From an uncultured Clostridium sp. (GTDB taxonomy: Bacteria > Bacillota > Clostridia > TANB77 > CAG-508), in the NCBI GenBank assembly GCA_930991035.1, contig CAKNRV010000013.1, positions 1 to 36,567 of the forward strand: a stretch of DNA of 36,567 bases. Reading direction: 5' to 3'. Position numbers and translations under genes: made by a program. Shown one piece after another: positions 1 through 36,567 of this stretch. The notes under the pieces are model-generated. The model was not told the DNA's origin, searched no databases, and saw nothing but the letters and a program-made list of their open reading frames with translations. Each line of letters opens with the position of its first letter. The first letter of the stretch is position 1.

Positions 1-124
1 TTTTTTTTTAATTTTTTCAAAAATCTATTGACTTTTCATAGTTGGTCTCCTTTTAGTATTATACATAAACATTTTATAGTGATAATTTTACAATTATGTA
101 ATACATATCATTAATTGATACTTT

Positions 125-1291
125 CTATACATAAGAGTGTTCAGCTTTAATTACTGCATAGTATTTATTATTCTTTTTATGTATTTCTTCTTTTATATCT
201 GCAACTACTTTTTCAACATCAACTTTTTCGTCTGTTGGAATTACTAAATCAAAAATTAAATTTATTCTTTCTCCACCATCTGTCATTCTAAAGTCGTGTA
301 TTGAAAATTTTTCATTAATGCTTTTTACAAAGTCTTCTGTATATTTTCTCATTTCGTTTATTTCCTCGTCGTCTACAACAATAGGGTCCATATGAATTGT
401 AGTAATGCAATGAAATTTTTCCAATATATCTTGTTCCATCTGATCTATAATGTCGTGTGCCTTAAGTATATCTGAATTTGCTGGTACTTCTGCGTGGAAA
501 GATACTATTTTTCTACCTGGCCCATAGTCGTGTACCATAATGTCATGTATTCCTTGTATTTCTTCGTATTTACTAGCAAATTCTTCTATTTCTTTTACAA
601 ATTCTGGATCTGGTTTTTGACCTAAAAGCAAATCTATAATTTCTTTTATTGCTTTTATTCCCGTAATTAATATAAATATTGATACTAGCAAACTAACATA
701 GCCATCTATTGAAATTCTTGCAAATTTGGCTACAAAAGCAGATATTAAAACAGCTAAAGTTGATATAGAATCTGATATACTATCATAAGCAGTTCCTTTT
801 ATTGCAGCTGAGTTAATTGTTTTTGCAATTTTTCTGTAAAATATAAATAACCATAATTTTGCAAGTATAGCAACTATTAATAAAATAATTGTTACATTGC
901 TTATGCTTGGTAATTCTGGATTTATTATTTTATCAATAGAACTCTTTAGCAATTCAAATCCAACTAAAATAATTAATATATCAACAAAAAAGCCTGTTAT
1001 ATACTCCATTCTTCCGTGTCCCCAAGGGTGGTCGCTATCTACCTTTTTTTGTGACATTTTAAAGCCAATCATTGTAACAATTGAAGAACCTGCATCAGAC
1101 ACATTGTTTAACGCATCTGATATGATTGACATAGAATTTGCAATTATTCCTATTATAAGTTTGAATATTGAGAGCAAAATATTTACTACAATCCCTGTAA
1201 TGCTCGAAAGCATTGCATACTTTCCTCTAACACTCGGTTCCTCTACATTATCTTTATCTTTTATAAATAATTTTATTAAAAAGTTTGTCAA
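125..1291 (-). CDS. Cation diffusion facilitator (CDF) family transporter
   Basis: Membrane exporter that exchanges a divalent metal (Zn, Mn, Fe or Co) for protons. The N-terminal two thirds hold about six hydrophobic segments. The metal-site pattern of the family is visible as DALNNVSDAGSS in the second segment, followed by the loop motif HPWGHGRMEY and a later segment with YDSISDS. The C-terminal ~100 residues form the cytoplasmic domain with IHDIMVHDYGPG and histidines (HAEVPAN, IHMDP) typical of dimer metal sites. At 388 residues it is longer than the ~300 of minimal CDFs because of an added C-terminal segment. The start is TTG at 1291, eight bases after AGGAGA. It stands alone on its transcript, and the substrate cannot be told from sequence. 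Confidence 0.93.
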   Translation of the reverse strand: MTNFLIKLFIKDKDNVEEPSVRGKYAMLSSITGIVVNILLSIFKLIIGIIANSMSIISDALNNVSDAGSSIVTMIGFKMSQKKVDSDHPWGHGRMEYITGFFVDILIILVGFELLKSSIDKIINPELPSISNVTIILLIVAILAKLWLFIFYRKIAKTINSAAIKGTAYDSISDSISTLAVLISAFVAKFARISIDGYVSLLVSIFILITGIKAIKEIIDLLLGQKPDPEFVKEIEEFASKYEEIQGIHDIMVHDYGPGRKIVSFHAEVPANSDILKAHDIIDQMEQDILEKFHCITTIHMDPIVVDDEEINEMRKYTEDFVKSINEKFSIHDFRMTDGGERINLIFDLVIPTDEKVDVEKVVADIKEEIHKKNNKYYAVIKAEHSYV

Positions 1292-1430
1292 TTTTAATCT
1301 CTCCTATCTCTTTTTATATATTTTCATATTGATTTTTATGTAATCTTTTAAGTAGTTAGTTTATAAACACTATCTCTATTTCAAATACTAATGTAATTTC
1401 ACATAATTAATTTATAACTAAATAATTTCA

Positions 1431-1500
1431 TACGGCAAACTATATCCGCAACCTAAAATCTTTTTTATTACATTTTTTTGACTGAAATAGCATATCTACA
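1431..1500. repeat. Intergenic dispersed repeat, copy A
   Basis: About 70 bases just downstream of rlmD. They match 28599-28673 in the same orientation: both begin with a TA(C/T)GGCA(A/G)ACTA-like block, continue with GCAAC-TAAAA-TCTT, and end with TTTTTTGACTG(A/T)AATAGCATA. Both copies lie directly after the stop codon of a minus-strand gene. The function is unknown. It could be a decayed mobile repeat or a conserved 3'-end element. Confidence 0.55.
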
Positions 1501-1511
1501 TTTTTACTTTT

Positions 1512-2873
1512 TTATTTTTTTAATTGTAAAGCAGCTACACATTCTACGGAATTTGTGTAAGGAAACATATCAACTGGTTGAATCTCCTTTACTTGATATT
1601 TTTCCTCTAGCATTTTTAAATCTCGTACCATAGTCGCTGGATTACAACTAACATAAACAAATTTATTTACTTCTAAATCCAAGATTTTATTCATAGTTGT
1701 AGCATCTAGTCCCCTTCTAGGTGGATCCACAATAATAGCAGTTGGATGTATTTCTCTTACTTCTATAAGTTCTTTAAAAGACTTTTCTACATCTCCAACT
1801 ATAAATTCTATATTGTCCACATTATTTATCTTAGCATTTTCTTTTGCAGTCTCAACAGCTTCTGGTACAATTTCTATTCCATAAACTTTTTTTACTTTAT
1901 TCGAAGCAAAAATTCCAATAGTGCCTATTCCGCAGTATAAGTCACATAATATATCTTCTTTGTCCAACTTTGCAAACTCAATTGCTTTATTGTACAATAC
2001 CTCTGTCTGTATTGGATTTGTTTGATAAAACGACATTGGAGATATTTTAAAAGTAAAGTTTTCTAGCTTATCTTGAATATATCCATCACCATATAATGTT
2101 ATGTTCTCTTTGCCTAATATAACATTCGTATTTTTGCTATTTATATTTTTTATTATTGTTTTTACATTTGGAAATTCTGATACCACTCTTTTTACTAATT
2201 CTTTTTCTTGTTTTATTTTTCTTTCATTCGAGACTAAAATGCACATTATTTCATTTGTTTTAAAACCTATTTTTACAATAATGTGTCTTATTGCTCCACT
2301 TCTAGAATTTTCGTCATATACAGAAACATTATTTTCTTTTATAAAATTAAATATGCTTTTGGCAACTTTCTCTGCTTCTTGATTTTGAATTAGACAATTT
2401 TCGACAGGAATTATTTGATGTGTTCTATTTGCAAATACACCCATTACTAAATTTCCTTTATTATCCCTTCCAACAGGATATTGTAGCTTATTTCTATAAT
2501 GAAATGGATTTTGCATTCCTATGACATTATGAACCTTAATACTATTCTGCATAGTTTTATCTACCAAATTTTGTACAATATTTCTTTTTAAGTTTAAAGT
2601 CTCTTCGTACTTTAGATGTCTTAAACTACATCCACCACATCTTTTATATGTTTTACAATCTGTTTCAACTCTATTTTCCGACTTTTTTATTACTTCTAAT
2701 AGCTTACCAAAGGCATAAGATTTATTTACTTTTACAATCAAAATTTTGCAAATTTCACCTTTTATTGCACCTTGTATAAAAATAGTAAAGTCATTTATTT
2801 TAGCAATTCCTTCACCTTCGTAGCCATTATCTATTATTTCTACTTCATATTCCTTATTTTTTTCAACTGGCAC
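1512..2873 (-). CDS. rlmD: 23S rRNA (uracil-5-)-methyltransferase, RlmD/RumA family
   Basis: SAM-dependent methyltransferase forming 5-methyluridine in 23S rRNA; the exact target (U1939 or U747) is not decidable here. An N-terminal TRAM RNA-binding domain (about residues 1-60) is followed by iron-sulfur cysteines in the CKTYKRCGGC region. Next come SPMSFYQTNP, the SAM motif DLYCGIGTIG, DPPRRGLD, and the catalytic cysteine in YVSCNPATMVRDL. I place the start at GTG 2873, which follows a GGGGAGA ribosome binding site. The frame is open about 29 codons further upstream, but that extension is not TRAM-like. The protein is then about 453 residues, the usual family length. Confidence 0.93.
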   Translation of the reverse strand: MPVEKNKEYEVEIIDNGYEGEGIAKINDFTIFIQGAIKGEICKILIVKVNKSYAFGKLLEVIKKSENRVETDCKTYKRCGGCSLRHLKYEETLNLKRNIVQNLVDKTMQNSIKVHNVIGMQNPFHYRNKLQYPVGRDNKGNLVMGVFANRTHQIIPVENCLIQNQEAEKVAKSIFNFIKENNVSVYDENSRSGAIRHIIVKIGFKTNEIMCILVSNERKIKQEKELVKRVVSEFPNVKTIIKNINSKNTNVILGKENITLYGDGYIQDKLENFTFKISPMSFYQTNPIQTEVLYNKAIEFAKLDKEDILCDLYCGIGTIGIFASNKVKKVYGIEIVPEAVETAKENAKINNVDNIEFIVGDVEKSFKELIEVREIHPTAIIVDPPRRGLDATTMNKILDLEVNKFVYVSCNPATMVRDLKMLEEKYQVKEIQPVDMFPYTNSVECVAALQLKK

Positions 2874-3017
2874 TGCTCTCTCCCCTTTTGTAAGTCTTTG
2901 CTTACTAAACGTATCGTTTTTTATTATACCATATATCTTTGCATTCGACAATATTGTCATTTATTACTTTCAAATTTTTACGATGCAGAAAATTTTAAAA
3001 ATATTGCCCTCATTTTA

Positions 3018-3046
3018 TTGACATTCGTTTTTTTGTGTGCTAAAAT
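3018..3046 (+). promoter_or_regulatory. Promoter of the tRNA-Leu/tRNA-Glu pair
   Basis: TTGACA at 3018-3023, a 17-base spacer, then TAAAAT at 3041-3046 preceded by TG. This is close to the sigma-A consensus and lies about 20 bases before tRNA-Leu, as expected for a stable-RNA promoter. Confidence 0.75.
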
Positions 3047-3066
3047 ATATTTTGTCATTAAGAAAT

Positions 3067-3150
3067 GCGGATGTGGCGGAACTGGCAGACGCGCTGGTCT
3101 TAGGAACCAGTGCCAACGGCGTGGGGGTTCGAGTCCCTTCATCCGCACCA
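3067..3150 (+). tRNA. tRNA-Leu (anticodon UAG)
   Basis: A complete class II tRNA. The acceptor stem GCGGATG pairs with CATCCGC, the D arm contains GGCAGACGCG, and the anticodon stem CTGGT/ACCAG closes a seven-base loop CTTAGGA with UAG at 34-36. A long variable arm, the T-arm GGTTCGAGTCC and an encoded CCA end follow. It reads CUA and, by wobble, other CUN codons. It is cotranscribed with the tRNA-Glu 81 bases downstream. Confidence 0.97.
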
Positions 3151-3231
3151 CTTAATTTTTAGATATGCAGTTGTTGTTAAACCCAAACAGTTTCAACAAC
3201 TTTTATAATATATAGCATAACAATATAAAAT

Positions 3232-3306
3232 GGCCCCTTGGTCAAGCGGTTAAGACGCAGCCCTCTCAAGGCTGAATCATGGGTTCGATTCCCGTAGGGG
3301 TCACCA
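3232..3306 (+). tRNA. tRNA-Glu (anticodon CUC), integration target
   Basis: A 75-base tRNA. The acceptor stem GGCCCCT pairs with AGGGGTC (one G-U pair). The anticodon stem CAGCC/GGCTG closes the loop CTCTCAA with CUC at 34-36. The T-arm is GGGTTCGATTCCC and CCA is encoded. Its last 11 bases (3296-3306) are repeated at 11160-11170, which makes it the attachment site of the element that follows. Because the repeat supplies the same 3' end, the tRNA stays functional after insertion. Confidence 0.97.
3296..3306. repeat. Attachment site (tRNA-side direct repeat)
   Basis: AGGGGTCACCA, the 3' end of tRNA-Glu including discriminator and CCA. It is identical to 11160-11170. The flanking bases differ on both sides, so the visible core is 11 bp. 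Confidence 0.85.
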
Positions 3307-3317
3307 GAATCGTTAAA

Positions 3318-3355
3318 CCTAGAAATGCTTATATTTAAGGCTTTCTAGGCTTTTT
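3318..3355 (+). terminator. Element-borne terminator after tRNA-Glu
   Basis: CCTAGAAA (3318-3325) pairs with TTTCTAGG (3342-3349), followed by CTTTTTATTTTT. It would end tRNA transcription, replacing the resident terminator that now lies beyond the element at 11182. Confidence 0.65.
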
Positions 3356-3367
3356 ATTTTTCTAAAA

Positions 3368-3388
3368 TGATGCAATAGTGATGCAGTA
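3368..3388. repeat. Left arm-type repeat pair
   Basis: Two copies of TGATGCARTA at 3368-3377 and 3379-3388, 11 bp apart. The same pair, spaced 12 bp, occurs at 11015-11036 near the other end. The position between integrase and attachment site, plus the mirrored pair, fits arm-type binding sites for the N-terminal domain of the integrase. Confidence 0.6.
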
Positions 3389-3392
3389 GATT

Positions 3393-4586
3393 TTATGATA
3401 TTTTTGCAATCTGTTGTTTTACAAAATCTAAAGAAGTTTCAATATAGACTCCTTCTGTAATGTCACTACCTTCTACGTGTCCTGCTAAATATTGTATAGC
3501 GGATAAATCTATTCCAATTTCTTTCCAATGAGTTAGTGCAGTATGTCTTAATCTGTGTGTAGTTAATTCTAATGTGCAAATATGATATTTTGCATTTAAT
3601 CTTTTTAGCCACGCATTTATTTCTCCTGGTGTTACAAAAGTATTTTTTTCATAATCCCAAAATAGCAAGTTGTAAATATTGGTTATTTTTTTGTTGCACT
3701 GTTCTTCTATTATCTCTACTAATTCACTAAATAAGTTATTGTCTAATGGCAAATATCTTTGCCCCTCGTCTATCTGCGTTTTTTTATTGTAAGTTTTGGT
3801 ATGCTCTCCTAATATAACGTGATAGTGTTCATCTTGTGTTAGTGTATTATGCACATTAAACTGTTTTGTGGTCTTGTTGTAATCTTCTTTTGAGCGTGCC
3901 AATACTTCTCCAATTCTCATACCAGATATACCTTGCATCTTTACTATGTTTCTGTAAGGATGGTTTCTTTCCTCGTTGTCTAAGATACTATTAAGTTTTT
4001 CAAATTCTTTACTAGCTAAAGGTTTCACTTTTTTTGTTTTCTTTACAGATATTGGCTTTTTTAAAGTTTCATCTAACATTAAGTTATATATAAGAATTTT
4101 CCTTGAAGGAGAACAAGCAATACTAAATACCTTCCCTAGCAAACACCATATTTTATCAATGGTACTGTTAGCATATTCTTTTATTTCTTTTTTTGCAGCT
4201 TCGATATGTTTTATAGTTACTTTTTGAATAGGTAAATTGCAAAAATTAGAACAAGTCTTTTTTATTTGTTCTAATGTTTCTAAATCTCTTGAATAACTCC
4301 TATCGCTGGTAATACCATCTATATGTTTGTTTTCAATATGCTGTATTGCTATGGTAACAACTGTTTCTGTGCTTTTAGCAATGTAAGTTCCTGCATCCAA
4401 TTCGCTTTTGACTTTTGTTACTCTTGCCTTAAAATCTTTTACACTTTCTTTCTTCCTCTGCCTCATAATCTGCCTTTTATCTTGAGTATCATAATATTGA
4501 AATACTAGGCAACCCATTGTTTCACTATAAAAAAGTGAGCCTTCTCGATTTCCTACTGATTTTGTTGTTTTATTTCTTCTTTCCAT
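3393..4586 (-). CDS. int: Tyrosine recombinase (integrase)
   Basis: Catalyses site-specific integration and excision of the element at tRNA-Glu. Of 397 residues, the first ~70 resemble an arm-binding domain, followed by a SAM-like core-binding domain (~90-190). The catalytic domain shows the first arginine in GISGMRIGEVLA, the HxLRH box in THRLRHTALTHW, GH in LAGHVEGSD, and the nucleophilic tyrosine in TEGVYIETS near the C-terminus. All catalytic residues are present, so the enzyme looks intact. The ATG at 4586 has AAGGAG about 12 bases upstream, a long spacing. The gene stops 87 bases from the attachment site, with arm-type repeats in the gap. Confidence 0.95.
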   Translation of the reverse strand: MERRNKTTKSVGNREGSLFYSETMGCLVFQYYDTQDKRQIMRQRKKESVKDFKARVTKVKSELDAGTYIAKSTETVVTIAIQHIENKHIDGITSDRSYSRDLETLEQIKKTCSNFCNLPIQKVTIKHIEAAKKEIKEYANSTIDKIWCLLGKVFSIACSPSRKILIYNLMLDETLKKPISVKKTKKVKPLASKEFEKLNSILDNEERNHPYRNIVKMQGISGMRIGEVLARSKEDYNKTTKQFNVHNTLTQDEHYHVILGEHTKTYNKKTQIDEGQRYLPLDNNLFSELVEIIEEQCNKKITNIYNLLFWDYEKNTFVTPGEINAWLKRLNAKYHICTLELTTHRLRHTALTHWKEIGIDLSAIQYLAGHVEGSDITEGVYIETSLDFVKQQIAKIS

Positions 4587-4614
4587 AATAAAAATTCACT
4601 CCTTTTTATTTACA

Positions 4615-4656
4615 AGAGTGATTTAAACTGCTATAATAATTTACAGGAATCACTCT
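4615..4656 (-). promoter_or_regulatory. Inverted repeat in the integrase leader
   Basis: AGAGTGATT (4615-4623) and AATCACTCT (4648-4656) are perfectly complementary and lie just upstream of the integrase ribosome binding site. It may be a repressor-gene terminator, an integrase leader hairpin or a protein-binding palindrome. No U-tract follows in the minus direction, so a simple terminator is less likely. Confidence 0.4.
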
Positions 4657-4668
4657 ATGATTTCTAAC

Positions 4669-4715
4669 GGGGAATATTTTTGAGTATGTTTGGTGACTGC
4701 ACAAAAATATGTCCC
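4669..4715. terminator. Imperfect inverted repeat after the repressor gene
   Basis: GGGGAATATTTTTG (4669-4682) and CAAAAATATGTCCC (4702-4715) pair over 14 bases with two mismatches. On the plus strand a T6 tract follows shortly after (CTGCTTTTTT). It sits just beyond the stop codon of the minus-strand repressor gene. It could end plus-strand readthrough or form a regulatory stem. Confidence 0.35.
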
Positions 4716-4722
4716 TGCTTTT

Positions 4723-5463
4723 TTATTTCTTTTTTTCGATTTCTTTTGTATATTTTTCTTTTGCCTTTTTTAAATTTTCGTTTATTTCTTCTAGGCAAGC
4801 CTCTTCTAATAGTTTTTGAGTAGGTATTTTCTTTCTAGTATATAATTTATTTGTAATTTCTTCTTCTTTTTTTATATTTCCTGATAATGTCAAATACAAA
4901 TTTACATCTTCTGTTTTTGCTGTAAAGTAATCTTCTATACTACTTAAAACTGGTTGACAATTTTTATCTTTCCACCTTTTATATATTCTATCGTAAAGAC
5001 TCTGTACTTTTTTCATTGCTTTTTTCTTTTCCTTGTCTGTCGTTTTTGCATTTTCTATTTTACGATATTGCTCTTCAAAAAAACCGTCATCTGGTGGTAA
5101 TACTTCTTGTTTTATCAAAAAGTTAAGAATTGGTATTAAATATTGTCCACCATATACAAAGTTAATTTCTTCTAATATTTGGGCTGCGGTGTCATCTATT
5201 CCAATAGCATCACATAAGGCTCTATAATCTTTTTTAGGAGTTTTACAATTTGTTATACCTAGTAAATAATCTGTTGATGTTTCAAAGTATTTTGCTATTT
5301 GACATAGTATATCTATTGGAATATTGCGTCCCCTTTCACAATGACCTATGGTCGATGTATCGACATGTAATTCGTCTGCAAGATTTTTTTGTGTTAATCC
5401 TTTTTCTTCTCTTAATTCTGCAATTCTTTTACTAGCAATTTTCAAGTAATCATTATTTGTCAT
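4723..5463 (-). CDS. XRE-family transcriptional repressor (lysogeny-type)
   Basis: About 246 residues. Residues ~8-65 form a Cro/CI-type helix-turn-helix: ELREEKGLTQKNLADELHVD, then TSTIGHCERGRNIPID and LLGITN. The remaining ~170 residues are charged and helical with no recognised peptidase motif, so it is not an obvious LexA-type self-cleaving repressor. I place the start at ATG 5463, seven bases after AAAGGAGG. An upstream in-frame ATG at 5502 overlaps the operator palindrome and has no ribosome binding site. It is divergent from the 5605 gene across a palindromic control region, and probably represses that promoter and its own. Confidence 0.88.
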   Translation of the reverse strand: MTNNDYLKIASKRIAELREEKGLTQKNLADELHVDTSTIGHCERGRNIPIDILCQIAKYFETSTDYLLGITNCKTPKKDYRALCDAIGIDDTAAQILEEINFVYGGQYLIPILNFLIKQEVLPPDDGFFEEQYRKIENAKTTDKEKKKAMKKVQSLYDRIYKRWKDKNCQPVLSSIEDYFTAKTEDVNLYLTLSGNIKKEEEITNKLYTRKKIPTQKLLEEACLEEINENLKKAKEKYTKEIEKKK

Positions 5464-5487
5464 TTTTCTTTCCTCCTTTATTTTTTG

Positions 5488-5577
5488 TGACAAATACATC
5501 ATACATATTGTTTCTATGATGTATCTGTCATATAATTATTATAAAATGAAATAAAATAATTGTCAAGATACATCTTG
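5488..5577 (+). promoter_or_regulatory. Divergent control region: promoter with overlapping operators
   Basis: Rightward promoter: TTGTTT at 5508-5513, a 17-base spacer, TATAAT at 5531-5536. The spacer's last 15 bases (ATGATGTATCTGTCA, 5516-5530) are an inverted copy, with one mismatch, of 5488-5502 (TGACAAATACATCAT). A third, related half-site, TGTCAAGATACATC, begins at 5561. A minus-strand -10-like TATGTA lies inside the palindrome gap. A repressor bound here would block the rightward promoter and probably its own gene. This is the arrangement expected of a lysis/lysogeny-like switch. Confidence 0.7.
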
Positions 5578-5604
5578 CAAGTACTGAAAAAAGGAGGTTT
5601 TTTT

Positions 5605-5757
5605 ATGGAAAATGAAGAAGAAATTAGAGCTTTAAAAAACGCTTATGCTAAAGAATGGAGAAAAAGAAATCCAGAAAAAGTAAAAGCAACGACTGCACGA
5701 TTTTACAAAAGATTAAAAATAAAAAAAGAGCAAGAAAATAATAATAAAAATATGTAG
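5605..5757 (+). CDS. Small basic phage-type protein, unknown function
   Basis: 50 residues, rich in Lys/Arg/Glu: a KNAYAKEWRKRNPEKVKAT core, then RFYKRLKIKK. I recognise this as a type of tiny early protein common in Firmicute prophages and islands, without known function. ATG 5605 follows AAAGGAGG. It is the first gene of the rightward transcript and is followed 17 bases later by the excisionase-like gene. Confidence 0.65.
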   Translation: MENEEEIRALKNAYAKEWRKRNPEKVKATTARFYKRLKIKKEQENNNKNM

Positions 5758-5774
5758 AAGCGGAGGTAGTAAAG

Positions 5775-6050
5775 ATGACAGTAAACATAGACACTAATAA
5801 TGAGGAACAAATAAAAATACTCAACGAAATACTTGCTAAATATGAACAAGTAGAAGAACACACAAAAAAGCTACAATTCATTTCAATTAAGGAACTATCA
5901 GAAATGATGCATTGTTCACTAAGTACAGCACAAACGATTTTTAATCTTCCAGATTTTCCCTCACTTGATTTTGCAAAAGGTAAAATTGTGTTAATTGATG
6001 CACTAAAAGAGTGGTGTATGACTAAAAGAAGTAAAGAGGATTATAAATAA
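5775..6050 (+). CDS. Helix-turn-helix excisionase/AlpA-like protein
   Basis: 91 residues. The C-terminal part (from residue ~35) reads FISIKELSEMMHCSLSTAQ, then IFNLPDFPSLDFAKGKIVL and DALKEWCMTKR. This is the layout of winged-HTH DNA-binding proteins of the AlpA/excisionase type (KELSEMMHCS as the helix-turn-helix, a short wing, then a W-containing helix). The first ~30 residues are helical and may dimerise. It probably directs excision or regulates the element. GGAGG lies about ten bases before the ATG at 5775. Confidence 0.7.
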   Translation: MTVNIDTNNEEQIKILNEILAKYEQVEEHTKKLQFISIKELSEMMHCSLSTAQTIFNLPDFPSLDFAKGKIVLIDALKEWCMTKRSKEDYK

Positions 6051-6166
6051 GTTACAAAAAAGAGTGAAAAAAAAAGAGCAGTATATCTTTGAAAATCACT
6101 TTTTTGGGTGGCAACTCGCATAACATATAAAAATTTTATTTTGTTTACATAAAGGAGTGTAAGATT

Positions 6167-8116
6167 ATGGAAGAAATAAAAAAAATTACAATACCAGAGT
6201 TTAAAGAACTATCACAGTGGTTTTGTTGGAATTATAGATATGATGAAAAAGGCAAAAAAACAAAAGTACCTATATCTTATAAAAAAGAGAAAACTGGTAC
6301 AGATGAAGCACATCGTCATACTTGGACTACTTTCGAAAATGCAGAAACAGCTAAAACTGAATATGGATTTAATGGAGTAGGTTTTGCATTTGATAGTGGA
6401 CAAGGTGGCATAGATATTGACAAAAGGGATTTAGATGACCCTATGACTAGAGATATATTATCTATGTTTAGTGAAACTTACGCAGAAATAAGCCCTAGTG
6501 GTAAAGGTTTTCATGTTCCCTTTTTAGTTGATTTAAGCAAGATACCAAAAAATTATAAAAAAAAATATTATCAAAAAAATGCAAGACTTGGTCTTGAATG
6601 CTATATTGGTGGAATTACTAAAAGATATTTTACTTATACGGGAAACGTAATTAATGACAAGCCAATAACTGACTGTACCAAAGAATTATTAATGTTTTTA
6701 AACAAATATATGTTAAAAGAAAGTAAAAGTACAAGCACCAAATGCACAGATACAGAGTTTAAAAGTACAAAATATGCAGATAGTGATATTACAGATGATA
6801 TTTGTAATGATATAATTGAAATTATAAAAAAAAGTAAACAAGCTGAAAGATTTAATAAGCTATATTTTGAAGGAGATATAACAGATTATGATGGAGATGA
6901 CAGTTCAGCAGATTTAGCTTTATGTGACATTTTAGCTTTTTACTGCGGAGAAGATTTTGAATTGATAGACGCTTTATTTTGTAAAAGTAAATTATATCGT
7001 ACCAAATGGGATAGACCTGATTATAAATCTAGCACAATTACAAAAGCTATTGAGTTTTGTGATGGTAAATTTTATAGAAAGACTATAAAAGAAGTTAGTA
7101 CAATAGAGTCTATAACTGCAAAAGAACTATCACTAAAAAAATTATCAGAACTTTATGTTGTAGTAAAAGAATTACTAGGGCAAGGTTTATCTGTATTAGC
7201 AGGACAACGAAAACTTGGAAAAAGTTGGATGATTTTATATTTGTGTTATTGTGTTTGCACAGGACAACCTTTTTTAGGATTTGAAACAATAAAAAGTGCT
7301 TGTTGGTATTTAGCATTAGAAGATAGTGATAGAAGATTACAAGAGAGAATGGAAAAATTATTTGGAGATAAAGATATTCCTGAAAATTTACATTATTCTT
7401 TTTATTGTGAACCAATAGATAAAGGGTTAATAGAGCAATTAGAAAAAAAATTGCGTGAATATCCAGACATAAAATTAATTGTCATTGATACACTACAAAA
7501 AGTTAGAGGTGTTAAAAAAAATAATCAAAATGATTATGATTATGACTATAAAGAAATTGGAAAACTAAAAGACTTTGCAGATAAGCATAATATTTGTATT
7601 TTAGTTGTGCATCATTTAAGAAAAATGAAAGACTATTCTGACCCATTTAATAATGTTAGTGGTTCTGTTGGAATAACTGGTGCTGCTGATACTACTATAA
7701 TACTATATAAAGACGATTTCAAAGATGAAAATGCTCATTTTGTAACTCAAAGTAGAGATTTTGAAGGAATAGAAAAGATTTTATTTTTTAATGATTGTAA
7801 ATGGGAAGTTATAGGAGATTCTATTGATTTTGACAAAGAACTTAAAAAATTGTCTTACGAAACAGACCCTATTGTTATTACAATAAATAAATTACTTGAA
7901 GAAAGTCCAGAGGGGGTAAAAATCATAGCAACTGACTTACTAAAAAAAATCATTGAAACTACTGGAATTAAACCAGTAGATACTCCGAGTGCATTAAGTA
8001 AACATATAAAAAATAAACTTCAATTTGATTTATTAGCTTATGGTAGAATACATTACGAACCAGCACCAGAAAACGGAGGTTCTAGTGGTAGGAAAATGTT
8101 TTTTTGTAAAATTTAA
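6167..8116 (+). CDS. Primase-polymerase/RepA-like helicase replication protein
   Basis: 649 residues with a replication-initiator layout. Residues ~1-180 are an archaeo-eukaryotic-type primase/polymerase domain: the metal motif GGIDIDKRDL, the motif SPSGKGFHVPF, and RYFTYTGN. Residues ~220-305 resemble the helix-bundle domain of NrS-1-type primases (SSADLALCDILAFYCG, KWDRPDY). Residues ~340-560 are a RecA-like helicase with Walker A AGQRKLGKSW, Walker B LIVIDTLQKV, a VVHHLRK sensor region and SGSVGITGAAD. The C-terminal ~80 residues look like a winged helix. The gene has an AAAGGAG ribosome binding site and is followed directly by an iteron cluster. It likely drives autonomous replication of the excised element. 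Confidence 0.9.
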   Translation: MEEIKKITIPEFKELSQWFCWNYRYDEKGKKTKVPISYKKEKTGTDEAHRHTWTTFENAETAKTEYGFNGVGFAFDSGQGGIDIDKRDLDDPMTRDILSMFSETYAEISPSGKGFHVPFLVDLSKIPKNYKKKYYQKNARLGLECYIGGITKRYFTYTGNVINDKPITDCTKELLMFLNKYMLKESKSTSTKCTDTEFKSTKYADSDITDDICNDIIEIIKKSKQAERFNKLYFEGDITDYDGDDSSADLALCDILAFYCGEDFELIDALFCKSKLYRTKWDRPDYKSSTITKAIEFCDGKFYRKTIKEVSTIESITAKELSLKKLSELYVVVKELLGQGLSVLAGQRKLGKSWMILYLCYCVCTGQPFLGFETIKSACWYLALEDSDRRLQERMEKLFGDKDIPENLHYSFYCEPIDKGLIEQLEKKLREYPDIKLIVIDTLQKVRGVKKNNQNDYDYDYKEIGKLKDFADKHNICILVVHHLRKMKDYSDPFNNVSGSVGITGAADTTIILYKDDFKDENAHFVTQSRDFEGIEKILFFNDCKWEVIGDSIDFDKELKKLSYETDPIVITINKLLEESPEGVKIIATDLLKKIIETTGIKPVDTPSALSKHIKNKLQFDLLAYGRIHYEPAPENGGSSGRKMFFCKI

Positions 8117-8136
8117 AAAGATACTTAAAAGCAATT

Positions 8137-8195
8137 TACCGTTACTTATCGTTACTTTCTGTTATATGTAACGGTTTGTAACGGTAAGTAACGAT
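8137..8195. repeat. Iteron cluster, candidate replication origin of the element
   Basis: CGTTAC occurs at 8140 and 8150, with a degenerate TGTTAT at 8160. The inverse GTAACG occurs at 8168, 8178 and 8188. Spacing within each set is exactly 10 bp, one helical turn, and the two sets face each other across an AT-rich centre. It lies directly after the primase-helicase gene, the place where origins of Staphylococcus pathogenicity islands lie relative to rep. The repeats end ten or so bases before the next gene's ribosome binding site, so they might also act in its expression. Confidence 0.65.
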
Positions 8196-8218
8196 TATTT
8201 TATATAAGGAGGTTATTC

Positions 8219-8622
8219 ATGAATGAACAAAATCTAATTCCACAAAATAAAAGAACAAAGAGTGAACAAACAGAAATTGCTAAAAAAGGTGGTAAAGCAA
8301 GTGGAAAATCAAGAAGAAAAAAGAAATATATAAAAGAGCAGTTGGAAACTTTAATGCTGTTAGATTTAAATGACGAAACATTAGTAAATAATATGCGTAG
8401 ATTAGGAATTGAAGAAAATGATTTAACTATACAAAATCGGTATTTTGTGTGCATTAGTTCAACAAGCATTGCATCGGAAATTTAAAAGCATATCAGCTAA
8501 TTAGAGACCAAATACAACAAAATCCTAAAGAAGATAGTGTCGAGCCATTACAGAACATATATTTTATAAATGACATTTCAAAAATAAAAAAAGAAGAAAC
8601 AGAAAAAGTAGAAGAAAAATAA
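8219..8622 (+). pseudogene. KGG-motif phage-type protein, broken by two single-base shifts
   Basis: The start at ATG 8219 follows AAGGAGG. The N-terminus (ERT-like TKSEQTEIAKKGGKASGKSR, then a basic RRKKKYIKEQ stretch) matches a small protein often found near phage packaging or replication genes. As written, the frame ends at 8485. Dropping C8438 and C8475 gives a continuous frame to the TAA at 8622. That frame reads QNGILCALVQQALHGNLKAY, then QLIRDQIQQNP and an acidic tail, the expected family pattern (an Ala/Val-rich helix, then KAF/Y-x-x-IRDxIxQxP). The restored protein is 133 residues. Either the gene is decayed or the sequence has two local errors. Confidence 0.7.
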
Positions 8623-8642
8623 ATTTTGAGGAGGAAATAATC

Positions 8643-8903
8643 ATGGATAAAAATACATATAAAACACCAGTTGTTAAAGTATTTATAACAGACGATGGTG
8701 TACAATATTTCTTTTGGTGTAGTTTTTGTAATTGTTTTCATAGACACGGAGCTGTAAGTGCAGGACATAGAATTGCACATTGTAATCATCTTAGTAATTC
8801 ACCATATCTGTTCGATGGCTACATTTTGAAAGAATACACCAAAAAAGAATTAAAAGAACTAGGACTACCAACAGACTATTATGAAAAACGTAAAAAAAAG
8901 TAA
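8643..8903 (+). CDS. Small Cys/His-rich protein (possible zinc finger)
   Basis: 86 residues: FWCSFCNCFHRHG, followed by GHRIAHCNHL and SPYLFDGY. The CxxCxxxH...HxxxHC arrangement suggests a zinc site. The type is recurrent in Firmicute phage-like islands, but I know of no assigned function. Its GAGGAGG ribosome binding site is 20 bases after the restored stop of the preceding gene, so the two are cotranscribed. It is the last gene before a strong terminator that closes the replication module. Confidence 0.65.
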   Translation: MDKNTYKTPVVKVFITDDGVQYFFWCSFCNCFHRHGAVSAGHRIAHCNHLSNSPYLFDGYILKEYTKKELKELGLPTDYYEKRKKK

Positions 8904-8927
8904 TTTTTATAAAACACCAAAAACAAT

Positions 8928-8958
8928 GAAGATAGCATTTTATTTATTTGCTATCTTC
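8928..8958. terminator. Bidirectional terminator between replication and cargo modules
   Basis: GAAGATAGCA (8928-8937) pairs perfectly with TGCTATCTTC (8949-8958). On the plus strand TATTTTTAC follows, and on the minus strand TTGTTTTTGG. It separates the rightward 8643 gene from the leftward regulator at 8992. Confidence 0.8.
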
Positions 8959-8991
8959 TATTTTTACATTTTTTATATCGTTTAAGTCCAC

Positions 8992-9231
8992 CTAAAAGTC
9001 CATTTCTTTTGATAGTTCATCAATAGTATAAACTTTTTTGGTTTCCTTATCTAAAAATTGAATTTCAAAATCACAAACATTTATAAATTTGTTAATTGTA
9101 TCGAAATTAGGATTACTATATTCTGTTTCATAATTTGATATAGTATTATTTGCTAAATGCAATTCATCCCCTACATTGCTTTGTGTTAATCCTCTTATTT
9201 TTCTTATATTTTTTAATATTGTACCTATCAT
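8992..9231 (-). CDS. XRE-family HTH regulator of the cargo block
   Basis: 79 residues, almost wholly a Cro/CI helix-turn-helix: NIRKIRGLTQSNVGDELHLA, then NNTISNYETEYSNPNFDTI. A short tail, VYTIDELSKEM, follows. The start ATG at 9231 has only a weak AGGGA-like site. It is divergent from the 9385 gene. The 150-base gap holds a strong promoter and repeated CTCGAA and TCTTGAA motifs, so this protein most likely controls the cargo genes. Confidence 0.85.
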   Translation of the reverse strand: MIGTILKNIRKIRGLTQSNVGDELHLANNTISNYETEYSNPNFDTINKFINVCDFEIQFLDKETKKVYTIDELSKEMDF

Positions 9232-9289
9232 AATAAATCCCTACCTTTTTGATTTATTATTTCAAAAAGTAAGTAAATTATCATAAAAT

Positions 9290-9359
9290 CTCGAAATGCT
9301 CGAATATTTTTTCTCGAATATCTTGAAGTTATTATTATGTTTTGATATAATATTCAAGA
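9290..9359 (+). promoter_or_regulatory. Cargo promoter with operator-like repeats
   Basis: The promoter is TTGAAG at 9323-9328, a 17-base spacer, TATAAT at 9346-9351, with TG one base before the -10. Three CTCGAA direct repeats lie at 9290, 9299 and 9313. An inverted pair, TCTTGAA (9321-9327) and TTCAAGA (9353-9359), brackets the promoter core, overlapping the -35 and flanking the -10. This fits repression by the divergent XRE protein. Confidence 0.65.
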
Positions 9360-9384
9360 ATATCAAAGTTAAGGAGCAATAAAA

Positions 9385-9807
9385 TTGAAAGAAAAAGAAC
9401 AAACAATTTATAATACACCAAATGGTCTAATTTATCAATTAGATGTATTTAAAGGTAAAAAAGCATTAGCCGGAGATTATTTTCCTTGTTCTTATGCTAA
9501 TACAAAAATGGTATTAGAAAGTTTAGGTATAGAAGTAACTATTGAAGAAACAATAGATGGAGTAAAAAATAGAATTCTAAATGGCGAAAAATATGATGTT
9601 ATTTTTACTAACAATATTTATCGTAGTGGCACAGGCTCACAGCTATTAAAAGACTTGAAAGAAATAAAAGACTTTAACACACCTATAATAATTCATACTA
9701 TTTCAAGAGAGCCTATACAATATTTTCTAAAGTTGGGTTTTGATGGTTGTCTAAAAAAGCCAATAAAACAAGAAGAAACTATACAAGTATTAAAAAATTT
9801 ATTGTGA
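9385..9807 (+). CDS. Pseudo-receiver (CheY-like) stand-alone protein
   Basis: 140 residues. From about residue 28 the pattern is that of a response-regulator receiver: a first strand with ALAGDYF, ...VLESLGIEV, KYDVIFTNNIYRSGTG, PIIIHTISREP and the final FDGCLKKPI. The conserved Thr (HTIS) and Lys (KKP) are present, but the phosphoacceptor Asp after strand 3 is replaced by Asn (FTNN), and the acidic pair after strand 1 is reduced. It therefore probably does not take a phosphate by the normal route. The start is TTG 9385 with an AAGGAG site. It is the first gene of the cargo transcript and has no DNA-binding domain. Confidence 0.7.
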   Translation: MKEKEQTIYNTPNGLIYQLDVFKGKKALAGDYFPCSYANTKMVLESLGIEVTIEETIDGVKNRILNGEKYDVIFTNNIYRSGTGSQLLKDLKEIKDFNTPIIIHTISREPIQYFLKLGFDGCLKKPIKQEETIQVLKNLL

Positions 9808-9882
9808 AAAATATAAACTTATGATATTATAAGGAAAATTCGACAAAATATTACAAAAGATAAAAAGGAGGTGTAAATTCAA

Positions 9883-10218
9883 ATGAAAAGTCAAAAAGGC
9901 ATATCTTTAATTTCACTTTTACTTGTAATAATAATCATATTTTTATGTATATTCCTATTTATGAATATTTCTAATAAAAATAATTCAAAAATAGTTGGTT
10001 CTTGGGAGTTTCAATATGGTACTTCTTATACATTTAAAGAAGATGGAACTGGAAGTACAAATATTTTTAACAACAAAATAGAATTTACTTATAAAATAAA
10101 ATCCAATAAAATTTCTATAACATATAATAATGGTCAAGGTACATTTGAAAATGAATACAGTATTAAAGATGACAAATTATATATTGGTGATGATATTGTA
10201 TGTACAAAAGTCAAATGA
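9883..10218 (+). CDS. Prepilin-like or N-anchored beta-rich exported protein
   Basis: 111 residues. The start, MKSQKGISLISLLLV then a run of Ile/Phe/Leu, resembles a class III (prepilin) signal: basic residues, Gly, then a hydrophobic helix; the usual Glu at +5 is Ser here. The rest (GSWEFQYGTSYTFKEDGTGS, ITYNNGQGTF) has a small beta-barrel pattern like lipocalin-like DUF families that begin with a G-x-W motif. It is therefore a membrane-tethered extracellular domain. AAGGAGG precedes ATG 9883. It is cotranscribed with the pseudo-receiver gene and a similar neighbour. Confidence 0.65.
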   Translation: MKSQKGISLISLLLVIIIIFLCIFLFMNISNKNNSKIVGSWEFQYGTSYTFKEDGTGSTNIFNNKIEFTYKIKSNKISITYNNGQGTFENEYSIKDDKLYIGDDIVCTKVK

Positions 10219-10261
10219 TGATTATAAAAATACTGCAAAAGAAAAAGGAGGTGAACAACAA

Positions 10262-10729
10262 ATGAAAAAAGAAAGGGGAATTACTCTAATAAAGTTAATA
10301 CTTATTGCAATAATTATTATCGGTATAATTATATTTATTGTTGCAAATAATCAAGGTAATGTAATGGCAGATATTGAATGGGGTTATATGCCTTCTCCTG
10401 AATATTATGAGTTAAGGGTTGCAGTGCTAGACAGTCAGTTATATGGTAGTGGAACTTTATCAGAATCAAGTTTTGAAGCATTAGGTAAAGACGTAAAAGA
10501 TGCAAAGGGTAAATGGTTTAAAAATAGTGATGCTAATTTTCGTGCTTTAATATTAGATGGTGATACTGGAGAAATGACTACTTTGACTGATGGAGAACAT
10601 GTTGCAATTTTTTTATTTACTGATGGCAACGATTATGTGGACTATATTTTCGCAGACGAAGATTTTTTGGAAACTCTTGGAATGTCTGATTATAATCTTC
10701 TTGGCGGTTATAAAATCACGATTAAGTAA
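10262..10729 (+). CDS. Second prepilin-like membrane-anchored protein
   Basis: 155 residues. ATG 10262 is chosen because AAAGGAGG lies just upstream; the frame extends further but overlaps the previous gene. The N-terminus MKKERGITLIKLILIA, then an Ile-rich helix, has the basic-Gly-hydrophobic form of a prepilin signal, with Lys instead of Glu at +5. The exported part is acidic, with ALILDGDTGEMTTLTDGEH and FTDGNDYVDYIFADEDFLE; I do not recognise it. Its closeness in design to the 9883 product suggests that they act together at the membrane. Confidence 0.65.
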   Translation: MKKERGITLIKLILIAIIIIGIIIFIVANNQGNVMADIEWGYMPSPEYYELRVAVLDSQLYGSGTLSESSFEALGKDVKDAKGKWFKNSDANFRALILDGDTGEMTTLTDGEHVAIFLFTDGNDYVDYIFADEDFLETLGMSDYNLLGGYKITIK

Positions 10730-10746
10730 GGAAGTGAAAAAACTAT

Positions 10747-11017
10747 ATGAGTATGTATGAAGATTTAGATAAATTACATAAATTAAAAGAAAATGGAGTT
10801 ATAACAGAAGAAGAATACGAATTGGAAAAAAAGCGATTGTTAAAAGAAAGAAACTCTAAAGAGCAAAACCAAAATATTGGTATAATTCTACTTCGTGTTC
10901 TCTGTATTATATTAGGATTTATAGTAATGTCTTGGGCTATTCGGAATTATCGGAGCAATAATTACAACAATAATAATAGCAGTTGTATGTTTAATTATAG
11001 GAAATCAAAAAAACTGA
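10747..11017 (+). pseudogene. SHOCT-domain membrane protein with a one-base frameshift
   Basis: The N-terminus LHKLKENGVITEEEYELEKK is a SHOCT domain (short oligomerisation motif), followed by a transmembrane helix (IGIILLRVLCIILGFIV). As written the frame then becomes an Asn-rich tail ending at 11025. Dropping one T near 10930 restores a second membrane helix, LGLFGIIGAIITTIIIAVVC, then LIIGNQKN and a stop at 11015-11017, giving 89 residues, the expected two-helix layout. The restored stop lies in the right arm-type repeat. Decay or a sequence error is possible. Confidence 0.6.
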
Positions 11018-11036
11018 TGCAATAAGTGATGCAATA
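11015..11036. repeat. Right arm-type repeat pair
   Basis: TGATGCAATA at 11015-11024 and again at 11027-11036. It matches the pair at 3368-3388 near the left end of the element. Likely integrase or excisionase arm sites. Confidence 0.6.
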
Positions 11037-11159
11037 CAAATGATTTTAAAAATATCTTGTATAAATTTTAAATTAAATATTTTATACAAAACACAGAAAA
11101 TGCAGTAAAATAAATATGTATAAAATCACGTGAAAGCATTGAAAACACAGCAATGTGAC

Positions 11160-11170
11160 AGGGGTCACCA
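11160..11170. repeat. Attachment site (distal direct repeat)
   Basis: AGGGGTCACCA, identical to the last 11 bases of tRNA-Glu at 3296-3306. It marks the distal junction of the element and is not part of a full tRNA. Confidence 0.85.
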
Positions 11171-11181
11171 AAACCAAAAAC

Positions 11182-11227
11182 AGAACATCAGAAATTTCTA
11201 AAATTCTTGATGTTCTATTTTTTTTAA
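11182..11227. terminator. Resident terminator beyond the element
   Basis: AGAACATCA (11182-11190) pairs perfectly with TGATGTTCT (11208-11216), followed by A and a long T run. It lies right after the distal attachment site. It was presumably the original tRNA-Glu terminator before insertion, and it also sits at the end of convergent mrnC. Confidence 0.75.
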
Positions 11228-11239
11228 TTATCTCTTACT

Positions 11240-11644
11240 CTAATCATTCTGTATGCATAGCTTCAAAATTTCTCCTAATCTTTCATCCTGCTTTGTTAAA
11301 TACAAATACCCTATCAAAGCCTCAAATCCAGTTGAATGCATATATTCTTGCACTGTTGCATTCTTAGGCAAATGATGGTTTTCTGCGTTTCTGCCACGTT
11401 TTACTATCTCTTTTTCTTTATCTGTTAATGTTTTATCTAATTTTTGTAATATATCAGCTTGAGCTTTTGCCTTAACATATTTTATTGCTTCTATATGTAG
11501 TTTATGTGGCTTTAATTTTGTTGTATTCACCAAGTGCATTCTAATAAATAATTCATAAACACTATCCCCTACATACGCCCAAGTAAGTGGAGATAGTGTA
11601 TTTATCTCTGCTTCATTTTTTGTTCTTTCTATTAATTTTTTCAT
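11240..11644 (-). CDS. mrnC: Mini-ribonuclease III (MrnC)
   Basis: RNase III catalytic domain without a dsRNA-binding domain; in Bacillus it matures 23S rRNA. Seen: LTWAYVGDSVYELFIRMHLV (the DSVYE region holds the catalytic acid residues), KYVKAKAQAD, RRGRNA-like KRGRNAENHHLPKNA, and TGFEALIGYLYL. It has 134 residues, normal for the family. The start is ATG 11644, with GGGAGT five bases upstream; an in-frame ATG at 11656 lacks a ribosome binding site and supplies that GGGAG itself. It lies downstream of the structured RNA at 11706-12071, whose terminator sits about 65 bases before it. Confidence 0.93.
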   Translation of the reverse strand: MKKLIERTKNEAEINTLSPLTWAYVGDSVYELFIRMHLVNTTKLKPHKLHIEAIKYVKAKAQADILQKLDKTLTDKEKEIVKRGRNAENHHLPKNATVQEYMHSTGFEALIGYLYLTKQDERLGEILKLCIQND

Positions 11645-11705
11645 TTTTACTCCCATTTATTATTAATTTTCTTGTTAACATTGTAGCATATCTATCAATA
11701 TATAA

Positions 11706-12071
11706 ATTAAAGAAAAGCCAACTTGCTTAAAGGCCGAGCAAATTAGCTTTAATCACATTTTACTTAAACTCCTGCATTTAATATATTATAAATCTATAAA
11801 CTTTGTGTAAATCCTTGTCTCGGATATACACCTCCTTGGATAGATAAATCTTTGTGTATTTCTATTATATTAAATTTAAAATATATTTAACTATACGGCC
11901 ATATAGTCAAACAGAAGCCCTCAGTGCTTATCAGTTAGTGTTCTGATTTTATTTTTTGTTTTTCCCCCAGCACTAGAATTTAATAAACATACTCACATCC
12001 ATATATGTTCACATTTATAAGCTATAGGGGATGAATATTAAAGCTTTCATAAAAATCAAGCCTCCTATTCT
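11706..12071 (-). ncRNA. Candidate ~365-nt structured non-coding RNA
   Basis: A 540-base gap without coding frames contains a minus-strand promoter (12078-12106) and a strong terminator (11714-11750), so a ~365-nt transcript is predicted. Stems visible (minus strand): ACTATA/TATAGT around TGGCCG; AGTGCT/AGCACT enclosing ATCAG/CTGAT; GTGTA-ATCC/GGAT-TACAC near an AAGGAGG; and a GGGGG that could pair with an upstream CCCC. I found no RNase P, tmRNA, T-box or common riboswitch signature. It could be a stand-alone RNA or a long attenuating leader of mrnC. The family is unknown to me. Confidence 0.6.
11714..11750 (-). terminator. Strong terminator at the 3' end of the RNA candidate
   Basis: Fourteen continuous pairs (three of them G-U) between 11737-11750 and 11714-11727, a nine-base loop, and a UUUUCUUUAAUUU-type tail in the minus direction. 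Confidence 0.8.
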
Positions 12072-12077
12072 TTTTCT

Positions 12078-12106
12078 AGTTTAACATATTAATTTTAAAA
12101 AAACAA
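12078..12106 (-). promoter_or_regulatory. Promoter of the RNA candidate
   Basis: On the minus strand TTGTTT (12101-12106), a 17-base spacer and TAAACT (12078-12083), preceded by TG one base upstream (extended -10). The start is predicted near 12071. Confidence 0.6.
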
Positions 12107-12195
12107 GTATTTTCTAATGCATAATATTACAGCTATTACTGTATAATGGTATTGAATAAAATCTAGGCAATCTGTAATGGTTAAATTTAATTTTT

Positions 12196-13086
12196 TTAAA
12201 TTTCCAATGTAATTCTTCCTAATTTTCCATTTCTAAAATCTTCCAAGATTATTTTGGCAGTCTTTTCCTCGTCTACATTTCCTCCTGAAATAATTGCACC
12301 TCTTTTTCTTCCTATAATATGCATTATTTCAAGTATCTTTTCATTTTCTTCCAGTTCAGTTTGTCCTAATATTGCTTCAATTTCTTGTTTCTCTAATTTA
12401 TATCTTTCTACTAAGTTATCTGGATAATCTATTATCAATTTTTTTAGCAAGCTAAAGCCTACTTCTATTGTCTGTAATACATCATCTTTTATAGTTCCAG
12501 TATATGCTAAATTTAAAGCTACTTCTTCACTCTCAAATTTAGGCCACAATACACCCGGAGTATCCATTAATTCTATATTTTGATTAATTCGTATCCACTG
12601 TTTTTGCCTTGTTACACCGGGTTTGTTACCAACAGTGGCTGAATTTTTTTTAGTTAATCTATTTATAAATGAAGATTTACCAACATTTGGAATACCTACA
12701 ATCATAACTCTTATAGATTTTCCTATCCTACCTTTATTGGCATATTTTTCTTGTCTTGATTTATATATTTCTTCTATTTTTTTTATTGCTGTGTTAATTC
12801 CATCTCCGTTATTCGAGTTAACCAATACTGCCTCTATTCCATCTTTTTTAAATTTTGCAACCCAGTTATTATTTTGTTTTTCGTCAGCCAAGTCACATTT
12901 ATTAAGCACTATTAATTTATCCTTTTCCCTAGTAATTTGTTCTATATCTGGATTTCTACTAGAAATTGGAATTCGTGCATCTAATATTTCTACCACTACA
13001 TCTATTAATTTTAAATCTTCTATTATTTGCTTTTTGGTTTTAGCCATATGGCCTGGGTACCAGTTAATATTCACATTATCACTCAT
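12196..13086 (-). CDS. rbgA: Ribosome biogenesis GTPase RbgA (YlqF)
   Basis: Circularly permuted GTPase needed for late 50S assembly. The order G4-G1-G3 is visible: NKCDLAD (G4), then GIPNVGKSSFINRL (P-loop, G1), and DTPGVLWP (G3). The N-terminal INWYPGHMAKT is the family signature with its key histidine, and the C-terminal ~100 residues form the ANTAR-like RNA-binding domain. The start is ATG 13086, about ten bases after AGGAG; a GTG at 13095 overlaps that site and is less likely. The product has 296 residues, a typical length. It appears to be a single-gene transcript. Confidence 0.95.
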   Translation of the reverse strand: MSDNVNINWYPGHMAKTKKQIIEDLKLIDVVVEILDARIPISSRNPDIEQITREKDKLIVLNKCDLADEKQNNNWVAKFKKDGIEAVLVNSNNGDGINTAIKKIEEIYKSRQEKYANKGRIGKSIRVMIVGIPNVGKSSFINRLTKKNSATVGNKPGVTRQKQWIRINQNIELMDTPGVLWPKFESEEVALNLAYTGTIKDDVLQTIEVGFSLLKKLIIDYPDNLVERYKLEKQEIEAILGQTELEENEKILEIMHIIGRKRGAIISGGNVDEEKTAKIILEDFRNGKLGRITLEI

Positions 13087-13147
13087 TTTTCTCACTCTCC
13101 TGCTTTTCTACTTCTTCTAACAGTAGATCAAAATTAGATTTGTCAGC

Positions 13148-13186
13148 AGAAGCAGTCGCCGAGAATTTCTCAGTAACTGCTTTTCT
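13148..13186. other. Hairpin in the gap upstream of rbgA
   Basis: AGAAGCAGT (13148-13156) can pair with ACTGCTTTTCT (13176-13186) around an inner GAGAA/TTCTC stem. No U-tract follows in the minus direction. It may be an rbgA leader structure or a weak terminator for the 13215 gene. Confidence 0.35.
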
Positions 13187-13214
13187 ATTTCACTTTAAGT
13201 CTTAAAAATACTAT

Positions 13215-13688
13215 CTATAACGTCCTATAATTATTCTTATCTGCTCTTTCATCAAGTTTTCTGTCATAGTCTTTGTTTGTATAAAACCAATCTGTTTTCT
13301 TATCTGTTGGATGTGCTTTTCTGTTTTTATCTAACAATACATCAAATAAAGCTGCTATTGCAAGTACTAGTGCAAATAATTCAAACAAAACACTCATATA
13401 TTGTTCTGTTGGAAGTGTTTGGTCTAGTATTTGTGTAAAATGTTGTACAAATGTTGGTCCATAATATATAAAATGGCAAGCTAAATATATTGCTGCTGCA
13501 AGTAATTTTCTTTTTACCATAAAGCAAATACAAATAAATGTAATAAATAAAAGTGCTATTTCCATTGTCATATTTGATGGAACAAACATAAACTCTATTC
13601 CTATTGAATTAAGTACTGTTCCTACTAATCTAAAGCCCCAAAACATAAATGCAAACATTGCTATTAACCAACTTGAAAAATTTTTCAT
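13215..13688 (-). CDS. Predicted four-helix membrane protein, unknown
   Basis: 157 residues. Hydrophobic segments lie near residues 6-28, 38-60, 62-85 and 102-125, then a charged ~30-residue tail (DKKTDWFYTNKDYDRKLDER) that is probably cytoplasmic. I do not recognise a family. The start is ATG 13688, nine bases after GGGGAGG; a TTG further upstream overlaps that site. It lies just after the terminator of the ireB-ruvX operon, so it is transcribed separately or by readthrough. The sequence sheds no light on function. Confidence 0.7.
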   Translation of the reverse strand: MKNFSSWLIAMFAFMFWGFRLVGTVLNSIGIEFMFVPSNMTMEIALLFITFICICFMVKRKLLAAAIYLACHFIYYGPTFVQHFTQILDQTLPTEQYMSVLFELFALVLAIAALFDVLLDKNRKAHPTDKKTDWFYTNKDYDRKLDERADKNNYRTL

Positions 13689-13710
13689 AAGTAAATTCCT
13701 CCCCAAAAAA

Positions 13711-13743
13711 ATATAATTAAGTACAAATCATACTTAATTATAT
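13711..13743 (-). terminator. Terminator of the 18755-13790 operon
   Basis: ATATAATTAAGTA (13711-13723) and TACTTAATTATAT (13731-13743) pair over 13 bases without mismatch, with a seven-base loop. In the minus direction the stem is followed by a run of six or more U. It closes the transcript ending with the DUF1292 gene. Confidence 0.85.
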
Positions 13744-13789
13744 TTTATCATATTTTGTCGTTATTACAATAGTTTTTATTTATTTTTTC

Positions 13790-14110
13790 CTACTCGTCAA
13801 TAAAATTGAACTCGTCTTTAAATTTTTCTTTGAATATATCAAATACATTTTGTAAAACTTCTTCGTCGTCAACACTTACATAAGACTCTTCTTCTTCTGA
13901 ATCTGTGTCTTCTAGTTTTAGAATTACAACTTCTCCTGCATCGTCTTCTTCGTCATTTGGAAGTAAAACCACATATTCTTCTCCCTCATATTCTATTAAA
14001 TCTAGAAATTCAAATTCAATTTCATTTCCATTTTCGTCATTTAAAACTATTATATTATCTAGTTCCTCTCCTTCTTGTTCGTTTGGAACATTGTTTTCGT
14101 CATCAATCAT
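13790..14110 (-). CDS. DUF1292 (YrzB-like) acidic protein
   Basis: 106 residues, very acidic. NIIVLNDENGNEIEFEFLDL, EYEGEEYVVLLP and DAGEVVILKLED are the DUF1292 signature. The function is not established. In many Firmicutes it follows ruvX in the yrzL-yrrK-yrzB cluster, as here. AAAGGAG precedes the ATG. It is the last gene before a strong terminator. Confidence 0.9.
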   Translation of the reverse strand: MIDDENNVPNEQEGEELDNIIVLNDENGNEIEFEFLDLIEYEGEEYVVLLPNDEEDDAGEVVILKLEDTDSEEEESYVSVDDEEVLQNVFDIFKEKFKDEFNFIDE

Positions 14111-14164
14111 TTTTTATTCTCCTTTCAATTTTTTATATTATTTTGTATTTCTACAAATTTAAAA

Positions 14165-14593
14165 TCATTTTTTTATTTTATTCATATACGTTTCCAAGAT
14201 ATATACTGCAGATATAGTATCTACAATATTTCTTTTTTCGTGTTTATTTATATTAAGATAGTTCATTGTTTTATGGGCAGCAACAGTAGTTAGCCTTTCG
14301 TCGACAGTCTCTATTTTTACTTTATTAAATTTACATTTTAGCTTGTGAATAAATTTTTCTGTAACTTCTACTCTTTCAGACTTAGTACCATTCATATTTA
14401 ATGGAAGACCTATAACAATAGTATCAATCTGATATTGTCCTAATATTTCTTCTAATCGTCGTAATACTACTTTGTCATTTCCATTGTGGTGAATGGTTTC
14501 TAGCCCTTGTGCTGTTATTCCAAGCTCGTCAGTTATAGCCACACCAACTCTGCTATCTCCATAATCAATTCCTAGTTTCCTCATACTATTCAT
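14165..14593 (-). CDS. ruvX: RuvX/YqgF-family RNase H-fold nuclease
   Basis: Putative Holliday-junction resolvase or pre-16S rRNA nuclease; the family's rRNA processing role is the better supported one. Motifs: [19 protein letters not shown] with the first catalytic Asp, [13 protein letters not shown], and [15 protein letters not shown] with the DERLT signature, then [18 protein letters not shown] with a final Asp. Length 142 is normal. The gene overlaps ireB by eight bases; an alternative ATG at 14584 would remove the overlap and start at [10 protein letters not shown]. Confidence 0.93.
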
Positions 14594-14843
14594 CTAACCC
14601 TATATAATTTTTTACCATTCTTTCTAGTAATTCGTCTCTTTCTATTTGTCTTATTAAATTTCTAGCATTATTATGACTTGTTATATAAGTAGGGTCACCA
14701 GATAAAATGTATCCTACTATTTGATTTATTGGGTTGTAACCTTTTTCCTGTAAAGCATTGTATACTTCTTTTAGTATCTCTCTTGCTTTAATATTTTTGT
14801 CCTTTTCCACTTTAAAACTTACTGTCTCATCCATTACTGACAT
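14586..14843 (-). CDS. ireB: IreB family regulatory phosphoprotein (DUF965)
   Basis: 85 residues. The N-terminus DETVSFKVE contains the Thr region that the PASTA kinase phosphorylates in Enterococcus IreB. The domain body includes [20 protein letters not shown], then [20 protein letters not shown]. The protein is linked to cell-envelope stress and cephalosporin resistance in Enterococcus. ATG 14843 has AAGGAGG seven bases upstream. In Bacillus the cluster follows alaS; here it follows the signalling gene at 14857 by 13 bases. Confidence 0.92.
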
Positions 14844-14856
14844 ATTACATACCTCC

Positions 14857-15951
14857 TTATAATTGGCTTATTTTATTTTCGCTTTTATCAGCTTTATCCA
14901 AGTATTCTTCCAATTTCTTTAAGACTCCTTCTAAAGCTGTACCTTTATAATATGTAGAAATTATAACATTTATTTTTGGTTTTGCTATTACATCTTCTGC
15001 ATCTTCAAATTCCACATCCACAGGTTCTATTTCTATTGCCTCCACTTGCTCTTTTACTTGCTGCATAAAACTTACTACCGCTGATTTTTCTATTCCAGAA
15101 AATACAATTGCAAACTTAGGTCCCATATATCTTACAAAAATATATTCACTTGACAAATTATTTTTTACTGTTCTACATACTTTAGTAATAATAGTATCTC
15201 CTGTTTTTCTACTTATATCTTCGTTTATTTCTTCCAAATTTGTTATTCTAAACATACATACTGCTGATGTAGTATATTTATCTATTGTTTTTCTTCCTTC
15301 GCCGTATAAATATTCTGCTGTTTTTAATGTACTATATCTATCGTCTCTAACAATACTTTCTATTATTTTTTGATTTTCAACCGTTCTAAGTACTGCTACA
15401 ATATTGTTTCTTATAACTTCAAGTATTGTCGTATCTATTGAATCAAATTCGTGTGGTACATTACCTTCTAATAACCAATAACCAATATACACGTTATCTA
15501 TATATAAAGGGAAAAACATCGCACATTTTGCTCTTGCAAATTCCATTTTTTGGTATGGTAATCGTTCATTCTCATTGTCCACAGTAACATATTTTGGTAT
15601 AGACGTTTGTATACTTTCTTTAAACATTTCTTCTGACTGCAAATTACTTAATGCATCCCAATGCTTTTCGTCTACATTTGAAGCTTTTACAACATACTTT
15701 GTACCATCATATACAACTATGGTAGAATACTTTATTTGATATCTTTCGACAATAACATTATTTATTTGGTTTATTTTTTCTTCTACTGAAGCGTCTTTGC
15801 TTATGGTATCCATAAAATCTTGTAATATATTTAAATTAATAACTTTTTGATTTAGGTTATTAAAACTAGTTATTTTTTTGTGTATCGACATATTGTATAC
15901 CATTAGTAAAATTATTATAACTACTAGTATCAATATTACTCCTATTATCAA
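14857..15951 (-). CDS. Membrane-anchored GAF plus degenerate GGDEF protein
   Basis: 364 residues. One N-terminal transmembrane helix (residues 1-20) is followed by a GAF-like sensor domain (about 40-200, including [20 protein letters not shown]). Next comes a GGDEF-like fold (about 205-355) whose active site is altered: where GGDEF is expected the sequence reads [13 protein letters not shown]. It is therefore unlikely to make c-di-GMP and may bind a ligand or partner instead. The start is TTG 15951 with AAAGGGG upstream. It lies 22 bases after the TadZ-like gene and 13 before ireB, in one apparent operon. Confidence 0.75.
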
Positions 15952-15973
15952 AAGATATCACCCCTTTAGTTTT

Positions 15974-18331
15974 TTAGTATCTATTTTTCATTTTATTTAG
16001 TGTTGCGTTCATATTACTTGAAAAATTACTTGTATTTTGATTATACGTATTAAATTTATTTGCTGGCTTGTCATTGTTTAATAAAGGATAAATCATATTA
16101 CTTAGCTTTTCTAAACTAGCCATAAAGTTTTTAGGATATCCTTTAGTAGATATTTCGCAATTTACAAGTCCATCAAGATATCTTGAATATGCTTCTTGGT
16201 CAAATGGTATAGAACAATATTTTATATTATCTTTATCAAAAAGTTCTGTCATATATGACATTGATGGGTCATTATATGAAGACATACCACCAATAATAAT
16301 TTTTTCTGTAATACTTCTTACTCTTAGTACCTTATTTAACACTATTCTTAATTTATTTGGGTCTAATATATTTCTAGCTTTCAAATTTCTTAAAAATGCT
16401 GTAAGTGGTTGTATTGTTAGTATATCAAAACTTTGTACCAAATATATTTCTTGTGCAAAGTTAAAGTAAGCATAGTTTGTTTCGTAATCACAATCCATAA
16501 TAATTAAAGAATAATTTTGTGTTAGTGTAGTTAGTATATTTTTATAATCTGCAAAATCTTCAGTTCTGTCTGGCAATGTAGTATATACAGTTAAATTTTT
16601 GTTTACTTCTATTCCCCTTGCAATTCCTTGTGTCAAGTTTTCTATACAAGAATATGCTGTTTTTCTAAGTTCTTCATCATTTTGAGTATATATATAGTAT
16701 GCATTTTTATTTTGTGTTAAATCTAAAATGGCTGTTTTTATACCTTGCTTAGATAAAATTTCTGCCATACTGTTTACTAAAAATGATGTTCCATTTTTTG
16801 AAGTTCCAACAAATGCTACAAGTTTATTTGACATACTTAAAAGATTTTTTAAGTTTGAATCATCAGAACTTGTAAATTGACTTGTAGTCTCAATGTCACG
16901 TGAATTATTCTGCATTCCATTATTAGCAAAATTAGTAAAACTGCTATTATTCATTGTATTATAGCTATTTTCTGTGTTTGCTTTATTGTAACTTTGTGTA
17001 TTATTTGTGTTTGCTTGAGTATTATTGCCCAAATTAAATAAATCCACTGCTCCAGAGCTTTCATTTTGTGTTTCACTAGTTGGTTCGTCTTCTAATCCTG
17101 GTAATATAAGTCCACCATTATCTTGTTTTAACCCATTTCCTAAATTAAATAAATCTACTGAATCTTCTTTTGACTCTTCTTCTACCTCTGCTACTTGTAC
17201 TTTTTTTGGTCTACCTCTTTTTTTCTTTGGCTCTGCTTCTTGTTCTTCTACTTGGGCAGATTGCACCTTTTTAGGTCTTCCTCTTTTCTTTTTCTGTGTT
17301 TCTGCTGGCTCGTCATTGCTTGAAATTTCACTTTCCACAGATTGTAAAATATCTTCAATCTCGTCATTATCTAAATTATTCTCTTGTTTTTCTGTTTGAT
17401 TTTGTACTACATTTGTAGCTTGTGAAGGATTATTTAGTGTGTTACTTGCTTGTACAGGTTCTTCTTTTCTTGTTTCTACAACACCTGGTATAACAACTGG
17501 TTTAGACAATTCTGCTTTACCAATATCTTTTTGTACTAGTTCTCCATTTCCTTCTTCTTTTCTTTTTTGATATTCTTGGTTTGGAACATAATTTTTATTT
17601 TGTTTAGCTTTGCCTTTGTTGCTTGGTGTTACAGTTCCAAAAGTAACAAGTTCTTGGTATTTTTGAGAATTTGCTTCCAATACCGCTTTTACATTTAATG
17701 GTAAAAATCTACAAATTACTCTTAATTGAGCATCTGTATATTGTTCTGCTATATTATCAAAACTTCTAACATATTCTTCTTCATTTTTTCCTAATTTTTT
17801 ATAATGATTTAATATGTTTTGAATTTCAACTTCGTTTACGTCTCCCTCATTTTCTGCTTTATAATCTACGTCTTCAGCTTCTATTCTATAATATACTTTA
17901 GCATCCTTTTTATTTCTAGGTTTATTTATAAGTTGACATACATTTGATATAGTCCTATCTTGTCCCAACAAAGCACTATATATACCTATTCCAAACAATT
18001 TAACCAATATACTTTCTGATTTTGTTCTTCTATCTGCACAGATTAAAATAATCGGAATATCTTGTCCTGTTGGTGTAGTTGCTTCGTCACTAATAGCATC
18101 TAATCTTTCGAATATAAATCTATCAATAACTCCATAATTATTATTTGCAAAAGGTTCAACATCTTCGCTTATAACTATTCTGTCATAGCTTTTATCCTTT
18201 TGCAACTCTCTTGTAATTGCATCAAAATAATATACATTTTTACTTGAAATAATCTCTTTATATTCTTGTTGATATTTTTTTATAATCGATTCAGAAATAC
18301 TTTCATTATTAACAGCAAATAAAACCTTCAT
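15974..18331 (-). CDS. TadZ/CpaE-like protein: receiver-like, AT-hook linker, ParA-like ATPase
   Basis: 785 residues. Residues ~1-135 have a receiver-like alpha/beta pattern. A long disordered linker (~230-490) contains two AT-hooks, KKKRGRPKKVQ at ~347 and again at ~369, and two repeats of VDLFNLGN at ~392 and ~429. The C-terminal part (~500-760) is a ParA/MinD-like ATPase domain: LVAFVGTSKNGTSFLVNSMA stands in the P-loop place but without the usual GKGG lysines; YSLIIMDCDY is the Walker B strand. The receiver plus ParA-like order is that of TadZ/CpaE, which place pili at the pole. AT-hooks would instead suggest binding to AT-rich DNA. It follows the VirB2-like gene by four bases. Confidence 0.7.
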   Translation of the reverse strand: MKVLFAVNNESISESIIKKYQQEYKEIISSKNVYYFDAITRELQKDKSYDRIVISEDVEPFANNNYGVIDRFIFERLDAISDEATTPTGQDIPIILICADRRTKSESILVKLFGIGIYSALLGQDRTISNVCQLINKPRNKKDAKVYYRIEAEDVDYKAENEGDVNEVEIQNILNHYKKLGKNEEEYVRSFDNIAEQYTDAQLRVICRFLPLNVKAVLEANSQKYQELVTFGTVTPSNKGKAKQNKNYVPNQEYQKRKEEGNGELVQKDIGKAELSKPVVIPGVVETRKEEPVQASNTLNNPSQATNVVQNQTEKQENNLDNDEIEDILQSVESEISSNDEPAETQKKKRGRPKKVQSAQVEEQEAEPKKKRGRPKKVQVAEVEEESKEDSVDLFNLGNGLKQDNGGLILPGLEDEPTSETQNESSGAVDLFNLGNNTQANTNNTQSYNKANTENSYNTMNNSSFTNFANNGMQNNSRDIETTSQFTSSDDSNLKNLLSMSNKLVAFVGTSKNGTSFLVNSMAEILSKQGIKTAILDLTQNKNAYYIYTQNDEELRKTAYSCIENLTQGIARGIEVNKNLTVYTTLPDRTEDFADYKNILTTLTQNYSLIIMDCDYETNYAYFNFAQEIYLVQSFDILTIQPLTAFLRNLKARNILDPNKLRIVLNKVLRVRSITEKIIIGGMSSYNDPSMSYMTELFDKDNIKYCSIPFDQEAYSRYLDGLVNCEISTKGYPKNFMASLEKLSNMIYPLLNNDKPANKFNTYNQNTSNFSSNMNATLNKMKNRY

Positions 18332-18335
18332 TTGT

Positions 18336-18755
18336 TTAACCCCTCCAGCCTTTTACAACTATTGCAAACACTAATGGTAGCACTTGGCAAATTACCATTA
18401 CTGTTATAATTCCTATCATAGCTCCAAAGCCTTTATCTCTTACATCTAGTTTTCTAATACCTATTATATATCTATAAATACCACTTATTGCAATTCCTAC
18501 AAAGCCAAATGGTATACTATATAATCTAATTATATTTAAGATATAAGCCACAAATCCATAAGTATTATCTCCATAAGATTCTTGATAATCTTGCAGAGTT
18601 TCTAATTCTCTATCTTTTATTTGTACCAAATTTACAGTAGAGTCATTTTTTATATCTGCTGTGTTTGCATTAACATCAGCTGCATAAGTTGCTATTGAAA
18701 ATAATCCTAGAGTAAGTATAAATATTATAACTATTGCGGCTATTTTTTTCTTCAT
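18336..18755 (-). CDS. TrbC/VirB2-like small membrane protein
   Basis: 139 residues. A signal peptide (MKKKIAAIVIIFILTLGLFS, cleavage near ATYAADVN) is followed by a ~45-residue extracellular part and two long membrane helices (~72-95 and ~108-133) with a short charged loop, GIRKLDVRDKGFG. This layout is that of VirB2/TrbC-type pilin-like subunits of type IV secretion. No VirB4, VirD4 or other secretion gene is nearby. It is the first gene of the operon, translationally close to the TadZ-like gene. AAGGGGG precedes the ATG. Confidence 0.6.
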   Translation of the reverse strand: MKKKIAAIVIIFILTLGLFSIATYAADVNANTADIKNDSTVNLVQIKDRELETLQDYQESYGDNTYGFVAYILNIIRLYSIPFGFVGIAISGIYRYIIGIRKLDVRDKGFGAMIGIITVMVICQVLPLVFAIVVKGWRG

Positions 18756-18866
18756 TTTTTAGTATTTCCCCCTTAATATAATAATCTATTTAATCATATA
18801 ATACAATTGCTTAAATATCAATAGAATTTTATAAATTTGAATTATAAATTTTTGTACTTTTTACAA

Positions 18867-19748
18867 CTACATATAATAGTTTACCCAATTTGCATATATT
18901 CTATTACCATTTTCTTTCCAAGAATATACTGGATTTTCTTCTGGGTTATTGTTTAAATAATAATTTTCTGGAATTTGTATCTCTAACCCTTTTGATACAT
19001 CCCTTTTATATTCTTTATCTAAAGTATCAACAGCATATTCAGAATGTCCGGTAATAAATATTTGATTTTTTATTTTATTTTCTACAATAAAAATTCCTGC
19101 TTTATCAGACTCTGATACAATTTTCAAATCTGGATTTTGCTCAATATCTTCTTTGTAAACCGTTGTATGTCTCGAATGTGGGACCATAAATCCATCTTCC
19201 ATTCCATCAAGAATTTTTGATTCTTTATCTTGAATTTTATGTTCAAATACACCAAACATTTTATTTTCTAGACTATGTTTTTGTATTCCATAGTGGAAAT
19301 ATAATCCTGCTTGTGCTCCCCAGCATATATGCAATGTCGATTTAGCATTTGTTTCTGACCATTTCATAATTTTAGTAAGTTCGTCCCAATATGTAACATC
19401 TTCAAATGGCATTTGTTCCACTGGCGCACCAGTTATAATTAATCCATCAAAAAACTTGTTTTTTATTTGCTCAAATGTCGAATAAAATTTTTCCAAATGT
19501 TCTGGTGCTGTTGTTTTACAAATATAAGAAGTAACATTTACAAATGTTATTTCTATATTCTTTTCTGATGTTGATAATTTTCTTAATAATTGAAGTTCTG
19601 TATCTTCTTTTAATGGCATTAAATTTAATATTGCTATTTTTTTACTTTGCTCTAAATTTTTCTTATTTTCTAACTCCTCTATAATTTGTATTTTTTCTTT
19701 TTTTAAAATGTCATTTGCAGGTAATCCCGCTTTTGTATAGATTGGCAT
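18867..19748 (-). CDS. metA: Homoserine O-acetyltransferase (MetA type)
   Basis: First step of methionine synthesis: acylation of homoserine. With the start at ATG 19748 (MPIYTK), the catalytic residues fall at the family positions: Cys142 in HICWGAQAGLY, His235 and Glu237 in FITGHSEYA. Residue 111 is Glu (TGAPVEQMPF). In this family Glu there goes with acetyl-CoA use, and Gly with succinyl-CoA, so acetylation is predicted. GGTGG lies six bases upstream; the ATG at 19760 supplies that site. The product has about 293 residues. I see no SAM riboswitch upstream. Confidence 0.94.
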   Translation of the reverse strand: MPIYTKAGLPANDILKKEKIQIIEELENKKNLEQSKKIAILNLMPLKEDTELQLLRKLSTSEKNIEITFVNVTSYICKTTAPEHLEKFYSTFEQIKNKFFDGLIITGAPVEQMPFEDVTYWDELTKIMKWSETNAKSTLHICWGAQAGLYFHYGIQKHSLENKMFGVFEHKIQDKESKILDGMEDGFMVPHSRHTTVYKEDIEQNPDLKIVSESDKAGIFIVENKIKNQIFITGHSEYAVDTLDKEYKRDVSKGLEIQIPENYYLNNNPEENPVYSWKENGNRIYANWVNYYM

Positions 19749-19873
19749 TTTAACCACCATTTATATAATTGTCCCAAAAATATATAGTTATATATTTTTA
19801 CCTAAATATTGTATCATTTGTATATCAATAAATCAAGAAAAATATGAAAAATAATTTGTATAAAATTTTTGTC

Positions 19874-19903
19874 TTGCATAACAAATAAAAAATAGTGTAT
19901 ACT
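19874..19903 (+). promoter_or_regulatory. Promoter of the antiporter gene
   Basis: TTGCAT at 19874-19879 and TATACT at 19898-19903 with an 18-base spacer, about 26 bases before the start codon. Confidence 0.55.
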
Positions 19904-19929
19904 TAATAAAAACGTGTTCGGAGGTAATA

Positions 19930-20895
19930 ATGATTACAAACATACTAATGATAATTCTAGGTTTTGTATTACTAGTTATTGGCGCGGACCTTTTAGTAAG
20001 AGGTGCCAGCAATATAGCAAAAAAATTTCATATACCCGAAATGCTTATTGGACTAACCATTGTAGCTTTAGGCACATCGGCTCCAGAACTGATTATAACA
20101 ATCTCATCTGCCCAATCTGGAGCCACGGATTTAATTATAGGAAATGCAATTGGAAGTAATCTTTGCAACCTGTTATTGATATTGGGTTTAATGGTAATAA
20201 TACATCCTGTTTTAATAGATGAAGAAACCAAAAAAATTCACATTCCTGTTGCTTTACTTTCTGCAATAGTTATCTTAATTATAGAGTTATGTAATTTTGG
20301 AAGTGCTAGAGCATTTATCGATAGGATAGATGGAATTTTACTTGTTATTTTATTTGTGGCTTATTTTGTTTTTCCAATATTCACAGAAATTAAAGATATA
20401 AAAAAAGCATTTAAGGAAAATAAAAATAATGAAGAAAGCAAGAAAATAAATGTTTTTGTTTCTATTTTATTTATTGCTATTGGAGTTGTCCTTTTAAAAT
20501 TTGGTGGCGATTTTGTAGTTGATAATGCCACACTTATTGCAGAACATTTTAACATATCCGAAAGAGTAATAGGCTTAACAATAGTAGCAATTGGAACAGC
20601 AATGCCTGAACTAGTTACTTCTATTGTATCAATAATAAGAAAAGACACTGACTTGGCTGTTGGAAACTTGGTAGGTTCGTGTGTACTTAATTTGTTCTTA
20701 ATTTTAGGTATTGGCGCTATAATTACACCTTTAGAGTTCTCTAATGAATTTAATCAAAATTTAATACTATTAATAGTTGCTAGTTTTATACTATGGATGT
20801 TTAACTTTATTGGAAAGAAAAATACGATTACCAGGTTTAAAGGAATTATTTTATTGGGAATTTTCAGCTTGTACATTGCTGGATTATTTGTTTAA
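19930..20895 (+). CDS. Calcium/sodium antiporter (CaCA family, YrbG-like)
   Basis: 321 residues with two homologous halves of about five membrane helices each. The two alpha repeats are clear: the first has GLTIVALGTSAPELIITISS then IIGNAIGSNLCNL; the second has GLTIVAIGTAMPELVTSIVS then AVGNLVGSCVLNL. The conserved acidic residues in APEL/MPEL form the cation site. It exports Ca2+ in exchange for Na+ or a similar pair. It is a lone plus-strand gene with AGGAGGT-like GGAGG before ATG 19930, and is closed by a perfect hairpin terminator that starts at its stop codon. Confidence 0.95.
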   Translation: MITNILMIILGFVLLVIGADLLVRGASNIAKKFHIPEMLIGLTIVALGTSAPELIITISSAQSGATDLIIGNAIGSNLCNLLLILGLMVIIHPVLIDEETKKIHIPVALLSAIVILIIELCNFGSARAFIDRIDGILLVILFVAYFVFPIFTEIKDIKKAFKENKNNEESKKINVFVSILFIAIGVVLLKFGGDFVVDNATLIAEHFNISERVIGLTIVAIGTAMPELVTSIVSIIRKDTDLAVGNLVGSCVLNLFLILGIGAIITPLEFSNEFNQNLILLIVASFILWMFNFIGKKNTITRFKGIILLGIFSLYIAGLFV

Positions 20896-20929
20896 ACAAA
20901 GGCAATACTATAAAAGTATTGCCTTTGTT
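20895..20929. terminator. Bidirectional terminator between antiporter and tRNA-Leu(CAA)
   Basis: 20895-20908 and 20916-20929 pair over 14 bases without mismatch, with loop TATAAAA. The outer bases give A/T-rich tails on both strands. It ends the antiporter transcript and the minus-strand tRNA. Confidence 0.85.
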
Positions 20930-20933
20930 ATTT

Positions 20934-21016
20934 TGGTACCGATGGTGGGACTCGAACCCACATGGTTTCCCGCCAGATTTTGAGTCTGGTGCGTCTGCCA
21001 GTTCCGCCACATCGGC
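20934..21016 (-). tRNA. tRNA-Leu (anticodon CAA)
   Basis: A class II tRNA on the minus strand: acceptor stem GCCGATG with CATCGGT (G-U end pair), D arm GGCAGACGC, anticodon stem CCAGA/TCTGG with loop CTCAAAA and CAA at 34-36, long variable arm, T-arm GGTTCGAGTCC, and encoded CCA. It reads UUG. No close neighbour gene shares its orientation until ppaC. Confidence 0.97.
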
Positions 21017-21079
21017 ATATATTAATAAATAAGTTTAAATTTTTGCATAGCTTGTTGCTACTGACTTATTTATATTAAC

Positions 21080-21119
21080 AAAAAATGAACTAAAATTCAA
21101 GTCTTTTAGCTCATTTTTT
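21080..21119. terminator. Terminator downstream of ppaC
   Basis: AAAAAATGAACTAAAA (21080-21095) pairs with TTTTAGCTCATTTTTT (21104-21119) with one mismatch. It gives a U-rich 3' end on both strands and lies about 75 bases after the ppaC stop. Confidence 0.65.
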
Positions 21120-21194
21120 GTATTTTTTTATTTTTTCGTTGCAACTTACTTTTTTCTTGTTACCTATATAACTGTAAATTATAACTTTTTTCTT

Positions 21195-22118
21195 TTATTG
21201 TATTGCATCTAATATTTTAGGAAGTACCTGTTTCTTTCTTGAAACAACTCCATCTAATACTGCTGTATTGTTAAATAACTTTGTATTATATGCTTTTTCA
21301 AAAACATCTCTTCTATTTCCTAATACAATTGCTTTTGAAGATGCATTTAAAATATCTGTTACCATAAATACATAGCAATCTATATTGTTTAATAATATCT
21401 CATTTTCAATAGCTGTTTCTAAATCTTTTTGTTGTTTTAATACACTATCAACATCAGCACTATTTATTTGTGAAATTACAAATTTAACTCCGTTTTTTTC
21501 AAATGGTTTTGAGTCTGTATTTATTATTTCTTGTGCAGTAAATCCGTCCAAATTTGTTCCTGCTTTTAATAAATCTAATCCGTATTCATACATTCCTAAG
21601 TCTGCTATACTTGCTAATCTACTTGCTACTAATTTATCTTGCTCTGTACAAGTTGGTGATTTGAATAATAATGTATCAGATACTATGGCACTAAGCATTA
21701 ATCCTGCCATTTCTGGTTTTATTTCTACATCGTTTTGTTTATATAATTTGTATAATATTGTTGAAGTACAACCAACAGGCTCTACCATACAGAAAACTGG
21801 GTTTGATGTTTGTAAGTTTAATCTATGGTGGTCAACAATCATTTTTATATTTGCTTTTTCAATTCCTTCAGCACTTTGTGGGAATTCGTTTGAATCAACT
21901 AATATAACATTGCTGTTTTCGTCAACTTTTTCCAATAATTCTGGTTCTTTTATGTTAAATGTTTTTAAAGCAAATTCTGTTTCTCTGTTAATATTTCCTA
22001 ATTTAAAACTTTCTGAATAATCTCCTATACTTGTTTGTAAATTGGCCATTGAGATTGCTGATGCAATTGAGTCTGTATCAGGTTTTTTATGTCCAAAAAC
22101 CATATTCATTTTTTCCAT
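21195..22118 (-). CDS. ppaC: Manganese-dependent inorganic pyrophosphatase (family II, DHH)
   Basis: Hydrolyses pyrophosphate in the cytoplasm. Metal ligands are visible: GHKKPDTDSIAS, VILVDSNEFPQ, and the DHH motif in MIVDHHRLNL, plus the VGCTSTILYKLY region. The C-terminal DHHA2 domain ends with GVVSRKKQVLP, the substrate-binding SRKKQ motif. It has 307 residues with no CBS insert, so it is the short, nucleotide-insensitive form. GGAGG lies upstream of ATG 22118. Confidence 0.96.
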   Translation of the reverse strand: MEKMNMVFGHKKPDTDSIASAISMANLQTSIGDYSESFKLGNINRETEFALKTFNIKEPELLEKVDENSNVILVDSNEFPQSAEGIEKANIKMIVDHHRLNLQTSNPVFCMVEPVGCTSTILYKLYKQNDVEIKPEMAGLMLSAIVSDTLLFKSPTCTEQDKLVASRLASIADLGMYEYGLDLLKAGTNLDGFTAQEIINTDSKPFEKNGVKFVISQINSADVDSVLKQQKDLETAIENEILLNNIDCYVFMVTDILNASSKAIVLGNRRDVFEKAYNTKLFNNTAVLDGVVSRKKQVLPKILDAIQ

Positions 22119-22377
22119 ACTATACCTCCAATAATTATTTTATTTGCTATCTCTTTCCGACTTATATATTATATCATAATATGGAAAAATAGTCAAATTT
22201 TAGAGATTATGTATACTAAAAGCTCTCATTCGTTTTTGAAAATGTCTTTTTTATTGTTTTCTCTATCCAATATATAAATTATATGATATAATCTTTATAG
22301 TTTTTTACAAAAAATAGGTTTATAGGTACATCCTTTATAAAAAACTTAAATATATTATGCAAGGATAGTGATATATT

Positions 22378-24054
22378 TTGAAGAAATTACCTTATGGAAT
22401 AAGTAATTATGAAGAATTAATTACAGATGGATATTATTATGTTGATAAAACTATGTATATTGAAAAACTAGAAAACACTCCTGAAAAGCGCATTATTTTC
22501 TTACGTCCTAGAAAATTTGGCAAAACCCTATTTACTAGCACTTTAGAAAATTATTATGATATTTTAAAAGTAGACAAATTTAATGCACTTTTTAGCGAAA
22601 CATATATTGGTAAAAATCCAACAAAATTAAAGAATAGCTACTATATTCTAAAATTCAATTTTTCTGGAATTGATACTTCTAGTACAGAAGAAACACTTAA
22701 TGGTTTTAAAAGAGAAGTGGCATCCTCTATACAAGTATTTGTAGAAAAATATGGCTTAGACTTTTTTGTAAACATAGAAGATGAAGCAGAAGGGATCTTA
22801 GATAACCTAATAAAGTCATTTTCTATACAAAATCCTAATTCAAAATTATATGTAATAATTGACGAATACGACCATTTTGCAAATGAATTATTAGGTTTTC
22901 GTACTAATGAATTCAAAAATCTTGTTTCTAAAAACGGTAAAGTTAGAAAATGGTACGAAATATTAAAAAAAGGTACAGAAAGTGTAATTGATAGAATATT
23001 TATTACAGGTGTTGCCCCTATTACTTTAGATAGTTTAACATCTGGTTTTAACATTAGCTCTGATAAAACAAAAAGCTTTACTTTTAATGAAATGATGGGA
23101 TTTACTCAAAGTGAATTAATAACTATGTTAGATAACCTAGAAATAACTAAAAAAGAACAAAATACTATTTTACCAATTATTAAAGAAAATTATGATGGTT
23201 ATAAATTTTCTGTTAATGCAACTGAAAAATTATATAATTCTAATATGTGCTTATATTTTCTAAATGAATATTTAGAGCAAAGAAAAATACCAACTCAACT
23301 AATAGATGTAAACATAGCAAGCGACTATACAAAACTTGGAAATATGTTAGATTTATGCAAGGGAGAAGAACGAGAAAAAATAATAGAAAAAACTGTTTCT
23401 GGAGAAGGAATAATAAGTGAAATTACTGCTAAGTTTAATCCTGCTATGGAATTTGGAGAGCAAGACTTAATTTCTATGTTATTTTACTTAGGTTATTTAA
23501 CAATCCAAGATAATGTTGCTGATTATCCTAAACTAAATATACCTAACTTAGTAATGAAAGAAATATACTCTGACTATTTTTTACAAATATTAAGTCGAAA
23601 ACTTGATATATCTTCTAATATAAACTATTCTGAAATTGCTTTAGAAATAGCATTAGAAGGAAAAATTAGTAAGATAGTTGAATTAACGCAAACATATTTG
23701 CAAAATTTATCTAATAGAGATTATATAAAATTTGACGAAAAATACATAAAGCTTATATTTTACTGTATTGCAATAAACTTAAAAGTTTATAGAGCAAAAT
23801 CGGAAATGGAAGTACAACGAGAATATCCTGATATATTGCTTATTCCAAAAGATGTAAGCAAAGGCTATAAATCTGTTATGATTGAATTTAAATATTTGAA
23901 AAAAGGCGAAGAAAATAAATTGGCAGAAAAACAAGAAGAAGCCAAAAAGCAAATTGAAGAATATGCTGAGTTTGAAGAAATTCGCTCTATACCTAATTTA
24001 AGTAAATATGCAGTTGTTGCTGTAAATGATAAGATATATGTGGAGAAAGTGTAA
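22378..24054 (+). CDS. AAA-ATPase-like protein with PD-(D/E)XK nuclease domain
   Basis: 558 residues. The N-terminus LPYGISNYEELITDGYYYVD, then KTMYIEKLE and the P-loop LRPRKFGKTLF, and Walker B KLYVIIDEYDHF, mark the AAA_ATPase-like (PF09820) family. The C-terminal ~100 residues hold a PD-(D/E)XK pattern: REYPDILLIP and, after 15 residues, MIEFKYLKK. The family is often multi-copy in gut anaerobes; its role is unproven (nuclease or defence are suggested). The start is TTG 22378 with GGATAG just upstream, a weak site. It is a lone gene; its stop codon lies in the loop of the terminator hairpin. Confidence 0.88.
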   Translation: MKKLPYGISNYEELITDGYYYVDKTMYIEKLENTPEKRIIFLRPRKFGKTLFTSTLENYYDILKVDKFNALFSETYIGKNPTKLKNSYYILKFNFSGIDTSSTEETLNGFKREVASSIQVFVEKYGLDFFVNIEDEAEGILDNLIKSFSIQNPNSKLYVIIDEYDHFANELLGFRTNEFKNLVSKNGKVRKWYEILKKGTESVIDRIFITGVAPITLDSLTSGFNISSDKTKSFTFNEMMGFTQSELITMLDNLEITKKEQNTILPIIKENYDGYKFSVNATEKLYNSNMCLYFLNEYLEQRKIPTQLIDVNIASDYTKLGNMLDLCKGEEREKIIEKTVSGEGIISEITAKFNPAMEFGEQDLISMLFYLGYLTIQDNVADYPKLNIPNLVMKEIYSDYFLQILSRKLDISSNINYSEIALEIALEGKISKIVELTQTYLQNLSNRDYIKFDEKYIKLIFYCIAINLKVYRAKSEMEVQREYPDILLIPKDVSKGYKSVMIEFKYLKKGEENKLAEKQEEAKKQIEEYAEFEEIRSIPNLSKYAVVAVNDKIYVEKV

Positions 24055-24071
24055 AAGCTTTCTCCACATAT
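24036..24071. terminator. Terminator overlapping the end of the AAA-ATPase gene
   Basis: 24036-24049 pairs with 24058-24071 over 14 bases with no mismatch. The TAA stop (24052-24054) is in the eight-base loop, so the last codons form one arm. The T-tract after it is weak. Confidence 0.65.
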
Positions 24072-24196
24072 TCTTGTGTGTAAATGTCAATAGAAAAAGA
24101 AAAATGCACTTTTTTTATTATCTCATAAACACTTATCAAGATGCTTTAGATTCTGTTAAACAGCATTATTCTTATGCTAATCGTGCATTTAACTTT

Positions 24197-25564
24197 TTAT
24201 TTAACTTCTTTCTTTTTCCTGTACATAGTAATTCCAACAATTCCAGCAACTATAAGTGCTACAATAGAGCCAACCCACATAAATACTTTATCTACTATAT
24301 CATTTTTTTCTTCTTTACTTGTGTTTTGGTTTTCTTCTATTTCGCCAATGCTGCTTTTTGTATCTTCTAACTCGTTCAAAAAATTTGCTGTTACGTTTTG
24401 ATTAGTACTTTCGTTATTTTTCTGTTCTTCTATATTACTTTCTACCTCTTCGTTTTGGCTATTTCCAGCCTCATTTTCCACAATATCCTCTCTATGTTGC
24501 TCCAATACTTCATTTGCTATTTGCTCGTTTTGCTGTTCCTCTTTTTCATACTTTTCCTGTTCCGCTTCACTCCTTTTATACACATCAACTACATATTTTT
24601 GTTTTGTTATTCCATCTTTTGCCGTTACTTCTATTTCTATTTCATTATGCCCAGTTTGAAGGTTGTCATTTCCTGAAACTTTTACATTTGCATTTATATC
24701 TTCGGAAATTGCTAGCAAATTAAGCTTTTCGGTGTTATTATCTACTTCTACCGTATAGTTATTTTTGTTTTCACTATATTCTGGTGTAAGTGTAATTCCT
24801 TCTATTGCTAATGTTCCCAGTTTTGCATTAGCATTTTCTTCATTTTTTGTTTCTGTAAGATTTATAACATATTTTTGTGTTTTTGTTTTATCTTGCGAAG
24901 TAACTTCAATTTCTATTTTGTTTACTCCTTGTTCTAGTTTAGTATTGCCACTTATTTTAACAGTTGCTGCTTCGTTTTCTGGTATTGCCATCACATCTAA
25001 ATCCTTTATATTTTCTTCTGTTACTAAATAATATTCATACACTTCTGCTTCAAACTGTGGTGTTATTCCTTCAACATTTACTCTTAAAATATCTAAATTC
25101 GCATTAGATGGATTATCCTTATTTTTGTTTTCCTTTTCTGGCTCTTCTATATCAATATATAATTCTACATTTCTTGTATCTATTTTTTCTCCATTTTCGT
25201 TGTAAAACTCTGCTATTACAGACATTGTGGTTTTTCCAATAGTCTTTGCTTTAAAATCTATTTCAAATGGACTTTTAAATTTTTCGTTTTTGCCTGTTTC
25301 TGAAAAATACGAATAAACCATTTTTCCATCTACCACATTTGCATTCTCTACATTTTCTATACATTCAAGTTTATCTGTTTCAAAATATATCCATACAGTA
25401 AACGCAGCTATTTCTACATCATTTGTATCAATTATTACTTGAAATGTTTCGCCCTGTTCCACAATGTTTTTACTTGCTTCTATTGAAATTTGTTCTACTG
25501 CAAAAACTTGTATAGGAATAAAAAACACGATTACAATTAAAAGTACTATTATTTTTTTTATCAT
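24197..25564 (-). CDS. Membrane-anchored cohesin-like/cadherin-like surface protein
   Basis: 455 residues. A signal peptide (1-22, ending VFAVEQ) precedes a cohesin-like beta domain (~25-140: VEQGETFQVIIDTNDVEIAA, FTVWIYFETDKLECIE). Two cadherin-like beta-sandwich repeats follow (~150-235 and ~245-330), each with LxxLxVxGITxxPxxxxxxYxYxV and a Q-KYV(I/V)xL end. Then come a Glu/Asn-rich spacer (~335-425) and a C-terminal membrane helix with MYRKKKEVK. There is no LPXTG. It lies 46 bases after the dockerin-bearing glucosaminidase gene, and its cohesin-like domain is a plausible partner for that dockerin. Confidence 0.75.
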   Translation of the reverse strand: MIKKIIVLLIVIVFFIPIQVFAVEQISIEASKNIVEQGETFQVIIDTNDVEIAAFTVWIYFETDKLECIENVENANVVDGKMVYSYFSETGKNEKFKSPFEIDFKAKTIGKTTMSVIAEFYNENGEKIDTRNVELYIDIEEPEKENKNKDNPSNANLDILRVNVEGITPQFEAEVYEYYLVTEENIKDLDVMAIPENEAATVKISGNTKLEQGVNKIEIEVTSQDKTKTQKYVINLTETKNEENANAKLGTLAIEGITLTPEYSENKNNYTVEVDNNTEKLNLLAISEDINANVKVSGNDNLQTGHNEIEIEVTAKDGITKQKYVVDVYKRSEAEQEKYEKEEQQNEQIANEVLEQHREDIVENEAGNSQNEEVESNIEEQKNNESTNQNVTANFLNELEDTKSSIGEIEENQNTSKEEKNDIVDKVFMWVGSIVALIVAGIVGITMYRKKKEVK

Positions 25565-25610
25565 TTTAAGTTACCTTCCCTTCTATCTGGCAAATTGGTT
25601 TGTAAAAGAA

Positions 25611-27641
25611 TTACAAACCCTGCTCTATCTTCTGTAACCCCAAAATATGCCTTTGTATTAATAAACAATCAACCGAATTTGGATTTTTCCCATTTTTTGC
25701 TATATTTCCAGCTTTCATATAAACTCCTTTTAGCAATTCTATTTCTAATATATGCCTTTGTATAACCAGTAAGTCTACACTGTTTATTTTGCCGTCTCCG
25801 TTTGCATCACCATATAAAATTACGTTATATTCCATTACGACATCATTATTTTCCAAAATTCTTACTGTACTGCCTGTTCCAATTATTTCTTTTCCTGATA
25901 TTTTTTTGCCACTCGAATTGTACACCTCAACTGTATAACTAGTTTGTATCTTGTTTAAAAATCCTTCTACCGTATTATTATTCGAGCTTTCCAATCCTGT
26001 GATTTCGTCTCCTGTAACTACAAGTCCTCCTTCAAAGCTAATCTTTTCATTGTCAATTGTTGGTGTATATACCTTAATTTCAATTGTGTCCTGTACTCCA
26101 TTGCTTGCCTTAGCTGTGATTGTTACAGTACCGCTTTTTACTCCTGTAACTTTTCCAGAAGAATTTACAGTAGCAATTTTGCTATCACTTGAGGTATATT
26201 GCAAAGTTTTGTCATTTGCATCACTTGGAATAATTGTTGCATTTAATTGGACACTTTCTCCTTCTTTTATAACTGTTTTTGTTGCGGATAATTCGATTTG
26301 TTTTACTTCTCTATCTGGTACTTCTTCTAAATATTGTTGAAAAACATAGCCGACCATTCCATTTTGTAGTATAACTCTATCCCAAAGTTCACCTTTTTGC
26401 TTTCCTTTGGCTATTCTAGTCATTACAGTACCCGCTTCTACATTCTTTAATACTTCATAAGATGTTCCAGGTCCACTTCTTACATTTAACGTTGTTTCCA
26501 CATTTGCATAGACTTGTGTGTTATCAGAAGAAAAATCACTTGCAGATATTGCAGGACTTGTACAAGGTAAATCTGGCATATTTTCGTAAATTGGTATTAC
26601 AAACGAAATCGCAGAATCTAATAAATTACTGTTTGAATATCCTGTATATATTAATTTTGATTCACTATACGGTGCTAAAACGTTTGTCATATATTGATGC
26701 CAAAACAGCTCGTCTTCTTGTGTATCATATACGTGAAACTTTTGTAAGTATATAGTATTTTGTCCTAAATTTATATAGCTTGAGCCTATGAATATAGCTC
26801 CTCCAGTAATTGCTCGTTCTTTTGTATTCCACGGAATTAAATATTTGTTTTTAGTAGCAGTACTTGCACCTTTTCCATCTTTTGCATATTGTAATCCATT
26901 TTTTATTGCCCCCATCGGTTCCGAAGAGCTAGTAGCACCAATGTTATAGAAATTATATAGACCTTCAAAACCTGATACTGTACCACTTATAGAAGAATGT
27001 GACAAAAAAGGTCCTACCTCTTGCTTTATTCTTGATGCTAAGTGAAATGCACTTACTTTAGAAGTCTGTGCTGCTGAAAGTATTAAGTCCGAATACTTTT
27101 TATTGGTAACAATATTAGTCCCACTTGAATTTTTGTACTCTACAATTTTATTGTAAAACTCTGTTCCATATAATATTTTTTCTATACTAGATACTGTATT
27201 AGTATTTTGATTATATGACAATTCTTCAAATTGAAATACACGTACATTATTCAAAAAATTTCTTGGGTCCATTGCATATTCTACTGCAGTCCTAGAAGAA
27301 TCTACCCAACCACTATCCACTTCTACGTTATACTCACCAGGAGTAGTGTTTTTCCAACTATCACTATATGATTTAGGTACTAAATTTTTTCCAAAAATAT
27401 TTTCTTGGTCTATTACATAATCCCAATCCAAGTTAGTATATAGCGCTTTAAACTCCCAGTTTGGATACTTTCTTTTTAATTCGTCTATATATGGCTGATA
27501 ATCTGCTGGAAATTCACTTGACAGCACCATTTGTCTAGTAAGTTTTTTCTCGTCTTCTGCATCGTTAAAGTTGGTAATAAATAAAAATGCTATGATGCCT
27601 AGAATTATAGCTACTGTAAATATGATTATTTTCTTTTTCAA
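25611..27641 (-). CDS. Secreted glucosaminidase with SH3, Ig-like and dockerin modules
   Basis: 676 residues. An N-terminal membrane anchor or signal (3-23) is followed by a peptidoglycan glucosaminidase-like region (~40-360: FPADYQPYIDELKRKYPNWE, SAFHLASRIKQEVGP, YNFYNIGATSSSEPM). Then come a bacterial SH3 domain (~378-445, LNVRSGPGTSYEVL), a BIG2 Ig-like domain (~447-525, VQLNATIIPSDAND), and a C-terminal dockerin (~610-672). The first calcium loop, DANGDGKINSVDLLVIQRHI, is canonical. The second is degraded (GNIAKNGKNPNSVD), but its LLIQRHILGL helix remains. It is probably displayed at the surface through a cohesin partner. Confidence 0.82.
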   Translation of the reverse strand: MKKKIIIFTVAIILGIIAFLFITNFNDAEDEKKLTRQMVLSSEFPADYQPYIDELKRKYPNWEFKALYTNLDWDYVIDQENIFGKNLVPKSYSDSWKNTTPGEYNVEVDSGWVDSSRTAVEYAMDPRNFLNNVRVFQFEELSYNQNTNTVSSIEKILYGTEFYNKIVEYKNSSGTNIVTNKKYSDLILSAAQTSKVSAFHLASRIKQEVGPFLSHSSISGTVSGFEGLYNFYNIGATSSSEPMGAIKNGLQYAKDGKGASTATKNKYLIPWNTKERAITGGAIFIGSSYINLGQNTIYLQKFHVYDTQEDELFWHQYMTNVLAPYSESKLIYTGYSNSNLLDSAISFVIPIYENMPDLPCTSPAISASDFSSDNTQVYANVETTLNVRSGPGTSYEVLKNVEAGTVMTRIAKGKQKGELWDRVILQNGMVGYVFQQYLEEVPDREVKQIELSATKTVIKEGESVQLNATIIPSDANDKTLQYTSSDSKIATVNSSGKVTGVKSGTVTITAKASNGVQDTIEIKVYTPTIDNEKISFEGGLVVTGDEITGLESSNNNTVEGFLNKIQTSYTVEVYNSSGKKISGKEIIGTGSTVRILENNDVVMEYNVILYGDANGDGKINSVDLLVIQRHILEIELLKGVYMKAGNIAKNGKNPNSVDCLLIQRHILGLQKIEQGL

Positions 27642-27808
27642 TTTTTGTACTTCACTCCTTTCTGTTGTTTTTTATGTTTTCTTTTTTGGTTTTAATTTAT
27701 AGCTTATTTAAAATGTGAATAATAGTGCTTTGTAAAATTATATTTTTACGTTTTCTTACATAATTATAGTCTGTACGCATTCAAGCAATATCCTCTAGAT
27801 ACTATACC

Positions 27809-28393
27809 TTAACTCCTTCTAGCCTTTACAATAATTCGCTTGGAAGAATAATCACTGCAAGTAATTAATGTTATATCCGTGTTTCCTTCAGTCTGCTGAG
27901 ACAAAACTTCTGTCTGGTTTGGTTCTACCTTGTATACATCATAAACTTCGTAAAAAACACTCCCATTTTTATTATCAGATAAAATTATTTTGTCTCCTTC
28001 AGTAAGTTCTATAATATGGTTAAACATATTCTCTTTGTCGTAGTTATGTGCTGCTATGCAGTAATTTCCAATTTCATTTGGTTCAGGTCCAAAATATTTG
28101 GTAGGGCATAACCACATAGCTTCTTCGTCATATTCTTCTAATACATAAGTAGACAAGTTAATTTTTGGTATTGTTAATTCAGCAGAAACTTTATACCCTT
28201 GAAAATATGTCCTAATTGTTTTAATTTTATTGCTCAAAGTAATGTTTTCACTGTTGTTATTTTGCGTCACTGCTGTTTCATTGACTTGTGGTCCATTACT
28301 TAATTGTGCTTCCTTGTACATACCATAAAGGGTATTTATAACCACACCTAATATTGTAAAAATGATTATTAACATCAGAATTTTCTTAGCCAT
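27809..28393 (-). CDS. Sortase family transpeptidase
   Basis: Cleaves LPXTG-type signals and joins the protein to the cell wall. With the start at ATG 28393 (AAGGA eight bases upstream; the frame opens to 28453 with a weaker site) the protein has 194 residues. It has an N-terminal membrane helix (KKILMLIIIFTILGVVI), catalytic His116 in CIAAHNYDK, Cys179 in ITLITCSDYSS and Arg186 in KRIIVKARR. The small size and the TLITC motif suggest class D or a related class; this is not certain. It lies between the cohesin-like LPXTG gene and the dockerin glucosaminidase gene, so the LPKTG protein is its likely substrate. Confidence 0.9.
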   Translation of the reverse strand: MAKKILMLIIIFTILGVVINTLYGMYKEAQLSNGPQVNETAVTQNNNSENITLSNKIKTIRTYFQGYKVSAELTIPKINLSTYVLEEYDEEAMWLCPTKYFGPEPNEIGNYCIAAHNYDKENMFNHIIELTEGDKIILSDNKNGSVFYEVYDVYKVEPNQTEVLSQQTEGNTDITLITCSDYSSKRIIVKARRS

Positions 28394-28529
28394 ATTACTG
28401 TTCCTTGTATAATAAAGTTTAAAATTTAATATATTATACTTGCCTTTCTTCATTTATTATTTCTTCTTATGTATACTTTTGCATTGTAATTTGCAATATA
28501 CATTTGATTCTAAAAGCTGTCCCACCTAC

Positions 28530-28566
28530 TGTCACATATATTTAAAAATCAAAAATATATGTGACA
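28530..28566. terminator. Perfect hairpin in the 320-base gap upstream of the sortase
   Basis: 28530-28543 pairs with 28553-28566 over 14 bases without mismatch. A second, weaker hairpin (ATGTATA/TATACAT with inner TTGCA/TGCAA) lies at about 28471-28505. The plus strand continues with CTTTTATTTTT about 8 bases on. In the minus direction it may end the LPXTG-protein transcript. The rest of the gap holds the repeat at 28599. Confidence 0.6.
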
Positions 28567-28598
28567 TGTGAGACTTTTATTTTTCAATCCTTATACCT

Positions 28599-28673
28599 AT
28601 GGCAGACTACATTTGCAACATAAAAATCTTGTTTTTTATTGCAATTTTTTGACTGTAATAGCATAATATCCAT
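28599..28673. repeat. Intergenic dispersed repeat, copy B
   Basis: Matches 1431-1500 in the same orientation (see copy A). It sits 40 bases after the stop of a minus-strand gene, the same relation as copy A. Small insertions and substitutions separate the two, so the copies are old or under structural rather than sequence constraint. Confidence 0.55.
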
Positions 28674-28713
28674 TTATTGATTAATTAAATTTCTACATTA
28701 TTTTAACTATAAA

Positions 28714-29838
28714 TTAGTCGTGCTTTTTACTATTTTTTAGTACTATATAACTGCAACCTAACACTGCTAATACAGATATTATAACTCCATATTGAGTTGA
28801 ACCTGTTTTAGGTAAATCTTCTGGTAATTCTTCTGCATTGTTTCCGTTTGTTGTACCTTCTATATTTTCGTTGTTATCTGGATTTGTTACAGGATTATTT
28901 TCGTCTTCTGGTGTTTCGTCTGTTACACCATCACCAGGTTGCTCTTCTTCTGGTGTATTATCCTCTGGTGGAGTTTGAGTTGTTTCTTCAACTACATCAA
29001 TATCAAAATCTGCTGTTGCAATTTGTGCATTACTACTGTCTTTGTCAGATAAAGTTATTCTTAAAGTGTATGCACCTGGTTCACTAAAAGTAGCAGCAAT
29101 ATCTAGTATTTGAGTTACATCTTTTCCGCCTAATTGATAACCGTCTGGTTCTCCCCAGCCATCTTGAATTAAATCAACTGTTGCTCTGGTTCTTTCTGTT
29201 GCCAAAAGTTGAACAGTTGCACCATCACTAGGTTTTGCTATTATCTCTGCTGTCATACCAACGTGGTCATAGTTTCTACCCATACTAGATTCTGTAATTA
29301 ATTCCATTGTATTTTCTTTGCCAGATATAACATCACCTGTGTAATTTAATTTTATTGTATAATCCACATAATTTGGCTCAACTGTTACAGATTTTTTTAT
29401 AGGAGTTGTAATGTCGTCATATGTTTGAGACGCATCTGAATTTGCTAAACCTTCAGCTGTTACAGAAAAATCAGTTGGGTTTGTTGACTCTAGTTCCTCT
29501 TTTGCTTTAAAAGTAACAGACATATTTTCACGTGGATTTGTTCCTCCAGCAGCATCATAATAAGTAACCCTTACTCTTGTGCCATTGTCATTTTCTGTTC
29601 CTCCTTCAGCACTAACAAACTCGAATATACTGTTGTCATAAGCAACATCAAAAGTGTACGCTCCTAAAGATGTTCCAAAATTTATGTTTACTATAACTTC
29701 TTCCCCTGGAGCTATTTTTTCGCTTGTTACATTTACTTCAACAGATCCCAATGGTACTGATGCAGCAAATGCATTTATTTGTAAAATGAATAATAGTATT
29801 ATTAATGTACAAACAATACTTAATATTTTTTTAGTCAT
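28714..29838 (-). CDS. LPXTG-anchored cohesin-like surface protein
   Basis: 374 residues. ATG 29838 follows AAAGG; the ATG at 29856 precedes that site. The signal peptide ends at AFAASVPLG. Residues ~26-150 are cohesin-like: VTSEKIAPGEEVIVNINFGT, SLGAYTFDVAYDNSIFEFVS, MSVTFKAKEEL. A second beta domain (~160-285) ends with AYTLRITLSDKDSSN. A Pro/Glu/Thr/Asn-rich wall-spanning linker follows, then LPKTG, a hydrophobic helix and a KNSKKHD tail. It is anchored to peptidoglycan by the downstream sortase and could act as a one-cohesin scaffold for the dockerin enzyme. Confidence 0.83.
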   Translation of the reverse strand: MTKKILSIVCTLIILLFILQINAFAASVPLGSVEVNVTSEKIAPGEEVIVNINFGTSLGAYTFDVAYDNSIFEFVSAEGGTENDNGTRVRVTYYDAAGGTNPRENMSVTFKAKEELESTNPTDFSVTAEGLANSDASQTYDDITTPIKKSVTVEPNYVDYTIKLNYTGDVISGKENTMELITESSMGRNYDHVGMTAEIIAKPSDGATVQLLATERTRATVDLIQDGWGEPDGYQLGGKDVTQILDIAATFSEPGAYTLRITLSDKDSSNAQIATADFDIDVVEETTQTPPEDNTPEEEQPGDGVTDETPEDENNPVTNPDNNENIEGTTNGNNAEELPEDLPKTGSTQYGVIISVLAVLGCSYIVLKNSKKHD

Positions 29839-29962
29839 ACAATTACCTTTCTCCATTAATTTTAAAAATTGAAAAAACGGTTTAATGGTACCATTTTATT
29901 TTTTCAATATTATTATGTTGATTTTTTTGTTTTTTATTTTTCCATTTTTTATCTTAAACGCA

Positions 29963-30006
29963 AAAAAATTGACAAAATGGATTTACCGCCATTTTGTCAA
30001 TTTTTT
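29963..30006. terminator. Strong bidirectional terminator after the exonuclease gene
   Basis: 29963-29980 and 29989-30006 pair perfectly over 18 bases with an eight-base loop and A/T tails on both sides. It isolates the exonuclease gene from the surface-protein cluster. Further left, a weaker palindrome around AATGGTACCATT (near 29885-29896) lies in the leader of the LPXTG gene. Confidence 0.85.
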
Positions 30007-30028
30007 AAATTCATTTAAATTTTTTATT

Positions 30029-30592
30029 TTATGATACGATTTTTCTTAAGCAGTTATAAACTTCATAAGTAATTTCAACATCTTTTAGTCCTCTATGTGC
30101 TCCTTCATAGCTTATATTAAATAATTTTGCAAGAGTACCAAGTTTATAATTCACACTATTTGGAACCAATCTACGCGCTAAAAACATAGTGTCTACATAA
30201 TCATTATTTAAGTTATAGTCTAAATATTTCCTACATTTATTATTTAGAAAACCAAGGTCAAAATTTACATTATGCCCTATGATTACATTGCTACCAACAA
30301 AATTTACAAATTCAGTTAGAACATCAATTGGTACTTTGCCAAATTTTAGCATTTCATTTGTAATACCTGTTAAATTAGTTATAAATGGGCTTAGCTGTCT
30401 GTCGATTTTAATAAGCTGATTGTATGTATCTATCATTTTGTTATTTACAACTTTTATAGCACCAATTTCAATAATGTCGTCTTGAATTGGAGATAGTCCC
30501 GTTGTTTCTATATCGACCAAAACATAATCGTCAACGAACTTCATTAAATTTTTTCCTTTATTATTATTTGTAAAATTATATTTATTATACAT
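30029..30592 (-). CDS. DnaQ-like 3'-5' exonuclease (DEDDh)
   Basis: 187 residues, a single exonuclease domain. Exo I is VLVDIETTGLSP, Exo II is VIIGHNVNFDLGFLN, and Exo III is HRGLKDVEIT with the catalytic His and Asp. It resembles the epsilon/PolC proofreading domain, but stands alone without a polymerase gene, so it could act in repair or RNA trimming. ATG 30592 has AAGGAG seven bases upstream; ATG 30544 (MKFVDDYV) with AAAGGA is an alternative and would remove a 16-residue Asn/Lys-rich leader. Confidence 0.9.
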   Translation of the reverse strand: MYNKYNFTNNNKGKNLMKFVDDYVLVDIETTGLSPIQDDIIEIGAIKVVNNKMIDTYNQLIKIDRQLSPFITNLTGITNEMLKFGKVPIDVLTEFVNFVGSNVIIGHNVNFDLGFLNNKCRKYLDYNLNNDYVDTMFLARRLVPNSVNYKLGTLAKLFNISYEGAHRGLKDVEITYEVYNCLRKIVS

Positions 30593-30730
30593 ATAGTTCT
30601 CCTTTTAGAGTTATATTTTAACATAAATGATATATTTTTACAATTAAATTTCAAAAAAATTTTGGATATAAATCCAAAAATTTAATTCAAAATTTTTCGA
30701 AAAACTATATACTTTTTCAAAAAATTAGTG

Positions 30731-30862
30731 TATAATTAAAGAAATTAAGGAATACTATGTATTGTAGATATTCTACTAGGTCTGAAATAGCTTGCTAGAT
30801 TAGGACCTGACCCGAGCTGATGCTAAGCGTCAGCAAAAGCCATTCAAACGAATGGCTTTTAT
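30731..30862 (+). ncRNA. Candidate ~120-nt stand-alone small RNA
   Basis: A perfect TATAAT -10 at 30731-30736 predicts a start near 30743; the -35 is poor. The transcript would fold as four successive hairpins: one around GAATA/TATTC; TAGGTCT/GGACCTG enclosing TAG-CUUG-CTA; GCTGATGC/GCGTCAGC (30816-30834) with a three-base loop; and the terminator AAAAGCCATTC/GAATGGCTTTT (30835-30860) with T-rich tail. No frame runs through it and no plus-strand gene follows, so it is not a leader. I do not recognise it as SRP RNA, 6S or a common riboswitch. Confidence 0.6.
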
Positions 30863-31033
30863 TACTTTTTATGCGTATAAACTTATTAATATTATATTGT
30901 CACAAATTCAATTTTGTTTTTCATTGTTGCTCCTTTTATTGCTTCTATATTTCTTCATCCGTACTAATGGTGATAAATGAATATCAAACTTATTATTCCA
31001 TTCGATATCATTTTTATGTTTTTTTCAATTATT

Positions 31034-31462
31034 CTATTGCCAACTTAAAATTGGGTAGCCATCGTTTATACTTTCTTCTTCGTAATCGTCTCTAAATGCT
31101 TTTAGCTCTTCTGCTGTCCCTATTTCTATCCATTCACTTTGTGCTATTATTTCTCCTGAGCTTTCTACATAGTAACTTCTTTGGCTATCATTCATTGTTA
31201 TTAAAAAGCTTCCTTTTCCATTTTCGGTTATTGTGAAATTTGCATCATTTCCAAATTGACTTCTTAGCGATTCTTCTAAATTTTCTTTTTTTCTATCTAG
31301 TGTTGTTATATCCTTTATTTTGCTATCTGCTACTGCCATCTCTATTCCTTCTATTTCTGTTGTCTCTGCTGTTATGTCTCTTGCGTCCTCAGTCATACCC
31401 ACTAAACCATTCTCTCTAAATGCAAAATTAATTGTTACTGTCGCCAGTATGATTAATATCAC
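31034..31462 (-). pseudogene. Truncated pilin-like/adhesin-like remnant
   Basis: 142 residues from GTG 31462. The start ILIILATVTINFAFRENGLV matches the second half of Clostridial pilin-like N-terminal helices. The usual prepilin signal (basic, then GITLIALVIT) is missing: upstream the frame reads only IKKIERKERI before a stop. The end, GTAEELKAFRDD then GYPILSWQ, looks like the start and the extreme C-terminus of much larger surface proteins joined together, as if the middle was deleted. No good ribosome binding site is seen. Probably a decayed gene; a shortened but expressed one is possible. Confidence 0.5.
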
Positions 31463-31573
31463 TATTCTTTCTTTTCTTTCGATTTTCTTAATCTATTGTA
31501 CTGGTTATATAACCAATAGTTAAGTATCCAATTAAAATTATATAATTTAGTCAAATTTATTGGGAGAAATATA

Positions 31574-31654
31574 TGATAAAAGTAAATATAGAAAATGGCT
31601 ATAATTGCAGTATAACTGATATTGTTGAATACACGCCAAATAAAGAATCTTAAA
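31574..31654 (+). CDS. Possible 26-residue ORF or gene remnant
   Basis: ATG 31574 follows GGGAGA, and a TATAAT-like box lies upstream. The product is 26 residues, MIKVNIENGYNCSITDI then VEYTPNKES. I do not recognise it. It may be the beginning of a deleted gene, since it lies next to the decayed pilin-like gene. Confidence 0.3.
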
Positions 31655-31760
31655 TTTCATTTATATGTGTGTATTACTTTTTTGCACATAATTTTTATTT
31701 CATACTTTACTTATATATTTATATGTTACTTATATGTATCGCCTATCTCGCATTTTTTAT

Positions 31761-32546
31761 CTATTTTTCCAACTTCCTTGCTACGCAAAATCCTACTACA
31801 AACAGCAATACAGATATCAAGCCTGTTAAATTAAAGCTTAGTGGAGAATATAATATAAGTACACTGCCTAGAGTAAATCCAATTATTGAATAGTATGTTT
31901 GCATATAAAATTTATCTAGTAAAAATTTTATTATACAAATAAATGTCAAACCACCTATTACTAGCCCAATTCCCATTGGAATTAAAACTGATAAATTCAT
32001 TGCAGATATTGCATTAATGTATATAGGGTAAACTCCTATGCACATCAAAATTAATGTGTTGCTAATTCCTGGGACTACAACTCCAATTGACATCAAGAAA
32101 CCTGATATTATTAATGATATTATAGAAATGTTTTCTATTCCGTTTCCAAGATTAATTTTTCCTTCTAAAACTACCAATAAATACCCTATTATAAAAGAAA
32201 TAATTGCAAATAGTAAGTAACGTAACTTGAATTGATGCTCTGAGTTAATCTTTTTTACTAATAGTGGTATGCTTCCAAGAATTAATCCCATAAAGCAGTA
32301 ACTTGTTTGTTCTGGAAAGCGCTCAAATAATACTTTTAAAATGTTTCCAACAAAAAATACTCCTAGTATTCCACCTAATACAATTGGAAATAAAAATCTA
32401 AAATTCTTTTTAAAGTCTTTAAATATTCCCAAAACCGCATCTATTAGCTTGTCATATAGTCCTAAAATTACGCAAATAACTCCACTGCTTATGCCTGGCA
32501 AAATTGCACCTGCTCCTAGCAAAATTCCAACAAAAAATCTTTTCAA
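31761..32546 (-). CDS. DUF368 membrane protein, PopT-type undecaprenyl-phosphate translocase
   Basis: 261 residues with about eight hydrophobic segments. The family signature is present twice in related form: GILLGAGAILPGISSGVICV near the N-terminus, and GFLMSIGVVVPGISNTLILM at ~150-170. DUF368 proteins (PopT) recycle undecaprenyl phosphate across the membrane for cell-wall synthesis. The C-terminus is short (CVARKLEK). GGAGG precedes ATG 32546. It is a lone gene on the minus strand. Confidence 0.92.
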   Translation of the reverse strand: MKRFFVGILLGAGAILPGISSGVICVILGLYDKLIDAVLGIFKDFKKNFRFLFPIVLGGILGVFFVGNILKVLFERFPEQTSYCFMGLILGSIPLLVKKINSEHQFKLRYLLFAIISFIIGYLLVVLEGKINLGNGIENISIISLIISGFLMSIGVVVPGISNTLILMCIGVYPIYINAISAMNLSVLIPMGIGLVIGGLTFICIIKFLLDKFYMQTYYSIIGFTLGSVLILYSPLSFNLTGLISVLLFVVGFCVARKLEK

Positions 32547-32853
32547 TTTAGACCTCCATTATTATATTTCTTTATGCTTTATGTTCAACTGTGTTATGAG
32601 CTTTGTCACATAATATGCCATTTATTTTATAATCTCATAACTAATTAATTTTTAATATATAAACATTCACATTTTATATCTTCTTAATATTTATTCGCTA
32701 CACGCAAAAATAGTACAATTCTACTTTTGCAAGGTCAGGCACATTTAATTTTTTTCCACATATAATCAATGTATAAGAGTTTAAAAATAGAAACTATTAC
32801 TTATTTTTATAAATTTATGTTAGAGCTTTTTTCTTGCTCGGATGGAGGTTTTT
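32547..32853 (+). promoter_or_regulatory. Gap between the DUF368 gene and sigK; possible SigE-type -10
   Basis: No gene seen. CATATAAT at 32759-32766 differs by one base from the -10 consensus of SigE promoters (CATACAAT), the usual driver of sigK, but no convincing -35 is present. An imperfect hairpin (GCAAAA-TAG/CTA-TTTTGC) lies at about 32704-32730. Confidence 0.35.
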
Positions 32854-33567
32854 ATGTTTTCTGCATTTTGTGGAAGTTTAGGAATTTTAACATTTTGGGA
32901 GTTTTTTAAATCAGCTGTATTTTTAGTTGGATATATTTCAACAAACAATTTATTTCCGGAACCACTATCTTCTGAAGACGAAAAAAAATATCTTGAGCAA
33001 ATGAAAAATGGTGACGAAGAAGCTAGAAACATATTAATAGAAAGAAATTTAAGATTAGTCGCACATATTTGCAAAAAATATAGTACTGCCAAGGCTGACC
33101 AAGACGATTTAATTTCAATTGGTACAATTGGTTTAATAAAGGGCATAAATAGTTTTGAGGCATCTAAAGGTGTTAGGCTAGCTACATATGTTGCAAGATG
33201 TATAGACAATGAAGTACTTATGTATTTAAGGTCTGCCAAGAAATTAAATGCAGAAGTATATTTAGAAGATCCTATTGGAAAAGACAAAGACGATAACACA
33301 GTGACTTTGCAAGAGGTTTTGGAAAATGACGAAAGAAGTATTGAGGAAGAAGTTGATTTGAAGTTTAAAATAAAGAGATTATATGAAAAAATGAAAGATG
33401 TATTAAAGGAAAGAGAAAAATCAATAATAGAGCTTAGGTTTGGACTTAAAGGAACCAAACCTAAGACTCAAAATGAAATTGCTGAAATGATGGGAATTTC
33501 CCGTAGTTATGTTTCCAGAATTGAAACTAAAGCTATAAGTAAGCTTGCAAAAGAATTTAAGGAGTAG
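32854..33567 (+). CDS. sigK: Sporulation sigma factor SigK (pro-sigma-K)
   Basis: Late mother-cell sigma factor. ATG 32854 follows GGAGG by six bases; the ATG at 32842 overlaps that site. A hydrophobic pro-sequence (~1-22, FSAFCGSLGILTFWEFFKSA) precedes FLVGYISTNNLFPEPLSSED, the SigK N-terminal pattern. Region 2 shows NLRLVAHICKKY, DDLISIGTIGLIKGINSF and LATYVARCIDNEVLMYLR; region 4 shows REKSIIELRFGLKG and ISRSYVSRIETKAISKL. The gene is whole, with no intervening skin-like element. It implies a spore-forming host with pro-protein processing. Confidence 0.94.
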   Translation: MFSAFCGSLGILTFWEFFKSAVFLVGYISTNNLFPEPLSSEDEKKYLEQMKNGDEEARNILIERNLRLVAHICKKYSTAKADQDDLISIGTIGLIKGINSFEASKGVRLATYVARCIDNEVLMYLRSAKKLNAEVYLEDPIGKDKDDNTVTLQEVLENDERSIEEEVDLKFKIKRLYEKMKDVLKEREKSIIELRFGLKGTKPKTQNEIAEMMGISRSYVSRIETKAISKLAKEFKE

Positions 33568-33577
33568 GAAGGAAAAT

Positions 33578-34807
33578 TTATTTCTTCCTTCTTAAAATCC
33601 ATCCATTTTTGCACTCTATTGGCAAGTGCATTTTTATGCTTTGTCCTGCTTTTCCTGGATTTACAAATTGTACTTCCTCGTCTGTGTCCGTATCCCATAA
33701 TTTGTCTATTGTAAATTCATAAGAATTTATATTTCCAGGAATTAGAATTTCCATTGTATCTCCTACTTTTAATTTATTTCTAATTTCTATAACCGATTTT
33801 TCTGGGCTATATTCTAATATTTTGCCACCAAATTCATAGTCTGGATTGTATTGTTTTCCATCATATTCTTGGAAATCTTTATTATTTCTGTCATTAAAGT
33901 AAAATGTTGTTAACCCTCTTGTTTTTGTTTTTTCTAACTCTTTTAGATATTTTGTATAATCATAATTTGCAGGGTCTTTTAAGCAATCGTCTATTGCATT
34001 TCTATAAGCATTTACAACTGATGCCAAGTAATATTCTGTTTTTAATCTTCCTTCTATTTTTAAGCTATCTATTCCCATTTCTATTATTTCTGGTATTTCT
34101 TTTATCAAGCATAAATCTTTTGAAGAAAAAATGTATGTGCCTTTGTCGTCGTGCTCAACAGGCATTAAATTACCTGGTTTGTTATGTTCTTCTACATATA
34201 CATTATATGCCCATCTACAACTTTGCGCACAATCTCCCAAGTTTGCGCTTCTTGAAGCTAAGAAATCACTTAAAAAGCATCTTCCAGAATATCCAAAACA
34301 TATTGCTCCGTGTATAAACATCTCCACTTCTAAGTCTTCTGGCTTATTTTCCATTATTTCTTTTATTTGCTCTTTGTTCATTTCTCTACCTAAAATAACT
34401 CTTTTTGCTCCATTCTTATACCAAAAATTTGCAGAATGATAGCTTACAGTGTTTGCTTGTGTACTAATATGTATATCTACATCTGGTGCATATTCTTTTA
34501 GAATTTCTATCACTCCCCCATCAGATGCAATAATTCCATCAACTTTTAAATCGTTTAGCATTTTAGCTTGCTTTTTTATTTCTTCGTAATACTCGTCCCA
34601 AGCATAAATATTTATTGCTGCATATACTTTTTTGCCAATACTATGTGCATATTTTATTGTTTTGGCAAGGTCATCGTCGTCAACTTCTGCTCTACTCCTT
34701 AAAGATAAACTTCCTGTTCCACAATATACTGCATCTGCTCCGTATAAAAATGCTGTCTTTGCTTTTTGATATGAACCTGCTGGTGCTAATAATTCTGGCT
34801 TTTTCAT
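33578..34807 (-). CDS. U32-family tRNA hydroxylation protein (TrhP2/YrrO-like)
   Basis: The family makes 5-hydroxyuridine at tRNA wobble position 34, although it is labelled peptidase U32. N-terminus PELLAPAGSYQKAKTAFLYG, then ADAVYCGTGSLSLRS; four cysteines for an iron-sulfur cluster lie in FIHGAICFGYSGRCFLSDF and NLGDCAQSCRWAY; then the KIEGRLKTEYYLASVV motif. A C-terminal beta-barrel domain (~320-405) is present. ATG 34807 follows AAAGGA; earlier in-frame ATGs overlap that site. About 409 residues. It converges on sigK with only ten bases between the stops, which lie in a shared GAAGGAA/TTCCTTC hairpin. Confidence 0.9.
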   Translation of the reverse strand: MKKPELLAPAGSYQKAKTAFLYGADAVYCGTGSLSLRSRAEVDDDDLAKTIKYAHSIGKKVYAAINIYAWDEYYEEIKKQAKMLNDLKVDGIIASDGGVIEILKEYAPDVDIHISTQANTVSYHSANFWYKNGAKRVILGREMNKEQIKEIMENKPEDLEVEMFIHGAICFGYSGRCFLSDFLASRSANLGDCAQSCRWAYNVYVEEHNKPGNLMPVEHDDKGTYIFSSKDLCLIKEIPEIIEMGIDSLKIEGRLKTEYYLASVVNAYRNAIDDCLKDPANYDYTKYLKELEKTKTRGLTTFYFNDRNNKDFQEYDGKQYNPDYEFGGKILEYSPEKSVIEIRNKLKVGDTMEILIPGNINSYEFTIDKLWDTDTDEEVQFVNPGKAGQSIKMHLPIECKNGWILRRKK

Positions 34808-34908
34808 AAAATCTACATCCTTTCTCATAACATTCAATATAGTAACATTTATACTCTTTTTATATTATAAAAGCACATATTTTTTTATTTTTTATGAACA
34901 ATTTTTTG

Positions 34909-35418
34909 TTAGTTCAATCTGTCGTCAAAGTAGCCACTAATTTCTTCCAATCCATTAAAATCAGTTTGTCTTACAATATCATAGGCTACAATCGCTACGG
35001 AATTTGCTAAATTCAGGGACCTTAAAGTAGGTCTCATAGGTATTCTTATTGTTTTATCTATATATTTTAATAACACATCTTCTGGAAGTCCCTTTGTCTC
35101 TTTTCCAAATAGAGCAAAGACTTCGTCCATTTCTCCATAATTTGGTTCAGAATACACGTGTTTTCCCTTTGTTGTTACAAAAAACATATTGTGCTCTTCT
35201 GGTTTGTACTTTTCTAAAAACTTCTCAAAAGATAAATGCTCTTCTATTTCCAGTTTATCCCAATAATCCAATCCTGCTCTTTTTACAGCCTTTTCAGAAA
35301 TACTAAAACCAAGTGGATATACTAAATGAAGTTTTGCACCTAGCGCTGCACAAGTTCTTGCTATATTGCCAGTATTTTGTGGTATTTCTGGTTCTACTAA
35401 TACTATATTTAATTTCAT
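34909..35418 (-). CDS. trmL: tRNA (cytidine(34)-2'-O)-methyltransferase TrmL
   Basis: SPOUT methyltransferase modifying the wobble base of tRNA-Leu. 169 residues, the catalytic domain only. Motifs: VEPEIPQNTGNIARTCAALG, LVYPLGFSISEKAVKRAGLD (then YW), FALFGKETKGLP, and the knot motif IRIPMRPTLRSLNLANSVAI. Two tRNA-Leu genes lie in this window, but nothing links them functionally. It is a single gene; ATG 35418 has AAAGGA about ten bases upstream. Confidence 0.95.
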   Translation of the reverse strand: MKLNIVLVEPEIPQNTGNIARTCAALGAKLHLVYPLGFSISEKAVKRAGLDYWDKLEIEEHLSFEKFLEKYKPEEHNMFFVTTKGKHVYSEPNYGEMDEVFALFGKETKGLPEDVLLKYIDKTIRIPMRPTLRSLNLANSVAIVAYDIVRQTDFNGLEEISGYFDDRLN

Positions 35419-35490
35419 AATTTTATCTATCCTTTTCTTATTTATTATATTCTCTTATATTTTGGCATTTTTTCGCTTTCTTTGCTTTTT

Positions 35491-35546
35491 AATTATAGTA
35501 GAATGCATTTCCTATAATTTAAAAAACAGCTGAAATTGCTATCACT
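35491..35546. repeat. Palindrome plus left arm of large inverted repeat
   Basis: 35491-35519 is an imperfect palindrome around AATGCATTT (AATTATAG.../...CTATAATT). From 35512 to 35545 the sequence is inverted at 36092-36125, sharing an uninterrupted 16-base core AAAAAACAGCTGAAAT. The pair encloses the 35632 gene at a distance of about 550 bases. Confidence 0.65.
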
Positions 35547-35598
35547 ATTTATTATATTCCTATATTTTTATACTATCTGTATTTATAATTTTGTTGAC

Positions 35599-35622
35599 GG
35601 CCTGTGACAGTTGTCACAGGCC
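35599..35622. terminator. Perfect hairpin after the first small paralog
   Basis: GGCCTGTGAC and GTCACAGGCC pair perfectly around AGTT. It lies ten bases after the gene's stop. A T4 run follows on the plus strand, not on the minus strand, so it may serve as a 3'-end stabiliser or a terminator for the opposite strand. A related hairpin follows the second paralog at 36156. Confidence 0.6.
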
Positions 35623-35631
35623 TTTTGGAGT

Positions 35632-35901
35632 TTATTTGCCCTCTTCCATTGCTTTTTGCATTTCCTGCAATTTTGTGTGCTTTTCTTTCATGGCTCTGAG
35701 AATATAATTTCTCTCTAAGCCAGGAATTTCGTAACCATAGTATACAGCTACATCGATAAGTTTATCCACCTTCGCATAGTTTACACTTCTGATTGCTCTT
35801 TTGAATTTTCGTTGCCAGACTTTGTAGTCCTTCAGTTCTTCGCGCAATTTCGTACGCGATTGCAAGCGAGCTTTCCGTTCAGTAATTAGCTTACCAAACA
35901 T
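35632..35901 (-). CDS. Small basic helical protein, paralog of the 36196 product
   Basis: 89 residues, strongly charged. The core W-Q-R-K-F-K-R-AIRSVNYAKVDKLIDVAVYYG, then YEIPG, matches the neighbour at 36196 (W-R-R-R-Y-E-E-AIHSGNYPRIKELQKEALLFG then YEIPK). I do not know the family. It has a strong AAGGAGG site, a TGGACA-N17-TATAAT promoter and richer G/C codon use than the neighbours, which suggests acquired DNA. The Lys/Arg content would suit nucleic-acid binding, but that is a guess. Confidence 0.75.
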   Translation of the reverse strand: MFGKLITERKARLQSRTKLREELKDYKVWQRKFKRAIRSVNYAKVDKLIDVAVYYGYEIPGLERNYILRAMKEKHTKLQEMQKAMEEGK

Positions 35902-35931
35902 ATTGATGCCTCCTTAAAAAAATTTACATCT

Positions 35932-35960
35932 ATTATACACCTAAAAATATATTTTGTCCA
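35932..35960 (-). promoter_or_regulatory. Promoter of the first small paralog
   Basis: Minus strand TGGACA (35955-35960), 17-base spacer, TATAAT (35932-35937). The spacer resembles the one at 36455-36471 (AAAT-ATATTTTAG-TG type), so the promoter was duplicated with the gene. Confidence 0.7.
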
Positions 35961-36057
35961 TAAATTTACATAATTTTGCCAAATTTCTGGATGCTATTGT
36001 TACAGTTCACGGCTTATTATAAAAATATACATTACTTCGCTCTTTGTTCGTGCCGAT

Positions 36058-36149
36058 TTGAGTTTCCGACTAAAAGGAGGAAATCTCAAAGGCAATAGCG
36101 ATTTCAGCTGTTTTTTGAATTCTAGAAAATGCAATTTCCTAGAATTTAA
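36058..36149. repeat. Right inverted-repeat arm, palindrome and hairpin
   Basis: 36092-36125 is the inverted copy of 35512-35545. 36118-36147 is a palindrome (AATTCTAG-AAAT/ATTT-CTAGAATT, one mismatch) equivalent to the one at 35491. Just before, TTGAG-TTTCC and GGAAA-CTCAA (about 36058-36090) form a hairpin containing an AAAGGAGG that no reading frame uses. The 294-base gap upstream of the 35632 gene otherwise holds only its promoter. Confidence 0.55.
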
Positions 36150-36155
36150 AAAATA

Positions 36156-36177
36156 ACCTGTGGAATTCACCACAGGT
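36156..36177. terminator. Hairpin after the second small paralog
   Basis: ACCTGTGG (36156-36163) pairs with CCACAGGT (36170-36177) around AATTCA. Like the hairpin at 35599 it has a CTGTG/CACAG stem and is followed by TTTGGAG on the plus strand, so the 3' region was duplicated with the gene. Confidence 0.55.
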
Positions 36178-36195
36178 CAGTTTGGAGGTTTGTGC

Positions 36196-36417
36196 TTACT
36201 TTCTCTTCGTAAGAAGTTTTTTGAGGATTTCGTTTACTTTTGAGTCATTCGACTTGGGTATTTCGTACCCAAAAAGTAGTGCCTCTTTTTGAAGCTCTTT
36301 TATTCTTGGATAATTACCCGAATGAATGGCTTCCTCATACCGGCGTCGCCAGTATTTTTTGTCCTCCTCTTCTTCCCAGATTGCCATACTTTCGCCATAC
36401 GTCCGTCTTCTGGACAT
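36196..36417 (-). CDS. Small charged helical protein, paralog of the 35632 product
   Basis: 73 residues. Begins MSRRRTYGESMAIWEEEEDK, then YWRRRYEEAIHSGNYPRIKE; the GYEIPK motif follows at ~52. It shares the W-x-R-(R/K)-aromatic...AI-S-NY...GYEIP core with its neighbour, but is shorter and differs at both ends. It has a strong AGGGAGG site and its own TAGACA-N17-TATAAT promoter. The function and family are unknown to me. The high G/C at codon third positions contrasts with the rest of the window. Confidence 0.75.
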   Translation of the reverse strand: MSRRRTYGESMAIWEEEEDKKYWRRRYEEAIHSGNYPRIKELQKEALLFGYEIPKSNDSKVNEILKKLLTKRK

Positions 36418-36448
36418 AATGACACCTCCCTTAAAAATATGTAAGTTT

Positions 36449-36477
36449 ATTATACAACTAAAATATCATTTTGTCTA
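36449..36477 (-). promoter_or_regulatory. Promoter of the second small paralog
   Basis: Minus strand TAGACA (36472-36477), 17-base spacer, TATAAT (36449-36454), about 32 bases before the start codon. Confidence 0.7.
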
Positions 36478-36567
36478 TACTATTGGCATAAGTTTTTATG
36501 TTACCACAATACACGTCAATTGAAAAAGTAAATTCTATTCAATAAAAAACAAATATAAATTAATACT

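What the first reader, a model, noticed from the sequence alone, without database searches (positions are those of the whole stretch)
11706..12071. Unassigned ~365-nt structured RNA upstream of mrnC
A promoter with extended -10, several clear stems, a possible GGGGG/CCCC pairing across ~70 bases and a 14-pair terminator define a transcript with no reading frame. It is too long for an ordinary riboswitch and shows none of the RNase P, tmRNA or T-box hallmarks I know. Its position before a double-strand-specific RNase gene is suggestive: the RNA could be a substrate of, or control, MrnC.
Basis: partly seen in the sequence, partly recalled or inferred. Interest (0 to 1): 0.65.

Follow-up and report, generated by a model that had tools for sequence, protein, structure and literature searches.

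The report
Rare structured RNA beside mrnC
Next to a ribosome-maturation gene pair in a gut-type Clostridia genome lies a real, intricately folded RNA gene of about 360 bases that matches no catalogued family; a second copy in another genus preserves its fold and an 11-codon mini-gene, which suggests an RNA whose shape responds to being translated.

Summary
On the minus strand (the mrnC strand) lies a promoter (TTGTTT-17-TAAACT, extended -10), a ~360-nt transcript folding far better than shuffles (z -3.9; plus strand 0), and a terminator. No Rfam family matches. It is not "without reading frame": it starts with a well-spaced Shine-Dalgarno and an 11-codon ORF (MKALIFIPYSL*).

Single-sequence covariance models of the two halves independently hit one place in another genus of the family (G489, CALXQA010000070.1), E ~1e-8 and 1e-9. 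There the promoter, the ORF (MKALILHPYVF*), the helices, a 7-bp pseudoknot and a hairpin-loop/terminal-loop contact are kept, several by compensatory changes. So this is a true RNA family.

It is very rare: 2 of 390 family genomes sampled, not found in 29 congeners, where the rbgA-mrnC gap is 1-258 nt (539 nt here). In G489 it lies downstream of mrnC with its own promoter, and here mrnC appears to have its own promoter after the terminator. Cis-control of mrnC is therefore not the conserved feature, although both copies adjoin rbgA-mrnC.

Best guess: a stand-alone, translation-responsive RNA whose pseudoknot is opened by ribosomes on the leader ORF. The mechanism is inferred, not shown.

The parts
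12101..12106 (-). -35 box TTGTTT of the RNA's promoter
   Evidence: sequence; same TTGTTT-17-TGT-TA..T arrangement in G489
12078..12086 (-). extended -10 (TGT) TAAACT; expected start of transcription near 12071
   Evidence: sequence; G489 has TGT-TAGAAT at the same spacing
11709..12071 (-). the RNA, about 360 nt
   Evidence: fold z -3.9; homologue in G489 with z -5.3
12061..12066 (-). Shine-Dalgarno AGGAGG, partly paired in hairpin P1 (12070-12033)
   Evidence: identical in G489
12015..12050 (-). 11-codon ORF MKALIFIPYSL*; its codons 7-9 form the 5' side of the pseudoknot stem
   Evidence: MKALILHPYVF* in G489; 0.9% by chance
11963..12031 (-). pseudoknot stem 1 (A:B): UCCCCUA 12031-12025 with UGGGGGA 11969-11963
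   Evidence: pairing probability 0.96; kept in G489, one one-sided change
11922..11975 (-). pseudoknot stem 2 (B':C): UAGUGCU 11975-11969 with AGCACUG 11928-11922
   Evidence: UUGUGCU/AGCACAA in G489; top-scoring conserved helix of the unbiased scan
11766..11920 (-). 3' domain closed by D:E, GGGCUUCUGU 11920-11911 with GCAGGAGUUU 11775-11766
   Evidence: compensatory C-G to U-A in G489; model R1 hit, E 5.4e-8
11888..11909 (-). hairpin H3, loop GGCC (11900-11897), proposed to contact the terminator loop
   Evidence: loops GGCCG/CGGCC here, AUUGCCGU/ACGGCAAU in G489
11805..11837 (-). AAGGAG followed by hairpin H4 with invariant loop CC-GAGACAA-GG on a covarying stem
11753..11758 (-). ATG-TGA start-stop, 10 nt after AGGAG (which is sequestered in D:E)
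   Evidence: AAATGTGA also in G489; G489 has AAGAG there, so the ribosome site is not conserved
11709..11748 (-). 3' hairpin and U tract (terminator)
   Evidence: pairing probability 0.98; in G489 the hairpin and loop are kept but the tail lacks a U tract
11680..11688 (-). extended -10 (TGC) TACAAT, likely mrnC's own promoter
   Evidence: sequence only
11240..11656 (-). mrnC (Mini-RNase III; likely start ATG at 11644)
   Evidence: Pfam Ribonuclease_3, 2.9e-26
12196..13095 (-). rbgA (ylqF) GTPase
   Evidence: Pfam MMR_HSR1, 3e-22

Best explanation
It is a self-contained gene for a pseudoknotted RNA of about 360 nt that carries an 11-codon leader ORF at its 5' end, and it most likely works as a translation-responsive RNA. 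Left untranslated, the sequence inside the ORF (codons 7-9, CCCCUAU) pairs with UGGGGG to form pseudoknot stem 1, stacked on stem 2 (UAGUGCU/AGCACUG), and the 3' domain is locked by contact of the H3 loop with the loop of the terminal hairpin. A ribosome on the ORF must unwind stem 1 and so change the downstream fold, and with it termination, read-through or exposure of the unpaired AAGGAG and GAGACAA-loop elements. Shown: promoter-like sequence, predicted fold, and conservation of ORF, helices and loop contact in two genera. Inferred: transcription, translation of the ORF, the switch, and what is regulated. The target is probably not specifically mrnC in cis.
For: Fold z -3.9 here and -5.3 in the homologue. 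Both half-models hit the same place in G489, in order, E 5.4e-8 and 1.3e-9. The ORF keeps its ribosome site, frame and length. Nine double compensatory changes with five pairs broken in one or both copies, among 64 pairs compared. In a scan of all column pairs the pseudoknot stem ranks first, the loop contact is tied for second at score 11, and A:B is fifth; ranks 2-6 exceed the 95% level of shuffles. Loop contact of 5 G-C pairs here and 8 pairs in G489; chance 1e-5 for five G-C-only pairs and 0.002 for 7 or more. Modelled ribosome occupancy removes A:B and creates B':C in the window copy.
Against: Only two copies are known. In G489 the nested fold does not switch when the ORF is covered. The ORF's nucleotide conservation could reflect RNA structure rather than peptide. 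No downstream target is shared. The G489 terminal hairpin lacks a U tract, so the 3' ends may differ. The best single helix score (12) is below the 95% value for the single best helix in shuffles (13); only the set is significant.
Confidence: 0.42

Rival explanations
1. A classical ribosome-mediated attenuator (erm, msrD or vmlR type) that came with a resistance or stress gene: here the gene is lost or replaced by mrnC, in G489 it lies beyond the contig end.
For: 5' ORF with Shine-Dalgarno, alternative helices, terminator and a length of a few hundred nt resemble such leaders (papers PMC4335068, PMC4191407, PMC9226507; only titles and abstracts seen). The G489 contig breaks about 30 nt after the RNA.
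Against: No match to any region of 72,556 plasmids or 50,697 phages beyond short A+T-rich stretches. The window copy is intact without such a gene. Conserved sequence stops at the terminal hairpin. The pseudoknot and loop contact suggest a rigid fold.
Confidence: 0.23
2. An RNA functionally tied to MrnC or RbgA in trans: a substrate, decoy or regulator of the double-strand-specific RNase or of 50S assembly.
For: Both known copies, in two genera, adjoin rbgA-mrnC although on different sides of mrnC, unlikely by chance among about 1,500 genes.
Against: Descent near the same place explains the adjacency too. Congeners that have mrnC lack the RNA.
Confidence: 0.15
3. A cis-acting attenuator of mrnC in this genome only.
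For: It lies directly upstream on the same strand and ends in a terminator.
Against: mrnC has an extended -10 sequence after the terminator; in G489 mrnC overlaps the end of rbgA and the RNA is downstream.
Confidence: 0.1
4. A decaying relic of a mobile element with no present function.
For: Patchy distribution; insertion relative to congeners.
Against: Promoter, ORF, fold and loop contact are intact and compensated over a divergence as deep as that of rbgA.
Confidence: 0.08

Closest known systems
Ribosome-mediated attenuators (ermK, mef/msrD, vmlR, bmrCD leaders)
   Same: Short ORF with Shine-Dalgarno at the 5' end of a structured leader, and a 3' intrinsic terminator in the window copy
   Different: No conserved downstream gene; pseudoknot and loop contact with the terminal hairpin; terminator tail absent in the second copy; no sequence match in plasmids or phages
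Large structured bacterial RNAs (ROOL, GOLLD, OLE, raiA)
   Same: Stand-alone, elaborate RNA with tertiary loop contacts and patchy distribution (resemblance from memory, and the abstract of PMC12286853)
   Different: No Rfam match at any useful score; contains a conserved small ORF; lies beside rbgA-mrnC
tmRNA (RF00023)
   Same: About 360 nt, pseudoknot, short coding stretch; in several congeners tmRNA is a neighbour of mrnC
   Different: No match and no tRNA-like domain; the genome has its own tmRNA at C33
6S RNA (RF00013)
   Same: Independent small structured RNA
   Different: The genome's 6S RNA is elsewhere (C12, E 1.4e-23)

Membership tests
Ribosome-mediated attenuator | short translated ORF near the 5' end | tested here: inconclusive
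   ORF with Shine-Dalgarno present and conserved in frame and length; translation not shown
Ribosome-mediated attenuator | mutually exclusive helices controlled by ribosome position on the ORF | tested here: inconclusive
   A:B to B':C switch in the window model but not in G489; the two may instead coexist as a pseudoknot
Ribosome-mediated attenuator | the same regulated gene directly downstream in the known copies | tested here: not met
   mrnC follows here; in G489 mrnC precedes the RNA. The gene after it in G489 is beyond the contig end, so a target there is not excluded
Ribosome-mediated attenuator | intrinsic terminator or sequestered ribosome site at the 3' end | tested here: inconclusive
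   terminator in the window; hairpin without U tract in G489
tmRNA | RF00023 profile and tRNA-like end | tested here: not met
   canonical tmRNA elsewhere
6S RNA | RF00013 profile | tested here: not met
   true 6S elsewhere
Any Rfam 15 family (RNase P, T-box, riboswitches, ROOL, GOLLD, OLE, raiA, introns and others) | score at or above the gathering threshold | tested here: not met
   window; homologue
Conserved structured RNA | compensatory changes that keep helices between relatives | tested here: met
   two sequences only

The most novel reading that the evidence does not exclude
A new class of stand-alone bacterial RNA in which an 11-codon ORF is built into a pseudoknot, and a hairpin-terminator loop contact locks the fold, so that translation of the mini-ORF switches the RNA; it persists or travels beside the ribosome-assembly genes rbgA and mrnC and may act on MrnC or the 50S subunit.
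Probability: 0.25. Interest if true: 0.75.

Novelty: new variant of a known kind. Interest (0 to 1): 0.52.

Why it matters
If right, it is an uncatalogued RNA family with tertiary contacts recognisable by compensatory change, combining a conserved mini-ORF with a pseudoknot and a terminator-loop contact. It would show that translation-sensing RNAs can exist as self-contained genes detached from any fixed target gene, and it gives a direct test of a link to the 23S-maturing RNase MrnC.

Tried and rejected
Whole-RNA blastn against 94 relatives, 391 class genomes, phages and plasmids gave only short A+T-rich or coding matches. A pattern scan of genome contigs returned the G489 contig and 15 unrelated places; viral scans found nothing real (L099 was a phage coding region). 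Weak model hits in G478, G043, G063, G510, G620 and G760 (18-25 bits) were judged chance. 6S and tmRNA identity rejected; RNase P only through the lack of an Rfam match. tmRNA replacement was considered because tmRNA often neighbours mrnC in congeners and G489 shows none, but this genome has both. Type III antitoxin: no tandem repeats. Retron: none of the five window proteins scanned is a reverse transcriptase; the rest of the window was not scanned. Continuation of the G489 contig was sought and not found.

Full report
Observation. The features lie on the minus strand, the strand of mrnC (11656-11240) and rbgA (13095-12196). A promoter TTGTTT-17-TAAACT with extended -10 (12106-12078) is followed by about 360 nt without a long frame and a 12-14-pair terminator stem with TTTTCTTT (11748-11709). 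The minus strand folds at -87.2 kcal/mol against -68.3 +/- 4.8 for shuffles, z -3.9; the plus strand is indistinguishable from shuffles. No Rfam family matches. A Shine-Dalgarno so placed with an ORF of at least 8 codons arises in 0.9% of resampled versions.

Genomic setting. In the same genus, 23 genomes keep rbgA directly before mrnC with 1-258 nt between them; here there are 539 nt. The RNA is thus an insertion or a retained rarity. Downstream of mrnC most congeners have tRNA-Glu and several also tmRNA. In the window that side is occupied by an element of about 7.9 kb between tRNA-Glu (3232-3306) and mrnC, with the tRNA end AGGGGTCACCA repeated at 11160-11170; the RNA is outside that element. 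An extended -10 sequence TGC-TACAAT (11688-11680) after the terminator would serve mrnC alone.

Relatives. blastn in 94 relatives, 391 class genomes, phages and plasmids found nothing convincing. I built two covariance models from the window alone, R1 for 11925-11762 and R2 for 12070-11963. In 143 genomes both hit the same contig of G489, another genus of the family, in the right order: R2 at C70:6927-7031 (E 1.3e-9) and R1 at 7056-7217 (E 5.4e-8). A further search of 390 family genomes with R2 again gave only G000 and G489 above noise. The G489 contig is CALXQA010000070.1, a MAG of an uncultured Clostridia bacterium. There the order is rbgA-mrnC-RNA, with the RNA's own TTGTTT-17-TAGAAT promoter just after mrnC, and the contig ends about 30 nt after the terminal hairpin. 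The two RNAs are 63.5% identical, rbgA 67.9% and mrnC 71.1% at the DNA level, third codon positions 51-53%: the split is old, not a recent transfer between these genomes.

What is kept. The leader ORF region is nearly identical (AGGAGGCTKGATTTTTATGAAAGCTTTAATATT) and the peptide keeps start, length and stop: MKALIFIPYSL and MKALILHPYVF. Helices: A:B CCCCUA/UGGGGG and CCCCUA/UAGGGG; B':C UAGUGCU/AGCACUG and UUGUGCU/AGCACAA; D:E with a C-G to U-A double change; H3 and H4 with double changes, H4 under an invariant loop GAGACAA; the terminal hairpin with three. In total nine double changes and five broken pairs among 64 pairs aligned by hand. A:B and B':C interleave and adjoin, that is, they can form an H-type pseudoknot, which nested folding cannot show. 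The loop of H3 and the loop of the terminal hairpin are complementary in both: GGCCG/CGGCC here, AUUGCCGU/ACGGCAAU in G489, each stronger within than between molecules. In a scan of all pairs of columns of the sequence-only alignment A3, B':C ranks first, the loop contact is tied for second (score 11), and A:B is fifth; the best single score is not beyond shuffles, but ranks 2-6 exceed their 95% levels. With two sequences this is good, not final, evidence.

Mechanism. The ORF's codons 7-9 are the 5' strand of stem 1. Blocking them in a folding model removes A:B and creates B':C in the window copy while D:E stays; in G489 the nested model does not switch. I therefore propose that translation of the mini-ORF opens the pseudoknot and changes the downstream fold, which the loop contact ties to the 3' hairpin. 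Every functional step is inferred. A classical attenuator is the main rival, but no target gene is shared and the window copy is intact without one. Adjacency of both copies to rbgA-mrnC leaves a trans link to MrnC possible; control of mrnC in cis is not the conserved feature.

Verdict. A real, rare, uncatalogued structured RNA with a conserved mini-ORF. Mechanism confidence is modest because only two copies are known and one is at a contig end.

Noticed in passing
window 3307-11170: Integrative element of about 7.9 kb inserted at the 3' end of tRNA-Glu(ctc): the 11-base tRNA end AGGGGTCACCA recurs at 11160-11170 (0.01 expected by chance). It carries an NrS-1-like primase/AAA_25 helicase protein (6167-8116) and a small HTH-like gene (8992-9231, -).
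   Followed up: partly
L083 (G489 C70): G489, 95% complete, shows no tmRNA above cut-off; in several congeners tmRNA sits next to mrnC and tRNA-Glu, so it may lie past the contig break.
   Followed up: partly
L029, L035, L040, L043 in the rbgA-mrnC gap: Short G+C-rich palindromes (TGCGCAATTGGGGAC..., CAAAAGGGGACGGGCTTG...) stand in the gap in several congeners, like a dispersed hairpin repeat of this genus.
   Followed up: no
window 11847-11858 and 11798-11809: A 12-base repeat (UACACAAAGNUU on the RNA strand) occurs on both sides of hairpin H4 and could give H4's 5' arm an alternative partner.
   Followed up: no
window 12023-12019 with 11750-11746: The end of the ORF (AGCUU) can pair with the 5' arm of the terminal hairpin (AAGCU; coordinates approximate); in G489 GUCUU/AGGAC with two double changes. 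A possible anti-terminator contact, but only 5-6 pairs.
   Followed up: no
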